Shown: in pieces, positions 1 through 64,000 of the stretch
Layout of the letters: each line of letters begins with the position of its first letter
How positions within the stretch are numbered: position 1 is the first letter of the stretch
Source: Fidelibacterota bacterium
GTDB taxonomy: Bacteria; Fidelibacterota; Marinisomatia; Marinisomatales; SCKK01
Length of the DNA: 64,000 bases
NCBI GenBank assembly: GCA_004124475.1
Contig: SCKK01000010.1
Coordinates: 1-64,000, forward strand
Reading direction: 5' to 3'
The notes under the pieces: generated by a model
What the model saw: only the letters and a program-made list of their open reading frames with translations
Databases searched by the model: none
What the model was told of the DNA's origin: nothing
Made by a program: the position numbers and the translations under genes

Positions 1-133
1 CGAGAAGACTCCTTTTGAGGTTCAAAGACCTAGAATAAAATTGTCTCTACTGTCCCTCAGCCCTTTCAAACTTTTTATTCAATTATCAAAACTTACAAAC
101 AAACCTATAACCAATTATTAGTAGGAGTGAAAA

Positions 134-373
134 ATGCTTAATTCCTTCAAATCTATAACATTAATTATCATTTTTCTATGCAGTTTTATTTTTGCTCATC
201 ATGGGAAAGATTATTTTGTGACCACATCATATACCAATCCCCATAAAGGGGATTTTCTCGGACTGTTCTCAATCGACAATGGCAGCGGGGATTCTCATCA
301 CCATGAATCCGAAAATCAATCCGCTTCTGAAAATGATGGGTTTAGTGGCTGTTTTACGACTTTACCCAATTAA
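134..373 (+). CDS. Short exported protein, probably a truncated N-terminal remnant
   Basis: A 79-residue frame starts at an ATG preceded by a reasonable ribosome site (aggag at 123-127). It opens with a hydrophobic signal peptide ending near FIFA, followed by HHGKDYFV, a start reminiscent of small outer-membrane transporter-like proteins. The frame then turns into low-complexity His/Ser/Glu sequence and stops one base before the lipase start, so most of any mature domain is missing. It may be the surviving 5' end of a deleted gene fused to sequence upstream of the lipase, or a small leader ORF. I do not recognise a function. Confidence 0.4.
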   Translation: MLNSFKSITLIIIFLCSFIFAHHGKDYFVTTSYTNPHKGDFLGLFSIDNGSGDSHHHESENQSASENDGFSGCFTTLPN

Positions 374-374
374 A

Positions 375-1595
375 ATGCTCACTTATTCACGGTCAATAGT
401 GACGGCTCTGGCTGTTCTTGTTTTCTCTCAAGTCAGAGCAGATAATAGATACCCCATTGTGCTGGTTCACGGATTTATGGGTTGGGGACGTGAGGAAATG
501 AGTGGTTATAAATATTGGGGGGGGTTCTTCGATTTGGAGGCTTATCTGGAGTTCCGGGGTTACACGGTGTATACGGTATCTATCGGGCCTGTTTCTTCAA
601 ATTGGGAGCGGGCCGTCGAGGTCTATTATCAAGTGAGGGGCGGACAGGTTGATTATGGTAGGAGTCATGCTGAGAGATGGGGTGTGGATCAAAAGCCGAA
701 AGGGAAAGTCTACAGAGGGCTCTATCCCGAGTGGGATGCAGAGCATCCAATTCATATCATTGCCCACAGCATGGGAGGGCAAACCGCTCGAATGATTCAA
801 CATCTATTGTTCACTGCATTATATTCCGATGTGGCAGCAACAATTCCTGAAGAAAGTAGCTTTCTTGGACAATCCCATGAAGGATGGATTAAGTCTATCA
901 CCACGATTGCTACCCCTCATAACGGAACAACACTACTGGATATACGATCGAGAATCCTTCCTTTTTTACAATATTTGATAGGTATCGCTGATGTAGTCGG
1001 GACGGATTTTTATGATTTTGATCTCCAGCAATGGGGGTTTAAGAGGGAAAATGGGGAATCGTGGGTGGATTATTATCGTCGGATGCAAGAGCACCCGGCC
1101 TGGGAAACGAAAAATATCAGTGCGTGGGATTTAAGTCTTGAGGGAGCCCGCAAGCTTAATACCATTTTAAAAGCAGATCCCAATATATACTACTTTTCAT
1201 TCGTCACCAGTGCTACTATTCTGGACTCTACTTTAGGTAGATATATTCCTGATGAGAATATCAATTTTATCCTTCGCGGTAAGGCTAGATCCATGGGTAC
1301 AAAAACGGCTTATTGGGCTGATGGTACGGCGACCGATTCGACCTGGTACGAAAACGACGGTGTCGTAAATACAATCAGCCAGTATGGTCCCACCACGGGA
1401 TTAAAGGGGCCTGATCTCATTGTGGAATACACACCGAATGAAGTCCTCATCCCTGGTCGGTGGTACACTTTCGGACCGTACCGAATGGACCACTGGTATA
1501 TTTTAGGCCATTTTATTCTCGATGATAAAAAATCTAATCCTATTTTTGAATTGTTTGAGAATCATTGCAAACTGTTGTGGTCCCTGCCAGAGTGA
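375..1595 (+). CDS. Secreted triacylglycerol lipase, family I.5-like (alpha/beta hydrolase)
   Basis: Predicted to hydrolyse ester bonds of acylglycerols outside the cytoplasm. The open frame extends upstream to 279, but the ATG at 375 gives a clean signal peptide ending near SQVRA and is preferred. The mature protein has the lipase signatures LVHGFMGWGREEM near its start, the nucleophile elbow AHSMGGQ (G-x-S-x-G), and TPHNGTTLLD just after it. The string of motifs, including SNWERA and VDYGRSHAERWG, closely follows the Staphylococcus/Geobacillus lipases (family I.5), which bind Zn and Ca. Length (about 406 residues) fits. A late D and H (GVVNT and MDHW segments) could complete the triad. It stands alone beside decayed genes, so its origin may be lateral. 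Confidence 0.85.
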   Translation: MLTYSRSIVTALAVLVFSQVRADNRYPIVLVHGFMGWGREEMSGYKYWGGFFDLEAYLEFRGYTVYTVSIGPVSSNWERAVEVYYQVRGGQVDYGRSHAERWGVDQKPKGKVYRGLYPEWDAEHPIHIIAHSMGGQTARMIQHLLFTALYSDVAATIPEESSFLGQSHEGWIKSITTIATPHNGTTLLDIRSRILPFLQYLIGIADVVGTDFYDFDLQQWGFKRENGESWVDYYRRMQEHPAWETKNISAWDLSLEGARKLNTILKADPNIYYFSFVTSATILDSTLGRYIPDENINFILRGKARSMGTKTAYWADGTATDSTWYENDGVVNTISQYGPTTGLKGPDLIVEYTPNEVLIPGRWYTFGPYRMDHWYILGHFILDDKKSNPIFELFENHCKLLWSLPE

Positions 1596-1611
1596 AATCA
1601 TGATATGATTC

Positions 1612-1821
1612 ATGCAACTTCAACTACCATCTTCTCCCTTGCTCATTTGCAAGAAAAGTCTTGTGTTCCCTGCTCTTGATCTTATCAAGGATGGATGCGA
1701 ATTGTATGCTGTTTCGTATGCATCAGGTGGAACAAGCGTTGATGCTCATGAGCGTAGGATGCACCAGATAATACAAGCAGCAGCTGTGCCAGTCACATGG
1801 GAGACTGAAATGGCTGACTGA
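1612..1821 (+). pseudogene. Isochorismatase-like (YcaC-type) hydrolase, C-terminal fragment
   Basis: From about 1663 the frame reads ALDLIKDGCELYAVSYASGG followed by TSVDAHERR and AVPVTWETEMAD. In family knowledge this is the C-terminal part of isochorismatase-fold hydrolases (ALDLLKDGYEVY..DASGGTS..AHE...GAVPVTW). The N-terminal half with the catalytic Asp and Lys is absent, and the frame is only 69 codons, so this is a decayed remnant. It lies between the lipase and another broken gene (MATE), pointing to a degenerating region. Confidence 0.65.
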
Positions 1822-1879
1822 GTATGCTGAGAATAAATAAAAAATAAAAAATAAAATATAAGAATCACCTGTAAATAAG

Positions 1880-2394
1880 ATGCTTTTCTTAGAGTCAGCA
1901 CCAATAAGTATTGGAATGCTTTCCACATTTTTATTTCAAGTTATTGATACATACTTTGTTGGTCAACTTGGTTCGCAAGAATTAGCGGCACTAAGTTTTT
2001 CTTCAATAATATTTTTCCTGCTCATTGCTCTTTTTATAGGAATGTCTGTTGGTGTCTCTTCAGTTGTTACCAAATCAATAGGGGAGAATAAACCAGAAAA
2101 AGACAAAAGTTTTTCAATCCTAGCTTTATTTTTTGTTCTGACATTCTCTGTAGTTTTGTCTCTTATTGGTTATCTTACTATTAATCCTTTATTTAGTCTT
2201 CTTGGAGTAGAAGCTGACATTCTCGCATTGATATCCGACAATATATGATTATTACTTATCTGAGCATGCCATTACTTACATTAGGGTTTGTAGGGAGCGG
2301 TATCCTAAGATCAACAGGAACTATAAAATTTCCTGAGATTATTTTTGGTATTGCAGGCGTGATTAATCTTGTGTTTGATTATTTGTTAGGATAA
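1880..2394 (+). pseudogene. MATE-family efflux transporter, frameshifted and truncated
   Basis: The frame 1880-2248 encodes a MATE N-terminus (SIGMLSTFLFQVIDTYFVGQ, then LAALSF and a GMSVGVSSVVTKSIGE segment typical of multidrug/toxin extrusion proteins). It stops at TGA 2246-2248. The family sequence continues without a gap in the frame beginning at 2242 (YMIITYLSMPLLTLGF, then GSGILRSTG and AGVINLVFDYLLG), ending at TAA 2392-2394. A one-frame shift near 2245 therefore breaks the gene, and only about 170 of roughly 450 residues remain, so it cannot form a working 12-helix transporter. Confidence 0.8.
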
Positions 2395-2453
2395 AGTCCC
2401 AAAACAGCCACTAAATGCGTAGCTCTTCTAATTGTTTTATAATGAGTTTTTTC

Positions 2454-2472
2454 CCTGCCTGCGGCAGGCAGG
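2454..2472. repeat. Perfect GC-rich palindrome
   Basis: Arms cctgcctgc and gcaggcagg flank a single central g in an otherwise AT-rich spacer between the MATE remnant and the K+ channel. It resembles the short dispersed palindromes elsewhere in the window. It could fold into a hairpin in RNA. No coding sequence is recognisable around it in 2395-2656. Confidence 0.7.
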
Positions 2473-2656
2473 TGGGTTTCAATGTCATTATTCCTATGAT
2501 TATAACGCCAAACATATTCAGCCAGGTAAAGGGGCAATCTTATTAATATCCCATTCAATAGAACATACGACCTATATCATAAAATTTCAAATAATCTGTA
2601 AAAATTATAAACCACTAACACTAACATTTTTTGCTTTAACGATGTAAATTTATCAG

Positions 2657-3784
2657 ATGAAAAATTTTCTGAGAAGGGCAATAAGGAATCCTTTTTTTCA
2701 GGTAATCTCCGGTATAGTCATTGTAATGATTATTGGTGGCTGGATTATCAGTCAACTGGAGGGCGCCGAAGATATCACAAAAGGGAGTAATCCGTTCTGG
2801 TGGGCTATTGTCACTATGACGACAGTAGGATATGGAGATTTAACCCCAAAAAGTTCGACAGGTCGTCTTCTTGCAGTCGTAGTAATGTTTGGAGGAATTT
2901 CTTTGACGGCATTACTTACAGCGACTATTTCATCTATTTTTGTGGCAAAACGTTTACGGGAGGATAAAGGATTGGAAAAAATAAAATCAACCGGTCATAT
3001 TCTTTTATGTGGTTGGAATAAAAATATTGACAGGATTCTCGATTCCCTGCAAAACTTGAGCGTGGACAGGAAAACAATTATTGTCTTGATAAACACCGAA
3101 AGCGAGGATACGGTCACAGCAATTCGTAGTAAATTCAGGCAATTAAAATTCAAGTTTGTCCGAGGTGACTTTACCCGGGAATCGGTTTTGGAACAGGCTA
3201 ATCTGAAAGAGGCGTCTACAGCTATAATAGTACCCTACGATGCACTGGATACAGGGAGTCATCCTGATGAAAAAACCATTTTTGCTACGCTTACCATTAA
3301 AACTATGGCGCCAAAGGTTCAAGTAGTAGCCTACCTCACAGAACGGGAAAACCTGACCCATATCAAGCGAGCGAATGTAGATGAGGTCATTCTACAAGAT
3401 GATTTTGGTGCCTATATGGTGGCTTCTCATGTACTGATGCCTGGAGTGCCACAGACAGTGGATAGACTTCTCAACACTCAAAAATCCCCTAGTTTTGAAA
3501 GAGTGAAGATACCCAGTGAATATGTGGGTAAACCCTATACGGTATTGTTTGATTATTTCCGGGAGGAACACAATTGGCTACTTATCTCTGTATTCTCTCA
3601 AGAGGAACAGATCGGTATTGGGGAAGTACTGTCCTCAGACACATCCGCCTTGGATGCATTCATTGAACGTAAGCTGAAAGAAGCAGGTCATTCATTAAAA
3701 GAGGAGAGTAAAATGTCTGTAGTTATAAACCCTGACAATTCTTATATCATTCAAGAAAACGAAAAGGCTATTGTTATTCAATAG
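2657..3784 (+). CDS. Two-TM potassium channel with RCK/TrkA-N regulatory domain (MthK-like)
   Basis: Inner-membrane K+ channel subunit. Residues about 16-33 form TM1, the selectivity filter TVGYGD is at 56-61, and TM2 is about 70-93 with glycines that could hinge the gate. From about residue 107 a Rossmann-like RCK/TrkA-N domain follows (HILLCGWNKN, then a region with alternating hydrophobic strands), with a C-terminal RCK-C-like part around 280-340. The nucleotide-binding loop reads CGWNKN and is not a canonical GxGxxG. Length (375 residues) fits MthK-type channels, which assemble as tetramers with an octameric RCK ring. The gene is followed after 8 bases by a cyclic-nucleotide-binding protein, suggesting coupled regulation. 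The start is the ATG right after a stop codon in an AT-rich leader without a clear Shine-Dalgarno. Confidence 0.88.
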   Translation: MKNFLRRAIRNPFFQVISGIVIVMIIGGWIISQLEGAEDITKGSNPFWWAIVTMTTVGYGDLTPKSSTGRLLAVVVMFGGISLTALLTATISSIFVAKRLREDKGLEKIKSTGHILLCGWNKNIDRILDSLQNLSVDRKTIIVLINTESEDTVTAIRSKFRQLKFKFVRGDFTRESVLEQANLKEASTAIIVPYDALDTGSHPDEKTIFATLTIKTMAPKVQVVAYLTERENLTHIKRANVDEVILQDDFGAYMVASHVLMPGVPQTVDRLLNTQKSPSFERVKIPSEYVGKPYTVLFDYFREEHNWLLISVFSQEEQIGIGEVLSSDTSALDAFIERKLKEAGHSLKEESKMSVVINPDNSYIIQENEKAIVIQ

Positions 3785-3792
3785 GGAGAATT

Positions 3793-4299
3793 ATGATAGA
3801 TATAAACAATCTCACCACTTACCGAATTTTTAAGGGACTCACAGAGTCACAGGTCGATGAATTTCATGATGTAATCAAAGAGCGGCATTATTCCGAAGAT
3901 GAAATCATATTCAATGAAGGAGATGTGGGTGATTCCATTTATCTCCTTCTCGAAGGTAAAGTAGAAATTAATCAAGCTTTAACCCTTCGCCTGAACAAAG
4001 GAGGCTACGATACTCGGGAAAAAGCTATAATAAACCTCTCCAGTGAGAACAAGCCATCTTTTGGTGAAATATCTCTACTTGGCAATGATGATAAACGGAC
4101 TGCCACAGTAAAATCGTTGACGGACTGTAAGATGGCAGTCATCATGCGTGACGACTTTTTTACCATTTGCGAATCTGATACTGAGATGGGTTATAAGGTG
4201 ATGAAAAATATTGCTGCAATCGTATCGGATCACCTTATTAAAGCGAATGAGAACGTTTTGAAACTAACAACTGCCTTTAGCCTCGTATTGGAGAAATAG
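3793..4299 (+). CDS. Stand-alone cyclic nucleotide-binding domain protein
   Basis: 168-residue soluble protein made essentially of one cNMP-binding (CAP_ED) beta-roll. EIIFNEGDVGDSIYLLLEGK is the N-terminal strand pair. The phosphate-binding cassette is FGEISLLGNDDKRTATV, which keeps the conserved Gly-Glu and the Arg that contacts the cyclic phosphate. There is no helix-turn-helix, so it is not a CRP-type regulator. A helical tail follows the roll. It starts 8 bases after the K+ channel stop with a gggag-like site (3783-3787). By position I infer it senses a cyclic nucleotide and modulates the channel; binding partner and ligand are not shown by sequence. It ends 2 bases before valS. Confidence 0.82.
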   Translation: MIDINNLTTYRIFKGLTESQVDEFHDVIKERHYSEDEIIFNEGDVGDSIYLLLEGKVEINQALTLRLNKGGYDTREKAIINLSSENKPSFGEISLLGNDDKRTATVKSLTDCKMAVIMRDDFFTICESDTEMGYKVMKNIAAIVSDHLIKANENVLKLTTAFSLVLEK

Positions 4300-4301
4300 C
4301 T

Positions 4302-6950
4302 GTGACCAATCTTCATCTCCCTAAGGTTTACGATCCAAAGACCGTTGAAAAAAAGTGGTACGCTCACTGGTTAAAAAGAAACTATTTCCACGCCTCTGTT
4401 AATCCCGATAAACAACCGTTTACCATTATTATTCCACCGCCCAATGTAACGGGAAGTCTCACAATTGGGCATGTTTTGAATAATACGATTCAGGATATCC
4501 TCATCAGGCGTGCAAGGATGCGTGGAATGGAGGCTTGTTGGATTCCCGGCACTGATCATGCCTCCATTGCAACTGAAGTGAAAGTGGAAACCATGCTGAG
4601 GGAAATGGGGACGAGTAAACATAAAATTGGTAGAGAAGAGTTTTTAAAACATGCATGGGAATGGAAAGAGAAATACGGTGCCCTGATCATTGAGCAACTG
4701 AAGCGGCTGGGATGCTCCTGCGACTGGGAAAGAGAGAAGTTCACCATGGATGAAGGATACTACCGAGCTGTTATTTCAGCATTTGTGAGGCTCTACAAAA
4801 AGGGACTGATCTATCGAGGTGTCCGACTGGTGAACTGGGATCCAAAGACACAATCCGCCATTTCTGATGAGGAGGTTGTTTACAAAGAAGTCAAGGGATA
4901 TCTCTGGTACTTCCGTTATCCGATTAAAGGGACAGACGGATATGTTGTGGTCGCTACTACACGTCCGGAGACGATGTTAGGGGATACGGGGGTTGCAGTC
5001 AATCCTAAGGATGATCGATATCGACACTTAATTGGGAGGACAGTCATTCTTCCGTTGGTGGGTAGGGAGTTGCCGATTATTGCAGATGAATATGTTGATC
5101 CGGAATTTGGTACGGGATGTCTTAAAGTGACACCAGCCCACGACCCCAATGATTTTGAAATGGGGAAAAGACATGATCTTGAAATGGTCAATATTCTAAA
5201 TGAAGATGCTTCACTCAACAATAACGTTCCTGAGGAATTCCGCGGACTTGACAGATTTGAAGCCAGAGAAAAAGTTGCTCAGCGGTTACAAGATTTGGGA
5301 TTAATAGAAAAAATAGAGGAGTACACCACCAAAATAGGGTATTCCCAGCGAGGAGGGGTACCCATAGAACCGTATCTCTCTGAGCAATGGTTTATGAAGA
5401 TGAACGACCTGGCAAGACCGGCATTGGAGGTAGTGAAAAATGGTGGAATTAAGTTTTATCCGGAACACTGGGTAAAAACCTACGAACATTGGATGGGGAA
5501 CATTCGAGATTGGTGTATCAGCCGGCAGCTTTGGTGGGGTCACCGTATCCCAGTATGGACGCACAAGGATAACGGAGAGATATACTGTGAAGTGGTACCT
5601 CCGGAGGATTCCGGCAATTGGACGCAAGATCCGGACGTTTTGGATACCTGGGCGAGTTCCTGGCTGTGGCCAATTGGTGTTCATCACTGGCCAGTGGAGA
5701 GTGAGGATCTTCGCTACTTCCATCCAACAAATGATCTGGTGACGGGTCCTGATATAATTTTTTTCTGGGTGGCTCGCATGATTATGTCAAGCTTGGAATT
5801 TATGGGTGAAATACCATTTCAAAATGTCTACTTCACTGGGATGGTCCGAGATTTACAGGGGAGGAAAATGAGTAAATCCTTAGGGAATTCTCCGGATCCA
5901 CTCTCAATTATTGACAAATTCGGCGCAGATGCCCTGCGATTTGGGATTATGCTGATTGCTCCCCAGGGTCAAGACATTTTGTTCTCGGAAGATCGGATTG
6001 TTGTGGGGAGGAATTTCATGAATAAGCTGTGGAATGCCTCCCGGTTCCTCCTGTTGAATGGAGACACCATGATTCCAATACCTTTGAGTAAGTTGGATCA
6101 AGAAAAATTTGAGCTTGCCGATTTGTGGATTTTAAGCCGATTGAATCGAATGATTATGCAGGTGGACAAATTGTTTGAAGCCTATCGGTTCAACGGTATT
6201 TCGAAAAAAATTTACGATTTTACATGGTCTGATTTCTGTGATTGGTACGTGGAAGTTATCAAATCACGATTGTATGGAGATGATGATTCCTCCAAACAGA
6301 TTGCTTTCAGTATCGCTATACATGTGGTTCGCAACATTTTAAAGGTTCTTCACCCTTTTGCACCCTTTATTACTGAAGAAATCTGGCAAAAATTCAAAGG
6401 GATTCAAATTGATCGTGAGGGGGAAACCGACCTTGTGGTTTCAAATTGGCCAAATGTGAATGATGTCATGATCAATTCAGATGTCGAAAGTGAATTTAGG
6501 GAACTTCAAGAGGTAATTACAGGTGTTCGTACCATTCGGAGTGTAATGAATGTGCCACCCGGGAGAAGATCTGATCTATTAATACGCGGTGATGATGGGG
6601 AGTTTGTCCGTACTCATATGAAAATAATTCATGATCTGGCAAAAGTAAATAATTTATCCATTGGGTCGGACCTGGATAAACCACCCCATGCTGCTACAGT
6701 TGTAGTAGGTGATATGGAGCTTTTTATCCCCTTAGAAGGGCTGATAGACGTGAATAAAGAAAGAGAACGGCTGGCAAAAGAAATTGAGCAGATGGAAATA
6801 AGGCGACAACGAGCAGCGGAAAAATTAAACAACGAAAATTTCGTTTCCAGAGCTCCTGGTCAGGTGGTGGAAAAAGAGAGAAAAAGGCTTTTGGATATGT
6901 CCGAAAATCTGATAAAACTAAAACAGAATTTTGATGTTCTTATTCAATAA
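4302..6950 (+). CDS. valS: Valyl-tRNA synthetase
   Basis: Charges tRNA-Val with valine in the cytosol. The GTG at 4302 is the start, 2 bases after the upstream stop, with ggag about 8 bases before it. Class I signatures are present: PPNVTGSLTIGH (HIGH-box region, residues about 45-56) and KMSKS at about 522-526. The CP1 editing domain lies between them (TTRPETMLGDTG, then TPAHDPNDFEMG). An anticodon-binding helical domain follows and the C-terminus is the ValS coiled-coil arm (LIDVNKERERLAKEIEQME). 882 residues is the normal length, and DVLDTWASSWLWP is typical of ValS. Cotranscription with the two upstream genes is likely. Confidence 0.97.
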   Translation: MTNLHLPKVYDPKTVEKKWYAHWLKRNYFHASVNPDKQPFTIIIPPPNVTGSLTIGHVLNNTIQDILIRRARMRGMEACWIPGTDHASIATEVKVETMLREMGTSKHKIGREEFLKHAWEWKEKYGALIIEQLKRLGCSCDWEREKFTMDEGYYRAVISAFVRLYKKGLIYRGVRLVNWDPKTQSAISDEEVVYKEVKGYLWYFRYPIKGTDGYVVVATTRPETMLGDTGVAVNPKDDRYRHLIGRTVILPLVGRELPIIADEYVDPEFGTGCLKVTPAHDPNDFEMGKRHDLEMVNILNEDASLNNNVPEEFRGLDRFEAREKVAQRLQDLGLIEKIEEYTTKIGYSQRGGVPIEPYLSEQWFMKMNDLARPALEVVKNGGIKFYPEHWVKTYEHWMGNIRDWCISRQLWWGHRIPVWTHKDNGEIYCEVVPPEDSGNWTQDPDVLDTWASSWLWPIGVHHWPVESEDLRYFHPTNDLVTGPDIIFFWVARMIMSSLEFMGEIPFQNVYFTGMVRDLQGRKMSKSLGNSPDPLSIIDKFGADALRFGIMLIAPQGQDILFSEDRIVVGRNFMNKLWNASRFLLLNGDTMIPIPLSKLDQEKFELADLWILSRLNRMIMQVDKLFEAYRFNGISKKIYDFTWSDFCDWYVEVIKSRLYGDDDSSKQIAFSIAIHVVRNILKVLHPFAPFITEEIWQKFKGIQIDREGETDLVVSNWPNVNDVMINSDVESEFRELQEVITGVRTIRSVMNVPPGRRSDLLIRGDDGEFVRTHMKIIHDLAKVNNLSIGSDLDKPPHAATVVVGDMELFIPLEGLIDVNKERERLAKEIEQMEIRRQRAAEKLNNENFVSRAPGQVVEKERKRLLDMSENLIKLKQNFDVLIQ

Positions 6951-7049
6951 AATCTGTTCTTTGAGAGCAAGAATTAATCTTAATCGAAAATAATCCACAG
7001 TAGCCGCAACATTTAATCGATTGAATTGTATAGTGAGTGAGAAGTTAAC

Positions 7050-8405
7050 ATGAAAAAAGTATTTATATTTTTTATCCTGATCAATTTGGTTTCGAGCCAA
7101 TCCGAGTGGGCAATGATTACTTTATATCGGGATGGATTTGGTTTGGTGAAGCAACCCATTTCGATTAAGCTTTCGAAAGGACGGAAAACCTTTTCCTATC
7201 CAAATATACCCGATAAAATGGAAGTGGATTCACCATTCTTATCTTTAAGTAAGGGTAAGGTAATATACCAAAGCTATAATCGCGATATTTTTGATACGTT
7301 TAATTATCTGAGGGATCACCTTGGGGAGCCTGTGACTATCACTCCTGTCAATGGGAAAACCTTTAAAGGAAATCTCCTTGATGTTGATGATGGGTGGATC
7401 ACAGTGAAAGGGAGAAAATCGATCAGGATATTTAATACCAGAGAAGTTGTGCAGATTTCAATCAGTGATAATAACACAAGTATAAACGTGAGGACAAAAC
7501 TTTCCTGGGAAGTAAGCTCTAATCGGGATGGATTGGTTGTGGGTGAACTTGTTTACATTTCCCGGGGATTTGACTGGGATGCAGGATACAGGCTTATTGT
7601 ATCAGAGAAAGGAACACGGGCTGTACTCATATCACAAGCTGTGCTTAAAAATGAAACGGATCTTGATTTCACCTTCGCCTCTATCAAGTTGGTGGAAGGT
7701 AAACTTCACCGTGTGACCCCATCAATTCCCGGAAGGAGAGCCATGGCTAGATCTGCCCTCACCGTTGTTACGGAAAAAGGTTTTGATGTACCTCTTCCAC
7801 CATCCAGAGAAGAATTGGGTGATTATCACATTTATACAATTTCGGAAAGGTTAACCTTCCCTAAGAATGAATCGATTACGGTTACTTTGCAGCCGGATAG
7901 GGAGTTAGAAATTTCCCGACTTTATCTATTTGAGAACAATGAGCGATCATCTAAAGAGGAACCGCTGGTTATTCAAATCTCATTTCGTAACGAGGAAAAA
8001 AATAAGCTCGGTATTCCCCTGCCCGCAGGTAAGCTACAGATTTATAGAAATTTGGCTGATAGGTCAATAGAATTTGCAGGTGAGGATAGATTGAAACAGG
8101 TTCCTGTCGGAGAAGTGGCGGAAATCATTGCCGGGAGGGCGTTTGATGTTATCGGAAAAAGAACTGTTGTGAATTATGATCGAAAAAGGAATAGCGAAGA
8201 AGCGGTTATCAGGCTGGAAATAAAAAATAAACGTGGCAACAGTATTAATGTTCAATTAACGGAACATATTTATGGAGATTGGGTGATCAAAAAACCATCT
8301 CACAATTATAAAAAAACAGATGCACAAACCATTCAGTTTGACCTGACACTACCTGCAAATAGCACCGAAATTGTCAGCTATACTTATCGTAAGGAGTGGA
8401 AGTAA
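7050..8405 (+). CDS. Exported DUF4139 domain-containing protein
   Basis: 451-residue secreted protein with an N-terminal signal peptide (MKKVFIFFILINLVSSQS). The mature N-terminus (MITLYRDGFGLVKQPISI) and the C-terminal beta-rich region (EHIYGDWVIKKPSHNYKK, ending in a VSYTYRKEW strand) match the DUF4139/mucoidy-inhibitor-like group, whose function is unknown. A strand-rich segment around residues 90-130 (EPVTITPVNGKTFKGNLLDV) looks like a small beta-barrel insert. It stands between valS and recG with its own 99-bp leader, so it may be monocistronic. The start ATG is followed directly by a convincing signal peptide. Confidence 0.75.
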   Translation: MKKVFIFFILINLVSSQSEWAMITLYRDGFGLVKQPISIKLSKGRKTFSYPNIPDKMEVDSPFLSLSKGKVIYQSYNRDIFDTFNYLRDHLGEPVTITPVNGKTFKGNLLDVDDGWITVKGRKSIRIFNTREVVQISISDNNTSINVRTKLSWEVSSNRDGLVVGELVYISRGFDWDAGYRLIVSEKGTRAVLISQAVLKNETDLDFTFASIKLVEGKLHRVTPSIPGRRAMARSALTVVTEKGFDVPLPPSREELGDYHIYTISERLTFPKNESITVTLQPDRELEISRLYLFENNERSSKEEPLVIQISFRNEEKNKLGIPLPAGKLQIYRNLADRSIEFAGEDRLKQVPVGEVAEIIAGRAFDVIGKRTVVNYDRKRNSEEAVIRLEIKNKRGNSINVQLTEHIYGDWVIKKPSHNYKKTDAQTIQFDLTLPANSTEIVSYTYRKEWK

Positions 8406-8444
8406 TCATTGAAAGGTTTCTCTATATCCTAAATTGGGCAAGCC

Positions 8445-8496
8445 ATCCGTTAGCTGACGGATCCTGTGGAGAACCAGAGATCCCGAAGGTTCGGGA
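8445..8496. repeat. Two adjacent intergenic palindromes
   Basis: The 207-bp gap between the DUF4139 gene and recG holds atccgttagctgacggat (8445-8462, one mismatch between arms) and tcccgaaggttcggga (8481-8496). Both belong to palindrome families that recur through this window (for example 47205-47222 and 43291-43308). They could act as transcript-end hairpins, but lack a T-tract. Confidence 0.7.
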
Positions 8497-8612
8497 CGAA
8501 ACTTCTGGATTAGTAATTTTGGATTTCTAGGAGCCAATATATTTTACTTTTGCTACTTTTCTGTTTATTATATTTTGCCCCACCTTTGATTGTAATTTAA
8601 ATATCGAGACTG

Positions 8613-10700
8613 TTGGAAAAAGAAATATTAAATACCTCTGTCCAATTTGTTAAAGGGATAGGACCCAAGCGGGCTGAAGTCCTGAACAAGGAAGGAGTAA
8701 AGACAGTAAAAGACCTTCTTTACTATTTTCCTCGACGCTATCTCGATAGAACCACTATCACGGATATACGGGATATTAAAAAGGATCTGGTGACTACAAT
8801 CGTAGGGAAGATTGAAGCGAGAGGCGTCAGAAAATCAAGAAGAAAACAATATTATCAAGTGATTGTTGCTGACGGAACGGGGTTTTTAAACTGTACCTGG
8901 TTTAATGGTGTGGAATATATAAAAAATATTTTTACCGTGGGAGATGTCGTTGCGTTTCATGGGAAAGTGGAATTTTATAATGGGTACCAGATTATTCACC
9001 CGGAATATGATAAATTAGGTGAGGAAGAAAAAGATCCCCTCAATACCGGCGCTGTGATACCTCTGTACCCTTCTACACAATCTCTAAAAAATATAGGATT
9101 AGACAGCCGAGGGTTCAGACGAATATTGAAAAACGCACTTGAATTTCTTAATCATAAAATCCCTGATTTTTTTACTGATGAAATCAAAGAAAGCGAGAAA
9201 CTATTACCTCTTGAAGATGCGTTAAGACATATCCATTTTCCACCCGATACTGAGATCCTAGGAAAAGCATCTTCCCGGTTAAAGTTTGATGAACATTTTT
9301 TTCTTCAACTGTTAATGGCATTGAGGAAAATGAGTATCACTCAAATAAAGGGACGTGCTTATGATAAAACCGGACCTTATGTCAAGCTTTTGTACGATTC
9401 CCTCGAATTTGAATTGACTGGTGCACAGAAACGTGTGCTTCGGGAAATCCGGGAAGACTTAGCTTCACCCCACGTGATGAACAGATTGTTGCAGGGTGAT
9501 GTGGGAGCGGGGAAGACCATTGTGGCATTATTAGCTTCGGCAATTGCCATAGGTAATGGAGTTCAGGTCGCTATCATGGCACCCACTGAAATCCTCGCCT
9601 ACCAGCATTATGGCACATTCAAGTCTTGTTTTGATAAGATACATATTACAACTGCTATGCTTGTGGGAAAACAGAAGGCGAGCGAACGAAAAAAAATTCT
9701 TGCAGGCATTTCTGATGGTCTAATTAAGATGGTAATAGGAACACATGCATTGATACAGGAAGAAGTGCATTTTAAAGATTTGGGGTTTGTTATCATTGAT
9801 GAACAACAAAGGTTTGGTGTCGTTCAACGAGGCAATTTGTTGGAAAAGGGGTATAATCCGGATGTTCTCATCATGACGGCAACTCCGATCCCGCGCACTC
9901 TTGCTATCACCTATCATGGTGACATGGACCTATCCATTATTGATGAAATGCCGAAAGATCGAAAACCGGTTATTACCCGTGTCATCAATGAACAGACATT
10001 ACCCAAAGTTTTTAAATTCATCACCGATCAAGTAGAAAAAGGACAACAGTGTATTGTTGTTTATCCCCTGGTTGAGGAATCGGAGAAACTTGACCTGAAA
10101 GCTGCGGAAGAAGGGTATAAATTTTTGTCAGAGTCAATATTCCCCAACTATTCAGTGGCTTTGATTCATGGACGAATGAAAATGGATGAGAAGGATGTCA
10201 TCATGGACAAATTCTCTGCCAATGAGGTTCAGATTCTGGTTTCCACGACAGTCGTTGAAGTTGGCATTGATGTTCCGAATGCAACGGTTATGCTCATTGA
10301 GAATGCAGAACGGTTTGGGTTGACTCAACTACATCAACTGCGTGGTAGGATTGGACGCGGCACAGAAAAGGGGTACTGTATTCTTGTTCAGCGGAAAGTT
10401 ACCGATACCTCCCGACGCAGGTTAAATATCATTTCTCGCACTACGAACGGATTTGAAATCTCTGACGAAGACCTTAAATTACGAGGCCCTGGTGAGTTTT
10501 ATGGGACAAGGCAACACGGGTATTTGAAGTGGAAAATAGCAGATCTGGTAAACGATGGTCCAATCATTCACCAGGCGCGAAAAACTGCATTTGATATCGT
10601 CAGGTCGGATCCCCGACTTAGAAAACCGGAACATGAAGCTATTAGAAAACGTTTTCTGGAAGATTATCAACACATGTTGGAATTTGTAAATATTGGGTAA
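8613..10700 (+). CDS. recG: ATP-dependent DNA helicase RecG
   Basis: Remodels stalled replication forks and Holliday junctions. The start is taken as TTG at 8613 because the family N-terminus (SVQFVKGIGPKRAEVL, a helix-hairpin-helix-like wedge lead-in) follows directly and no ATG precedes it. Domain order: N-terminal wedge/OB fold (residues about 60-160), helicase domain 1 with Walker A GDVGAGKT (about 294-301), DEQQRFGV (motif II, about 395), TATPIPRTLA (motif III), then helicase domain 2 with STTVVEVGIDVPNAT and QLRGRIGRG. The TRG-like C-terminus is present. 695 residues is full length. It is followed closely by a DUF1844 gene. Confidence 0.96.
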   Translation: MEKEILNTSVQFVKGIGPKRAEVLNKEGVKTVKDLLYYFPRRYLDRTTITDIRDIKKDLVTTIVGKIEARGVRKSRRKQYYQVIVADGTGFLNCTWFNGVEYIKNIFTVGDVVAFHGKVEFYNGYQIIHPEYDKLGEEEKDPLNTGAVIPLYPSTQSLKNIGLDSRGFRRILKNALEFLNHKIPDFFTDEIKESEKLLPLEDALRHIHFPPDTEILGKASSRLKFDEHFFLQLLMALRKMSITQIKGRAYDKTGPYVKLLYDSLEFELTGAQKRVLREIREDLASPHVMNRLLQGDVGAGKTIVALLASAIAIGNGVQVAIMAPTEILAYQHYGTFKSCFDKIHITTAMLVGKQKASERKKILAGISDGLIKMVIGTHALIQEEVHFKDLGFVIIDEQQRFGVVQRGNLLEKGYNPDVLIMTATPIPRTLAITYHGDMDLSIIDEMPKDRKPVITRVINEQTLPKVFKFITDQVEKGQQCIVVYPLVEESEKLDLKAAEEGYKFLSESIFPNYSVALIHGRMKMDEKDVIMDKFSANEVQILVSTTVVEVGIDVPNATVMLIENAERFGLTQLHQLRGRIGRGTEKGYCILVQRKVTDTSRRRLNIISRTTNGFEISDEDLKLRGPGEFYGTRQHGYLKWKIADLVNDGPIIHQARKTAFDIVRSDPRLRKPEHEAIRKRFLEDYQHMLEFVNIG

Positions 10701-10712
10701 AAGGAGTTGAGT

Positions 10713-11123
10713 ATGTCAGGAGAAAAACTGGATCAAGATGAGCAAATGTTCATTCACTTAATTTCATCATTTTCAAGTACAGCATGGATAGGATTGGGGA
10801 AGATAAAGAACCCGGTTACTGACAAAATCGAAAGGGATCTTAAACAGGCATCTTATGCAATAGATATGCTTGATATGCTTTCTCGACGGATGGGTGACAA
10901 TTTATCAGACGCTGAAAAGAGATTTTTGAATTCCACAATCGGGGACTTGAAGATCAATTATGTTGATGAAGTAAAAAAATCTGAAGAAGCGAAAGACAAG
11001 GCGGATGCAGAGAAAGTAGATGAAGAGGAGAAAGATTCATTAGAGACTGGTGCTGTCTCAGATTTGGAAAATGATGATGAGAATGGAAAAAAAAAGACGG
11101 ATGAAAACACAGAAGATAAATAA
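10713..11123 (+). CDS. DUF1844 domain-containing protein
   Basis: Small soluble protein. Residues about 10-80 match DUF1844 (FIHLISSFSSTAWIGLGK, then a helix ending in IDMLDMLSRRMGDNLSDAEK). The C-terminal 50 residues are a charged Lys/Glu/Asp tail of low complexity. Function of the family is unknown. The frame opens at TTG 10707, but AAGGAG at 10701-10706 is spaced ideally from ATG 10713, which I take as the start. The 3' end overlaps the start of the DUF2723 gene, suggesting translational coupling. Confidence 0.8.
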   Translation: MSGEKLDQDEQMFIHLISSFSSTAWIGLGKIKNPVTDKIERDLKQASYAIDMLDMLSRRMGDNLSDAEKRFLNSTIGDLKINYVDEVKKSEEAKDKADAEKVDEEEKDSLETGAVSDLENDDENGKKKTDENTEDK

Positions 11124-13875
11124 TTTATTAGCGTTACTCCTATTTTTTGCCAGTTTTGGCGTTTACTTTGATACTATGGCGCCTACAGTCTCTTATTGGG
11201 ATTGTGGTGAGTTTATTGCCACTTCTTATATTTTGGGTGTACCTCATCCCCCGGGGAGTCCTTTATACCTTATCATTGGGCGCATTTTTTCTATGCTCCC
11301 TATCAGTAATGATGTTGCCTTCAGGGTAAACATAATTTCCCCCATAGTAAGCGCTCTCGCTGTGATGCTTCTTTATCTAATCATTGTAATGTTTGTGAAG
11401 CAGTTGAGAGGAGGCATAAAATCCCTCGATGACAGAATTGTCATATTTGGATCAGGGGTTGTCGGTTCGCTTATATTTGCCTTTACAGACAGCCATTGGT
11501 TTAATGCTGTGGAAGCAGAAGTGTATTCCATAAGCACGTTTCTTACCGCACTTGTAGTTTGGCTTATCCTTCGTTGGGCGGAGCGATCTGAGAAAAGTGG
11601 AAATGAAAGATATTTCCTAATAATTGCTTATGTATTGGGGCTTTCTTCGGGGATACATCTATTAAACTTATTAGCCCTGCCATTTATGGGGCTCATCATC
11701 TACTTTAAAAAATGGAAATTCTCCTGGGCTTCTTTTCTGGGATTAATGGGTGTTGTTGCTGTTACCTTTTTAATTATCTATAAAGGGATTATCAAAGGTC
11801 TGCCACAAATGGCTTTGAAGATTGGCATTGTTGGTATTGCAGGTTTAGTGATTCTCATCTTTGGTATAACCATATACGTTATTGTACATCGCCGACAACT
11901 TTTGTCAGTCATTTTTTCTTCTCTTGTTCTTATTATTATTGGCTATTCCACTTATAGCATCCTGTTCATTCGATCAAACCAAAACCCTTCCATTGATGAG
12001 AATGATCCGGAGACGATTGAACGAGCAATCTCGTACCTGGAGCGTGAACAATATGGAAATGTGGGTGTATTTCCAAGGCGGTATGGAAAAATCCCGCCTA
12101 TACATGAGGTAGTTGGAGCACCAATATCAAGAACACAGGAATACTCGAGCCGGCAAAATTTTCGATATATGAAATATGAATTTGGTAAACAGATGGAATT
12201 TTTGTGGGATTACCAAATTATGAAAATGTATATACGATATTTTCTCTGGCAGTTTGCAGGACGAGGCCCGGCAAATGAAACAGGTGTTTCAAATTTTGGA
12301 GCGAACCCAAATCGATCAGAGGACGGTGTGAATTGGTTTCAGTTTGGCCTTCCGTTCCCACTTTTTCTAGGACTATTTGGGATGTACTTCCAGTTTCGGA
12401 AAGACTATCATCAAGCTTTCTCAGTCATGACCTTATTTTTTATTACAGGCTTAGCAATTATTTTTTATCTCAACCAGGATAATCCACAACCGAGGGAACG
12501 GGATTATTCTTATGTAGGCAGTTTCCTTGCCTTTTCCATTTGGATCGGAATTGGGGTTGCAGCACTACTCGATAAGTTATTCCAACTGTTATCATCCAGG
12601 AATTATCGGTTTAAAACTTCTTATCTGGCAATCGTCGGTTTGCTTGTACTGATTCCTGGAATTATGGTGAGCTCAAACTACTACCAACATGACCGAAGCG
12701 GGAATTATGTGGCTTGGGATTATTCGTATAATATTTTACAAACGTGCGAACCGAACGGGATTATTTTTACCAATGGTGACAACGATACATTTCCCCTTTG
12801 GTATTTACAGGAAGTGGAAGGAATCAGAAAGGATGTGACGGTTGCGAATCTAAGTCTGCTAAATACTGAATGGTATATCAGACAATTGAGGGATTCCAGA
12901 CCTAAGGGTTCCAGGTACATTAATCTAACAGATGAGCAGATTCGCGGTGAGGTCCCCATTGGCAGGAATCCTACAATCGGCGAATCTCTCTATCTACGGC
13001 CAAGTAGATGGCGCAAATACACGTTCTCAATTCCAGTGGTAGGAGATGAAAAAAATAAAGAAGGTAAAATTTCCTGGAATGTAAAACCGACATTCGGTAA
13101 CAACGCGATTCGTGTGCAAGACCTGATGATTATGCACATTATAAATGAAAATAAATGGCGGATTCCAATTTATTTTGCTGTGACTGTTTCGAATAAAAAC
13201 AAGATTGGGCTTGGGAAATATCTGCAAATGGAAGGACTTGCTTTTCGCCTGATTTCTCACAAAGCGCCCTTGATAGAGTATGATAAATTAAGTGAAAATA
13301 TGTCAACCATAGTGACTGATACAACCTGGAGCACCGGTTACCAGCCAGGATACATGTACCGCAATCTGAATAACCCCGATGTTTATCTAAACCCCAATGT
13401 AAAAAAACTGCTGCAAAACTACCGGTCGGCATTACTCCAGTTAGCGGATAGAGATGTTCGGGAATTTGAGAAAATTACAAAACTTCCTTCACCGAATGAT
13501 GATGAGATAGAACGGCAGAGGCAGAAAGCTTTGAAACATCTTGAATTAGCAACGACTGTAATTTCCGAAGAAACCATTCCTTTTACAAATGTAGGACTAC
13601 AATTTCATATAGGCAGGCTCTATAAAAATTTAGGGGAGTTCGATCGTGCCATCCCCATTTTTGAATCGTTGTATCAGTTAAATCCAAGTGAGGGTATCAT
13701 AATCAGGGAACTTGCAGATAGTTATTCCTCACTTGAGGAATGGGATAAAGCGATATGGGTTGTCAGTTCCTGGTTAGACTACAACCGTCAAAGGCGTTCC
13801 CCTGCAGATTCGATTCAGTTTAAATCTCTATTAGAACTGTACAAACAAAAAAGGAGCCAGTCTGCAGAATCTTAA
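11101..13875 (+). CDS. DUF2723 polytopic membrane protein with C-terminal TPR region
   Basis: Large integral membrane protein. The N-terminus carries the DUF2723 hallmark (TMAPTVSYWDCGEF, then GVPHPPGSPLYLIIGR), with about ten hydrophobic segments up to residue about 530. DUF2723 proteins resemble GT-C/O-mannosyltransferase folds and the conserved Asp in YWDCGEF is the likely catalytic or metal site (family inference). A soluble part follows, with NGDNDTFPLWYLQEVEG, and the C-terminal 120 residues form TPR-like helices. The open frame begins at GTG 11050. ATG 11083 and ATG 11101 are both possible; 11101 is chosen because the MKTQKINN lead directly precedes TM1. It overlaps the DUF1844 gene. 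The next gene is a glycosyltransferase, so both may act in surface glycosylation. Confidence 0.8.
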   Translation: MKTQKINNLLALLLFFASFGVYFDTMAPTVSYWDCGEFIATSYILGVPHPPGSPLYLIIGRIFSMLPISNDVAFRVNIISPIVSALAVMLLYLIIVMFVKQLRGGIKSLDDRIVIFGSGVVGSLIFAFTDSHWFNAVEAEVYSISTFLTALVVWLILRWAERSEKSGNERYFLIIAYVLGLSSGIHLLNLLALPFMGLIIYFKKWKFSWASFLGLMGVVAVTFLIIYKGIIKGLPQMALKIGIVGIAGLVILIFGITIYVIVHRRQLLSVIFSSLVLIIIGYSTYSILFIRSNQNPSIDENDPETIERAISYLEREQYGNVGVFPRRYGKIPPIHEVVGAPISRTQEYSSRQNFRYMKYEFGKQMEFLWDYQIMKMYIRYFLWQFAGRGPANETGVSNFGANPNRSEDGVNWFQFGLPFPLFLGLFGMYFQFRKDYHQAFSVMTLFFITGLAIIFYLNQDNPQPRERDYSYVGSFLAFSIWIGIGVAALLDKLFQLLSSRNYRFKTSYLAIVGLLVLIPGIMVSSNYYQHDRSGNYVAWDYSYNILQTCEPNGIIFTNGDNDTFPLWYLQEVEGIRKDVTVANLSLLNTEWYIRQLRDSRPKGSRYINLTDEQIRGEVPIGRNPTIGESLYLRPSRWRKYTFSIPVVGDEKNKEGKISWNVKPTFGNNAIRVQDLMIMHIINENKWRIPIYFAVTVSNKNKIGLGKYLQMEGLAFRLISHKAPLIEYDKLSENMSTIVTDTTWSTGYQPGYMYRNLNNPDVYLNPNVKKLLQNYRSALLQLADRDVREFEKITKLPSPNDDEIERQRQKALKHLELATTVISEETIPFTNVGLQFHIGRLYKNLGEFDRAIPIFESLYQLNPSEGIIIRELADSYSSLEEWDKAIWVVSSWLDYNRQRRSPADSIQFKSLLELYKQKRSQSAES

Positions 13876-14926
13876 ATCCGGAGATTATCCTCCGGTCTCC
13901 ATTATTATTCCCCATTGGAATGGAATAGACATTTTATCCGAGTGTATTGACTCACTGGCGAATTGTACCTATCCGAATCTTGAGATTATCATTGTGGATA
14001 ATGCCTCCACCGATGGCAGTCCTGATTGGGTAGAGACACATCATTCCAAATTAAAACTAATCCGGTGTGATAAAAACTACGGTTATGCCGGTGGATGTAA
14101 TCGAGGTGCAATAGAAGCGAAAGGAAAGTATCTGCTTTTTCTCAATAATGATACGTCTCATGAGTCAGATTGGATCGAACCTTTGGTTGCAACTATGGAA
14201 GAAGATCCTTCGATTGCCGCTGTGCAACCCAAAATTCTTAATTATTATGAAAAAGATATGTTCGACTATGCGGGTGGTTCAGGAGGAGCCATGGATGTGT
14301 TATGTTTCCCATTTGCACGGGGACGCCTTTTCCTCACAAGGGAAAAAGACAGAGGACAATACGACAATTCTGTTCAAATCTTTTGGGCATCAGGAACAGC
14401 ATTTTTGATGAGAAAATCAATATTCGAACAATCGGGTGGATTTGATGAGGTATTTTTTGCGCACCAGGAAGAGATTGATCTACAGTGGAGATTACAACTG
14501 ATGGGATATAAAATATATGTAAATCCGCAGTCGACTATTTACCACAAAAATGCTCTGACTCTTCCCATGCATTCTCCCATGAAAAAGTATTTAAACCACA
14601 GGAACAGTCTGATGATGCTGTTAACAAATTATTCCCTCCCTGTTTCAATTTATCTGTTCCCAATCCGGATCGCACTTGAATTTGTAGCTGTATTTTATGC
14701 CATTGCATTATTTGACTTTCCCCATGTCACAGCAATTTTCCGATCCCTGTTCTGGATACTATTTCATCCCCATATTATTATCAGGCGTCGTCGTAAGGTA
14801 AAGAAACTGAGAAAAATTAAAGATCGAAACTTATTGAAAATTTTTTATAAGGGAAGCGTAATATTAGACTATTATTTGCTTAGAAAGAAATGCTATTCCG
14901 ATTTGATTCCCAAACCTGCCTTATAA
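13862..14926 (+). CDS. Family 2 glycosyltransferase with probable CTG start
   Basis: Transfers sugar from a nucleotide donor, probably to a cell-surface glycan or lipid. The GT-A core is clear: VSIIIPHWNG (first strand), IIIVDNASTDGS, YGYAGGCNRG, then FLNNDT (DxD-like metal region) and a late QEEIDLQWRL (ED-type acceptor/catalytic motif). The first good start codon by rule is GTG 13994, but that would delete the first strand and helix. The open frame begins after TAG 13832-13834 and contains no ATG/GTG/TTG before that point; CTG 13862 sits 5 bases after AAGGAG (13851-13856). I therefore infer a CTG start overlapping the DUF2723 stop. A hydrophobic segment near residues 250-270 suggests membrane association. 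The 3' end overlaps the convergent gene by 34 bp. Confidence 0.85.
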   Translation: MQNLKSGDYPPVSIIIPHWNGIDILSECIDSLANCTYPNLEIIIVDNASTDGSPDWVETHHSKLKLIRCDKNYGYAGGCNRGAIEAKGKYLLFLNNDTSHESDWIEPLVATMEEDPSIAAVQPKILNYYEKDMFDYAGGSGGAMDVLCFPFARGRLFLTREKDRGQYDNSVQIFWASGTAFLMRKSIFEQSGGFDEVFFAHQEEIDLQWRLQLMGYKIYVNPQSTIYHKNALTLPMHSPMKKYLNHRNSLMMLLTNYSLPVSIYLFPIRIALEFVAVFYAIALFDFPHVTAIFRSLFWILFHPHIIIRRRRKVKKLRKIKDRNLLKIFYKGSVILDYYLLRKKCYSDLIPKPAL

Positions 14927-15741
14927 ATATCCTCATTATCTGGATCAATCCGTATCAATTCAGTTAGTATTTTCTTACGCTGTTGAAACCGTTTAGGAAG
15001 ATTTGCCAATTCCTGAGCATGCGCATCTAAAAATATGGAGGTGTACCTTTCCCTGGGAAATTTGGTTGAAACCCAATTAAAATTTTCGATCATTTTAAGA
15101 AAAGACTCAGTTGAGCCGATGATGTTACCCTCCTGTAAAAGGGCAAAGCCTTCGTAGAAATAGACTTTTGCAAGGCGCAGACCTCGGTTATTTGTAAGTT
15201 GGTCTACGAGATCAACCCTGTCGCCCCATCCTCTTGGATATTGGGATGATTTCCCACGAAATGTAAGTTCCCGTGCCATCTCATAAAACCGGGTTCCTGC
15301 AAATTGTTCATAAGTGTCCGCCTCTCCAGCCAAGATAATATATCCGTAATACTGGAGGGTGCTTGCCAATGCCTCAAACAAAACAGGGGAATAGATTACC
15401 CCTTGTCCGGAAGAATAAGGGAAATGGACTATTTTTGCGAAGTACCTTTGGTCAAGCCCACTCGAAAAGAGGCATTGAGCGGAATAGATATTGATTCCTC
15501 CCTTGTCTGAAACGGTATCAAAGATTAAATGGATGGATAGTGGAATTTGCAGGTCGCCATATTCCTGATCCCAGGGAGTCGTTTCAAAAAACATTTTAAT
15601 CTGGTTTTTCAAACCACCTGTAATTCGGCGGTGATTTTCCTTTAGCCGAGTATCATCGATGGTGACCTGGACATCAACAAATTGAGCGAATAGGATTGAA
15701 CTCCCGATTATGTACCAGAATAGAATTCGAAGTAAGATCAT
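14893..15741 (-). CDS. DUF4835-like exported protein
   Basis: The frame opens at 15798, but ATG 15741 starts a signal peptide (MILLRILFWYIIGSSILFAQ), so 15741 is preferred. The mature protein shows the DUF4835 pattern: an early FVDVQVTIDDTRL strand, KNQIKMFFETTPWDQEYG, IHLIFDTVSDKGG, SPVLFEALASTLQYYGYIIL, and a late alpha-helical region. DUF4835 proteins occur mainly in Bacteroidetes and relatives and are of unknown function. It converges on the GT2 gene (34-bp overlap) and diverges from the tRNA nucleotidyltransferase gene. Confidence 0.7.
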   Translation of the reverse strand: MILLRILFWYIIGSSILFAQFVDVQVTIDDTRLKENHRRITGGLKNQIKMFFETTPWDQEYGDLQIPLSIHLIFDTVSDKGGINIYSAQCLFSSGLDQRYFAKIVHFPYSSGQGVIYSPVLFEALASTLQYYGYIILAGEADTYEQFAGTRFYEMARELTFRGKSSQYPRGWGDRVDLVDQLTNNRGLRLAKVYFYEGFALLQEGNIIGSTESFLKMIENFNWVSTKFPRERYTSIFLDAHAQELANLPKRFQQRKKILTELIRIDPDNEDIYKAGLGIKSE

Positions 15742-15850
15742 ACCAAGCGGAAAGTAGAAACATTCCACACCAGCTTCAAGGAGAATTGTGATGATCACCC
15801 ATTAAAAAATTCAACAGGAATCTATCATCACTCTTTGTAAATTTTTCATC

Positions 15851-17287
15851 ATGGCAAATATACAATCTCTCATATCTACAGACAGAAAATTTCACCCAAT
15901 TTGCGAAGTGGCAGGTATCCTTGGTGACAAATTGGGAATAGAGGTTTATGTTGTTGGGGGATATGTACGGGATCTGATCATCGGAAGGAAGTTGCATGAT
16001 CTTGACATCATGGTGGTTGGTGATGGTATTGAATTTGCCCGGCAATTGGCAAAAGTATTGTCTGCAGGATCCTTTGGAAGGATAAAAAATGTTATTCCAT
16101 TTGAGCGATTTGGTACGGCTGCAATTCCCTATCAAGATGGACAGATCGAAGTCGCATCTGCCCGGAAGGAAGTATACCAATTCGATTCTCGAAAACCTGC
16201 CGTTTCAAAAACCGATCTTGAAGGGGATCTTTCCCGGCGTGATTTTAATATTAATGCAATGGCGGTAAGTATAAACCGGAAAAACTTTGGTGATCTGTTT
16301 GATCCCTATGGTGGTATTCGGGATCTTAAAGCGAAAATCATTCGAACTCCCCTTGATCCTGATTCAACTTTTTCCGACGATCCGCTCAGAATGATGAGAG
16401 CCGTAAGATTTGCGGCACAACTCCAATTTAATTTAGATCAAGTAGTGATCGAGAGTATTGAAAGAAATGTGAGGAGAATCGAAATTGTATCTTCCGAGCG
16501 TATTACTGCTGAGTTTTATAAAATTTTAGGTACTGATCAGCCTTCGATTGGATTAGAACTGTTGCAGCATGCAGGTCTCATGAAGATCATCTTTCCTGAG
16601 ATTTCGGAAATGTTTGGGCTCGAGCAACCACTTGAGTGGCACCATAAAGATATATTCTATCATACGTTGCAGGTTGTGGATAATATCGCTGAGGTTTCCG
16701 ATAATCTCGATTTGCGTTTTGCAGGGTTGGTTCACGACATTGGGAAACCAAGAACCCGGAGGTTGGAATCAAAAAAAGGATGGACATTTCACGGACACGA
16801 CTTTTTGGGTGCAAAGATGCTGGAAACGATAGCCCAGCGTATGCATCTATCGAATAAGACCAAAGATTACTTACAAAAGTTAGTTAACCTCCATCTACGT
16901 CCCATTGCTCTTGCGAAAGAGGGTGTGACTGATGCCGCTATTCGTCGATTAATGGTAGACGGAGGGGACGAAACAGATGATCTCATGATTCTATGTCGTG
17001 CAGACATCACTTCAAAAAATCCAAATTTAGTGAGAAAATACCTGGGAAACTTTGAACGGGTAGATCTTATGATGCACGATGTTCAGGAAAGGGACGCCAT
17101 GCGAGCCTTTCAATCCCCTGTGCGGGGAGATGTAATTATGAAAGAGTGTGGATTAAAACCTGGTCCCGTGATTGGGAGAATTAAAAAGAGAATTGAAAAT
17201 GCCATCTTAGAAGGAGAAATTGAAAACAGTTATGAAGCGGCATTTGACTATTTAAATAAGATAAAGGATGAATACGTAAGTAAGTAG
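15851..17287 (+). CDS. tRNA nucleotidyltransferase / poly(A) polymerase family protein with HD domain
   Basis: Class II nucleotidyltransferase, predicted to add or repair the 3' CCA of tRNA (or an A-adding relative). The head shows VVGGYVRDLIIGR and the catalytic HDLDIMV (D-x-D), followed by RRDFNINAMA and the FSDDPLRMMRAVRFAAQ motif that binds template nucleotides. A middle HD-type phosphohydrolase domain follows (HHKDIFYHTLQ, then LVHDIGKPR, and GHDFLGAKM). 478 residues fits CCA enzymes with an HD domain. Which of cca or a poly(A)/A-adding role applies cannot be settled by sequence reading, so no symbol is given. The start is ATG 15851, shortly after an AT-rich divergent spacer. Confidence 0.9.
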   Translation: MANIQSLISTDRKFHPICEVAGILGDKLGIEVYVVGGYVRDLIIGRKLHDLDIMVVGDGIEFARQLAKVLSAGSFGRIKNVIPFERFGTAAIPYQDGQIEVASARKEVYQFDSRKPAVSKTDLEGDLSRRDFNINAMAVSINRKNFGDLFDPYGGIRDLKAKIIRTPLDPDSTFSDDPLRMMRAVRFAAQLQFNLDQVVIESIERNVRRIEIVSSERITAEFYKILGTDQPSIGLELLQHAGLMKIIFPEISEMFGLEQPLEWHHKDIFYHTLQVVDNIAEVSDNLDLRFAGLVHDIGKPRTRRLESKKGWTFHGHDFLGAKMLETIAQRMHLSNKTKDYLQKLVNLHLRPIALAKEGVTDAAIRRLMVDGGDETDDLMILCRADITSKNPNLVRKYLGNFERVDLMMHDVQERDAMRAFQSPVRGDVIMKECGLKPGPVIGRIKKRIENAILEGEIENSYEAAFDYLNKIKDEYVSK

Positions 17288-17311
17288 AAATTGTATAACT
17301 ATTCAGGTTAA

Positions 17312-17674
17312 GTCCCGAAGTTTCGGGACACTATTTTTTGTCGATAAAATTAGTTATTGGTTAATTGGTTACTCAAGTTTCGCACCTAGTAAGTGTTTTA
17401 TATTTCAGAAGATGTTCATAAATAATGCCAATAAGTATCGTAATAAAAAAGACGAATTTCTTATTACCGTTATTATTTGTACTTTTCTTATCGTAAGAAA
17501 AGTACCAAAAGAAACTGTCGCTGGAGTCCCGACATATCGGGATTATCCGTCTTCACCGTTAGTTCGGGAATGAATTAAACTCATCCCTATCCCACCATTG
17601 CGGGATCGGTCGTCAAACAGTAATTCATTCTAATCCTCACCCATGGCTTGACGTTTCCGAAGCATGCTTCGGAA
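17312..17674. repeat. Cluster of palindromes in the 620-bp gap after the nucleotidyltransferase gene
   Basis: The gap 17288-17907 contains several separate palindromes: gtcccgaagtttcgggac (17312-17329), a hairpin with perfect 12-bp arms gtacttttctta/taagaaaagtac and a 3-base loop (17479-17505), tcccgacatatcggga (17527-17542), and ttccgaagcatgcttcggaa (17655-17674, perfect). No gene with protein-family similarity is seen. This is the densest palindrome stretch in the window. Confidence 0.75.
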
Positions 17675-17788
17675 TTGACAAAATTTTTCTAAGGCGACAT
17701 GATTATTATTTGATCCATCCAAAATTAGAAAGATGTTTAGTCATTATCATAGGTGCGAAATAGGAGTAAAAAAATAGTTAACTCTGTG

Positions 17789-17866
17789 GAATTGCTTGCC
17801 CTGCATGTCCCGTAGTGAGGAACGAACGTATCGGGGTGTAATCCACGAAGTGGTGCAAAGCAATTA
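17789..17866. repeat. Composite nested-hairpin repeat
   Basis: Outer near-complementary arms aattgcttgc (17790-17799) and gcaaagcaatt (17855-17865) enclose ccac-gaa-gtgg (17843-17853) and a cccg/cggg pair. It abuts the 3' end of the DUF362 gene. It may be a dispersed repeat or transcript-end structure. A short ORF across it (17796-18062) is not credible as a gene. Confidence 0.5.
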
Positions 17867-17907
17867 TACAGTGCGGGCAGTATTCAACAGGGTAAATTCC
17901 CTCTGCC

Positions 17908-18912
17908 TTAACCTTTCAATAGTATTTCCCGTAGCTGTTCCGCATACCTTCGACTATCTTCATCGTCCGTTACTATCTCGATCTCCTCCGGACGTGTTAC
18001 GCCGAGACCAAGTTCAACAGCTCTTACTATCTGTCCCTGCTCGAAGATTCCTGTTTTCATGATTTTTTTGTTGCTGCCCAGCTCTTTTAAAACAGCCAGA
18101 CCAACGGCGTCGATAGCAATCCTATCGGTTCCCGCCAATAGGACATTTCCTCGCTTCTTCGTTCCTTTCGCCGGACCTCCGTCAACGAAAGCCTCTATCC
18201 CGTCCAGCAGAATCAGGGAGGGGGCGTAGACTTGATTGATTTCAGCGATCATCTTCCTCATGTCGAAAAAGGATGCGTGGAGTTCCCTCATATCTCCCTT
18301 GTGGGTAATTCCAACAGACAGTTTGAGAGACATGGTAAACGCCCCTCCGAATCCGTGGGTTTTTAAACAACAGGTAGTAACAATGCACTCGGAATCAAGT
18401 ATCGGTTTCGCAACACGGAAACCGTTTCTCCAGTGACTTCCCTCGGGTTTTACCCGGATCCATTCCTTGGGAGGAAGTTCCTCGAAGTTTATGAGTCCAA
18501 CGTCAAGCGCCTTACAGAGATCGTATATTCCCTTTTCCTTGAGAACGTCTGATGTGTCCGGGGGACCACTCCTTTCTCCGATGGTGATATTTTTAGCGCC
18601 CATGGTTTTAAGGTGTAATATCAAATGGGTAAGGGTGTCGTTGTGGGTGGAACCCGGGAAAGGGTCTGCGGTGTTGAAGTTTGGTTTAAGCAATACATCT
18701 TTTCCCTTTACAGGATTTATATCAAGGAGATCGATTACTCGCTGAATGCCTGAAGCTCTATGGGAGGTTTTGACAAGTGAGACCTTTGTTTTCTTACTTT
18801 TGGGGTTCTGTTTCAATAACTTCGCCACGAATGGGCTATTGATTTCACGGTCTGTCAGAGCCCACAGAACGCCTCCAGTTAATGCTGACATGAATTCTCG
18901 ACGGTTGATCAT
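17908..18912 (-). CDS. DUF362 domain-containing protein, Tat-exported
   Basis: 334 residues with a twin-arginine-like N-terminus (NRREFMSALTGG) and short hydrophobic region, implying Tat export or membrane anchoring. DUF362 signatures: KPNFNTADPFPGSTHND, CCLKTHGFGGAFTMSLK and the DGIEAFVDGGPAKG loop followed by GNVLLAGTDRIAIDAVG. Some DUF362 proteins carry ferredoxin-like Fe-S clusters; here only the CC pair is obvious and no CxxCxxC cluster motif is seen. Function is unknown. The gene is monocistronic on the minus strand with a 430-bp gene-free stretch upstream. Confidence 0.85.
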   Translation of the reverse strand: MINRREFMSALTGGVLWALTDREINSPFVAKLLKQNPKSKKTKVSLVKTSHRASGIQRVIDLLDINPVKGKDVLLKPNFNTADPFPGSTHNDTLTHLILHLKTMGAKNITIGERSGPPDTSDVLKEKGIYDLCKALDVGLINFEELPPKEWIRVKPEGSHWRNGFRVAKPILDSECIVTTCCLKTHGFGGAFTMSLKLSVGITHKGDMRELHASFFDMRKMIAEINQVYAPSLILLDGIEAFVDGGPAKGTKKRGNVLLAGTDRIAIDAVGLAVLKELGSNKKIMKTGIFEQGQIVRAVELGLGVTRPEEIEIVTDDEDSRRYAEQLREILLKG

Positions 18913-19342
18913 TTTACAATATTAGTCATTTGGACCTCTACTTAATCGGACGAAAAATATAGCATTTTTCAATGTCCTTCACTCTCGCTAATGTTTAATA
19001 TATTTCAAAACAGTAAGTTGGATAAAATTAAAATGAGTTTTAAAAACCGCTTTCTTTATGAATTTGGGTGTAAGGTTATAATAACAAATAAGAAATACAT
19101 TTTTCATTTAATCTTTATCACCTCCGGCTCTTTCTTGGCGCAGCTAAAGGTGAGGGAAAGGACGACCGCTGCTAAAATACATAGTATCGACCATTGGTTA
19201 ATAATAAGATTTCTAAGGATCCTCATTTAAGCTTACTCCTTATTGTATACACTGGAAATGTTGAAAATAATCTTAGGAATTTCCAATGTTCTTTATACAT
19301 ATTTATCCTAAGATTTAATAATCTAACAGAATATAAGTTTTA
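18913..19342. other. Intergenic stretch without recognisable gene
   Basis: AT-rich spacer upstream of the DUF362 gene and downstream of the TIR-like gene. Short frames at 18991-19230 and 19194-19415 show no family resemblance and no ribosome site. It marks the left boundary of the restriction/TIR-like block. I see no clear terminator or repeat. Confidence 0.5.
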
Positions 19343-20392
19343 TCATTTTTTAAACTTCAAAAGTGCTTCTTGTAATTTCATACCAGAGTTCCAGTCTAAT
19401 GAGTCACCTTCGTAATAACACAGATATAGACCCTGCAAATTAGAAGGAAGAGTTATCCTTTTATCTACAACTAGAATGACCTTCTTCTTGTACAACACAA
19501 AAGCAGCTCCAATCTCTATTAAAACATTTTCGTTTATCTTGTATTGTTCTTCACCTTCTTCCGTCTTTATAACTTCATCTGCTGATACGTTTATAATACC
19601 AGCATGACACTTATGCATAGCTTCAAGAATTTTTTCAGAAACAGGAATTGCGGTTGTTTCTTCGTGAACAACAATTACAGGCTCAAGATTGCCATACTCA
19701 ACTGTAGTCTTTATTTGATCCAGAATGTTCTTATTTTTACCGTGGGATATAAAAACTTTGAGTTTTTCTAACATCGCAGAGGGGCGAGTTGGTGTAATCA
19801 ATTCACCTGCTAGGGCTCCTTCACCTTGCTTTACAATGTCTTCCTCTCCAGTAACTTCTATTTCCTCCATCTCAGGAGCCTGCAATCCAATCCGTGAAAG
19901 GTTGATATACTGTTTACCTTTTATTTGCTGAATGGCACCAATGAATTGCGTATCATCGAGAAAAAGCCGCCATAGACTCTCTGTTTTATTATCTGGAACC
20001 TGAAAACTGCGTTTTAGAATATTTTGGGCTATATCATTTGTCGGAAGCTGATTATTGTCAAAGTGTTTGTACAAACGGGATAGCAAGGGAAGATTCTGAG
20101 CAGCTGCTAGAATAGCTTGTTTTGGTTCATCATCCGATTGAGGATAAAAATATGATTGGCCAATCTTATCTAGGGCAATCTTGTCTTCATCGTAACAAGT
20201 AATCCCATAAAGATTAGATGAAACCACCAACAGTATAAAGCCACTACTCTTAGGCGAATACCCAAGCACCTCTGCTAGAGTTAGTCTATCGATAGGTTTT
20301 CCCGCATTGTTCTCAACGATTGCCTGACCAATTTTGATAGCCTTCCTTAAACACTGTGAAGGAATAGCTTCTTGTTTTTTTTGACGTGGCAT
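19343..20392 (-). CDS. TIR-like nucleotide-binding protein (PF10137 / CAP12-Pycsar-TIR type) with N-terminal sensor-like domain
   Basis: The C-terminal half (from about residue 210) starts KVFISHGKNKNILDQIK, continues with EPVIVVHEETTAIPVSEKILEAM, and later NVLIEIGAAFVLYKKKVILVVDKR and LPSNLQGLY. This matches the predicted nucleotide-binding TIR-like family, whose studied members are NAD-depleting effectors of anti-phage systems. The N-terminal about 150 residues (a winged-helix-like region with TLAEVLGYSPKSSGFILLVV) form a separate domain often seen in front of such TIR-like domains, possibly the sensor. A central linker is acidic. It lies 183 bp downstream of a type IIG restriction-modification gene on the same strand, so an immune role is inferred. 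No CD-NTase or cyclase gene is adjacent, so CBASS/Pycsar membership is not supported. Confidence 0.78.
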   Translation of the reverse strand: MPRQKKQEAIPSQCLRKAIKIGQAIVENNAGKPIDRLTLAEVLGYSPKSSGFILLVVSSNLYGITCYDEDKIALDKIGQSYFYPQSDDEPKQAILAAAQNLPLLSRLYKHFDNNQLPTNDIAQNILKRSFQVPDNKTESLWRLFLDDTQFIGAIQQIKGKQYINLSRIGLQAPEMEEIEVTGEEDIVKQGEGALAGELITPTRPSAMLEKLKVFISHGKNKNILDQIKTTVEYGNLEPVIVVHEETTAIPVSEKILEAMHKCHAGIINVSADEVIKTEEGEEQYKINENVLIEIGAAFVLYKKKVILVVDKRITLPSNLQGLYLCYYEGDSLDWNSGMKLQEALLKFKK

Positions 20393-20575
20393 AATAATTA
20401 CTCCACTATTAATTATTAAAGTTTAAAATATCTATTTAATTTTAACTATCAAAATTTATTCTATAATCGATACCCCATATTTTTAGTGAATGAAACTCAG
20501 AAACTATCTCAATAGAATTAATACAGCTTCGCATCCACTCAAAGCTCAATCTACAAAAATCCCCATAGAACAATA

Positions 20576-23500
20576 TTAATTATTGCCTTCAACAATTTTG
20601 ATCTCTTCCTCGTTTAAGTCATACAAATCGTACACTACCTGATCAATTTGTCTATCTGTGGATTTTATTTCAAGCTCAATCGCTTCTCTTTCATCAGCCA
20701 TTTCCACATTGGGGAGTTTTTTATGTAAGTCCAGCATTCGGTCTACTAACTCAACCAATTTGTCATGGCGTGATTTATCAGAGGGATTATGAAAATCCAT
20801 TGTATAAATGGGAAGTCTTTCGATGTACTTTTTTGTATACATGTAAGCAGTTTGATATGCTCTAATTGAAATCTTTTTCAAATACCAATCTAATAATTGG
20901 CTGTTTAATAAACCTAATAAATACCTTATGTTGTATTCCTTTTTAACTATAATTCCGTAGCCACCTGCTCCTCCTCCACAAAAATAGAATTCACCATTGG
21001 GGTCAAGACTATATGAAGCGCCAGCATAATAATCAGGTGTAATTATTTTAGGTTGCCACATAATATCAAGCGCCTGGTTTCGAGTATATTCGTACCAGTG
21101 CTCACCTTTCATTTTACCGCTCTCTCTTTTTTCCAGATAAGATTTGTGATTTAGTAAATATTCAATAGTTTTGGGGAAGTCCTGACGTAATTGATTAATT
21201 GGAATTTGTTTTCCATTTTCGTACGGGAAAATGATACATTTATCTGGTTTAATTATACTGTAGCGTTTCATCTGACCACCTTTAATAAGCGGTTTGAGAA
21301 GATTTTTTTCTATTTTATAAGATTTTCCATTTAGGTAGCTACGTACAACAAAATCTCTATTTATTTTTTCAATTATTTCTACTATATAAATCTTATCAGA
21401 TCCTGTTTTTAAACCTTGAAATATTCGTTCACTTATATCACTAAGTCTTACGGGAATTGCTTCTAACTTTCTCCAAATTGAATTCTCCCAAGGCCAAATG
21501 AAAATCCATGGCGATGTGGTAATTAGGGAAGAAGAAATAATGCCTGACATTATTTTACTATTACTATCACCGATGTCACCTATCTCTCTTAGAATATCAG
21601 AAACTATAGATTGGGAATTTTTTATGAATTTTGCTTGACCATAGAGAAATCGATCATTTTTATGTCCGTCTAATATCATAATACAAGTATTTATATTTGA
21701 ATTTTTAAAAACCATAAAACCATCAAAGTTTATTATACGTTCAATATTCTTACGGTTAAATATTAGTTTTCTCAATCCTTTGCCATAATTTGTTTTAAAA
21801 AATCTATGTGGCAATATAAATCCAAGTTTGCCGGTTGAATTAAATAATTTTAGTCCTTTTTCAACGAAAATACAGTAAACATCATAGTTGCCTACAGCTG
21901 ATGTATAAAATGTGTTATAATAGTCGATCTCATGCCGCCCAGATGTTTGAATACGTATATATGGTGGATTTCCAATCACAGCATCAAAACCAGCGTTTTT
22001 TCTGGAGGAACCATCTTCACTAAAAAACACTTCAGGAAATTCGAGTTCCCAATGGAATGGACGCTTCGCTTTTGCAATCGTTAAATATTCAAGGTATGAT
22101 GATAATTCCTTTTTTAGCTCTTTACCCTCTTTGGTTCGTGGTTTGGGATTTTTAGCAAGTTGTTTTGCTAAATGTTGGTAATCAAAGTCACTAATTTCCA
22201 ACCCAAAGAAAGTACTTGTCCATAAATCCGCAACTGTTCGATAAGGTTTTAAGCGGTCGTGAACTTTCTTTTTCCATAACATCTCTTTATCCTTAACCGT
22301 CAGGACATCGACAGTTTCCATCTGTTCAATTTCCGTTAAAGCCATAATGGAGTCACTGACCGCTTCGGTCAAATCCGGACCGAAAGAAAATGCTATTTGG
22401 TTATTTTTCTTTTTATCCGGTAATCTTCCCAACTCAGATAGATTCGCCCCAATTAATGAATTTCCCGGACGTAAATGGTGATCTAAAAAACTCAATGGTT
22501 GTTTCACTGCTATACAGGTAAGCCATAAAGATAGTTTGGCTAATTCGACAGCCAACGGGTTCAGGTCTACTCCGTAAATGCATGATTCTACGACTCTCCT
22601 ACGCCAATAGGAAATTTCCGCCTCTTCATGCGATAATCCCCGGGGAACATCTTCAATCTGTAACTCTGTTGTGGGATGGTATACAATTTGATCGGCTAAA
22701 AACTCAGTCACTCGAACTAAGAAATGGCCACTCCCCATGGCTGGGTCAAGAACATTCAATTTCATTATTTCGTTGGCAAATGAGTTGTCCTCTGCTCCCT
22801 TTCCTTTAGCTTTCTGTACGTTAGTTAATTTTTCTGTTTTTTCACAAAGCGGTTGGAGGGTTTTCTCTACAATATATTTAACGATATAATCCGGAGTGTA
22901 GTATGTACCTGTTGCCTTGCGGTCGGATCTATCACCAACCAATACCAGGTGATTACCTTCCAATTCCAGACGATTTTCCAACAACCCTTCATAAATGGAA
23001 CCGAGCTGGCGTACCTCCAAATCAGCATAGTCTATTGTTTCACCAAAATCAAATTTTAAAGTTTCGCCGGGAGCAACCGGTATATTACTGAATATTAGCC
23101 CTCTTAAAACATCTGACAGAGTGCGTTCTCCAACTTGCCATTTTTCTATCAACGTATGTTGTTTATGGTCAAATAGACCACCATTATATTGAGGTACCTG
23201 GCAGGCTTTATTGCGTGAGGGTTGATCACCATTAATTAAATGAAATAATCCCAGCAATCTGTTATAAAGGTCAGTGAAATCATCGGAGTCATAATTCAAC
23301 CTGGATTTTAATTTGGGTATTAATGCAGCGATACTATAACGATTTCTATAATGCTTATTTGAACCAACTCCTCTTGATTTTACAGGGAGAAGTCCACGTC
23401 CTTCTGCATATAAGACAAATAGTAATCTGTATAGAAAGATTAGACAATTGTCATATAATACCACCAAATCATTTTCGTTGATGTTGTTTTCTTTTCGCTT

Positions 23501-24307
23501 GTAGAAACCATTCGCTAAATCTGTTAGAATATTAAAGATCCGTTTTCTGAGATCATCTTCAAGCTTTGTCTGTACCTGTAATGACTCCTCCCGAAGATCG
23601 TCCAGAGCGCAACGACCGTCACCATTTTTTACAAAGGCAGCAGGTCTGAATAAGGCATAAAAGGTTGTGAAATCATTTAGGGAGAGAATAGAGTCTTCAA
23701 AATTAAATTCAAAATAGTCACCCGGATGAGCATTTCTACAATAAAGCCTCCATCTGTTTCCATTTGTTAGAATGGCCCAGTTAAAAAATGGTTTTCCGGT
23801 GTCATCGGTAGCGCTTTGTAAATAATCGCGTAACTGCTGATGTGGGAATCGACCGGGCGTTTCAGTTTTTGAAACCGCACTCAACGGATGGTTTACTTTT
23901 TTTACTTCGACTAATGAAATTGCAGTTTCATATTGTTCCAACTTCCCTTTTTCGAAGACTGAATTCTTTGTTTTTTCATCGGCAAATAAAATATAATCGG
24001 GTTCTTGTTGTTGCTTTCCAACGGGCAGTCGGGTCTTTGGCAAAAAAGCGAAACCAAATTGTTTGAGAATAGGTTCAATCAACTCTTGGCATGTCAAAGC
24101 CTCATTCCCTTTGGCTAATCCGATATATCTCCTACCCCATAAATCTTTACAAAATTTCCATGTTGGAATCACATTTTCTTCTTTTGGCCATAGTATGCTT
24201 TCTCTAACTCTTGTACGTAAATAGTGATCAGAAAATATGCCCTTCGTTTCCCAAGGGCTTTGGAATTCGATTAATGGTAGATGAGTTTGTCTATGGTCTA
24301 TAGACAT
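20576..24307 (-). CDS. Type IIG restriction-modification enzyme (Eco57I-like, N6-adenine methyltransferase with fused nuclease)
   Basis: A 1243-residue single-chain enzyme. The N-terminal part has a PD-(D/E)xK-like nuclease: EPDYILFADEK then ISLVEVKKV (residues about 108-137), followed by FNWAILTNGNRWRLY as in type I/IIG nuclease regions. A helical linker leads to a gamma-type N6A methyltransferase: GTYYTPDYIVKYIVEKTL, motif I LDPAMGSGHFLVRV (about 522), CIYGVDLNPLAVELAKLSLW, and motif IV NPPYI (about 780). The C-terminal region looks like a target-recognition domain (GLKTGSDKIYIV and later a helical tail). It would methylate adenine and cut near its site. Being self-contained, it needs no separate S or R subunit. 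AT-rich composition and location between unrelated genes suggest acquisition. Confidence 0.92.
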   Translation of the reverse strand: MSIDHRQTHLPLIEFQSPWETKGIFSDHYLRTRVRESILWPKEENVIPTWKFCKDLWGRRYIGLAKGNEALTCQELIEPILKQFGFAFLPKTRLPVGKQQQEPDYILFADEKTKNSVFEKGKLEQYETAISLVEVKKVNHPLSAVSKTETPGRFPHQQLRDYLQSATDDTGKPFFNWAILTNGNRWRLYCRNAHPGDYFEFNFEDSILSLNDFTTFYALFRPAAFVKNGDGRCALDDLREESLQVQTKLEDDLRKRIFNILTDLANGFYKRKENNINENDLVVLYDNCLIFLYRLLFVLYAEGRGLLPVKSRGVGSNKHYRNRYSIAALIPKLKSRLNYDSDDFTDLYNRLLGLFHLINGDQPSRNKACQVPQYNGGLFDHKQHTLIEKWQVGERTLSDVLRGLIFSNIPVAPGETLKFDFGETIDYADLEVRQLGSIYEGLLENRLELEGNHLVLVGDRSDRKATGTYYTPDYIVKYIVEKTLQPLCEKTEKLTNVQKAKGKGAEDNSFANEIMKLNVLDPAMGSGHFLVRVTEFLADQIVYHPTTELQIEDVPRGLSHEEAEISYWRRRVVESCIYGVDLNPLAVELAKLSLWLTCIAVKQPLSFLDHHLRPGNSLIGANLSELGRLPDKKKNNQIAFSFGPDLTEAVSDSIMALTEIEQMETVDVLTVKDKEMLWKKKVHDRLKPYRTVADLWTSTFFGLEISDFDYQHLAKQLAKNPKPRTKEGKELKKELSSYLEYLTIAKAKRPFHWELEFPEVFFSEDGSSRKNAGFDAVIGNPPYIRIQTSGRHEIDYYNTFYTSAVGNYDVYCIFVEKGLKLFNSTGKLGFILPHRFFKTNYGKGLRKLIFNRKNIERIINFDGFMVFKNSNINTCIMILDGHKNDRFLYGQAKFIKNSQSIVSDILREIGDIGDSNSKIMSGIISSSLITTSPWIFIWPWENSIWRKLEAIPVRLSDISERIFQGLKTGSDKIYIVEIIEKINRDFVVRSYLNGKSYKIEKNLLKPLIKGGQMKRYSIIKPDKCIIFPYENGKQIPINQLRQDFPKTIEYLLNHKSYLEKRESGKMKGEHWYEYTRNQALDIMWQPKIITPDYYAGASYSLDPNGEFYFCGGGAGGYGIIVKKEYNIRYLLGLLNSQLLDWYLKKISIRAYQTAYMYTKKYIERLPIYTMDFHNPSDKSRHDKLVELVDRMLDLHKKLPNVEMADEREAIELEIKSTDRQIDQVVYDLYDLNEEEIKIVEGNN

Positions 24308-24514
24308 TATTTATAAGATTAATATTGTCGTGTGCTATGCTGATGTATTCATAGATTTCATCAGGTAATAGGTGATAAATAGTTCTTCAGATTATTATGA
24401 TTGCCTTCATAAATACCACATTATCTTTTCAGCATAACGCTATTCGGATAATTCAATCCATTTGCACAGTTAGTTTGGTTTCTCATCATAGTTGCCTATG
24501 TATGAGGTTTGGAT

Positions 24515-24945
24515 TTAAGCGTTGAGAAAATTGCCTATGTGTTCTTTTTCTCTGTTGATATCATCAAAAGCCATATGTGTTAAGTGATAGGGGGAATGGT
24601 CTGAACCATTGTGCATGATTCTTTTGAGGACCTCATTTAATTGGGATGAAGTTAATCAGTCCGAACATCCCAGTAAGGAAGTCCTGATTTTTCATCATAT
24701 TTTTCGACAATATCAATCACTCTTCTTATGGATCGCCCTGAAAAATGATAACTGAATCCGGTTTCACCAAATAAGAAACGATTTACGAGTTTCTGGACGC
24801 GCTCATCTTTTAGTAGGGTACTGTGGCTATAATCACGATAAAGAAAAGAATCCGAGAGAAGAAGCGTTTGCACTTTGTCAAAGTAACAGCAGGCACTTAT
24901 GAGTGGAACACGTCCATCTCCATTCCTTATGGACTGTTCCGCCAC
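24515..24945 (-). pseudogene. Decayed alpha/beta hydrolase (LCAT/PGAP1-like) C-terminal remnant
   Basis: The frame 24652-24945 begins at a GTG and reads SIRNGDGRVPLISACCYFDK, then HSTLLKDERVQKLVNRFLFG, the usual tail of lipase/acyltransferase-type hydrolases (GDG-VP with catalytic Asp and a later His). It stops at VRTD. The adjacent frame on the same strand continues with SSQLNEVLKRIMHNGSDHSP and AFDDINREKEHIGNFLNA to TAA 24515-24517, with no gap, which suggests a frameshift. The N-terminal nucleophile part is missing. The fragment butts against and overlaps the end of the GC-rich patatin gene, so the cassette's arrival probably removed the 5' part. Confidence 0.5.
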
Positions 24946-25895
24946 GCAAAATACTTCTCCGCACCTTCCCTTCCGCTTTGAACCAAATCCTTGATTTTTT
25001 TCCGGGATAGGTTGAAGTCGGTGGTTTTCACGCCCAGGGTATCGATGAACACGGTGCGGTTCCAGTCGTTACCGTGAAGGTGGCTCTTGTTAGCGGCTTC
25101 CATCATGAAGCCCATGAGGGCTTTGGCGTAATCGGCGATGCTGTGGATACTGCGCGGTACATTGGACCAGCCCTGTTCATTATAGGCGATCTCATCCTTG
25201 GAATCGAGACGGAAACCCAGGGTTTCGTGGTTGAAGACGTAGCCGGGACTGGTGTTGTACTTCACCGTTTCTCCGTTAGCAGGATTGACGAGGAAATCGG
25301 TGTGGTCGAAGATGTTCAGGGGGTAGTTCCGGGTAACACCGCCGTCTACCATGACGTGCCGGTTACGACGGATACTGCGGAAATACAGGGGAATGCTCAT
25401 GCTCATCCGCACGGCGTAGGCGATTGTGACATCGGGTGTATCTTCATAGGAAAAAGTCTGTGCTACCTGTTTCGACAGGTTGGTGCTGATGACGTACAAG
25501 TCCCGGAAGCTCGGTTCGCCTACCCGCTCGTGGAGTTTACGAAAAGTCAGGCGCGCTTTCCCGGTTGTTTTACGGATACGGCGTCCCATCCATGATTTGA
25601 ATTTGTTGCCCTTGAACCAGCCGTACTCTCTTAAAAGACGGGCCGTATCCCGGATCACGCCGGGGTCGTCGTCTTCGAAATCACGGAAATCGGTCTTGGC
25701 GATCACGTCACCGACATCGTCCGCCGAATAGCCCACCGCCAGCAGGGTGGCCGTAATGGCGCCGGCGGAGGTTCCCGCTACGCGTTGCACGCCGTTAAGG
25801 ATACCTTTTTCTTCCATCACTTTCAGGGCGCCGCCGTAGGCGATGCCCTTCACTCCCCCGCCCTCGAATACCAGGTTGCGTATTTCCAGTTGCAT
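24927..25895 (-). CDS. Patatin-like phospholipase
   Basis: 322-residue Ser-Asp dyad lipid acyl hydrolase. Residues 12-17 GGGVKG form the oxyanion hole, GTSAG at 41-45 holds the nucleophile Ser43, and D184-G-G is the catalytic Asp with its following glycines. No signal peptide or membrane segment is seen, so it is probably cytoplasmic or membrane-peripheral. It is the last gene of a three-gene unit (26681 to 24927) that is clearly GC-richer than its surroundings (34 of 60 bases are G/C in 25021-25080, 21 of 60 in 24181-24240). Patatins can be housekeeping lipases, virulence factors or anti-phage effectors (CapV); no cyclase accompanies it here. Confidence 0.9.
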   Translation of the reverse strand: MQLEIRNLVFEGGGVKGIAYGGALKVMEEKGILNGVQRVAGTSAGAITATLLAVGYSADDVGDVIAKTDFRDFEDDDPGVIRDTARLLREYGWFKGNKFKSWMGRRIRKTTGKARLTFRKLHERVGEPSFRDLYVISTNLSKQVAQTFSYEDTPDVTIAYAVRMSMSIPLYFRSIRRNRHVMVDGGVTRNYPLNIFDHTDFLVNPANGETVKYNTSPGYVFNHETLGFRLDSKDEIAYNEQGWSNVPRSIHSIADYAKALMGFMMEAANKSHLHGNDWNRTVFIDTLGVKTTDFNLSRKKIKDLVQSGREGAEKYFAWRNSP

Positions 25896-25912
25896 ACGAT
25901 TCTCCTTTTTAA

Positions 25913-26284
25913 TTATTCCGGATCACCGGTGTCCGTCTCGGCGTCACGGATCTCAATAAAAACCATGTCCACCGGGTTGTAGCCTTTCTGTGCCACCACC
26001 TGTACGGGGTCGAACAGGCGCGTTTCGATGTACAATTTGCTATCAAATTCCCAGGTGGATTGAATCTGTACTAGACCTGTCTTCAGGGTGGTCGTATCGG
26101 ATCCGATATACACGGCTGAGTCTTTCAGCTCCCGATATTCTTCCAATTGCGCTGTGGCGACAATAGTCCAGCGATCACTGAGGTCCTGGGGATCTTTCTC
26201 ACGGTGTTTGTAGATCGTTTGTCCCCCGGATTGCAGACCGGACAGGAGCGACGATATAATTAATAATGATTGGATGTATTTCAT
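25913..26284 (-). CDS. Small exported protein of unknown function
   Basis: The frame opens at 26317 but ATG 26284 begins a signal peptide (MKYIQSLLIISSLLSGLQSG) and overlaps the region right after the upstream stop, so it is preferred. The about 100-residue mature protein alternates strands (WTIVATAQLEEYRELKDSAV, TTTLKTGLVQIQSTWEF) and has no family I recognise. It is gene two of the GC-rich cassette, 1 base from the gene before and 17 bases from the patatin gene. I cannot assign a function. Coexpression with the patatin is very likely. Confidence 0.65.
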   Translation of the reverse strand: MKYIQSLLIISSLLSGLQSGGQTIYKHREKDPQDLSDRWTIVATAQLEEYRELKDSAVYIGSDTTTLKTGLVQIQSTWEFDSKLYIETRLFDPVQVVAQKGYNPVDMVFIEIRDAETDTGDPE

Positions 26285-26285
26285 A

Positions 26286-26681
26286 TCAGGTAGCTCCCAT
26301 TTTTCTGCCCATGACAAAGCTGAAAATGTTCAGTACCGCTAGGATGAATCCGCCGAAAAATTCCACCGCGTCCCTGTTGCGTTTGAACCAGGATGGCGTT
26401 TCCCGCACGACCCATTGGGTGATGATACCGTGACTGGTGATGGGATACCATTCCATGCCTTCGGGCGGGATATCGGTGGGTTTGGCTATGTGTTCGGTGA
26501 CGGGACCGGCTGAAGTTTGCCGTGCCACCCACAGCACATTTCCATCGTCGGTCTGCTGTAACTGCCATTCGTAACCGGCGGGAAGCAATTGGTCGGGGCG
26601 GGCGGGTATGCCGAAACCCTCAGGCTGGCTTAAAAGTAAAGTCGGCAGGTAAAATAAAATTGGGTATAGATAACGTTTCAT
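26286..26681 (-). CDS. Small membrane protein with two internal repeats, first gene of the patatin cassette
   Basis: 131 residues: signal peptide (MKRYLYPILFYLPTLLLSQP), then two imperfect tandem repeats of about 32 residues (first has LLPAGYEWQLQQTDDGNVLW, second has IPPEGMEWYPITSHGIITQW), each ending in WVxR(Q/E)T. A charged stretch FKRNRDAVEFF leads into a C-terminal transmembrane helix (FGGFILAVLNIFSFVMGRKMG). Topology would put the repeats outside the cytoplasm. The stop TGA (26286-26288) sits next to the ATG of the following gene, so translation is probably coupled. No known family recognised. Confidence 0.6.
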   Translation of the reverse strand: MKRYLYPILFYLPTLLLSQPEGFGIPARPDQLLPAGYEWQLQQTDDGNVLWVARQTSAGPVTEHIAKPTDIPPEGMEWYPITSHGIITQWVVRETPSWFKRNRDAVEFFGGFILAVLNIFSFVMGRKMGAT

Positions 26682-26822
26682 AATACTCCCTGGTTTTAAT
26701 TCACAAACAACGAATAATAATTATTGCTATATGCTATTAATATTATAGATGTAAATGATATTAATGTCAACACCTAAAGTTGAGCCCCGAAGATTCGGAA
26801 CTGCGTGGCGGGCATTTCTCCT

Positions 26823-26884
26823 CCTCCAAAGGAGTCCCTCCGGGACAATACCCCACTTATCCTCCAAAGGAGCTCCTACGGAGC
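26823..26884. repeat. Tandem pair of hairpin-bearing repeats upstream of gatC
   Basis: cctccaaaggag occurs at 26823-26834 and 26861-26872 (38-bp period). Each copy runs into a small hairpin: gtccc-tcc-gggac (26834-26846) and gctcc-tac-ggagc (26872-26884). A related aaggaactcctgtggagc lies at 28179-28196 inside a broken gene. The 294-bp gap 26682-26975 holds nothing else coding. Confidence 0.6.
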
Positions 26885-26975
26885 ATTACTCCAATTTTCT
26901 TCCCTTTTCCTTGTTTGAGGAAGTACAAACTCATAAATTTGGTCTGGCACGATAATTGTATTTCGGCCTGAATTT

Positions 26976-27278
26976 ATGGGTAGTAAGAAAAAAATTACCA
27001 AAAAGGAAGTGTTGAAAATCGCCTCGTTAGCGAAGTTATCTCTGAGCGAAGGTGAAATTGAAATGTACACAAATCAGATGAATGATATCCTGGCGTACAT
27101 GGATCAATTAAATGAGCTTGATACTGATGATATTGAACCCCTTAGTCATGTTCTTGATCTGACCAATGTTACGAGAGCGGATGAGGAAAAACCGTCGTTA
27201 GATAGAGCAGATGTGTTGAAAAACGCACCTGAGACAGACGGAGAATATTTTATAGTCCCCAAAGTCATTAATAAATGA
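26976..27278 (+). CDS. gatC: Asp/Glu-tRNA(Asn/Gln) amidotransferase subunit C
   Basis: Small subunit of the GatCAB transamidosome, which converts mischarged Asp-tRNA-Asn and Glu-tRNA-Gln. 100 residues, with the family pattern EVLKIASLAKLSLSEGEIE at the N-terminus, MNDILAYMDQLNELDTDDIE in the middle and the terminal helical DVLKNAPETDGEYFIVPKV. gatA and gatB are not in this window. The stop TGA overlaps the kdsB start (ATGA), indicating translational coupling. No strong Shine-Dalgarno is visible before the ATG. Confidence 0.93.
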   Translation: MGSKKKITKKEVLKIASLAKLSLSEGEIEMYTNQMNDILAYMDQLNELDTDDIEPLSHVLDLTNVTRADEEKPSLDRADVLKNAPETDGEYFIVPKVINK

Positions 27279-28051
27279 TGATAGGAAAGAAATCTCATGG
27301 AAAGGTAGTCGGAGTCATTCCTGCGAGGATGGATTCCAGTCGTTTTCCTGGAAAAGTGTTGGCGCCAATGGATGGGATTCCCATGGTTGCCAGAGTATAT
27401 CATCAAGTCATTCAAGCTAAATTACTCGATACTGTGATTGTTGCAACGGATAGTTTGGAAGTCTATGAGAAGATGGTTGAACTGGACATCCCGGTTGTGA
27501 TGACAGCTCCTACTCATCATTCGGGAACCGATAGGATTGCCGAAATTGCCGAAACCGGAAATGGGAGCATCTATGTTAACATCCAGGGAGATGAACCGTT
27601 TATGGATCCAGGGGTGATCGATGCGGTTATTACCCCTTTCCTTGAGGAAACTAACCTGAAAATGGGAACTGCGGCTACTTCAAATCTGACGGATGATGAA
27701 ATCCATAATTCAGGAGTCGTTAAGGTTATCATAAATAAAGACGGATTTGCTGAAGATTTTTTCCGGTTACTGCCGGAGGAAGAGATTTTCACAGAGGTTT
27801 ACAAACACATTGGGATTTACGCTTTTACAAAAGAGTTTCTGCTAAAATTTTCTAAAATGCCCGTGTCACCCAATGAGGGAAAACTGAATCTTGAACAAAT
27901 GAGAGCCCTCGATAACGGGATTCCCTTGAAAGTGGTGGTTACTGATTATAACGGGTTTGGTATTGATACGAAAGATGATCTTCGGAAAGCTGTGAAAAAA
28001 GTAACTACTCAGGCTAAGGCGCAGGCAAAGGTTAAGAGATATGGGCTATAA
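27275..28051 (+). CDS. kdsB: 3-deoxy-manno-octulosonate cytidylyltransferase
   Basis: Activates Kdo as CMP-Kdo for LPS inner core synthesis. N-terminal VIPARMDSSRFPGKVLAPMD (CTP-binding loop), VIVATDS, NIQGDEPFMDP (metal/substrate site) and IGIYAFTKEFL are all in family order, followed by KLNLEQMRALDNG. 258 residues is normal. It overlaps gatC by 4 bases. The C-terminal tail is lysine-rich (TTQAKAQAKVKR). The gene end overlaps the start of a broken four-helix-bundle gene by 11 bases. Confidence 0.96.
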   Translation: MMIGKKSHGKVVGVIPARMDSSRFPGKVLAPMDGIPMVARVYHQVIQAKLLDTVIVATDSLEVYEKMVELDIPVVMTAPTHHSGTDRIAEIAETGNGSIYVNIQGDEPFMDPGVIDAVITPFLEETNLKMGTAATSNLTDDEIHNSGVVKVIINKDGFAEDFFRLLPEEEIFTEVYKHIGIYAFTKEFLLKFSKMPVSPNEGKLNLEQMRALDNGIPLKVVVTDYNGFGIDTKDDLRKAVKKVTTQAKAQAKVKRYGL

Positions 28052-28482
28052 AGACTTCACGGAAATGCCCGTGTGGCAACAATCCTTCGAATTATTGGTA
28101 AGGATCTATAAGACCATGAAGAATTATCCCTCTGATGAAAGGTTTGGATTAATATCAGATATGCGTAGGTCTGCTCCGAAGGAACTCCTGTGGAGCAAAT
28201 TCCATAGCTCATCCCGACACCAGTGTCGGGACTGAGGGATTTGGCCGCTTTGAGCCTAAGGATAAAACGCGCTTTTATAAGATTTCACGTGGCAGTACGT
28301 ATGAGTTAATCAGTCAACTGCTCGTCAGTGTTGCACTGTCATACATTAATGAGAAAACGAAGTGTATTTTGGTTAAATCTGCAAGAAATATCGCAGAGGG
28401 ACTAAATGCTCTTATTCATTCGTTGTCCCAAAGGGACTCCCGTGGAGGAATCTTAGCCTTATCCCGAAACTTCGGGACTTAG
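28041..28482 (+). pseudogene. Four-helix bundle (23S rRNA intervening-sequence type) protein, disrupted by palindromes
   Basis: The N-terminal half (YKDFTEMPVWQQSFELLVRI, ending at DMRRSAPK) is the start of the four-helix bundle family (TIGR02436/PF05635). A stretch with two palindromes, gctcc...ggagc (28173-28196) and tcccgacaccagtgtcggga (28212-28231), follows. The rest of the family then continues in another frame from 28237: GFGRFEPKDKTRFYKISRGS, then TYELISQLLVSVALSYINEK and NIAEGLNALIHSL. It ends at TAG 28480-28482 across yet another palindrome (28462-28477). The normal middle segment is missing and the frame changes, so the gene is broken. Confidence 0.75.
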
Positions 28483-28528
28483 CCTTTTTCTTGCAAATAG
28501 ATTGAACAGTTAATGGATAAATTAATAA

Positions 28529-30150
<1,622 letters not shown>

Positions 30151-30151
<1 letters not shown>

Positions 30152-30957
30152 TGATTACAGTTAGAAATATTGAATTTGGAGGGAAAACACTCCCGGTCAT
30201 TGCAGGTCCATGTGTGATTGAGTCGAGAGATCACACATTAAAAATGGCTGAAGCTCTGAAGAAAATTTTTACAAGGCTTGAAATCCCTTTCGTCTTTAAA
30301 TCTTCGTTTGATAAGGCGAACCGGACTTCCATCGACTCCTTTAGAGGTCCGGGATTTGAGGATGGATTGAGGATATTACAGGAGGTTAAGGAAATGATTG
30401 AAGTGCCAGTGCTAACCGATATTCATTCTCCTGATCAGGCAGCTTCTGCAAGTGAGGTTGTGGATATTATTCAAGTACCGGCTTTTCTTTGTCGTCAGAC
30501 AGATATCCTTGTAGCAGCAGGAGAGACAGGTGAGTGCGTCAATGTGAAAAAAGGGCAGTTTATCGCCCCATGGGACGTTGGAAACATCGTAAAAAAGATC
30601 GAATCTACCGGGAACCGTAGAATTCTATTGACTGAACGAGGCACAAGTTTTGGATACAACAACCTGATTTCGGATATGCGTTCCATTCCAACATTGCAGG
30701 AAACGGGATATCCGGTTGTTTTTGATGCGACGCACAGTGCTCAACGTCCTGGTGGATTAAGTAAGGGAACGGGTGGAGATCGGGAGATGATCCCTGTTCT
30801 CGCAAAAGCAGCCGTAGCCGCAGGGTGCGATGCAATCTTTATGGAAGTCCATGATGATGTGGTAAATGCTAAGAGTGATGCGGAAACCCAGTGGCCATTA
30901 GACGAAGTGGAATCGCTGGTACGGCTACTTAAAGATATTCACCAAATAGTGCAATAA
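30151..30957 (+). CDS. kdsA: 3-deoxy-8-phosphooctulonate (Kdo-8-P) synthase
   Basis: Condenses arabinose-5-phosphate and phosphoenolpyruvate. Starts VIAGPCVIESRDHTLKMAE, with KSSFDKANRTS (PEP-binding), TDIHSPDQA, IQVPAFLCRQTD and VFDATHSAQRPGG in order. 268 residues is usual. The Asn/Cys choice that separates metal-independent from metal-dependent enzymes lies at the start (AGPCVIES), and the Cys here fits the metal-dependent class. TAATG overlaps join it to both neighbours, so it is part of one transcription unit. Confidence 0.97.
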
Positions 30958-31505
30958 TGAGTACCAAACTTCAAGATGCGATTAAAAAGGTAAAAATAAT
31001 CATTATCGATATGGATGGGGTAATGACCGACGGAACCATTTATAAAGGAAATGATGGGGTTGAAATGAAACGGTTCAGTGTGCTTGATGGGACAGGAGTT
31101 GCTTTAGCCAGAGAAGCCGGACTAAAACTGGCAATCATCTCCGGTCGTTTTTCCCCTGCCACAACTGCCCGGGTGAAGGAACTCGGCTTAGAAAATGACT
31201 GTTATCAGGGGGGACTCAATAAATTAATTGCCTATGAAACTCTGCAAAAAAAATATGGTTTTTTAGATGAGGAGGCTGTCTTCGTGGGTGATGATTTGAT
31301 TGATATGGTAGTGATGGAAAAAGTGGGTCTTCCCATCGCAGTTTTAAACGCTTATCCTGAGGTAAAGCGAATTTCCAAATATGTGACGGAAACTTCCGGA
31401 GGGGAAGGCGCCTTTCGTGAAGTAGTTGAATTAATTCTCAAAGGACAAGACAGGTTTGAAAGAGTGGTAAAAAGTCTTCAGAAAAAGATTTTAAATAGTG
31501 ACTGA
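30957..31505 (+). CDS. kdsC: Kdo-8-phosphate phosphatase (HAD family)
   Basis: Removes phosphate from Kdo-8-P to give Kdo. HAD motif I is IIIDMDGVMTDGTIY (nucleophile Asp and the following Asp), motif II IISGRFSPATT, and the late motif VFVGDDLIDMVVMEKVG. Length 182 residues fits the capless C0 HAD tetramer family. Start ATG 30957 overlaps the kdsA stop. The order kdsA-kdsC-lptC-lptB matches the classical LPS synthesis-export clusters. Confidence 0.94.
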   Translation: MSTKLQDAIKKVKIIIIDMDGVMTDGTIYKGNDGVEMKRFSVLDGTGVALAREAGLKLAIISGRFSPATTARVKELGLENDCYQGGLNKLIAYETLQKKYGFLDEEAVFVGDDLIDMVVMEKVGLPIAVLNAYPEVKRISKYVTETSGGEGAFREVVELILKGQDRFERVVKSLQKKILNSD

Positions 31506-31508
31506 ACC

Positions 31509-32030
31509 ATGGGAAAAATGTTTTTCTCCATAGTATTCATTATCTTGATCTCATGTACCTCTAATGAGGAAAATGTCACGGAGATTTCCAGATATGATCT
31601 TCCGGATCAGCAAAGTTGGAACTCTACGATTATTTTGACCCGGGAGGGGAGGAAAAGAGCTGTTATCAAGTCCGGTCATCTGGTGAAATACAACGATCGG
31701 AAAGAAATTATTCTTGATGACAATGTAGATGCGGATTTCTTTTCGATGGAAGAAAAACATTTATCCAATTTGAAATCACGAAAAGCGCTGATCTATGAAG
31801 CGACTGATAATATGTTAGCCATAGGAAATGTGGTAGTAGTTTCCAACAGCGGAGTCACCCTGTATACCGATTCACTTCTGTGGGATAACGTTGCAGGGCA
31901 GGTGATAACGGAGGACAGTGTCATGTTAACAACGGAAGGCGGCGATACGTTGTACGGTACGGGCTTCAAGTCAAATGTGGATTTAACTCACTGGAAGATA
32001 TATCATCCCTGGGGTGTTACCGGGAGGTAG
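31509..32030 (+). CDS. lptC: LPS export ABC transporter periplasmic component LptC-like lipoprotein
   Basis: 173 residues. The N-terminus has a hydrophobic segment ending in a lipobox-like LISC (MFFSIVFIILISCTS), so it may be a lipoprotein rather than the single-TM form of E. coli LptC. The beta-rich body with AVIKSGHLVKYNDRKEIIL and VVVVSNSGVTLYTDSLLWD fits the LptC/LptA beta-jellyroll. It precedes lptB by 3 bases and follows kdsC by 3 bases. The assignment rests on both fold pattern and context. It bridges LPS from LptB2FG to LptA. Confidence 0.8.
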   Translation: MGKMFFSIVFIILISCTSNEENVTEISRYDLPDQQSWNSTIILTREGRKRAVIKSGHLVKYNDRKEIILDDNVDADFFSMEEKHLSNLKSRKALIYEATDNMLAIGNVVVVSNSGVTLYTDSLLWDNVAGQVITEDSVMLTTEGGDTLYGTGFKSNVDLTHWKIYHPWGVTGR

Positions 32031-32033
32031 TGG

Positions 32034-32780
32034 ATGGCGGACAGTCAGATAAATGGACAAATCCTGAGGGTCGTGGACTTGGAAAAGGTTTACGGTAAAC
32101 GGAAAGTGGTTGATAATGTCTCTATTGAATTGAAAAAAGGAGAAATCGTAGGATTGCTGGGACCGAATGGAGCGGGTAAGACCACTACTTTTTACATGAT
32201 CACGGGCATGATAAAACCAACTGGAGGTAAAATATTTCTTGGAGATAAAAACATCACTAATCTCCCTATGTATAAGAGGGCTCGCAAAGGCATTGGGTAT
32301 CTCGCCCAGGAACCGTCCATTTTCTTAAAGCTTACCGTAGAGGACAATTTAAAATTGGTTCTCGAAATGACAGAACTCTCGAAAAGTGAGCAAGTAGAAA
32401 GACTTGAAATGTTATTGGATGAACTTTCGATCATAGGAATCAGACACAACAAGGGGTATAATCTTTCCGGTGGGGAACGACGGCGAACTGAAATAAGCCG
32501 TGCCCTCGTAATGGAGCCCGATTTTATTCTCTTAGATGAACCGTTTGCAGGCATTGACCCTATTGCCGTGGAAGATATTCAAAACATCGTGATAGCGTTG
32601 AAGTCCAGGAACATTGGCGTCCTCATCACGGATCACAATGTGAGGGAAACGCTTGCAATTACTGACCGGGCTTATCTGTTATACGAGGGACGAATCATAA
32701 AATCCGGTAATTCAGAATTCTTAGCTGAAGACAAAGAAACGAGAAGGTTGTATCTCGGAGAAAAGTTCAGGTTGAATTAG
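32034..32780 (+). CDS. lptB: LPS export ABC transporter ATP-binding protein LptB
   Basis: ATPase that powers LPS extraction from the inner membrane. Walker [11 protein letters not shown]-loop QEPSIF, signature [15 protein letters not shown], Walker [16 protein letters not shown]-loop TDHNVRETL. Length 248 residues, close to E. coli LptB. GAGGTAG precedes the ATG closely. The stop is directly followed by the rpoN start (no intergenic base), a common lptB-rpoN arrangement. Confidence 0.96.
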
Positions 32781-34139
32781 ATGGTAGAACTACGCCAGAC
32801 TCTCGAACTGCGACAAAAACTGACACCCCAACAGGTGTTGCAAACCATACTGCTGCAACTTAATGTTATCGATCTCCAAGACCGGGTCACCGAGGAATTA
32901 GAAGAAAATCCCATGTTGGAGATGAAAGAACCGGAATCCCAGGAACCTTCCGCCGAAGATGATTCAAAGCTTGTTTCGGATCTGGAGGAAATGTATAACA
33001 GTCCGGAAGATTTCAGGATTCGTACCCGGTATGAAAAACCCAGTGAACGTCAGGACATCCCAATCCCGCAAAGGGTGGATCCCACTGAGAAATTGTTGAA
33101 CCAGATTCGGTTACTGGATCTGGATGATACCAAAGTGAAAATTGCTGAAGAAATCGCCTGGAATATTGACGAACGGGGGTATCTGGCAACTGATGTGGAG
33201 ATAATTGCGGACAGGATCGATGAGGATATTGAACGTGTGGAGAATATCCTGAAAATTGTCCAAAGGCTTGATCCTGTGGGTATCGGTGCCAGGGACCTTC
33301 AGGAATGTCTGAGGATTCAACTTGAGGAAAACGGTTCAAATCAATTGGCGCTTGAAATTATATCAGACTATTTTGACGATTTTGCAAACAAGCGTTTTGA
33401 GAAACTAAAAAGCGCTTTGAAGTGCAATGGAGAAGAATTGAATGAAGCGATGGAAGTGATATCCCATCTAAATCCCGTTCCGGGAGAAGGATCACCCACT
33501 ACCGATGCGGAAATCATCGTTCCTGATATTATTGTGGATGAGGTGGATGGGGAGTTGGTTATTTCTGTGAATGACACAAGTATACCCGAACTTCAACTGT
33601 CGCCTGTCTATATGAATCTGCTAAGCTCCGGGAACAGCACCGAACCGGAAGTCAGGACTTTTTTAAGAAAAAAAGTCGATTCTGCCAAATGGTTTATCAA
33701 CGCTGTCCAGCAGAGGCATATTACCATGATCAATGTGATGAAGGCGATCATTCAACGGCAAAAGGAATTTTTTAGTGGGAATACCTCACTGCTGTCCCCC
33801 ATGATTTTAAAGGATGTGGCAGAAATTGCAGGTGTGGATGTGTCCACTGTCAGCAGAGTAACGAGGAGAAAATATGCTCAAACTCCCTATGGCTTATTCA
33901 GACTGAAACATTTTTTTTCCGAAGGATTAATAACGGAATCGGGGGAAGAAGTGTCCAGGCGATTGGTGAAAGAAGAGTTGAAGAAAGTGGTTAAGTCGGA
34001 GGACAAACACCAACCAATGGCAGATGATAAATTGGCAGAAATGATGAAAGAGCGGGGATATGCCATCGCTCGCAGAACAGTTGCAAAGTATCGGGAACAG
34101 ATGAAAATTCCGGTAGCAAGATTAAGGAGAGAACTGTAA
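32781..34139 (+). CDS. rpoN: RNA polymerase sigma-54 factor
   Basis: Alternative sigma factor for enhancer-dependent promoters. Region I (LELRQKLTPQQVLQTILLQL, Gln- and Leu-rich), an acidic region II (EPESQEPSAEDDSKL), a core-binding domain around residues 100-300, and the C-terminal HTH and RpoN box (ARRTVAKYREQ, near residues 435-445) are present. 452 residues is normal. The usual downstream hpf gene is absent; hflK follows 22 bases later. Confidence 0.95.
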   Translation: MVELRQTLELRQKLTPQQVLQTILLQLNVIDLQDRVTEELEENPMLEMKEPESQEPSAEDDSKLVSDLEEMYNSPEDFRIRTRYEKPSERQDIPIPQRVDPTEKLLNQIRLLDLDDTKVKIAEEIAWNIDERGYLATDVEIIADRIDEDIERVENILKIVQRLDPVGIGARDLQECLRIQLEENGSNQLALEIISDYFDDFANKRFEKLKSALKCNGEELNEAMEVISHLNPVPGEGSPTTDAEIIVPDIIVDEVDGELVISVNDTSIPELQLSPVYMNLLSSGNSTEPEVRTFLRKKVDSAKWFINAVQQRHITMINVMKAIIQRQKEFFSGNTSLLSPMILKDVAEIAGVDVSTVSRVTRRKYAQTPYGLFRLKHFFSEGLITESGEEVSRRLVKEELKKVVKSEDKHQPMADDKLAEMMKERGYAIARRTVAKYREQMKIPVARLRREL

Positions 34140-34161
34140 CAATAAAACAAGGAGAAAAATC

Positions 34162-35112
34162 ATGGCACGTAAAATTGTAATAGGCGACCAGGAAATCACC
34201 ATTCCCGAAATAAACATCGGGTGGGTTGCAGTGGTCGTCATCGTTTTGGGAATATTGGCTGCTTGGAGCGCAATTTATGTTGTCGATCCCGATGAAGAGG
34301 GTGTAGTCAGGCGGTTCGGGAAATGGGTAAGAACAGAAGAAAGTGGACTTCACTTTAAATGGCCTGCTCCCATAGAGAAGGTTGACCGGCCAAAGGTCAC
34401 CCAGGTGAAAGAAATCACCATTGGTCGGATATTGAAAGAGGCAAAAATGCTGACGGGAGATGAAAACATCATTTTAGTAGAAGTGAGTGTACAATACAAG
34501 ATCAAGGATGCCGCTGCTTACCTGTTCAACATTCGGGATGTGACAGAGACGATTCGTGACGCCACTGAGTCTTCGTTACGGCAGGTGATTGGCAGTCATC
34601 CAATCGACGACCCATTGACAGAGAAAAAAGCAGAAATCATGGAAGAAATTCGCGAACTCCTCCAAGCTATGTTAGATAATTACGAGTCCGGTGTGGATAT
34701 CCGGCAGGTGCAACTGAAGGATGTGAATCCACCGAGGGAGGTGGATCATGCCTTCAAGGATGTCCAGAGCGCCAAGGAAGACAAGGAGAAGTTGATAAAT
34801 CAGGCGCTCGGTTATCAGAGTGAAATCATTCCTCAAGCCCGGGGTGAAGCACAGAAGATGATTCGAGAAGCGGAAGGATATAGAGAAGAGCGAATCAAAC
34901 GGTCTGAGGGTGATGCAAATAAATTCCTGGCGGTGTTAGCTGAATATAAAAAAGCCAAGCATGTCACGGAGAAACGTCTTTACCTTGAAACCATGGAGAG
35001 AATTCTGCCTGGCATCGATAAATTTTTTATCGATGAAGATGCCGGGAGTCTTTTAAATATTTTGCCACTGGGTAAGATGGAAGGCGTAAAACAATTGGGA
35101 GGTAAAAAATGA
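34162..35112 (+). CDS. hflK: HflK-like membrane protease regulator (SPFH family)
   Basis: Single-pass membrane protein (hydrophobic span about residues 21-39) with the SPFH/Band 7 domain: VDPDEEGVVRRFGKWVR, SGLHFKWPAPIEKV, and the coiled region after residue 190 (GEAQKMIREAEGYREERIKR). With HflC it forms a ring around FtsH that limits its access to substrates (family knowledge). AAGGAG lies 7-8 bases before the ATG. The stop overlaps hflC (ATGA). 316 residues, shorter than the E. coli protein. Confidence 0.9.
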   Translation: MARKIVIGDQEITIPEINIGWVAVVVIVLGILAAWSAIYVVDPDEEGVVRRFGKWVRTEESGLHFKWPAPIEKVDRPKVTQVKEITIGRILKEAKMLTGDENIILVEVSVQYKIKDAAAYLFNIRDVTETIRDATESSLRQVIGSHPIDDPLTEKKAEIMEEIRELLQAMLDNYESGVDIRQVQLKDVNPPREVDHAFKDVQSAKEDKEKLINQALGYQSEIIPQARGEAQKMIREAEGYREERIKRSEGDANKFLAVLAEYKKAKHVTEKRLYLETMERILPGIDKFFIDEDAGSLLNILPLGKMEGVKQLGGKK

Positions 35113-35960
35113 AACGGACAGCGTTATTAATCGTTCTTGTACTGGCAGTTATTGTATTGTACATGTCAGTGTATACTGTTGATGAGACAAAGCAGGCAAT
35201 CATCATTGAATTCGGGAAACCCGTCGGTGTAACGATTAAATCTGCAGGTCTTCACTGGAAATTTCCATGGCGGAATGTCATTCAGTTTGAGAATCGAATT
35301 CTGGAATATGATGTGGAACCCAGATCGATCATTTCTCTGGATAAAAAGAAGCTGGATGTAGACAACTACGCTCGATGGAGGATCTCCGATCCGCTTAAGT
35401 TTTACAAAGCGGTGAGGACTATCAATGGCGCCATTGGGAGGATTGATCCCATTATCTATTCAGAGCTCAGAGTGGAATTAGGTAAACATGATTTGATTGA
35501 AATTGTGGATAAGCGACGAGAGAAAATAATGGAGCTTGTGTCAGTTGTGACTGCGGAAAAACTTGAGGACTATGGGATTGAAATCATTGATGTGAGGATC
35601 AAACGGGCTGACCTTTCGAAAGAAACTGAGGCGGCAGTTTTTGACCGTATGCGTGCAGAACGGGAACGGATAGCCAAGCAATATCGGTCAGAAGGAGCGG
35701 AAGAGGCTGTAAAGATCATGGCAGAGACCGATAAGGAAAGAACCATCATTTTAGCGGAGGCTTATAAAATATCACAAATACTCAGAGGAGAGGGGGATGC
35801 CAAGGCATTGGAAATCTACGCTGGTGCATTTGAATCCGATCCAAAATTTTATGAGTTTGTGCGAACTTTAGAAGCCTATGAAATTGTGATTGATAACAAA
35901 ACGACTCTGATTCTTTCTACAGACTCAGACTTCTTAAGCATTCTTAAAGGAAAGAAGTAA
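35109..35960 (+). CDS. hflC: HflC-like membrane protease regulator (SPFH family)
   Basis: Starts with a transmembrane helix (MKRTALLIVLVLAVIVLYMS), then YTVDETKQAIIIEFGKPVGV, GLHWKFPWRNVIQFE and RLKRADLS-like region (IIDVRIKRADLSKETEAAV), with the helical tail GEGDAKALEIYAGAFESDP. 283 residues is usual for HflC. It overlaps hflK by 4 bases and hslV by the TAATG junction. Partner of HflK in the FtsH-regulating complex. Confidence 0.92.
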   Translation: MKRTALLIVLVLAVIVLYMSVYTVDETKQAIIIEFGKPVGVTIKSAGLHWKFPWRNVIQFENRILEYDVEPRSIISLDKKKLDVDNYARWRISDPLKFYKAVRTINGAIGRIDPIIYSELRVELGKHDLIEIVDKRREKIMELVSVVTAEKLEDYGIEIIDVRIKRADLSKETEAAVFDRMRAERERIAKQYRSEGAEEAVKIMAETDKERTIILAEAYKISQILRGEGDAKALEIYAGAFESDPKFYEFVRTLEAYEIVIDNKTTLILSTDSDFLSILKGKK

Positions 35961-36499
35961 TGAAGGTACGTTCGACTACCATATTAGGTGTACGATTGAA
36001 AAGATCAGTGGCTATGGGCGGGGACGGTCAAGTTACTTTTGGCGACATGCAGATCAAGCAGAAAGCACTTAAAGTTCGAAAGTTTGACTCAACCAAGAAT
36101 GTAGTATTAGGTGGTTTTGCGGGTGCAGCAGCAGATGCCTTTACCCTGTTTGAGAGATTTGAGGAGAGGTTGGATGAATATAACGGTCAATTGCAGAGGT
36201 CTGTTGTGGAATTAGCCAAAGAGTGGCGCACGGATAAATATTTACGCCACCTGGATGCCCTGTTAGCGCTCATGGACAGGAGAACCAGCTATCTTGTATC
36301 CGGAGATGGGAATGTGGTGGAACCGGATGGTGCTGTCCTTTCCATCGGCTCTGGTTCCGGTTATGCTCTTGCGGCTGCAGAGGCGCTGTTGTCATGCAAT
36401 ATCACGTCTCCCAAAGAAGTCGTTCAAAGGTCACTGAAAATTGCAGCGGACATCTGCATCTATACCAATCACCATATTTCAATAATGGAGTTGCCGTGA
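35960..36499 (+). CDS. hslV: ATP-dependent protease subunit HslV (peptidase, ClpQ)
   Basis: Threonine peptidase ring of HslUV. Starts [20 protein letters not shown]; a short propeptide (MKVRS) likely precedes the catalytic Thr of [16 protein letters not shown] and VRKFD are typical, with [15 protein letters not shown] near the end. 179 residues fits. TAATG junction with hflC; overlaps hslU by 4 bases (GTGA), giving tight stoichiometric coupling with its ATPase. Confidence 0.95.
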
Positions 36500-37839
36500 A
36501 AGATTTAACCCCCAAACAGATTGTAGCTGAACTCGATCGCTATATTGTAGGTCAAACGAATGCCAAGAAGTCTGTGGCGATTGCCCTGCGAAATCGCTGG
36601 CGCCGTCAACAGGTTGGAAGTGAAATGAGAGATGAGATTGTTCCTAATAATATTATCCTCATCGGCACGACAGGTGTGGGAAAAACAGAGATTGCCCGGA
36701 GATTGGCGAATCTGGCAAATGCTCCATTCATAAAGGTGGAGGCATCGAAATTCACTGAAGTCGGATATGTGGGCAGGGATGTGGAATCTATAATCCGGGA
36801 TCTGATGGACATCGCTGTATCCAAGGTGCAAAAAGAGAAGGAAAAAGAAGTGGCAGATAAAGCGGAAGAGCAGGCAAATGAACGAATCCTGGATATCCTT
36901 TTCCCCTTAAATGGATCCGGAGCGGAAAGAACCGAAGACCTTGAGAAGACAGAGAGACGGAAGCGTACCCGTGAGAAGTTGAAGAAAAAGCTATTGGCGG
37001 GGGAATTTGAGAAGAAGATGGTTGAAGTAAGTGTTGCGAGTGAGAATGTTCCATTTATGCAGGTCTTCGGACCTATTGGCATGGAGGAAATGGGCATCAA
37101 TCTTCAGGAGATATTTGGCAGCGCTATTCCCAAACGCCAAAGGAGAAGACGTACGACTGTGGCTGAAGCAAGAGAAATTTTAACCATTGAAGAAGCGTCA
37201 AAACTGATTGATCATGAGGAAATGGTTCGGGATGCGAAAGAACGGGTGGAAAATTCCGGTATCGTATTCTTAGATGAGATAGATAAAATTGTGGGGACTA
37301 CCGCCGGCGCTGGTCCCGATATATCCCGGGAAGGTGTCCAGAGAGATATCCTCCCCATCGTGGAAGGAAGTAACGTGGTCACAAAATACGGTGTTGTCAG
37401 GACAGATCATATTCTGTTCATATCCGCCGGGGCATTCCATTCGTCGAAACCGTCGGACATGATACCTGAGCTGCAGGGCAGATTCCCAATCCGGGTCGAA
37501 TTGAATTCACTAAGTTCCGATGATTTCGTGAAAATACTGACCCATCCCGAGAATGCCCTAATCAAGCAGTATCAGGCGTTGTTGGTTACGGAAGGTGTGA
37601 AGCTGAAATTCACCAGGGGAGCGATTCGACAGATTGCAGAAACAGCCACAGAAGTGAATGAAGCCACAGAAAATATAGGGGCACGGCGGCTACATACTAT
37701 TATGACCACTCTTCTTGAGGATATCCTGTTTGAAACTTCCGGGGAAGGTGAAAAAGCGATCACAATAACAAAAGAGGATGTGATGGATAAATTGGATGAC
37801 ATTGTGAAAGATCAGGACCTGAGCCGTTATATCCTCTGA
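36496..37839 (+). CDS. hslU: ATP-dependent protease ATPase subunit HslU (ClpY)
   Basis: AAA+ unfoldase of HslUV, 447 residues. The open frame extends upstream inside hslV, but GTG at 36496 begins [20 protein letters not shown], the family N-terminus, and overlaps the hslV stop by GTGA. Walker [14 protein letters not shown], Walker [12 protein letters not shown], the intermediate I-domain (residues about 110-230) and the C-terminal sensor-2 NIGARRLHT are all visible. The C-terminus SRYIL resembles the HslU tail that docks into HslV. It closes the long envelope/quality-control gene run. Confidence 0.96.
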
Positions 37840-37858
37840 AGATTGACCCATTACAGTC

Positions 37859-37874
37859 TCCGCCAACTGGCGGA
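37859..37874. repeat. Palindrome tccgccaactggcgga after hslU
   Basis: A near-perfect palindrome (arms tccgcca and tggcgga with a two-base centre) lies in the 145-bp gap between hslU and argF, followed by further GC-rich inverted sequence (gcaggcgggcgc). A sister copy occurs at 46136-46151. It could end the hslU transcript but no T-run follows. Confidence 0.6.
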
Positions 37875-37984
37875 TCCCTACCTGTCCGCCGTTTCACTCC
37901 GGCAGGCGGGCGCGGGGCAGGCACTCACCAATCACCACTCTACCACTCACCAGCGACTACTCACCAGTCCGTAGGGGTCTTTAG

Positions 37985-38965
37985 ATGAAACGTGATTTTT
38001 TACATATTACCGATTTCACCACAGACGAGATCCATGAGGTGTTTAATCTGGCAAGCAGGTTGAAGACAGAATTACGAAATGGTAATCCAACTCAATACCT
38101 TAAAGGGAAGTCATTGGTAATGATTTTCCAGAAGGCTTCCGCCCGTACACGGGTCTCTTTTGAGACGGGCATGTATCAATTGGGAGGACACGCCCTCTAT
38201 CTCTCTCCTGCTGATATCGGGATGGGAAAGCGGGAAGCCACCAAAGATATTGCCAGGGTGATGTCTCGATACAATGACCTGATCATGGCGAGGGTGTTCG
38301 ATCATCAACATGTATTGGACTTGGGGGAGTATGCCACCGTCCCGGTGATTAACGGGCTTACCGATTACAATCATCCCTGTCAAGTGATGGCGGACATATT
38401 TACGGTTCTGGAACATCGCGGAAACCTGGACGAATTGAAGGTCGTCTATGTGGGCGATGGAAATAATGTAGCACATTCATGGCTCAATCTGGCACAGCGT
38501 CTGCCAATGGAATTGGTCATAGTTTCTCCGGAAGGGTACGAAGTAGAGGAAGAAATTCTTGAAACAACAAATGAGGCAGGCTTAAGTAATGTGTCTATTT
38601 CTCACGAACCTATGGATGCAGTGGTCGGTGCGGACGTGATTTATACCGATGTTTGGGCAAGTATGGGACAGGAAGAAGAAGCGGCAAAACGCAAAAAAGT
38701 GTTCCAACCTTTTCAGGTGAATGCTGAATTGATGGCAGCAGCGGGCAGTCAGGCTTACTTCATGCATTGCTTACCCGCTCATCGGGGAGAGGAAGTTACA
38801 GATGAGGTGATAGATAGTGAGCAGTCTATTGTCTTCGATGAAGCGGAAAATAGACTCCATGTACAAAAAGCCATTATGGTTATGTTAACTATTACTACAG
38901 CACAAGATAGTAATTTCCTTTTCCTGCAGGGTCTTTCTGACAATTCTGCCGATGCAATGCGGTGA
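37985..38965 (+). CDS. argF: Ornithine carbamoyltransferase
   Basis: Makes citrulline from carbamoyl phosphate and ornithine for arginine synthesis. Carbamoyl-phosphate loop is KASARTRVSFE (SARTR where STRTR is more common), followed by DIGMGKREATKDIARVMSR, LTDYNHPCQ, VYVGDGNNVAHSW, and ornithine loop FMHCLPAHRGEEVTDEV. About 305 residues is usual; the C-terminus here is slightly long. The SARTR variant is seen in some family members, but an acetylornithine or other transcarbamylase role cannot be fully excluded. No other arginine genes are near. Confidence 0.88.
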   Translation: MKRDFLHITDFTTDEIHEVFNLASRLKTELRNGNPTQYLKGKSLVMIFQKASARTRVSFETGMYQLGGHALYLSPADIGMGKREATKDIARVMSRYNDLIMARVFDHQHVLDLGEYATVPVINGLTDYNHPCQVMADIFTVLEHRGNLDELKVVYVGDGNNVAHSWLNLAQRLPMELVIVSPEGYEVEEEILETTNEAGLSNVSISHEPMDAVVGADVIYTDVWASMGQEEEAAKRKKVFQPFQVNAELMAAAGSQAYFMHCLPAHRGEEVTDEVIDSEQSIVFDEAENRLHVQKAIMVMLTITTAQDSNFLFLQGLSDNSADAMR

Positions 38966-38974
38966 AATGTATCA

Positions 38975-39220
38975 CAACCAGAATGGGTTGAAATGAATAG
39001 GCTGAAACCAGATTTGAGTGACCTTAAGCAAAATATGGAAGAATTTGAGATACCTTATCGCATTGATTACAATTACCAGAATTCTTGCGCTTCATTACGA
39101 TGACTCCGCAGTCGTCAATCAAGAACGACCACATTATTCTATATGCACACCAACAACCCCAAAGGGGTTGAATATGAATAGCAATGAGTATTAAAATCAC
39201 CACCAACCCTGGAGGGGTTG
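38975..39220. repeat. REP-like hairpins upstream of the Y1 transposase
   Basis: Three related imperfect or perfect palindromes precede the transposase gene: caacca-gaa-tgggttg (38975-38990), caacccc-aaa-ggggttg (39154-39170, perfect) and caaccct-gga-ggggttg (39204-39220). The first and second are followed by similar tails (aaatgaatag, aatatgaatag). This layout is typical of REP sequences around RAYT-type transposases. Confidence 0.75.
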
Positions 39221-39239
39221 AACAGACAGGAGTATTAGA

Positions 39240-39686
39240 ATGTCAACCTACACGCAATTGTTGTATCATATCATATTTTCTACCATGAATAGGAAATGTT
39301 CTCTTTTAGAAAAAAGGCAGGAGGATTTGTTCAAGTATATCTGGGGAATTATCAGGAATAAGAAATGTCATTTATACCGAATCAATGGTATGGAAGATCA
39401 CATCCACATTGCCACAGATATACGACCTGCTATTGCTCTTTCTGATTTCGTGAAAGACATAAAGGTTGCATCTCACGATTGGATTAAAAGGGAGAAGATA
39501 TTCCCACATTTCGAGGCATGGCAAAAAGGATACGCTACTTTCACCTTTTCATATCGTGATAAGGATGGTCTTATCAATTACATAAGGGATCAAAAGGAGC
39601 ACCACAAGAAAACAACGTACAAAGAGGAACTCAAAAAACTACTTGTGGAATGGGGTGTTGAATTCGATGAAAAATATTTATTGTGA
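39240..39686 (+). CDS. IS200-like Y1 transposase (REP-associated tyrosine transposase type)
   Basis: 148 residues. The HUH signature is visible as EDHIHIATDI (H-hydrophobic-H) after GM, the N-terminus YTQLLYHIIFSTMNRKCSL fits PF01797, and the likely nucleophile Tyr lies in LINYIRDQKEHHKK. It cleaves single-stranded hairpins at specific sites and joins DNA ends. The gene is surrounded by the REP-like hairpins upstream and downstream, which are candidate substrates, and lacks the partner tnpB gene of IS605 elements. It is intact in frame. Confidence 0.85.
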   Translation: MSTYTQLLYHIIFSTMNRKCSLLEKRQEDLFKYIWGIIRNKKCHLYRINGMEDHIHIATDIRPAIALSDFVKDIKVASHDWIKREKIFPHFEAWQKGYATFTFSYRDKDGLINYIRDQKEHHKKTTYKEELKKLLVEWGVEFDEKYLL

Positions 39687-39694
39687 TTCTTATT

Positions 39695-39869
39695 TGACCC
39701 CTTCAGGGTCAGACTTTCTTCTTTCCGACTTTTCTATTCACATTATTCCCCTTCAGGGAATCCATGAAAGTGCGGGAATTGTTTTTAGTTATTTAGCGCA
39801 AGATGAGGACCAGCCCGCCCTGTTGTCCCCCCGACAAGTCAGGGTCAGGACTACCTGCGGGGCTGGTCA
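39695..39869. repeat. Hairpins downstream of the Y1 transposase
   Basis: Two short palindromes share the core ccccttcaggg: tgaccc-cttca-gggtca (39695-39711) and ttccc-cttca-gggaa (39746-39760). A longer inverted pair follows, gaccagcccgc (from 39808) against gcggggctggtc (to about 39869), enclosing gtccccccgacaagtcaggg. The 304-bp gap up to 39990 has no convincing gene; a 99-codon frame across it is unsupported. Confidence 0.65.
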
Positions 39870-39990
39870 ACCAATGGGTGAAAGCTTCCGATTTGCCCCC
39901 CTCTCTGCCTATATGACGGGATATGTTCGGAATTGGTTGTGATGTACAATCATGGCTATCTTGCGCTGTAGTACTGTGTAAAGAGTATAT

Positions 39991-41874
39991 ATGGAAGTAT
40001 CCTTGTTTTTGAGAAATTACTTCCCCAATTTTTTTATCTGTAAGCAACTTTTGGCTTTTATTTTGGTCCTAAGTCCAGGATTGACGGTAGGTCAGAATAT
40101 TTATTCACGATCCCAATTTGAGAAACCGTTGGACACCATTACGGATGCCGTCACCGAGGCTGAAAAAAAATATAAAAAGGTAGAGAAATCGGTAAAAACA
40201 TTATTCCCCAAAGAATCGAGGCAATCCCCATTTTATCTATTAATCAAACAGGATTTCAAAACTTATAGAGAATCCATGAAAGACCTCGACAGGTTTAAGG
40301 TATCTTTGACGGATAACCACAAGGAATATAAAAAACTCTTTAGCGCAGGATTGTTCAAATCTGTAGATGCGATCAGATTTGGGGACAGCAATTGGGATCG
40401 AGTGGAAGCAGTAGCGACTTTTTTGGATAATACACTTGAGGAGACGGAAAAAGGGGTGAATAGCGTTCAACCGCTTCAAAAACAATTATCATCTTTTATC
40501 GAACGAATGGATGAGGTGATGGAGTCTATTGAGGAGGTAAAAACTTCAGCCAAGGAATCAAAAAAAGCCTATGAAAAGGCTGTGAGAAAAAACAAGGAAC
40601 TCCAACAAAAGTTTGCAAGTGTGGACACTGGTCTTACGAAATACAGTGCATATGGAAATGCTGATCGGGTTAATGAGGAGCTTAATAATACTATAAACAC
40701 GTTTTCTGAGTTAAATGATGCCATTTCACGATTGAATGGGAATATCACACGGTTGGTTCGTGGAAAGGGACGCCCAGGGGAGGAAAAACGGGTCTGGGAG
40801 ATATATCGAGAGATCGTTGTAAATCACGCAATGATGACGACAAATCTCGTCGAAATCAATCAGGAAACAGGTATTCTGCAAGAGAAATTAAAAGATGTTC
40901 TGAATCTGCTGTATGAATTTGGGGAATCTCTTGCAGAGATTGAGAATGATATATCTGAACTGATAAACCGCCAGCGTCAAAGTGAAGAGAATTTGGAAGC
41001 TGATCGAAGACGAAATTCGTCTTTGTTAAGTGCCAAGCCCAAAGGGATATCACTTCGGGATTTTCCCTATCAAGACCTGAATGATGCCTTCCAATATTCT
41101 GAACAAATTCTGTCGGGAACAGGGAATTCCATTGTGAAAGTTACCCGAATTCGGGGTCAGTTTGTTGAACTTGCAGGTAGGATGAATTTTCTGAAGGAGA
41201 ATAAGCGGCAGTACGACCAGTTCCGCCAATATAAGAAAGAATTCAAAGATATTTTCAAGAAGGTGATTAAACAATATAACGAGCACCAGGATGCCCGGGA
41301 AAAGTTTGAAGCTGTTATTATAGATAATTTTTTGAACACGCAGGAATACTGGAATATCAAGTACGTGGTAGACGAAAAGAAATCATTCGGTGGGAATCTG
41401 AGGATAGAGGAAAATTATGGGTATCTCTTTGATATTAATGAATACTACGAACAGCCTTACCACGGTAAGTTGATTTCTTCCTATCAGCTTCGGCTGAAAA
41501 TGGAGAAATCGAAAGGACAGCGGGATTGGACCTATACTTTTATCTTTGAAGGGTCAGAAGATTTTCCCATTGAAGGGATGGCGCTGGTTTCCGGTGGTAT
41601 GGTATTATTTGAGTTTTCCCGGGATGCAGTGAATGTGATGGATGAAAAGCGAGATAAAAAAGGAAAGGTGAATTTTGTATGGGAATTGTCGGTCGGGAAG
41701 AAGAAAATAATCAAGTTAGTTGAATCGGATAATTTAGACCTGAAAATCCACCTGATGACCACGACTCACCGCGTGGCTCATATGCTCCATCTTCAAAAGA
41801 TTTTCAAGAATTACACTATTCCTCCGGAGCGACTTATTAAATGGCGGGAGATGGTTTTGGAGGAGAAAGTGTAG
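39991..41874 (+). CDS. Exported coiled-coil protein of unknown function
   Basis: 627 residues. An N-terminal hydrophobic stretch (FICKQLLAFILVLSPGLTVG) predicts export. The central 400 residues are strongly helical and rich in Lys/Glu with heptad-like runs (ERMDEVMESIEEVKTSAKES, LKDVLNLLYEFGESLAEIEN). The C-terminal about 170 residues appear beta-rich (YLFDINEYYEQPYHGKLIS, DWTYTFIFEGSEDFPIEG). No known family recognised. It might be a structural or envelope-associated protein. No partner genes are obvious; the next gene is an aminotransferase. Confidence 0.6.
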   Translation: MEVSLFLRNYFPNFFICKQLLAFILVLSPGLTVGQNIYSRSQFEKPLDTITDAVTEAEKKYKKVEKSVKTLFPKESRQSPFYLLIKQDFKTYRESMKDLDRFKVSLTDNHKEYKKLFSAGLFKSVDAIRFGDSNWDRVEAVATFLDNTLEETEKGVNSVQPLQKQLSSFIERMDEVMESIEEVKTSAKESKKAYEKAVRKNKELQQKFASVDTGLTKYSAYGNADRVNEELNNTINTFSELNDAISRLNGNITRLVRGKGRPGEEKRVWEIYREIVVNHAMMTTNLVEINQETGILQEKLKDVLNLLYEFGESLAEIENDISELINRQRQSEENLEADRRRNSSLLSAKPKGISLRDFPYQDLNDAFQYSEQILSGTGNSIVKVTRIRGQFVELAGRMNFLKENKRQYDQFRQYKKEFKDIFKKVIKQYNEHQDAREKFEAVIIDNFLNTQEYWNIKYVVDEKKSFGGNLRIEENYGYLFDINEYYEQPYHGKLISSYQLRLKMEKSKGQRDWTYTFIFEGSEDFPIEGMALVSGGMVLFEFSRDAVNVMDEKRDKKGKVNFVWELSVGKKKIIKLVESDNLDLKIHLMTTTHRVAHMLHLQKIFKNYTIPPERLIKWREMVLEEKV

Positions 41875-42030
41875 TTAGTAGATGGAGGTTGGCAATACAG
41901 CATGAAATAGTGCAGGATGTTTCAAAAGTCGCCGGTATGATTTATCTTGATCAGCTGATTGTAAGACAAGATGCTCCCGAATCTTCGGGATCCTACATGG
42001 AAACAAAAAAATTAATTGTGCTGAAATAAA

Positions 42031-43140
42031 ATGAAGTTTTCGTTGTTTGCTCTTGAAGAATGGTTTGACCGGTACGAATTCAAGGTAGATTATATGCTGG
42101 GCAGTAGCAGCTGTGCGGGGATGACGGTTGAGGAATTATTTGATCTGACCGGCGAATCTGTGGATTTTCATCACACGATGCTAACGGCTCCACCGGTTTT
42201 AGGTGATCCGGACTTATTAGAATCAATTTCCACCTGGTATCAAAATACGGAACAGGATGAAATCCACGTAACTTGTTCTAGTACCGAAGCAATTTTTCTA
42301 CTTACACATTCGCTTTTAAAGCCTGGAGATTCAGTGGTAGCGATGTTCCCCATGTATCCATCTCTTTATCAGGCGGCAGAAGACTTGGGAGCGGAAATTC
42401 GCCGATGGTATTTGCGGCATGAAAACAATTTCCAGCCAGACTTTGATGAATTGGTATCCCTTGTTGATGATTCTACTCGGCTCATCATTCTGAATAATCC
42501 CCATAATCCTACTGGGCAAACTTTGGATGAGAAAGAATTGAAAAAAGTCATTTCAATCGCTTCCCATGTGGGTGCAAAGGTGTGGTGCGATGAGGTGTTC
42601 CGGGGGATCATAGTAAATGGCAATTCACTAACCCCTTCGATTCGTGATGTGGATGGAGAAACGATCGTCACAGGGGGCATGTCTAAAGTTTTTGGGTTAA
42701 GTGGACTGAGAATAGGATGGATTGCTGCACCGAAAGATATCCTCGATTCCCTTCGTCATATCCGGTACTTCACTACGGTTTGTGCTCCTGTTATCGAGCA
42801 GAAACTTGCTGCTATCGCCCATCGGCACAGGGATAAAGTCCTTGCACGGAATCAGGCTATCGTAGACCATAATTTTCCAGTTTTAGAGGAATGGATTCAG
42901 AATCAAGATGGTGTCTTTGATTGGGTTAAACCAGTAGGTGGCCCTATTACTTTCCCCAGATTCATTCATGAGGTCAACACGAATGAGCTGTGTCGTGTTC
43001 TCGCTGAGGAATACAGTGTACTAATCCCACCAGGGAAATATACGTTTGATTCTGAGGGATTTATCCGTATTGGCTACGGTTTGGCAGATGGATTTGAGGA
43101 GGGATTGGAAATTGTTTCATCTGTGATTCAATCTTATTAA
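42031..43140 (+). CDS. PLP-dependent aminotransferase, class I/II
   Basis: Fold-type I aminotransferase, 369 residues. LNNPHNPTGQ, WCDEVFRG, and the lysine motif TGGMSKVFGLSGLRIGW (Schiff-base Lys) are clear. An early TCSSTEAIFLLTHSL matches the phosphate-binding loop area, and GFIRIGYG is near the end. It has some likeness to capreomycidine synthase/VioD-type enzymes, but the substrate cannot be read from sequence. It follows a coiled-coil exported protein and has no obvious operon partner. Confidence 0.85.
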   Translation: MKFSLFALEEWFDRYEFKVDYMLGSSSCAGMTVEELFDLTGESVDFHHTMLTAPPVLGDPDLLESISTWYQNTEQDEIHVTCSSTEAIFLLTHSLLKPGDSVVAMFPMYPSLYQAAEDLGAEIRRWYLRHENNFQPDFDELVSLVDDSTRLIILNNPHNPTGQTLDEKELKKVISIASHVGAKVWCDEVFRGIIVNGNSLTPSIRDVDGETIVTGGMSKVFGLSGLRIGWIAAPKDILDSLRHIRYFTTVCAPVIEQKLAAIAHRHRDKVLARNQAIVDHNFPVLEEWIQNQDGVFDWVKPVGGPITFPRFIHEVNTNELCRVLAEEYSVLIPPGKYTFDSEGFIRIGYGLADGFEEGLEIVSSVIQSY

Positions 43141-43263
43141 AATGACCTGTTCGGTGGCTTTTAATGTTGGATTTTTATTTTTATAAACCGGTTCCCAAGG
43201 GATCCCCGGGAGAAACGGTTAATCTCTTATCCTCAGGACGCTGTGTATATTATATCTTTATCA

Positions 43264-43308
43264 CCACAGTTGAAACTGTGGGTTACTCTCATCCCGAAGC
43301 TTCGGGAT
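43264..43308. repeat. Two palindromes between convergent genes
   Basis: ccacagt-tgaa-actgtgg (43264-43281) and atcccgaagcttcgggat (43291-43308, perfect) lie between the aminotransferase and a minus-strand lipoprotein gene. Both could act as bidirectional transcript-end hairpins. The second is a member of the common tcccgaa/ttcggga palindrome family. Confidence 0.7.
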
Positions 43309-43325
43309 AACCTTATAAACAGACT

Positions 43326-44921
43326 TTATTTATACTCCCGCCATTTCACCGAATTCGTTCTGTAAGCTACCTTTATTCCGGGTTGCTTTTCCACGACTAC
43401 ATGGTATCTGGCTGTCATTTCCGGTTCAATTGAAGCATCGCTGATGACACCTGTGGCAAATTTTACAACGTTGCCGTCTACAAGTGCCGAACCGACTCCT
43501 ACAGGATCCGTAGTTGCTCCCCAGAGAAAAAAGGATATTTTCACAAAATCTGCTCGCTTTAATCCAACATTCTTTACCCAACCGATGAATTCTTCTCGAT
43601 CGCCATACTCCTGAACTTCATAATCTCCCTCAAATACTACCTTGGGTCCCGGAAATTCTTTCTCGTTATATTTTGCGATAAATTCCTTTTCGATGACTAA
43701 TTTTCCAATGGTTGTCTGCATGATTATTATGTCCATATTTTCCGCCAATATCAAGCCAATGACAATCGTGCCGTTCTTGAGGGTTACTTTATGCCGGAGG
43801 GTAGGGAGCTTGAGAATGTTTAACACTTCTTCATCTATTATCGGTAGTCCTTTTTCAGCGATATCATAGTAACGGACTAACCCTTTTATAGAATCGATCT
43901 CTTCACGCATAAATTCCAGATTTGTGCCCACGGAAAAAAAGAGAGAATCCGATTCTGACTTTTGAGAAGAAATGCTGTCAGCTATATCGATGGCTAACTC
44001 TGAGATATTAGTTCTGATATCTTCATCCATCTGTCTTATTTGACGGCTTAACGTTTCCGTCTCCGATAAAATTCTTTTACCGAGTAGATCAAATTCTTCT
44101 CTTTGATCGGCTCGGGTGGTATCCAGTTCTGCGTAAAGTTTTTGAATTTCAGCTTGACTTTCTTCCAGTTGATCTTTTAATAACTTTTCACGATTAAGGA
44201 AAGTTTCCATCTCTCCTTTTGCCCTCCGGAATTGTTCAACCGTCATACGGAGTTCTTCCAATTCTTTGGTCATTTCTTCGATGTCTCTCACCACTTCAAA
44301 AAAGAGATCCACTGAGTCTACTTCTATAACAAATGTGGGTCCCACCAAAAGACTATCAAAAGGGAGAGGAAGATAAGATTCTATAAATTGCAGTTCGGAG
44401 ATAAGGCTACGGGCATTGGATTCTATCGCTGTTTTTTCCAGGGGATCTAAGGATTGGTCTGTCAGCCCTGCATCAAATGACCTGAAATAAGATTCGTATT
44501 TTGCCACAAGACTTTCCCGTCCTTTCGTGAGGTTCTGGTCAACTTCCCCTCCTTCCGGTACAAATTGTAGAAAGGAATCTAATGTTGTTATTAAGTCTTG
44601 GTATGTGGCGATCTCCTGATTCTGAATTTCTACTAATTCTTTATTTTCTTCCCCTGATAAAACTCCGTCTTCCAAAGCGGTGAATGTTCCATCTACACGG
44701 CTATCAGAAAGTTTAATTAAGTTAATAATATTGTTCCGGGCTCTTTCGGCTAGGGGAAAAAAATCAATTTTCCCTTCCGGAAAAGCAGATATAGCGGCTT
44801 CGCCTGCTTCAGGAATAGCTATAGGAGTAATAGGTGTGGGTTTGGGTTTCTTTCCTCCACAACTGAATAGGGCTACTGCTGAGAAACAGAGTAAGATACG
44901 AGTATAGGAAGGAATTCTCAT
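43326..44921 (-). CDS. Coiled-coil lipoprotein with C-terminal FxLYD-like domain
   Basis: 531 residues. A signal peptide ends in the lipobox LFSC, followed by a Pro-rich linker (GGKKPKPTPITPIAIPE). Residues about 220-340 are a long coiled coil (EEMTKELEELRMTVEQFRR, LLKDQLEESQAEIQKL). A C-terminal beta domain (about 430-531) with EFIGWVKNVGLKRADFVKIS resembles FxLYD. It is likely anchored in a membrane facing the periplasm. Its ATG overlaps the stop of the HEAT-repeat lipoprotein gene (ATGA), so the two probably function together. Confidence 0.7.
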   Translation of the reverse strand: MRIPSYTRILLCFSAVALFSCGGKKPKPTPITPIAIPEAGEAAISAFPEGKIDFFPLAERARNNIINLIKLSDSRVDGTFTALEDGVLSGEENKELVEIQNQEIATYQDLITTLDSFLQFVPEGGEVDQNLTKGRESLVAKYESYFRSFDAGLTDQSLDPLEKTAIESNARSLISELQFIESYLPLPFDSLLVGPTFVIEVDSVDLFFEVVRDIEEMTKELEELRMTVEQFRRAKGEMETFLNREKLLKDQLEESQAEIQKLYAELDTTRADQREEFDLLGKRILSETETLSRQIRQMDEDIRTNISELAIDIADSISSQKSESDSLFFSVGTNLEFMREEIDSIKGLVRYYDIAEKGLPIIDEEVLNILKLPTLRHKVTLKNGTIVIGLILAENMDIIIMQTTIGKLVIEKEFIAKYNEKEFPGPKVVFEGDYEVQEYGDREEFIGWVKNVGLKRADFVKISFFLWGATTDPVGVGSALVDGNVVKFATGVISDASIEPEMTARYHVVVEKQPGIKVAYRTNSVKWREYK

Positions 44922-46084
44922 TCTTCTGACTTTTTCTGTTCGAGTGCTTTTTCCTGTGCCACCAGTGCGGCCGCTTTTATCTCATCTTTGTATTCTTCTG
45001 TAACTCCAAGGCGTTCGGCAAGATCGATAATATGAGAGTAGTATTGGTAATTATCCGGTTCTTCCAGCATGGGAATGATTTGAGCAAAAAGAGTAGGGTC
45101 TTTAAAATTTCCAAGATTTTTAATGGCTTTAATTCGCAAGTGTTGTGGAATACTTTCAGAAAGTGCCATTTCTACCAACGCAGGTTTTACAACAGGATCA
45201 TCAAATTTACCCAAAGCATCCAAAAGGGTATTCAATAGTGAAAAATATGAGCTTTGTCCCAGGTTATAGGTTTCAAGCAATGCGAGAATCAAGCGTTCCT
45301 CTTTAATATCTTTCATCGTCCTGAGAGCGAAATCCCTGATTCTTGCTTCTGTTGAAGGGTCTGTCAGCATTTCAACAAACATAGCTACTACTTCTGGACT
45401 ATCCTTTTTCTGGGCAAGGATGTCAATTGCTCTGTTCCGGATTTTTATTTCAAGAGACGCATCGTTGGAAATAAATACTAAAATGGGAATCACCTCATCC
45501 TTATTCATTTTCCCCAGCGTTTTAGAGACCATGAGAGCACTGTTATAATAGGCAGCTCGACTTTTTTCATAGATGTCTAACAGCGCCAAAACCTGGTCTT
45601 CCGCTCTTACATTAGCTAAACTTTTGAATACGACTGCCTGTAATCCCCTTAATTTTTCGTCAATGGTAAAGATGGATTCCATTAGCGCTTCTGAGGCTCT
45701 GGGGTCGTCCTGAAAATCCCCTAATACATCTATACTGACAAGCATCAAATCAAGATCTAAAGCTTCCGCTTCTCTCACATAATTTGATAAGGATTCCAAC
45801 GCAAGAGGATGGCGGCTTTCTCCGATGGCACGGACTGCGAAAACCCGGATATCCAGAGGTTGATTCTCATCCTCATAAATAGCAATCAGCTCTTCGAGAG
45901 CGTCGATATCGCCATTTAAATATTGGAGTCGAAGTTCTTCTACCGAACTAAGTGATAATCCCACTTCTTTTTTGGGAAAGAATCTCTTGATTAATGAACA
46001 GGATGAAAATGTCCAAAGAATAATAACAGAAAAAAGTAGAGTTAATAACCAGCGGGTGGCTGGAGGTTTTATTGAATTCGACAT
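44918..46084 (-). CDS. HEAT-repeat lipoprotein
   Basis: The frame opens at 46162 but ATG 46084 starts a signal peptide and lipobox (LLFSVIILWTFSSC), so 46084 is preferred. The 388-residue protein consists of tandem alpha-helical HEAT-like repeats (for example VRAIGESRHPLALESLSNYV, KIRNRAIDILAQKKDSPEVV, LRIKAIKNLGNFKDPTLFAQ), typical of protein-protein scaffolds. A palindrome (tccgccagttggcgga, 46136-46151) lies just upstream of the start. It overlaps the downstream coiled-coil lipoprotein gene by 4 bases. Confidence 0.75.
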   Translation of the reverse strand: MSNSIKPPATRWLLTLLFSVIILWTFSSCSLIKRFFPKKEVGLSLSSVEELRLQYLNGDIDALEELIAIYEDENQPLDIRVFAVRAIGESRHPLALESLSNYVREAEALDLDLMLVSIDVLGDFQDDPRASEALMESIFTIDEKLRGLQAVVFKSLANVRAEDQVLALLDIYEKSRAAYYNSALMVSKTLGKMNKDEVIPILVFISNDASLEIKIRNRAIDILAQKKDSPEVVAMFVEMLTDPSTEARIRDFALRTMKDIKEERLILALLETYNLGQSSYFSLLNTLLDALGKFDDPVVKPALVEMALSESIPQHLRIKAIKNLGNFKDPTLFAQIIPMLEEPDNYQYYSHIIDLAERLGVTEEYKDEIKAAALVAQEKALEQKKSEE

Positions 46085-46135
46085 GAATTTAACCTGATTT
46101 CCAAAGGCCGCATCCAAAAGATCCCGTGAAGACTC

Positions 46136-46151
46136 TCCGCCAGTTGGCGGA
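46136..46151. repeat. Palindrome tccgccagttggcgga
   Basis: Perfect 16-bp palindrome upstream of the HEAT-repeat lipoprotein gene. It mirrors the copy at 37859-37874 (tccgccaactggcgga). Confidence 0.7.
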
Positions 46152-46232
46152 TGAGATCCCACAGATGTTCATTGGTTTATCAAATAGAATATTTTTTTGA
46201 TCGATATCACTTTTGTTAAAATATCTTTTCAT

Positions 46233-46964
46233 CTACCTCCAATAATTTAAGGATAATTCTTCTCCATCAAAATAGCCAAAGGATCTGTATGTAATCCAGT
46301 CTCCTAATACAATTAATTTCCCGTTATCTGTGTCTACTTCTTTTGTCTGGTGATAATGACCTGTGATAAAGTAATCTATACCATTCTGAAAATGGTTGTT
46401 GGCGTATTCCGTGAGTTCCGAGATTACCGCAATATTATATTCTTCTGGATGTTCGTAATGACGACTTCGCCTTGAGAACCAATGGGCAAACTTGTACCCC
46501 CAATCGGGATGAACCCAGTGAAATAAGAATATAATAAATCTCGATGTGATAATTTTTTTAAAAATCCGGTATCCCCGATCCCATGATAGAAGTCCATCAC
46601 CATGAGTAATAAAAAACTTCTTTCCCTGACATTCCAAGGTGAACCCATCACGATAAATTTGAGTGAATAACGTTTCGCTGGCAAAGTCTTTTACCCAAAA
46701 ATCGTGATTTCCCGGAATGTAATAGATGTCTAATCCATTTTTCTTGGCCTCGTACAGTGTAGCCAATACATCAAAATATGCTTTTGGTATCATATAATTG
46801 TATTCAAACCAGAAATCGAAAAGATCGCCCACAATAAATAAAGAGCCGTTTTTTTCCTGAACATGATTGATAAAATTTTTAAGATGACGTCGTTTTTCCT
46901 TTTCAATTTCTGAGATGGTTAGCCTTAAATGTATATCTGAGATGAAATAAAGTGGATGCTTCAC
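46233..46964 (-). CDS. LpxH-like UDP-2,3-diacylglucosamine diphosphatase
   Basis: Metallophosphoesterase of the lipid A pathway. Metal-binding motifs are in order: SDIHL (D-x-H), VGDLFDFW (GD-x-x-D), PGNHDFW (GNHD), THGDGLL, and FITGHYH. The residue set FDFW and the helical cap (VHPDWGYKFAHWFSRRSR) match LpxH/LpxH2-like enzymes. 243 residues. Whether LpxH or LpxH2 applies is not clear, so no symbol is given. It fits the Kdo/LPS genes elsewhere in the window. Confidence 0.82.
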   Translation of the reverse strand: MKHPLYFISDIHLRLTISEIEKEKRRHLKNFINHVQEKNGSLFIVGDLFDFWFEYNYMIPKAYFDVLATLYEAKKNGLDIYYIPGNHDFWVKDFASETLFTQIYRDGFTLECQGKKFFITHGDGLLSWDRGYRIFKKIITSRFIIFLFHWVHPDWGYKFAHWFSRRSRHYEHPEEYNIAVISELTEYANNHFQNGIDYFITGHYHQTKEVDTDNGKLIVLGDWITYRSFGYFDGEELSLNYWR

Positions 46965-47311
46965 AACTTGCTAACTTACCAAAAAGTTTCTCCGATGCGC
47001 AAATAAAAATATTTCCCTGTTCGATAATAATATTTTCATTATAATTCGTGCCTATCCGAGATCTCACAAAAACACAAATAAGATCATCACTGGGATTCGT
47101 TAATCCCGAAGCTTCGGAATTCCTCCCTACCTGCTAGCCCTCATTCTTCAGGAGCAGCCTGGCGGGATAGGTACGAATCGTGTCTTTACTCCTTACTATG
47201 ATCATCCGTCAGCTGACGGATCAGTCAGTATTTAGTACAGAGTCAAGAAAATTCATCCGGATTAACCTTTCTACTCAGTAATTGTCTAATGAAAAAAATG
47301 AAGAACCTGTA
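46965..47311. repeat. 433-bp intergenic region with palindromes
   Basis: Between LpxH-like and the peptidase-propeller gene (46965-47397). It holds tcccgaagcttcgga(a) near 47104-47120, an inverted GC-rich stretch (cctacctgctagc...agcagcctggcggg, 47132-47166) and atccgtcagctgacggat (47205-47222). No coding sequence recognised. The last 86 bp carry a promoter-like pair described separately. Confidence 0.6.
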
Positions 47312-47340
47312 TTGACTTAATAAGTATTTTTATCTATTTT
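47312..47340 (+). promoter_or_regulatory. Sigma-70-like promoter candidate
   Basis: ttgact (47312-47317) and tatttt (47335-47340) are separated by 17 bp, close to the -35/-10 ideal. A transcript start about 7 bp later would give a leader of about 50 bases to the ATG at 47398. The leader shows no good Shine-Dalgarno. Candidate by pattern only. Confidence 0.4.
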
Positions 47341-47397
47341 GTCAAGCAGTATACAGATTATTAAGGAACTCTAAAGTAAAATACTTGTACTAAAAGT

Positions 47398-50300
47398 ATG
47401 AAACAGAACTCAATATATTTTTTCATATTTATTACCCTCTTATTTGTGTCTGATACAAAAGCACAAAGTTTTGGCAAGAATAAAGTCCAATACCGTATCT
47501 TTGAATGGGAATATATTCAAACACCAAATTTTGACATTTATTTTTATGATGGCGGTAATTCTATAGCAGAATTTACCTCCAAGATAGCAGAGGATGCATA
47601 TTCGCAAATATCCAGGCATTTTAACTGGACACTCCATAAGCGTATTACCATCATATTATATTCATCTCATAATGATTTTCAGCAGACAAACATAATATAT
47701 CAGTATATGCCGGAAGGTGTAGGCGGTGTTACAGAATTATTTAAGAACCGGGTAGTCATCCCATTTGAGGGTTCTTATGAGCAATTCCGGCATGTCATTC
47801 ACCATGAGCTTGTTCATGCCATGATCAATGATATGATTTATGGGGGATCAATTCAGAGCGCTATAGCGAATAGAGTTCAGGTCAATATTCCCTTGTGGAT
47901 GAATGAAGGTCTAGCGGAATATTTATCCATTGAATGGGATACTCAGGCTGACATGATTATGCGGGATATAGCTGTTCACAACAGAATTCCCAATATCAGG
48001 GAATTGGATTATTTTATGGCATATAAGGGAGGTCAATCGGTCTGGAGATTTATTGCTGAAAAATATGGGTGGGAGAAAATCGGGGAAATAATAAGAAATA
48101 TCAAGAAATCACAAAATGTTGAAAAGGGATTACAACGCTCTACGGGAATGGATTTTAAGGACTTATCCAAACAATGGAAAAAATATTTGAAAAAAGAATA
48201 TTGGCCGGATATTGTTGGCAGAGATGAATTAGAAGATTTTGCTAATAAAATTACCGATCATGAGGAACTGAAGAATTACTTCAATATTTCCCCAGCTATT
48301 TCACCCGATGGCAGTAAAATCGCTATATTAACCGATAGAGATGGTTACTCTGATATTTTTCTAATATCTGCCTCGGATGGGAAGGAAATTAAGAAAGTAG
48401 TGAAAGGAAATCGAACTCCTGACTTTGAGGAGTTAAAGTGGCTACAACCAGGGATAAGTTGGTCACCCGATGGTAAACGGATCACATTCGCAGCAAAGGC
48501 AGGGAAATCAGATGCTCTTTATCTGTTGAATGTCAAATCGGGTAAAACCGATAAAATTTCACTCGATTTAGATGGAATATTTTCTGCGGTTTGGAGTCCG
48601 GATGGGGATAGAATTGCCTTTGTTGGGAATAAGGGTAAAGCAAGCGACATTTACCTTTATCATTTAAAAACCAAAGTCTTAAAAAATCTAACCGAAGACA
48701 CATTTTCCGATTTCGAACCATCCTGGTCATCAGACGGGGGAAAAATAGCATTCGTATCGAATAGAGGGGCATTTGATCGTGAACCGGATGGTTTTGCCAT
48801 GCAGAACCATGACTTTAAACACACTGATATTTACGTAATTGATGTCAATTCAGGCAATATAGAGCGAATCACAGCTACGCCCTATGATGAAAACTCACCT
48901 GTCTGGTCACATACAACAAATTCCATTGCCTATACAGCAGACAGGAATGGGGTCTGGAATCTTTATATCAAAGATCTTAACAGCCTAAGTGAACCGCCCA
49001 AAGCAGTCAGTAATGTTTTAACGGGAATTTTTCAGTTAAGCTGGTCTACCGATGACAAGAAACTGTATTTCTCAGGATATTCAGGCATAGGATGGGATAT
49101 TTATTCCATCGTCAATCCTTTGGAATTGGAAGAAAAAGAGGTCACCAAATCAAATTTCATTAAGAACAAGGAAGTAGATCAAGAATTTGACGAACTTTCA
49201 AGTAATTCAACCGGAATAAGCACAATTGGTGAACAGTCAGATTGGGATGATGTCTCTTTTTCCAAATACGTATTTGCAGCGGAATATTCTCATTACAATC
49301 AACAGATTGATTCTTCCGCTATGAGATCCGAAATGCCTCTTGCCGATGTTGATTATAAAAATGTAGATGGGAGTTACAAAACACACGCATATAAAACACG
49401 TTTCACTCTCGACCTTGTCAATGGACAGGCAAGTTTCAGTAATACGTTTGGCTATAGAGGATACACCTTATTTGCATTTAGCGATATTTTAGGAGATCAC
49501 CGATTATTTCTTGGCTCTCAATTAGAGATCAGTCTGGAGAACAGTGATTACTACATCGCCTATAATTATTTGAAAAGGCGAGAGGATTATGCGTTCTCCC
49601 TAATTCATACAGCAAACTTCTTTGCCGTAAATCAAACTGATTTCTATAGAGTTCGACACTACAATTTGGACTTTGCCGTTTCCAGGCCTTTCAATCGGTT
49701 TCAGCGACTGGAATTTGGATTGACGAATCATTTTATTAATCATCAACTCCATGTGCGGAGAGTGATTGATTACGTAATTGAGGAAGATAATACATTACGC
49801 CTGTTGACATATCGTCTTAACTGGGTCTTCGATAATAGTATCTGGGGATTTACTGCGCCTAGTGATGGGTGGAGGGCAATGCTTCAATATAACCAAAGTG
49901 TGAGTCTGTACAAGGATAAGATAGATTTTAAAACAATAATGCTAGACGGTAGACGCTACTTTAAACTTTCCCGGTATTATGACATCGCCTTCCGTTTAAT
50001 GGCTGGTTACAGTTTTGGAAGTAATCCACAGAAGTTTCTGCTTGGGGGTATTGAAAACTGGATTTTTGGAAGTGGGGAGACAAATGGAAAACCAGACGAG
50101 GGAAGAAGATTTAACGAGGATGAATTTACTATTTTTGCACAAGACAGTTCTGATTTTCTACAAAATCTTTACTTCTCGATTTACGCACTCCCAGTCAGAG
50201 GTACACGATTTATTGAACGTGTGGGGACAAAATTATTATTAGCGAATTTTGAATTCCGTTTTCCGTTTGTCAACTACCTTGATATGGGATTCCCTATGAG

Positions 50301-50532
50301 AATTATATTCAGCAACATTCGTGGGGTTGCCTTTTTTGATATCGGAGCAGCATGGGATGAAAAACTCCACAAAACCTATCGGGGAGAGTTTGATGATATT
50401 ATTGCCGGCTATGGGATCGGGATCAGAATTAACTTTGGTTATTTCCTTCTTCGCATCGATACGGCATGGGATTATCAAATGAGAGGATCATCAAAACCGC
50501 AATACTACTTCTCCCTCGGAACAGATCTTTAA
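47398..50532 (+). CDS. Secreted peptidase MA-like / WD40-like (PD40) propeller / C-terminal barrel fusion
   Basis: 1044 residues. Signal peptide (IYFFIFITLLFVSDTKAQ), then a gluzincin-like peptidase domain with HHELVHAMIND (HExxH, residues about 135-139) and the downstream WMNEGLAEYLS (third metal ligand Glu). Around residues 290-600 are TolB/PD40-type repeats (ISPDGSKIAILTDRDGYSDI, SWSPDGKRITFAAKAGKSDA, PSWSSDGGKIAFVSNRG). The C-terminal about 400 residues have the alternating strands and terminal Tyr/Phe/Leu pattern of an outer-membrane barrel (ending in YYFSLGTDL). The protease could act on substrates at the outer membrane. The architecture is mainly known from FCB/Marinimicrobia proteins. 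Confidence 0.75.
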   Translation: MKQNSIYFFIFITLLFVSDTKAQSFGKNKVQYRIFEWEYIQTPNFDIYFYDGGNSIAEFTSKIAEDAYSQISRHFNWTLHKRITIILYSSHNDFQQTNIIYQYMPEGVGGVTELFKNRVVIPFEGSYEQFRHVIHHELVHAMINDMIYGGSIQSAIANRVQVNIPLWMNEGLAEYLSIEWDTQADMIMRDIAVHNRIPNIRELDYFMAYKGGQSVWRFIAEKYGWEKIGEIIRNIKKSQNVEKGLQRSTGMDFKDLSKQWKKYLKKEYWPDIVGRDELEDFANKITDHEELKNYFNISPAISPDGSKIAILTDRDGYSDIFLISASDGKEIKKVVKGNRTPDFEELKWLQPGISWSPDGKRITFAAKAGKSDALYLLNVKSGKTDKISLDLDGIFSAVWSPDGDRIAFVGNKGKASDIYLYHLKTKVLKNLTEDTFSDFEPSWSSDGGKIAFVSNRGAFDREPDGFAMQNHDFKHTDIYVIDVNSGNIERITATPYDENSPVWSHTTNSIAYTADRNGVWNLYIKDLNSLSEPPKAVSNVLTGIFQLSWSTDDKKLYFSGYSGIGWDIYSIVNPLELEEKEVTKSNFIKNKEVDQEFDELSSNSTGISTIGEQSDWDDVSFSKYVFAAEYSHYNQQIDSSAMRSEMPLADVDYKNVDGSYKTHAYKTRFTLDLVNGQASFSNTFGYRGYTLFAFSDILGDHRLFLGSQLEISLENSDYYIAYNYLKRREDYAFSLIHTANFFAVNQTDFYRVRHYNLDFAVSRPFNRFQRLEFGLTNHFINHQLHVRRVIDYVIEEDNTLRLLTYRLNWVFDNSIWGFTAPSDGWRAMLQYNQSVSLYKDKIDFKTIMLDGRRYFKLSRYYDIAFRLMAGYSFGSNPQKFLLGGIENWIFGSGETNGKPDEGRRFNEDEFTIFAQDSSDFLQNLYFSIYALPVRGTRFIERVGTKLLLANFEFRFPFVNYLDMGFPMRIIFSNIRGVAFFDIGAAWDEKLHKTYRGEFDDIIAGYGIGIRINFGYFLLRIDTAWDYQMRGSSKPQYYFSLGTDL

Positions 50533-50649
50533 AACCTCGTCTATAAAATAATTCCTTCTACAGATATTTCAGGCGAATAACATAACCTGACTGACCAGCT
50601 TTATCCTTGATTTTACTCGGGGAGTTAATGAACTTCGATTTACTTAATC

Positions 50650-52005
50650 ATGGTTAAAAGTACAAACATTACTGTTTATCTCTGTTCTGAATGTGGGTCT
50701 GATTATCCTAAATGGCATGGTAAATGTCCGACCTGCAATGAGTGGGGCACCTTAAAGGAATTTTCCATTTCTAAAAAATACAAGCAGAAGCGAGATGTAG
50801 AAACTCGACCCACAACACCACTAGCAGATATTTTATACCATGGTGAAATTAAAAGGAATCCGACAGGAATTTCGGAAATAGACAGGGTGTTGGGTGGCGG
50901 ATTTTTACCCGGAAGTGTCGTGCTGTTAGGTGGAAATCCTGGCATAGGCAAATCAACATTAGCGCTACAGATGGTGGCGAAATTAAAAGATCCGGTTCTG
51001 TATGTTTCTGCTGAAGAAAATGAAGAACAGATCGCTCTACGGTCGAAAAGATTGGGTATCAATTCCAACAATTTGAATCTAACAGGTGAAAACAGATGGG
51101 AAGGAATTATGGAGCACTTATCTCTCCTAAATCTCAAATATCTCGTGATTGACTCTATCCAGACAATATACACGGATCATGGGGAGAGTCTTCCGGGTTC
51201 TATTGGGCAGGTTCGGGAATGTGGTCAAAAGATTTTGGAGATTTGTAAGCAAAGAAGATTAACAGGGATAATCATTGGACATGTTACCAAAGAAGGGATG
51301 ATTGCCGGACCAAAGATGTTGGAGCATATGGTAGACACGGTTTTATATCTTGAAGGTGATACCAAACATGATTATCGAATTCTCAGGGCGGTGAAAAATC
51401 GGTTTGGATCGACAAATGAGATAGGTGTATTTGAGATGACGCCCCGGGGGTTACAGGAAGTGAAAAATCCTTCCGAGCTGTTTTTAGCAGAACGTCATCC
51501 GGACATAGCAGGATCTGTAGTAGTACCTACAATAGAAGGGAGCCGTCCCATATTGATTGAAGTACAAGCGCTGGTTTCAAATGCCACTTTCGGAAATCCA
51601 CAGCGGAATGTCACAGGTTTTGCTCTACGTCGTCTTTCCATGTTATTGGCTGTTTTAGAGAAGAGATTAGGACTCTTGATGAGCACGAAAGATGTGTTTG
51701 TTAATTTTGTAGGTGGAATGAGTGTAAATGAACCGGCTGTAGACTTAGCGGTCATCTCGGCAATTGCTTCGAGCCAAAAGGATAAACCACTCCCTTCCAG
51801 GATGGTTCTTGCCGGCGAGGTGGGATTAGGTGGAGAGCTTCGAGCAGTATCACATATTGAAAAACGTGTACAAGAAGCGAAGAGGCTTGGGTTCAAAGAG
51901 TTTATTGGGCCTACATCCAATGTGAACAAAATGAAAAGGAAGGTTTCCGGTATCACCTTGATTGGAGTAGAATCAGTTGAATCTGTATTTAAGAGACTGT
52001 TTTAA
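50650..52005 (+). CDS. radA: DNA repair protein RadA (Sms)
   Basis: Branch-migration helper in recombination. The N-terminal C4 zinc finger is C12-x2-C15 and C26-x2-C29 (CSECGSDYPKWHGKCPTCNE). RecA-like core with Walker A GGNPGIGKST, the RadA hallmark KNRFGSTNEIGVFEM, and a C-terminal Lon-like domain (NFVGGMSVNEPAVDLAVISA, VGLGGELRAV). 451 residues is full length. It is on the plus strand between the barrel fusion and tgt, separated by over 100 bases on each side. Confidence 0.97.
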   Translation: MVKSTNITVYLCSECGSDYPKWHGKCPTCNEWGTLKEFSISKKYKQKRDVETRPTTPLADILYHGEIKRNPTGISEIDRVLGGGFLPGSVVLLGGNPGIGKSTLALQMVAKLKDPVLYVSAEENEEQIALRSKRLGINSNNLNLTGENRWEGIMEHLSLLNLKYLVIDSIQTIYTDHGESLPGSIGQVRECGQKILEICKQRRLTGIIIGHVTKEGMIAGPKMLEHMVDTVLYLEGDTKHDYRILRAVKNRFGSTNEIGVFEMTPRGLQEVKNPSELFLAERHPDIAGSVVVPTIEGSRPILIEVQALVSNATFGNPQRNVTGFALRRLSMLLAVLEKRLGLLMSTKDVFVNFVGGMSVNEPAVDLAVISAIASSQKDKPLPSRMVLAGEVGLGGELRAVSHIEKRVQEAKRLGFKEFIGPTSNVNKMKRKVSGITLIGVESVESVFKRLF

Positions 52006-52234
52006 TATTTCTGCCAAGTGTAAATCCGGATAAGTAAAATCTCAAATTCCGGATAGTTCAAATGTATGGGAATTTTCATTTTGACCCATTAAAAGTGACA
52101 GGTACTACGTGTTTGTGCGTTTCCCGATCCGGAGGAGCACCTCAGGAGAAGGGATGTTACTGGAAAAGTCTTTGTATCCCGAAGTTTCGGGAATTCGCGA
52201 TGTCGTCTTGATGATTAACTTGATAAATGTAATT

Positions 52235-53374
52235 ATGAAAACGAGCTTTAAGGTTAAAAAACCTGACACCCATTCTTCTGCCAGAACCGGTATTTTTTCC
52301 ACTGCTCGAGGGGAAATTGATACGCCGGTTTTTATGCCTATTGGGACTTATGGGGCTGTAAAGTCGCTCTCTCCAAAAGATCTTGTAACCACAGGAACAT
52401 CTATCATTCTCGGAAACACCTACCATCTTTTAATACGCCCTGGCTTGGATGTCATTAGAAATGCGGGTGGGCTCCATAAATTTATATCCTGGAAGAGAAC
52501 GATTTTAACAGATAGTGGAGGTTTCCAAATATTCAGTTTGGCTCAATTAAGAAATATTAATGACAATGGTGTCATATTTAAATCGGTTTTAGATGGGAAA
52601 GAGTATTCCATGACCCCGGATAGATCCATGGAAATTCAGCTTGAATTAGGAAGCGATATCATTATGGCGTTTGATGAATGTCCGGCAGGTGATGCACCTG
52701 AAAAAGCTGTAAGGAAAGCCGTGGAAAGGACCACAAAATGGGCTTCCCAATGTGTCAAATACCTAGGAGAACAGGAAATATCCAACAGATTAAGAAGCAC
52801 ATTCTTCCCAATCGTTCAGGGGGGAATATATCCGGAATTGCGGCAACAGAGTGTAGAAGAACTTACAGAGTTTATTCAAACCGGAGTGGCTGTGGGTGGA
52901 TTGGCGGTTGGTGAAGAGAAGCCAGCTATGTTTGAAACACTTTCACTAATGGATGAGTTGCTACCGAGAGATAAAGCAAGGTATCTTATGGGTGTGGGGA
53001 AACCGGATGATATCGTTAAGGCCGTCGCCAGAGGGATGGATATGTTTGACTGCGTAATTCCCACAAGGAATGCCAGGAACGGCCAGCTATTCACATGGAA
53101 GGGTAAGATTAATATTCAAAATGAAAGATACAAAACCGATAATTCCACCCTGGATGAGAGTTGTCCTTGTTACTGTTGCCAAACATTTTCCAGATCTTAC
53201 TTGCGTCACCTGTTCAAGATGAATGAAATCCTGGGATTGAGAATGGCAACCTTACATAATGTAACATTTTATCAATCTTTGATGTCTACCGTTCGATCAG
53301 AAATTTCAAAGGGATCGTTTAAAGAATGGTCCAGGGACTTTTTGTCTAATCAGGAAATTAGTAGTAATGACTGA
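52235..53374 (+). CDS. tgt: tRNA-guanine transglycosylase
   Basis: Exchanges guanine-34 for a queuine precursor in tRNAs with GUN anticodons. The frame opens at 52109, but ATG 52235 starts MKTSFKVKKPDTHSSARTG, the family N-terminus, and the upstream codons cross a palindrome (52177-52192), so 52235 is preferred. Motifs: FMPIGTYGAVKSL, LTDSGGFQIFSL (nucleophile Asp), VQGGIYPELR, VGGLAVGEEK, and zinc ligands CPCYCCQTFSRSYLRHLF. 379 residues is usual. It overlaps the NUDIX gene by 8 bases. No queC/D/E genes are adjacent. Confidence 0.97.
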   Translation: MKTSFKVKKPDTHSSARTGIFSTARGEIDTPVFMPIGTYGAVKSLSPKDLVTTGTSIILGNTYHLLIRPGLDVIRNAGGLHKFISWKRTILTDSGGFQIFSLAQLRNINDNGVIFKSVLDGKEYSMTPDRSMEIQLELGSDIIMAFDECPAGDAPEKAVRKAVERTTKWASQCVKYLGEQEISNRLRSTFFPIVQGGIYPELRQQSVEELTEFIQTGVAVGGLAVGEEKPAMFETLSLMDELLPRDKARYLMGVGKPDDIVKAVARGMDMFDCVIPTRNARNGQLFTWKGKINIQNERYKTDNSTLDESCPCYCCQTFSRSYLRHLFKMNEILGLRMATLHNVTFYQSLMSTVRSEISKGSFKEWSRDFLSNQEISSND

Positions 53375-53828
53375 CACAGTAACCACTCACGTCGACAGTT
53401 ATGTCTTTCATTTGAAAGGAGATGAACCCGAATATCTTCTCCTTAAAAGAAAGAGGGGGAAATTTTATGGACACTTATGGCAGGGAGTAGCTGGAAGAAT
53501 CGAAACAGGAGAATCGGCTATTGAAACTGTTTTACGTGAGCTAAAAGAGGAAACGGGGTTGGAGCCTGCCCGAATATTTGTGGTAGATCATGTAAGTTCA
53601 TTTTATCAGAGTTATAAAGATCGAATTAATTTGATTCCGGTATTTGGAATCGAAGTAAACATTGGTGAGGTAATTCTATCGGATGAACATACGGAATATC
53701 GGTGGGTGAGCATTGATAAGGCATTGGATCTTCTAAGTTGGCGTCAACAGAAGAAGGCACTCTCGGTTTTACATGAAATGATTATGAATAAGGATGAAAG
53801 AATGAAATGGTCGGAAGTGAGATTTTAG
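53367..53828 (+). CDS. NUDIX hydrolase
   Basis: 153-residue pyrophosphohydrolase. The NUDIX box is complete: G-RIETG-E-SAIETVL-RELKEETG (matching G-x5-E-x7-REUxEExGU). The N-terminus VTTHVDSYVFHLKGDEPEYL and the later EHTEYRWVSIDKALDLL fit the dihydroneopterin-triphosphatase-like group, but the substrate is unknown. It overlaps tgt, so it is cotranscribed, and ends before a strong hairpin at 53841-53872. Confidence 0.88.
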   Translation: MTDTVTTHVDSYVFHLKGDEPEYLLLKRKRGKFYGHLWQGVAGRIETGESAIETVLRELKEETGLEPARIFVVDHVSSFYQSYKDRINLIPVFGIEVNIGEVILSDEHTEYRWVSIDKALDLLSWRQQKKALSVLHEMIMNKDERMKWSEVRF

Positions 53829-53840
53829 AAGCGAATTAAA

Positions 53841-53876
53841 AGATGTCATCCGTAACCTAACGGATGGCATCTTTAC
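53841..53876 (+). terminator. Probable intrinsic terminator after tgt-NUDIX
   Basis: Arms agatgtcatccgt (53841-53853) and acggatggcatct (53860-53872) pair over 13 positions with one G-T mismatch and a 6-base loop, followed by ttta. The T-tract is short, so termination would rest mainly on stem strength. The inner atccgtaacctaacggat also resembles the window's palindrome family. Confidence 0.6.
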
Positions 53877-53883
53877 TACTCCT

Positions 53884-54978
53884 ATGAACAAAGCCAAGCG
53901 ATATAACAATAAAAAACTTGCTCTTAACCTAACCGGTACATTTTTAGGATGGGGTTTTTTATTTGTGATTGTGTATATGGGATGGTCATATACGTTTGAA
54001 TTGTGGGCATACTCGGTGAGTTCGTCCACGTATGTTTCCCTTCTCATTTTTACCGTTATAATAGGAATCATTGAATGGGTGATTTTCTTTCCCTTATCAT
54101 TTTATAACGGCTACATCCTGGAACACAAATACGAACTTTCCAACCAAACCCTGAAAAAGTATTTCTGGGAAAATATCAAAGGGTTAATGGTTGGGGTAGT
54201 TATTGGAGTACCCATACTTGTTACTTTTTACTTCTTCCTTGAAACTTTTAAAGAAAACTGGTGGATTCCCGTGGGTATTTTTATGTTTGTATTAACCATC
54301 ATTTTAGGAAGATTGGCACCGGTCCTTATTTTTCCACTGTTTTACAAATTTGAACCAATCGAAGATGAAGAATTAGCCTTGCTAATAAAGAAACGGTGCA
54401 AGTCTGTGGGGATGAAAGTTGAGGGTATTTATCAGTTTGATATGAGCAAAAATACCAAAAAGGCTAACGCTGCTTTCACGGGGATTGGAAAATCAAAGCG
54501 AGTGATTTTGGGTGACACACTGATTGATAATTTTATCACAGAGGAAATAGACGCAATCCTTGCACATGAGCTTGGTCACTTCAAACTGAATCACCTTTGG
54601 AAGATGATGATGTTTGGTACTTTACTCACTTTTTTAGGGCTTTGGATTGTATCCGTTATCTATTCAAAGTGGATAATATTTTTTGGTTTTTCGGATATTA
54701 CACAGTTTGCAGCTTTACCACTTCTCGGTTTAATCATGGGAATATACGGGTTTGTAACAGGACCTATTCAAAATAGTGTAAGCCGACATCATGAACGAGA
54801 GGCAGACCAATTTTCGAGAGAATTATTGGGAAATTCTAAGCAGATGATTGCAGCTCTGGAGAAATTAGCAGAACAAAATCTGGCAGATCGAGATCCACAT
54901 CCGGTGGTGGAGTTTCTGTTTCACAGTCATCCGTCAATTAAACATAGAATAGAAAGACTTGAAATATTTACTGAATAA
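53884..54978 (+). CDS. Ste24-like M48 family metalloprotease
   Basis: Integral-membrane zinc protease, 364 residues. Several hydrophobic helices fill the N-terminal half and residues 225-270. Zinc motif HELGHFKLNH (HExxH) and the third ligand region HEREADQFSRELLG follow, with FTGIGKSKRVILGDTLIDNF just before the zinc motif, all typical of M48A Ste24/CAAX-protease-like enzymes. In bacteria these may degrade or process membrane proteins. It is monocistronic, starting just after the tgt-NUDIX terminator hairpin. Confidence 0.88.
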   Translation: MNKAKRYNNKKLALNLTGTFLGWGFLFVIVYMGWSYTFELWAYSVSSSTYVSLLIFTVIIGIIEWVIFFPLSFYNGYILEHKYELSNQTLKKYFWENIKGLMVGVVIGVPILVTFYFFLETFKENWWIPVGIFMFVLTIILGRLAPVLIFPLFYKFEPIEDEELALLIKKRCKSVGMKVEGIYQFDMSKNTKKANAAFTGIGKSKRVILGDTLIDNFITEEIDAILAHELGHFKLNHLWKMMMFGTLLTFLGLWIVSVIYSKWIIFFGFSDITQFAALPLLGLIMGIYGFVTGPIQNSVSRHHEREADQFSRELLGNSKQMIAALEKLAEQNLADRDPHPVVEFLFHSHPSIKHRIERLEIFTE

Positions 54979-55336
54979 TGAATAGTACAACGTCATGATC
55001 ACTTTTTTTTAATGACATTATTATTCGCACAATCTTTAAACTTTTCTGTAATATCCGAATATTTGTATTTCATGTTTCATCCCATTGTCCGAACCTTGAA
55101 TTGCTTGATTTCCTGATTCCCAAGATTCCATTAATCGTGTTCATCCTATAATCTGGTGAATCACGGTTCAGACATTCTTCACTTTCTCCAGTCGCTTCTG
55201 CACGAGCTCACATACCAGCCATTTGCGAAGGAATAAATTCCTACGCTTAATCAAAAAAAGCCCTCTTAAGAGGACTGTTTCCGTGAACAGCGATTTATTA
55301 TTTTCTTTACTAAATACCAACCTGTTGTGGGGATAC
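54979..55336. other. Intergenic stretch with direct-repeat relict
   Basis: 358-bp gap between the Ste24 gene and the orphan gene. It holds no convincing gene. At 55166-55215 the minus strand spells VCELVQKRLEKVK before a stop, and a related copy (VCELVQRRLEKAR) lies at 56578-56625 on the other side of the orphan gene. These look like paired short repeats or relict ends of a duplicated coding sequence. Confidence 0.5.
55166..55215 (-). repeat. Short direct-repeat copy, left side of the orphan gene
   Basis: About 45 bp that, read on the minus strand, encodes VCELVQKRLEKVKNV and stop. The matching copy at 56578-56625 encodes VCELVQRRLEKARSV and stop. The copies differ at many third-codon positions, suggesting both derive from coding sequence. 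Confidence 0.5.
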
Positions 55337-56554
55337 TTACTTGCTGAGAGCGTCAAACACTAATTTGGGAATAGGACGACATGCGGTAGGATTAAGATAA
55401 ACCTTGCTAAAATGTTTGAGAGTTTCGTCTTTCGAATCATAGTAAATCGTTCTGATGATATGCCCACTGATTTTCTTGTCTAGCACTTTCTCAATTTTTA
55501 TGCGTAACCTCTGAAAGAAATGCTCATCCAGATTGTCGTATTTATGGAATTTCCACATCATATCGTGATAACGTGCAATGCAAATAATAAGCAAATTGAT
55601 TTCTCCTTCTGGGAATGCTTTTAGTTTGCCTTTTCTTTTGTGATACAACTTTTTATACACATTGTTCTCTGTCTTATCAATTAGTATATTGTCATTTGGC
55701 ATAGGGAATATCTCTGTTAAATACTCTTTTAAACGTATCGTGATCCAAAAATCGTAGTCTGTTGTTCCGGTTGGATAGGGGAAAGAACATGCTCCTTCTT
55801 CTCTTAATTGACTGATAATATACTCTTTGTTTGTTTCGTCACCAAAAACTGGACCAACGGAACACCGATTTTTAAGGAATTGCCGAAATTTGTTAATGTA
55901 TTCTTCTCGACCATCTCGATCATATGTCCTAAATGATTGAAAGCTAATATTAATATAACAATCAGGAAGAACTTCATTTTTTATACAATTATATAATTCT
56001 TTTTTCAGTTTTCTGTGGGTTCCTCGATACCCTAATTCAGATTGGGATACTATTTCGCCATATATGATTGCGCCTACTATGACAGCCTCAAAATCAATTG
56101 TAGTGGAATTCATTTTATTGGGATCTACCTCTATTCCTCTAAGGCTACTTTTAGGGCCACCTTTTTCAACAACCCAATGCAATACATCTAACTCATTATA
56201 TCTTTCCCAAAACTGGTTTTTATCTTTATTCTTAAGTTTCCACATTGATTTGTAAGTACTTCTGAAGGAAAGGCTTTTTTTCTCTGTTTCAGGTATTAGA
56301 CATTCCAAGGATCCATCTAAGTTTGCAAGATATTGATAGTAAAGTCCTCCAGGATCTTCCAGGGCATCAGCCAACAATTCATCAAAAGGATTTATACTTC
56401 TTGGATCATAATCATTACTGAGTGGGAGCAATTCATGGTCGATAAGATTGGAGATTACCTGTTGTACATTTTCCGTTTTGAAAAGGTCTACTATATTGGG
56501 AAAACTTTCCTCAAACTGTTTGAAATATGTCAATACTTTTTGATCACTGGACAT
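55337..56554 (-). CDS. Orphan soluble protein of unknown function
   Basis: 405 residues with no signal peptide, no membrane segment and no family I recognise. Sequence is mixed helix/strand: ERYNELDVLHWVVEKGGPKS, then TTIDFEAVIVGAIIYGEIVS, and a mid segment with SFPYPTGTTDYDFWITIRLK. The C-terminal half is Lys/Arg-rich with HHIIRTIY-like stretches. AT-rich coding resembles the local background. Flanking short repeats (55166-55215 and 56578-56625) suggest an inserted unit. It may be an accessory or defence gene, but this is unsupported by motif. Confidence 0.6.
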   Translation of the reverse strand: MSSDQKVLTYFKQFEESFPNIVDLFKTENVQQVISNLIDHELLPLSNDYDPRSINPFDELLADALEDPGGLYYQYLANLDGSLECLIPETEKKSLSFRSTYKSMWKLKNKDKNQFWERYNELDVLHWVVEKGGPKSSLRGIEVDPNKMNSTTIDFEAVIVGAIIYGEIVSQSELGYRGTHRKLKKELYNCIKNEVLPDCYINISFQSFRTYDRDGREEYINKFRQFLKNRCSVGPVFGDETNKEYIISQLREEGACSFPYPTGTTDYDFWITIRLKEYLTEIFPMPNDNILIDKTENNVYKKLYHKRKGKLKAFPEGEINLLIICIARYHDMMWKFHKYDNLDEHFFQRLRIKIEKVLDKKISGHIIRTIYYDSKDETLKHFSKVYLNPTACRPIPKLVFDALSK

Positions 56555-56577
56555 GTTATTATCGGGAGGTAGTTTTC

Positions 56578-56625
56578 ACACACTCCTCGCCTTCTCCAAC
56601 CGCCTCTGTACCAACTCACACACCG
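56578..56625 (-). repeat. Short direct-repeat copy, right side of the orphan gene
   Basis: Encodes VCELVQRRLEKARSV and stop on the minus strand, matching the copy at 55166-55215. The orphan gene starts about 20 bases after this stop on the same strand. Confidence 0.5.
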
Positions 56626-56801
56626 TCCAATATACCTTCATTTATTCCATCAAAGTTAGCAGGCATTAAATAAAATCTCATTCATCATTAGATTCATTAG
56701 TCAATACAGATTATTCATTATGCAAATCAGCTAAATCTGCGTCCGCCGGACCCTTTCGGATAATCGGTTTCCATCTTTGATCTTGACACTATTTACCCCC
56801 T

Positions 56802-58046
56802 TTACCCACTAATATAATAAAGTTTTTCTCCGTCTTCGGCTTGTCTAAAAATCCCGTTTTCTCCGGTCCTTAACCAGCCATTTTTAAACACTTCCTGGGT
56901 AGCCTTCTCGGCATTGAGATATCCTTTCATCACGTTGTGGCCTCTGATGACAATCTCGCCAATTTCCCCTTCTGAAAGTGGTTCGCCCTTTGAATTGTGG
57001 ATATCCAATTCGTTAGAACGAAGAGGCGTACCGATACAAATGTCATGGTAATTCATGATGATTTTTTTGAATTCTTCACCATTCTTATAGATTGGAAACA
57101 ATGTAGAAAAAGAAGTGGTTTCCGGTCGGCAGAATCCAGAGATGACTTGTATTTTAAACTCGTCATAAATTCGCAGAATAAGTTCTTGAGTGAGGTTTTG
57201 ATGTGGACACACGATAAACCGGAGATGAGTTAAATCCTTTTTCAATTTAGGTTGGGAGAGCTTTTTAGCTTCTGTAAAGATAATATGACCCTCATTTTGT
57301 TGTATTTGTTCAAATAATTTCTCACTATTTTCAACTTGGCTTAACAAAACCGGACATCCTGTGTACAAAGCAGAAATGATGCAACCGACGATTCCGGATA
57401 CTTCACTCAAAGGAATATCACAGGTCAACAAACTCCCAGTTTCCAGTTTTAACCAATCGGCCATGGCCATTGAATTAACGAGGATATTGTAATGGGTGAG
57501 GGTAACTGCTATTAATTCTTCATTCATATCTAATTTGCCCACTATTATCACTTCATCATCCAATTTTGATTTTCTTTCGAGCTGGTAATCCTCGGAATAT
57601 TGGGACAACAGGGTTTCCATCTCTCTCAGATCATCCGGGAATACTTTCTCAGCCCCTGAAAATTGGTGAACAGATTGGTTGGTAATAATCAATTCCTTTT
57701 GGTTTATCACTGCGGTTGCTCCAATCATCCATGTTGAGAAGAATTGAATCAAGGTTTGAATTGTATTCTGTGGATTAATCGCAACATGATCACCAAAAGA
57801 GATTCCTGCGGATTTGAGAAAATTTGCTCCTTGTGAAGATTTATTGAATAACCGATTGAATGATAAAACACCTCGGTCGCCATTAGAATCTAATTCGATG
57901 ATGAATGGTTTATCCCCGTGCCATCTCATCTGAGAATCCAAAAGGGACCGGATACTTGGATAAGGAACCATGATTTCCGAGGGGGGAATCCCCCTTAAGC
58001 ACTGGGCGGGAATTACTTTATCGTATATCGGGTGCTGAATATTCAA
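56802..58046 (-). CDS. Degenerate AMP-binding (acyl-CoA synthetase-like) protein
   Basis: 414 residues with the fold order of ANL adenylate-forming enzymes (IELDSNGDRGVLSFNRLFNK, DHVAINPQNTIQTLIQFFST, VISGFCRPETTSFSTLFP, GEIGEIVIRGHNVMKGYLN). Key motifs are damaged: the P-loop (normally YTSGTTGxPKG) is missing, the region reading EELIAVTLTHYNIL; the HTGD motif is WLRTGENG; and the protein stops at YYISG, so the C-terminal domain with the catalytic Lys is absent. It is likely a pseudoenzyme or a decaying gene. It lies 27 bp downstream of hisC on the same strand. Confidence 0.7.
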   Translation of the reverse strand: MNIQHPIYDKVIPAQCLRGIPPSEIMVPYPSIRSLLDSQMRWHGDKPFIIELDSNGDRGVLSFNRLFNKSSQGANFLKSAGISFGDHVAINPQNTIQTLIQFFSTWMIGATAVINQKELIITNQSVHQFSGAEKVFPDDLREMETLLSQYSEDYQLERKSKLDDEVIIVGKLDMNEELIAVTLTHYNILVNSMAMADWLKLETGSLLTCDIPLSEVSGIVGCIISALYTGCPVLLSQVENSEKLFEQIQQNEGHIIFTEAKKLSQPKLKKDLTHLRFIVCPHQNLTQELILRIYDEFKIQVISGFCRPETTSFSTLFPIYKNGEEFKKIIMNYHDICIGTPLRSNELDIHNSKGEPLSEGEIGEIVIRGHNVMKGYLNAEKATQEVFKNGWLRTGENGIFRQAEDGEKLYYISG

Positions 58047-58073
58047 TATACGCGTACTTTTAGATCAAACAAG

Positions 58074-59165
58074 TCATCTTCTCAAAATTGTCCTTAAAGC
58101 ATCAATGCATTGTTCATTTTCTTTGTGCAACCCGATAGATATTCTGATACAATTAGGCTTGCCAAATGGCTCCAGATGACGTAGAATGATCCCCTTTTCT
58201 AATACTTTTTGACAAACTGATTCGGCTTGGTGAATAGACTCCCAAATAGTGGTTACAAAATTGGCAGACGAGTACAGATAATGAATTCCCAGTTGATTTA
58301 AGGCTTGATAGAAATACTTTAGTTCTTCATGAACGAGTTTTACCGTCTTATCCAAATGTTTTCTATCTTCTAAAGCAGCATAACCTGCAATCTGAGCAAT
58401 CGATGAAGGCTCAAAAGGTGGTTTTACTTTCATAAGGTTTGTGATTAATTGATCATGAGCAAATCCATAACCTATCCGAAGACCAGCGAGTCCGTATGCT
58501 TTTGAAAAAGTTCGTAACGTAATCACATTATCATACTTGTAGTGCATGGAATCAGGATAATCATCTAAATATTGCGCGAATTCGAAATAGGCTTCGTCAA
58601 GAATAATCAATACACGTTCAGGGACGTGGGCGTAGAATTCGTCAAATTCCTTCGTTGTGATGTATGTCCCCATGGGATTGTCCGGATTAGCAATGTAGAT
58701 TATTTTTGTATATTCGTTAACACAGTCAGCCATAGCTTCAAGGTCATAACCATGGTTTTTCATGGGGATCCAATGAACCTTCCTTCTGCTTGCCCTGGCG
58801 AGTACCGTAAATCCGATAAAAGAATTTGCTGCGGTAATAATCTCATCCTCCGGCAGTAAAAAGGTCCTCATAATAGTACCCATGATCCCTTCAGACCCCG
58901 CACCTATGACGACGTTTTCTAACTTCACATTAAATTTTTCAGCCAATTTCGTTCGCAGTTCAAATCCGCTTGCATCGGGGTAACGATGAGATGATGATAG
59001 GTTTTTTTCAATAGCCTGTATCGCAAGAGAAGAAGGACCTAAGGGATTTTCGTTGGAAGCAAGCTTGTAGATTTTTTCCAGACCCAACTCTCGCTGAACT
59101 TCTTTAATGGGTTTTCCCGGTTTATAGGGGGCTAATTCTTTAATGTTTTTTGGAACCAGAGGCAT
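58074..59165 (-). CDS. hisC: Histidinol-phosphate aminotransferase
   Basis: Fold-type I PLP enzyme of histidine synthesis, 363 residues. ASNENPLGPSSLA, VIGAGSEGIMGTI, IANPDNPMGTYI, LDEAYFEFAQ and the Lys motif RTFSKAYGLAGLRIGYG are all present, with GKPNCIRISIGL near the C-terminus. It precedes the degenerate AMP-ligase gene by 27 bp. No other his genes are in the window. A role on a related imidazole or aromatic substrate cannot be excluded. Confidence 0.9.
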   Translation of the reverse strand: MPLVPKNIKELAPYKPGKPIKEVQRELGLEKIYKLASNENPLGPSSLAIQAIEKNLSSSHRYPDASGFELRTKLAEKFNVKLENVVIGAGSEGIMGTIMRTFLLPEDEIITAANSFIGFTVLARASRRKVHWIPMKNHGYDLEAMADCVNEYTKIIYIANPDNPMGTYITTKEFDEFYAHVPERVLIILDEAYFEFAQYLDDYPDSMHYKYDNVITLRTFSKAYGLAGLRIGYGFAHDQLITNLMKVKPPFEPSSIAQIAGYAALEDRKHLDKTVKLVHEELKYFYQALNQLGIHYLYSSANFVTTIWESIHQAESVCQKVLEKGIILRHLEPFGKPNCIRISIGLHKENEQCIDALRTILRR

Positions 59166-59361
59166 TATTAATGACAGATTAATCCCTGTTTAAATTTAGA
59201 TCTGATCGAGCCTGACGTGGTGAACATTTTCTTTTTTCTCATCGTAATCTTTGTTAAGATTCTCGCTGTTAATAACGTCAAATGTAGAGGATATAACTCA
59301 CTATTAGACAATCTTAATTCAGTAATTTACACCAAAGAATTTATTTACACAGGCAGGAAAT

Positions 59362-60333
59362 ATGAATAAAGACAATTGTGATTTTGGTTACACTATACTT
59401 GAAACCGTTGGTAACACCCCCATTGTGAAATTTCAAAGGATTGGATCTAACTTGGATTGCCGGATGTTTGGAAAATGCGAGTTTATGAATCCAGGTGGCT
59501 CAGTGAAAGATCGTATTGGAGTTTGGATGATAGAGGAAGCTGAAAAAAGCGGTCGGATAAAACCAGGTGATACCCTGATTGAGCCCACCTCCGGCAATAC
59601 GGGAATTGGTTTAGCGTTAGCGGCAGCTGTGAAAGGTTACCGACTGATCATCACAATGCCGGAAAAAATGAGTAAAGAAAAAGAAGTTGTTCTTCTGGCG
59701 CTAGGGGCAGAAATCGTCAGGACACCGACAGAAGCGCCTTCGGAGTCACCCGAGAGTCATATTGGTGTTGCCAAACAGTTGAGGGATGAATTACCCAATT
59801 CCCATATCCTGGATCAATACACAAATCCGGCAAATACTGATGCTCACTTTATTGGGACTGCAAAGGAGATCCTCGATACATTTGGAGAAAAATTAAAAAT
59901 GGTGGTAATAGGTGTAGGTACAGGCGGTACGATTACAGGAGTTGCCCAGCGGCTTAAAGAGGAACTCTCTGAGATTAATATTATTGGTGTCGACCCTTAT
60001 GGTTCTATTTTGGGGGGAGGGACAGAAATTTTTCCTTACAAAGTGGAGGGAATCGGTTACGACTTTTTTCCTGAGGTACTGGATAATACACTGGTTGATA
60101 GATATGTCAAAGTGAATGATAAAGATTCATTCCTGATGGCAAGGCGACTGATTCGTGAGGAGGGGTTGTTAGTAGGTGGTTCGTCCGGTTCAGCAGTATG
60201 GGCAGCGCTTCAGGTAGCATCGGAACTTGGTCAAGATGATGTTTGTCTCGTCATTCTGCCCGATTCTATCCGTAACTACTTATCAAAATTTGTGGATGAT
60301 GACTGGATGAAGGAAAAAGGTTTTTTTAATTGA
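59362..60333 (+). CDS. Cystathionine beta-synthase / cysteine synthase-like PLP enzyme
   Basis: 323 residues of fold-type II PLP catalytic domain. [20 protein letters not shown] (PLP Lys), [36 protein letters not shown] and GGSSGSA are visible. The tail [15 protein letters not shown] is the mark of CBS-type rather than cysK-type enzymes. The regulatory CBS-domain pair is absent. Cysteine synthesis or reverse transsulfuration are the likely roles. It is monocistronic, with a 196-bp divergent spacer from hisC. Confidence 0.9.
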
Positions 60334-60516
60334 CGCCGCTAAGACACTAAGACTCAAAATTCAATAATGAACAATGAATAAAAAAGCGAATATGTTCGGA
60401 TATCTTTTCAGATCGAAATTTAATTTTCGATATTAGTTCACTATGTACCTTTGTGTCTTCGTGGCGAATAATCCAGGTTAGAAAAACAAAAGGTTATTAT
60501 CTTAGTGGAAACATAG

Positions 60517-60720
60517 CCTGTATCTTCTTCTGATGAACTACTAAATTTAGCTACAGAGGATTATGAATGTTTGTCAAAACTACAAATTGATAAAATCGAA
60601 AAAATTCCTTAAAAAGAGATAACTTTTTCAGACTTGGAAAAAATAATGATTCACAATAATATTTTGATAGATACTGATATTCTTTCAATAATTATGCAAT
60701 ATAATAAGTCCACATTTTAA
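60517..60720 (+). pseudogene. VapBC-like toxin-antitoxin remnant
   Basis: After 60517 a frame reads DELLNLATEDYECLSKLQ and IDKIEKIP, then an in-frame stop, then KEITFSDLEKI, the usual tail of a small antitoxin. The ATG at 60646 continues NNILIDTDILSIIM, the start of a PIN-domain toxin with its first acidic residues (IDTDIL), and ends at TAA 60718-60720 after only 24 codons. Both parts are truncated. The 434-bp gap 60334-60767 holds nothing else I recognise. Confidence 0.5.
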
Positions 60721-60767
60721 AATGCGCTATCTTATTTGGCTTTGCATGTTAAATTCACACCCTTAAC

Positions 60768-61244
60768 ATGAACGAAACCACAAAAAAACAAACACTTCGT
60801 ATGATTGAAAATGGTGTTTTTGTGATCACAGCCAAGGCCTTTAATCGATGTTTTGGTTCTACGGTGACATGGTTGACTCAAACGTCTTTTAAACCCCCTT
60901 TAATTATAGTGGCGCTAAAAGTGGGATCAGGAATTTACAGTGCGGTAAAAGAGTCTCGATGCTTTGCTATTCATTTGCTATCTACAGAGCAAGAATCTTT
61001 TGCGGCTGATTTTTTCAAATCTTCAGAAAGTGACGACTTTCTCATCAATGGACATCCCTATAAATTGAGCGAAAAAGGTAACCCGCTTTTAGATGATCCC
61101 GTTTCAATCATTGAGTGTACGGTCAATAAAATTATCGAGGATGGAGATCATCATATTGTTGTTGGAGAGGTTGTAAATACCCAGGTTAAAGTAAAAACCT
61201 CTGTGCTCTCTTTAAGAGATACCAGCTGGACTTATGGAGGATAA
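60768..61244 (+). CDS. Flavin reductase-like (FMN-binding split barrel) protein
   Basis: 158 residues. FVITAKAFNRCFGSTVTWLT and SFKPPLIIVALKVGSGI match the flavin reductase-like domain, with DDPVSIIECTVNKIIEDGDH and HHIVVGEVVN following. It probably binds FMN and transfers electrons to a partner oxygenase or acceptor. No partner is adjacent; the next gene is an MBL-fold hydrolase after 229 bp. Start ATG 60768 is shortly after the remnant. Confidence 0.85.
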   Translation: MNETTKKQTLRMIENGVFVITAKAFNRCFGSTVTWLTQTSFKPPLIIVALKVGSGIYSAVKESRCFAIHLLSTEQESFAADFFKSSESDDFLINGHPYKLSEKGNPLLDDPVSIIECTVNKIIEDGDHHIVVGEVVNTQVKVKTSVLSLRDTSWTYGG

Positions 61245-61327
61245 TGCGTTTTCAACCCTTGTATTATATGGAATGCCCCAATTTTCTGAAATATTCCCCG
61301 ATATATCTCTCAACATTGATAAGCCCC

Positions 61328-61343
61328 TCCCGAAGCTTCGGGA
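61328..61343. repeat. Palindrome tcccgaagcttcggga
   Basis: Perfect 16-bp palindrome in the gap before the MBL hydrolase gene. It is identical in core to 43291-43308. A related half-site atcagctgacggacgg follows at about 61413. Nothing coding is seen in 61245-61473. Confidence 0.75.
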
Positions 61344-61473
61344 TAAATATGATTCTTTATAATCAAACACGTTAAATCACATTATCTAACGGGGCAAGCT
61401 ATCAATCAGCTGACGGACGGGACAAGAATTTGGCGACTAAAGGGATAAGTTGAGTAAAATAGAATAAATCTGT

Positions 61474-62319
61474 ATGAGAATTGGAAGATATCAGGTTCAT
61501 TCACTTTTAACGAGTTATTTTTCGTTGGATGGCGGTTCCATGTTTGGCTCGATTCCGAAAACGCTATGGGAAAAGAAAATCCAATCTGATGAAAAAAACA
61601 GAATTCCATTATGTACCCGCTCTCTATTTTTGGTGGATGATGATCGAAGGATTATTGTAGATACTGGGAATGGAGATAAGTGGGATGACAAGTACCGTGC
61701 AATTTATAATGTGGACACTCAATCTGTAAATCTGGAATCTTCGTTAAACTCTTTAGGGTACAAAGTTGATGATATTACAGATATAATCTGTTCCCATCTC
61801 CATTTTGATCATGCCGGTGGGAACACGAAAATTGACGATCATGGTAAAGTTGTTCCAACATTTCCTTACGCGACTTATTGGATACAAAAAACAAACTTGG
61901 AATTAGCTAATCACTCATCGGAAAAAGACCGGGCAAGTTATCTTTCTCACAATTGGGAAGTATTGGTGGAAAATGGAATGATAGAGTGTGTTGACGGAAC
62001 TGAATCATATCTGCCTGACATCGAAATATTTGTCTCAAACGGGCATACAACAGGTCAACAACACCTCATTTTGAGAGATGAAAAAACTACAATGTTCTTT
62101 GCAGGTGATCTATTCCCAACAATGGCTCATATTCCTATCCCGTGGGTAATGGCTTATGACCTTCGACCTCTTCAAACGATCCGGGAAAAAAAGTCTCTAC
62201 TACAAAAGATTGTTAAAGAAGATTGGCTTGTCTTTTTTGAGCACGACCGGGAATGTGAAGCGGCGAATGTTAAATTTGATGGGAAATCATTTACAATAGG
62301 TCAAAAGTTCAAGATTTAG
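61474..62319 (+). CDS. MBL-fold metallo-hydrolase
   Basis: 281 residues with a beta-lactamase-fold core: SHLHFDHAGG (HxHxDH metal motif), GHTTGQQHLI, FAGDLFPTMAHIP, and a late EHDRECE. The N-terminus GRYQVHSLLTSYFSLDGGSM is like the quorum-quenching or general hydrolase subfamilies; substrate unknown. The stop TAG (62317-62319) lies inside the left inverted repeat of a MITE-like element, so the original C-terminus may have been altered. Confidence 0.88.
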   Translation: MRIGRYQVHSLLTSYFSLDGGSMFGSIPKTLWEKKIQSDEKNRIPLCTRSLFLVDDDRRIIVDTGNGDKWDDKYRAIYNVDTQSVNLESSLNSLGYKVDDITDIICSHLHFDHAGGNTKIDDHGKVVPTFPYATYWIQKTNLELANHSSEKDRASYLSHNWEVLVENGMIECVDGTESYLPDIEIFVSNGHTTGQQHLILRDEKTTMFFAGDLFPTMAHIPIPWVMAYDLRPLQTIREKKSLLQKIVKEDWLVFFEHDRECEAANVKFDGKSFTIGQKFKI

Positions 62320-62457
62320 TAATAGTTCACCACCATAATGAAAAAGTAACATAAGAGTAACACCTAGCTAAAGCAGGGTGTTACTCTTATAGGAATATTT
62401 AACGTTACGAACAAAAATTATTATCAAGAATCATTGCACGGTGAACTATTACTAAAT
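62314..62457. mobile_element. MITE-like element with perfect 18-bp terminal inverted repeats
   Basis: Ends atttagtaatagttcacc (62314-62331) and ggtgaactattactaaat (62440-62457) are exact inverse complements. Inside is a strong hairpin with 14-bp arms (ataagagtaacacc at 62351-62364, ggtgttactcttat at 62377-62390) and a 12-base loop. The element is 144 bp, non-coding and sits between two genes. No target-site duplication is obvious. It could also act as the transcription end of the MBL gene. Confidence 0.7.
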
Positions 62458-62472
62458 TTGAAAAGGGGAAAT

Positions 62473-62835
62473 ATGGCTGAATTTGTAGTATATGTTAAAG
62501 ATTTTGAATTAGGAACAAAGATTGCTGAGGTGGGAGCAGACTTGAATCGTGAAGTAATATTCCCTGATTCATTTCATTTTACTGAGGGCATAATTGGTGG
62601 AGAAACAGAACTGGTTATTATAGACCTTGATGAAAATCAGAAAATTACTGAAGAGTTGATTTTAGAAATTCGTTCATCTCATCCTCGACTTCCGATTGTG
62701 GGATTTTTTTCAAGTGTACAAAAACGCCGACACAAAAAAGTAAAAAATTTGGGTTGTACCTGGGTACTTCCACGTTCTTCATTTGTAAAAAACCTTCCTA
62801 CATTGATCGAAAGGAGAATGAAGCCGAATGATTGA
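62473..62835 (+). CDS. Receiver-like small protein upstream of nth
   Basis: 120 residues. The frame opens at 62434, but ATG 62473 follows aggggaaat and starts MAEFVVYVKDFELG, so it is preferred. The rest resembles a response-regulator receiver-like alpha/beta fold: ELVIIDLDENQK (near-D53 strand), HPRLPIVGFFSSVQKRR and CTWVLPRSSFVKNL (end helix). The Asp is not in a typical phospho-acceptor setting. The 3' end overlaps nth by 8 bases. Function unknown, possibly regulatory. Confidence 0.6.
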   Translation: MAEFVVYVKDFELGTKIAEVGADLNREVIFPDSFHFTEGIIGGETELVIIDLDENQKITEELILEIRSSHPRLPIVGFFSSVQKRRHKKVKNLGCTWVLPRSSFVKNLPTLIERRMKPND

Positions 62836-63484
62836 GGTACAGTCTGAGACAATGGTACAAAAAAAAGAGAGGATGAAAGCCGTCATCAAACGGTTGCACA
62901 TGGAATATCCCAAGGCAGAGTGCAGTCTCACTTATATAACACCTCAACAGCTTTTGGTTTCTACGATCTTATCCGCCCAGTGTACCGATGAGCGAGTTAA
63001 TCAAGTGACTCCCTTTTTATTTAAGAAATATCCTTCTGTCAAAGATTTTGCTTATACAAATGTTGAGGAGCTTGCAAAAGATATCCATTCTTGTGGTTAT
63101 CACAATCAAAAGGCTCGTGCTATTAAAGGTGCCAGTCTTGTGATCTGGGAGGAGTTTGGAGGAACGGTTCCAAACACGATGGAGGACCTTATTAAACTTC
63201 CCGGGGTGGGAAGAAAAACAGCGAATTGTGTTTTGGGTACAGCGTTTGGGATTCCAAGTGTTGTGATAGATACTCACATGGTAAGAATAATGGGATTATT
63301 AGGTTTTACAGATTCGAAAAATCCGGAAAAGATTGAACGGGAGATCATGGAAATTACACCTACAGAAGAGTGGATAAATCTTACTCACCTCATTATTGAT
63401 CACGGAAGAGAAATTTGTATTGCACGTCGTCCAAAATGCTCTGATTGTCGCCTGAACGATATTTGTCCTTCATCTTTAGTATAA
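62828..63484 (+). CDS. nth: Endonuclease III
   Basis: Bifunctional DNA glycosylase/AP lyase for oxidised pyrimidines. Helix-hairpin-helix LPGVGRKTANCVL contains the catalytic Lys, VIDTHM holds the catalytic Asp, and the C-terminal C-x6-C-x2-C-x5-C of CIARRPKCSDCRLNDIC is the 4Fe-4S site. 218 residues is typical. Start ATG 62828 overlaps the receiver-like gene. Confidence 0.95.
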   Translation: MIEVQSETMVQKKERMKAVIKRLHMEYPKAECSLTYITPQQLLVSTILSAQCTDERVNQVTPFLFKKYPSVKDFAYTNVEELAKDIHSCGYHNQKARAIKGASLVIWEEFGGTVPNTMEDLIKLPGVGRKTANCVLGTAFGIPSVVIDTHMVRIMGLLGFTDSKNPEKIEREIMEITPTEEWINLTHLIIDHGREICIARRPKCSDCRLNDICPSSLV

Positions 63485-63557
63485 TATTAGAAACAAATAT
63501 TTTAAGCTTGTATAATCAGGTTACCACCCGTTGCCTCATAATAAAAGGTAACCGTAA

Positions 63558-64000
63558 TTAAGTAATAAGAGCAGGGATTTTTTGATTAAGTTGTGGTTGT
63601 GTTTTGTTAAGAATGTTCACCACTTTTTCCTTTACTTTTTGTTGTAATAAAAAGGGGTTCAGGGTTTCAAAGATAGCTGTTAGTTCCTGTTTTGTTTTCT
63701 TTGTTATATGCGATGATTCCATCAATCTTAGATAGGGAGTTTTCGGTGGATCATACCGTTTGATGGTTTTAGAACCCAAACGTTGTTTTTGTATCAATTT
63801 GGATGAAGGGATAAAGAAATTCATAAGCAATCTCCACTCGGAAGTATACAAGTCATTGAGTTGATCTACCAGAGTAATATCATCAAAACGGTTATAACCT
63901 AAATATTGTCTTACAATGGTCCAGTTTTTCTCTTCAATATGAGCATTATCATTTTTGTGATATGGACGAGACCTAGTGTACTGCACAGGTCGTTTTCGGT
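63558..64000 (-). CDS. Integrase-core transposase, C-terminal part, cut off by window end
   Basis: The frame is open to the window edge, so the gene's 5' part lies beyond 64000. It reads TRSRPYHKNDNAHIEEKNWT (rve/DDE region, catalytic Glu in HIEEKN), then LGYNRFDD, LYTSEWRLLMNFFIPSSKL, KRYDPPKTPY, which is an integrase-type transposase of the IS481/ISNCY-like group (approximate assignment). The stop is at 63558-63560. The ggttacc...ggtaacc pair at 63520-63551 just outside could be a terminal inverted repeat. Confidence 0.75.
   Translation of the reverse strand, partial: RKRPVQYTRSRPYHKNDNAHIEEKNWTIVRQYLGYNRFDDITLVDQLNDLYTSEWRLLMNFFIPSSKLIQKQRLGSKTIKRYDPPKTPYLRLMESSHITKKTKQELTAIFETLNPFLLQQKVKEKVVNILNKTQPQLNQKIPALIT

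Follow-up and report, generated by a model that had tools for sequence, protein, structure and literature searches.

The window analyzed here is a stretch of 64,000 nucleotides from a 3.15-Mb assembly of 77 contigs (G000), which has one congener in our collection (G001). Toward its right-hand end, an MBL-fold hydrolase gene (61474 to 62319, + strand; recognized from its ORF and profile matches, YtnP-like and below the YtnP cut-off) is followed on the same strand by an ORF of 120 residues counted from its ATG (62473 to 62835), for which the profile search returned no Pfam or NCBIfam family. Between them lies a short element. The element proper spans 134 bp (62319 to 62452, + strand) and is bounded by 13-bp inverted repeats common to related elements at C13 and C44 in the same genome and at C25 and C38 in G001: GTAATAGTTCACC on the + strand at the left (62319 to 62331; IS66-like by comparison) and the same sequence on the − strand at the right (62440 to 62452), both found as inverted-repeat matches. 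Alignments with longer, Y1-carrying copies define a left outer arm (62332 to 62350), a right outer arm (62391 to 62439) and, between these two + strand segments, a 40-bp hairpin on the + strand (62351 to 62390) in which an IS200-like (Y1) cassette has its left and right ends joined at CACC(C). The hairpin arms (62351 to 62369 and 62372 to 62390) are 89% complementary and their outer 14 bp pair perfectly, as the first-pass annotation of this DNA had read them. Folded as single-stranded RNA, the element reaches −49.4 kcal/mol (z = −10.2; shuffle mean −17.4), a value that none of 200 shuffles matched, and the single Rfam match, to SurA, is below threshold (16.2 bits, the gathering score being 100). 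The absence of coding capacity noted earlier also holds; a TTG-start ORF at 62434 merely clips the right end and likely begins at the ATG at 62473.

The first-pass annotation gave the element perfect 18-bp inverted ends and a length of 144 bp. The two stretches in question (62314 to 62331 and 62440 to 62457) are indeed 100% complementary over 18 nt, but related copies have just 13 bp per end in common, so that the outer five bases on each side (62314 to 62318 and 62453 to 62457) are flank, 134 bp is the element proper and 18-bp ends are ruled out as the ends of the family. The complementarity of the five flanking bases can be chance: a run of at least five complementary bases occurs in 2 of 156 controls in which flanks were deliberately mispaired, and for that reason neither a palindromic target nor a TA duplication is adopted as the explanation of the window flanks (TTCAAGATTTA / TAAATTTGAA), whose match may be fortuitous.

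The stop codon of the MBL gene had been placed in the left end and described as supplied by the element. The TAG (62317 to 62319) does fall within the 18-bp arm, but only its G, which is the first base of the element, belongs to the 13-bp end; the first two bases are flank. In-frame TAA and TAG codons from the element follow as back-up stops. Because the element provides the G and the two stops behind it, the MBL protein is essentially unchanged (281 residues in the window versus 282 in G003). All eight other genomes in which the MBL gene was found have the next ORF on its downstream side, on the same contig and strand; in some of these another gene apparently intervenes, as judged by eye. In G003, the nearest comparison (64% protein identity), the two genes are 4 bp apart and no element is present, and in the window 153 bp separate them. 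The copy would have landed at or next to the MBL stop codon, ahead of a conserved neighbor gene, and the insertion is apparently harmless to both the MBL and the neighbor protein.

A sequence search returned three longer relatives in G000 (C44, C13 and C63), and relatives in one of 100 further genomes, the congener G001 (C25 and C34). Rather than being unique in its genome and present in every relative with the same gene end, the element thus has matches in 2 of 101 genomes, and it combines the attributes of a MITE: it is short (134 bp), has 13-bp terminal inverted repeats and no ORF of its own, and has related copies in its genome and in the congener. The copies with shared ends for which the first-pass annotation proposed a search do occur in both genomes, with 13 bp in common and not 18. 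Three of them, C44 (745 bp between ends), C63 and the congener's C25, contain an ORF of 144 to 156 residues that encodes a Y1 (IS200-like) transposase (PF01797, E = 5e-24; NF033573 above cut-off for C44). The ORF is gone from C13, which is 345 bp long; C34, shorter again, retains the right end only. C13 and C34 have small palindromic inserts in common, which suggests that a non-autonomous form has also spread. The Y1 ORF of C63 (L011, 1119 to 1589) contains two palindrome-like inserts, one of 27 nt and one of 9 nt, which leave the frame intact and resemble dispersed palindromes entering coding sequence. Short TCCCGAAGCTTCGGGA-type palindromes are also scattered in the window (28449, 41962, 43279, 47091 and 61315). 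The window also contains a second, diverged Y1 transposase gene (39243 to 39659, + strand; 26% identity) with CACCAACCCTGGAGGGGTTGAA-like repeats upstream; a 34-bp inverted repeat (341 to 374 and 2382 to 2415; 82% complementary, 2.07 kb between outer ends) that likely delimits a full insertion sequence; and an ORF running past the window end (63558 to 63998, − strand) with no Pfam or NCBIfam match, which by eye resembles the C-terminal region of an integrase-type transposase.

The pairing of a Y1 transposase with subterminal hairpins that characterizes IS200/IS605 elements is found in the longer copies only. Aligned with them, the window copy starts with the left outer arm and runs through the first 14 bases of the left cassette end directly into the right cassette hairpin, after which comes the right outer arm. 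CACC(C) is present at both ends of the Y1 cassette and the join in the window copy falls there, and the loss of the cassette may accordingly be put down to a deletion at a short direct repeat; by this alignment the window copy would be a Y1-carrying element minus most of its Y1 cassette. In the window copy the right arm of the hairpin (62377 to 62390) reads TTACTCTTA, where C44, C13 and C25 have CTATTCTTA or TTATTCTTA; the variant makes the window hairpin perfect and may be a templated correction within the palindrome. The 13-bp core end (at most one mismatch, 500 bases on each side) is present at none of 11 distant Y1 relatives (L027 to L037, from other MAGs, at 43 to 63% identity; L036 is cut by its contig) and at none of three other Y1 genes of G000, though the distant relatives carry the cassette hairpins. 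The 13-bp ends are therefore not part of the Y1 cassette. A laxer scan of the same 14 genes gave two matches, both rejected as lacking the core end: one lies inside a tandem repeat (L030), and the other has two mismatches and a 7/8 repeat (L033).

The same 13-bp ends also bound elements with a different gene, so that the family comprises Y1 elements, within the genus, and elements whose only gene encodes a GxxExxY protein, across the phylum and once in the congener. The pattern GTAATAGTTCACCAC occurs in 6 of the 245 phylum genomes searched, and the reversed-pattern control gave none among the matches listed. At C38 in G001, and in G214 and G221, such ends enclose elements of 466 to 527 bp that encode nothing besides a GxxExxY/PDDEXK_3 protein; deleted versions measure 316 bp (L101) and 159 bp (L240), and other copies have inserts or a broken ORF (L090, L092 and L242). 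The ORF is near-identical at two loci of two genomes (six synonymous and two nonsynonymous changes in 124 codons) and by eye keeps the D...ExK pattern. The GxxExxY family is present in 107 of 243 phylum genomes, including all five used in the duplication census below, and 30 other GxxExxY loci of the phylum showed neither such ends nor duplications in a scan that recovered 7 of 7 positive controls, which rules out that GxxExxY genes generally lie within such elements. Many of the phylum's GxxExxY genes (L116 to L145) are bordered on both sides by CCACAGAG-like or CCACAGAGACACAGAG-like degenerate repeats. A 15-mer scan of viral contigs returned 80 stretches, every one with a single match and none with a pair.

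Target duplications were counted in five genomes for 13 elements with both ends within two mismatches of the core. The count leaves aside end matches for which the stretch read contained no partner (those in L243, L244, L247, L099 and L100 lie at contig ends), most single matches with two mismatches, for which no surrounding sequence was retrieved, and C63 and C34, which are decayed or one-ended. Immediately outside the ends, 8-bp direct repeats agree at 8/8 bases in seven elements and at 7/8 in two, and four have none (the window copy, C13, L092 and L241); among the 156 mispaired controls, 8/8 was never reached and 7/8 was reached three times. For five loci we joined the flanks with one repeat copy and searched the same five genomes, obtaining continuous empty sites, each with one repeat copy at the join, for four of them: the Y1-carrying C44 is empty in G001, the GxxExxY-carrying C38 in G000, L096 in G219 and G220, and L101 in G219. 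The L101 query aligned to G220 in two pieces ∼306 bp apart, so this site is probably occupied there; the flanks of C25 had no match in G000. The C44 empty site reads CAAATATC, identical to the right-hand repeat of C44, and the single mismatch between its repeats is therefore likely a later change on the left. At the window copy itself, the flanks match at 5/8 bases, which 31 of the 156 mispaired controls equal or exceed. Nor was a close empty site found for it: searches of G001 with the MBL gene and with the next ORF gave no match, and G003 stands at 64% protein identity. The empty-site comparison proposed in the first-pass annotation therefore succeeds for relatives and not for the window copy, whose insertion is argued from them; its broader proposal of a small, non-autonomous element is supported by same-ended relatives in the genome and the congener, by the duplications of the family and by its empty sites.

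These data bear first on the proposal that the element arose from an IS200/IS605 element by simple internal deletion and is moved as a single strand by Y1 via the hairpins, which we consider unlikely. The proposal would accommodate the intact Y1 gene and the IS200-type left and right hairpins of the longer copies, the retention of both cassette ends in the window copy and the lack of a target duplication there, as that family predicts. IS200/IS605 elements are, however, described as having neither terminal inverted repeats (TIRs) nor target-site duplications (TSDs) (PMC3627910, in part), and the moving unit here has 13-bp TIRs and 8-bp TSDs. Its outer ends are missing from other Y1 relatives, bound GxxExxY elements as well, and are accompanied by 8-bp duplications and precise empty sites; at the level of the family, the proposal is already contradicted. 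TIRs, 8-bp TSDs and empty sites together thus make the moving unit one of TIR/TSD, DDE-like type, despite its Y1 gene.

For the enzyme behind such movement, the closest comparison is with IS66. ISDge4, an IS66 element of the ISBst12 group, is reported to have the ends GTGACTACTCAGCA/GTAACTGCTCAGCA and an 8-bp repeat (PMC12898284, in part). Among relatives of an IS66 gene of G230 (8 viral-contig loci and 6 of 25 plasmid matches listed), GTAAC-type inverted ends were found at 6/8 viral-contig and 5/6 plasmid loci, with GTTAC in part of L278 and in L281, and exact 8-bp repeats at 5/8 and 5/6, respectively. The resulting end consensus is GTAACTATTCAGC, with which GTAATAGTTCACC agrees at 9 of 13 positions; scored against the IS66 end profile, it was equaled by 46 of 400,000 random 13-mers. 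Its score of 7.6 is nevertheless below that of every IS66 end from which the profile was built (14 to 22), and three variant family ends reach only 0.7 to 1.2. The family core thus starts with GTAA, as IS66 ends do, though scoring below real ones, and the 8-bp duplication is present in the family, with empty sites, and not in the window copy. A PF03050 (IS66) gene was found in neither G000 nor G001; across 244 phylum genomes seven have one, and the carriers G214, G216 and G221 are not among them. The first-pass annotation had looked to a full-length transposon with the same ends; none with a cognate DDE transposase appeared among the matches with at most two mismatches whose surroundings were read in five genomes, MAGs being assemblies that may lack repeats. 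As PF03050 was not found, we do not file the family as a member of IS66 and call it IS66-like in its ends only. IS66-like mobilization in trans is our best guess, one toward which we lean; that the family moves in a DDE-type manner is far surer.

Two further proposals assign the movement elsewhere. One, which we regard as quite improbable, makes the 13-bp ends an exchangeable casing without a transposase that swaps Y1 and GxxExxY genes, the GxxExxY protein itself being perhaps the mobilizer; were it true, the ∼470-bp elements would be transposons driven by a PD-(D/E)XK nuclease alone. In the other, still harder to credit, the GxxExxY PD-(D/E)XK protein is a transposase of a new type that drives the mobility of the family, whether in cis or in trans. 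Its being the sole product of the full-length sister elements would fit, as would the conserved D...ExK pattern, the near-identity of the ORF at two loci and the spread of the protein family through the phylum, the five census genomes included. Against it stand the 30 other GxxExxY loci without ends or duplications, the Y1-type elements that have no GxxExxY gene and the resemblance of the ends to those of IS66; to our knowledge, moreover, there is no precedent for a GxxExxY protein acting as a transposase.

Least credible of all is that the structure is an ordinary 3′-end hairpin of the MBL gene, a terminator or mRNA stabilizer resembling the repeats by chance: a strong fold does lie directly behind the stop codon, and IS605 stem loops are reported at the 3′ ends of lipoprotein genes in Borrelia (PMC2775950, in part), but the proposal is mostly refuted by the absence of the element from the G003 junction, the lack of any match in 99 of 101 genomes, the near-identical arms at other loci and a search for G+C-rich hairpins with a U run that found no terminator-like site in 61200 to 63700, the window hairpin having no U run behind it, so that the terminator role suggested in the first-pass annotation is likewise unsupported.

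We therefore favor, with good confidence, the reading of the element as a MITE of a DDE-type family with 13-bp ends and 8-bp duplications, with a composite history and an IS66-like mobilizer acting in trans. An IS200-like cassette would have entered an element with 13-bp ends, and the composite would then have moved by its outer ends, as the empty site of the Y1-bearing C44 in G001 suggests. The window copy would later have lost most of the cassette at the CACC(C) repeat, leaving the hairpin. The mobilizing enzyme, probably IS66-like (single-ORF, ISBst12-type), would have acted in trans and would now be absent or unassembled.

The element is ordinary in kind and unusual in make-up. Its hairpin points to single-strand Y1 transposition and its ends, with the duplications and empty sites of its relatives, to a DDE-type mechanism, so classing such elements by hairpin alone would mislead. 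Some GxxExxY genes, members of a widespread family named in NCBIfam by its motif only, now have a mobile context with empty sites. Judged by title and the opening of the abstract, none of the papers listed on IS66-related MITEs, on GxxExxY elements or on insertion sequences of Marinimicrobia, PMC8934634 among them, describes such an element.

Among known systems, the single-ORF IS66 elements (ISBst12-type; ISDge4, ISGst1) resemble the family in ends that start with GTAA and have TTCA at positions 8 through 11 and in 8-bp duplications. Unlike them, the family elements have no DDE transposase, with none found in the carrier genomes, their ends score below the IS66 ends compared, and their cargo is Y1 or GxxExxY. 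With IS200/IS605 (Y1, HUH) and RAYT/REP systems, the longer copies share the PF01797/NF033573 gene and subterminal hairpins, the window hairpin being a remnant of such a cassette; the moving unit differs from IS200/IS605 in its TIRs and 8-bp duplications, and the RAYT model scores below its cut-off. GxxExxY/PDDEXK_3 genes (TIGR04256, PF13366) are the sole genes of the sister elements with the same ends, whereas 30 other phylum loci have no such ends. Like bacterial MITEs, the window element is short and noncoding, with inverted ends, several related copies and duplications in its relatives; it departs from them in that its interior is the scar of a second, unrelated type of element and in that its full-length relatives carry passenger genes in place of a cognate transposase.
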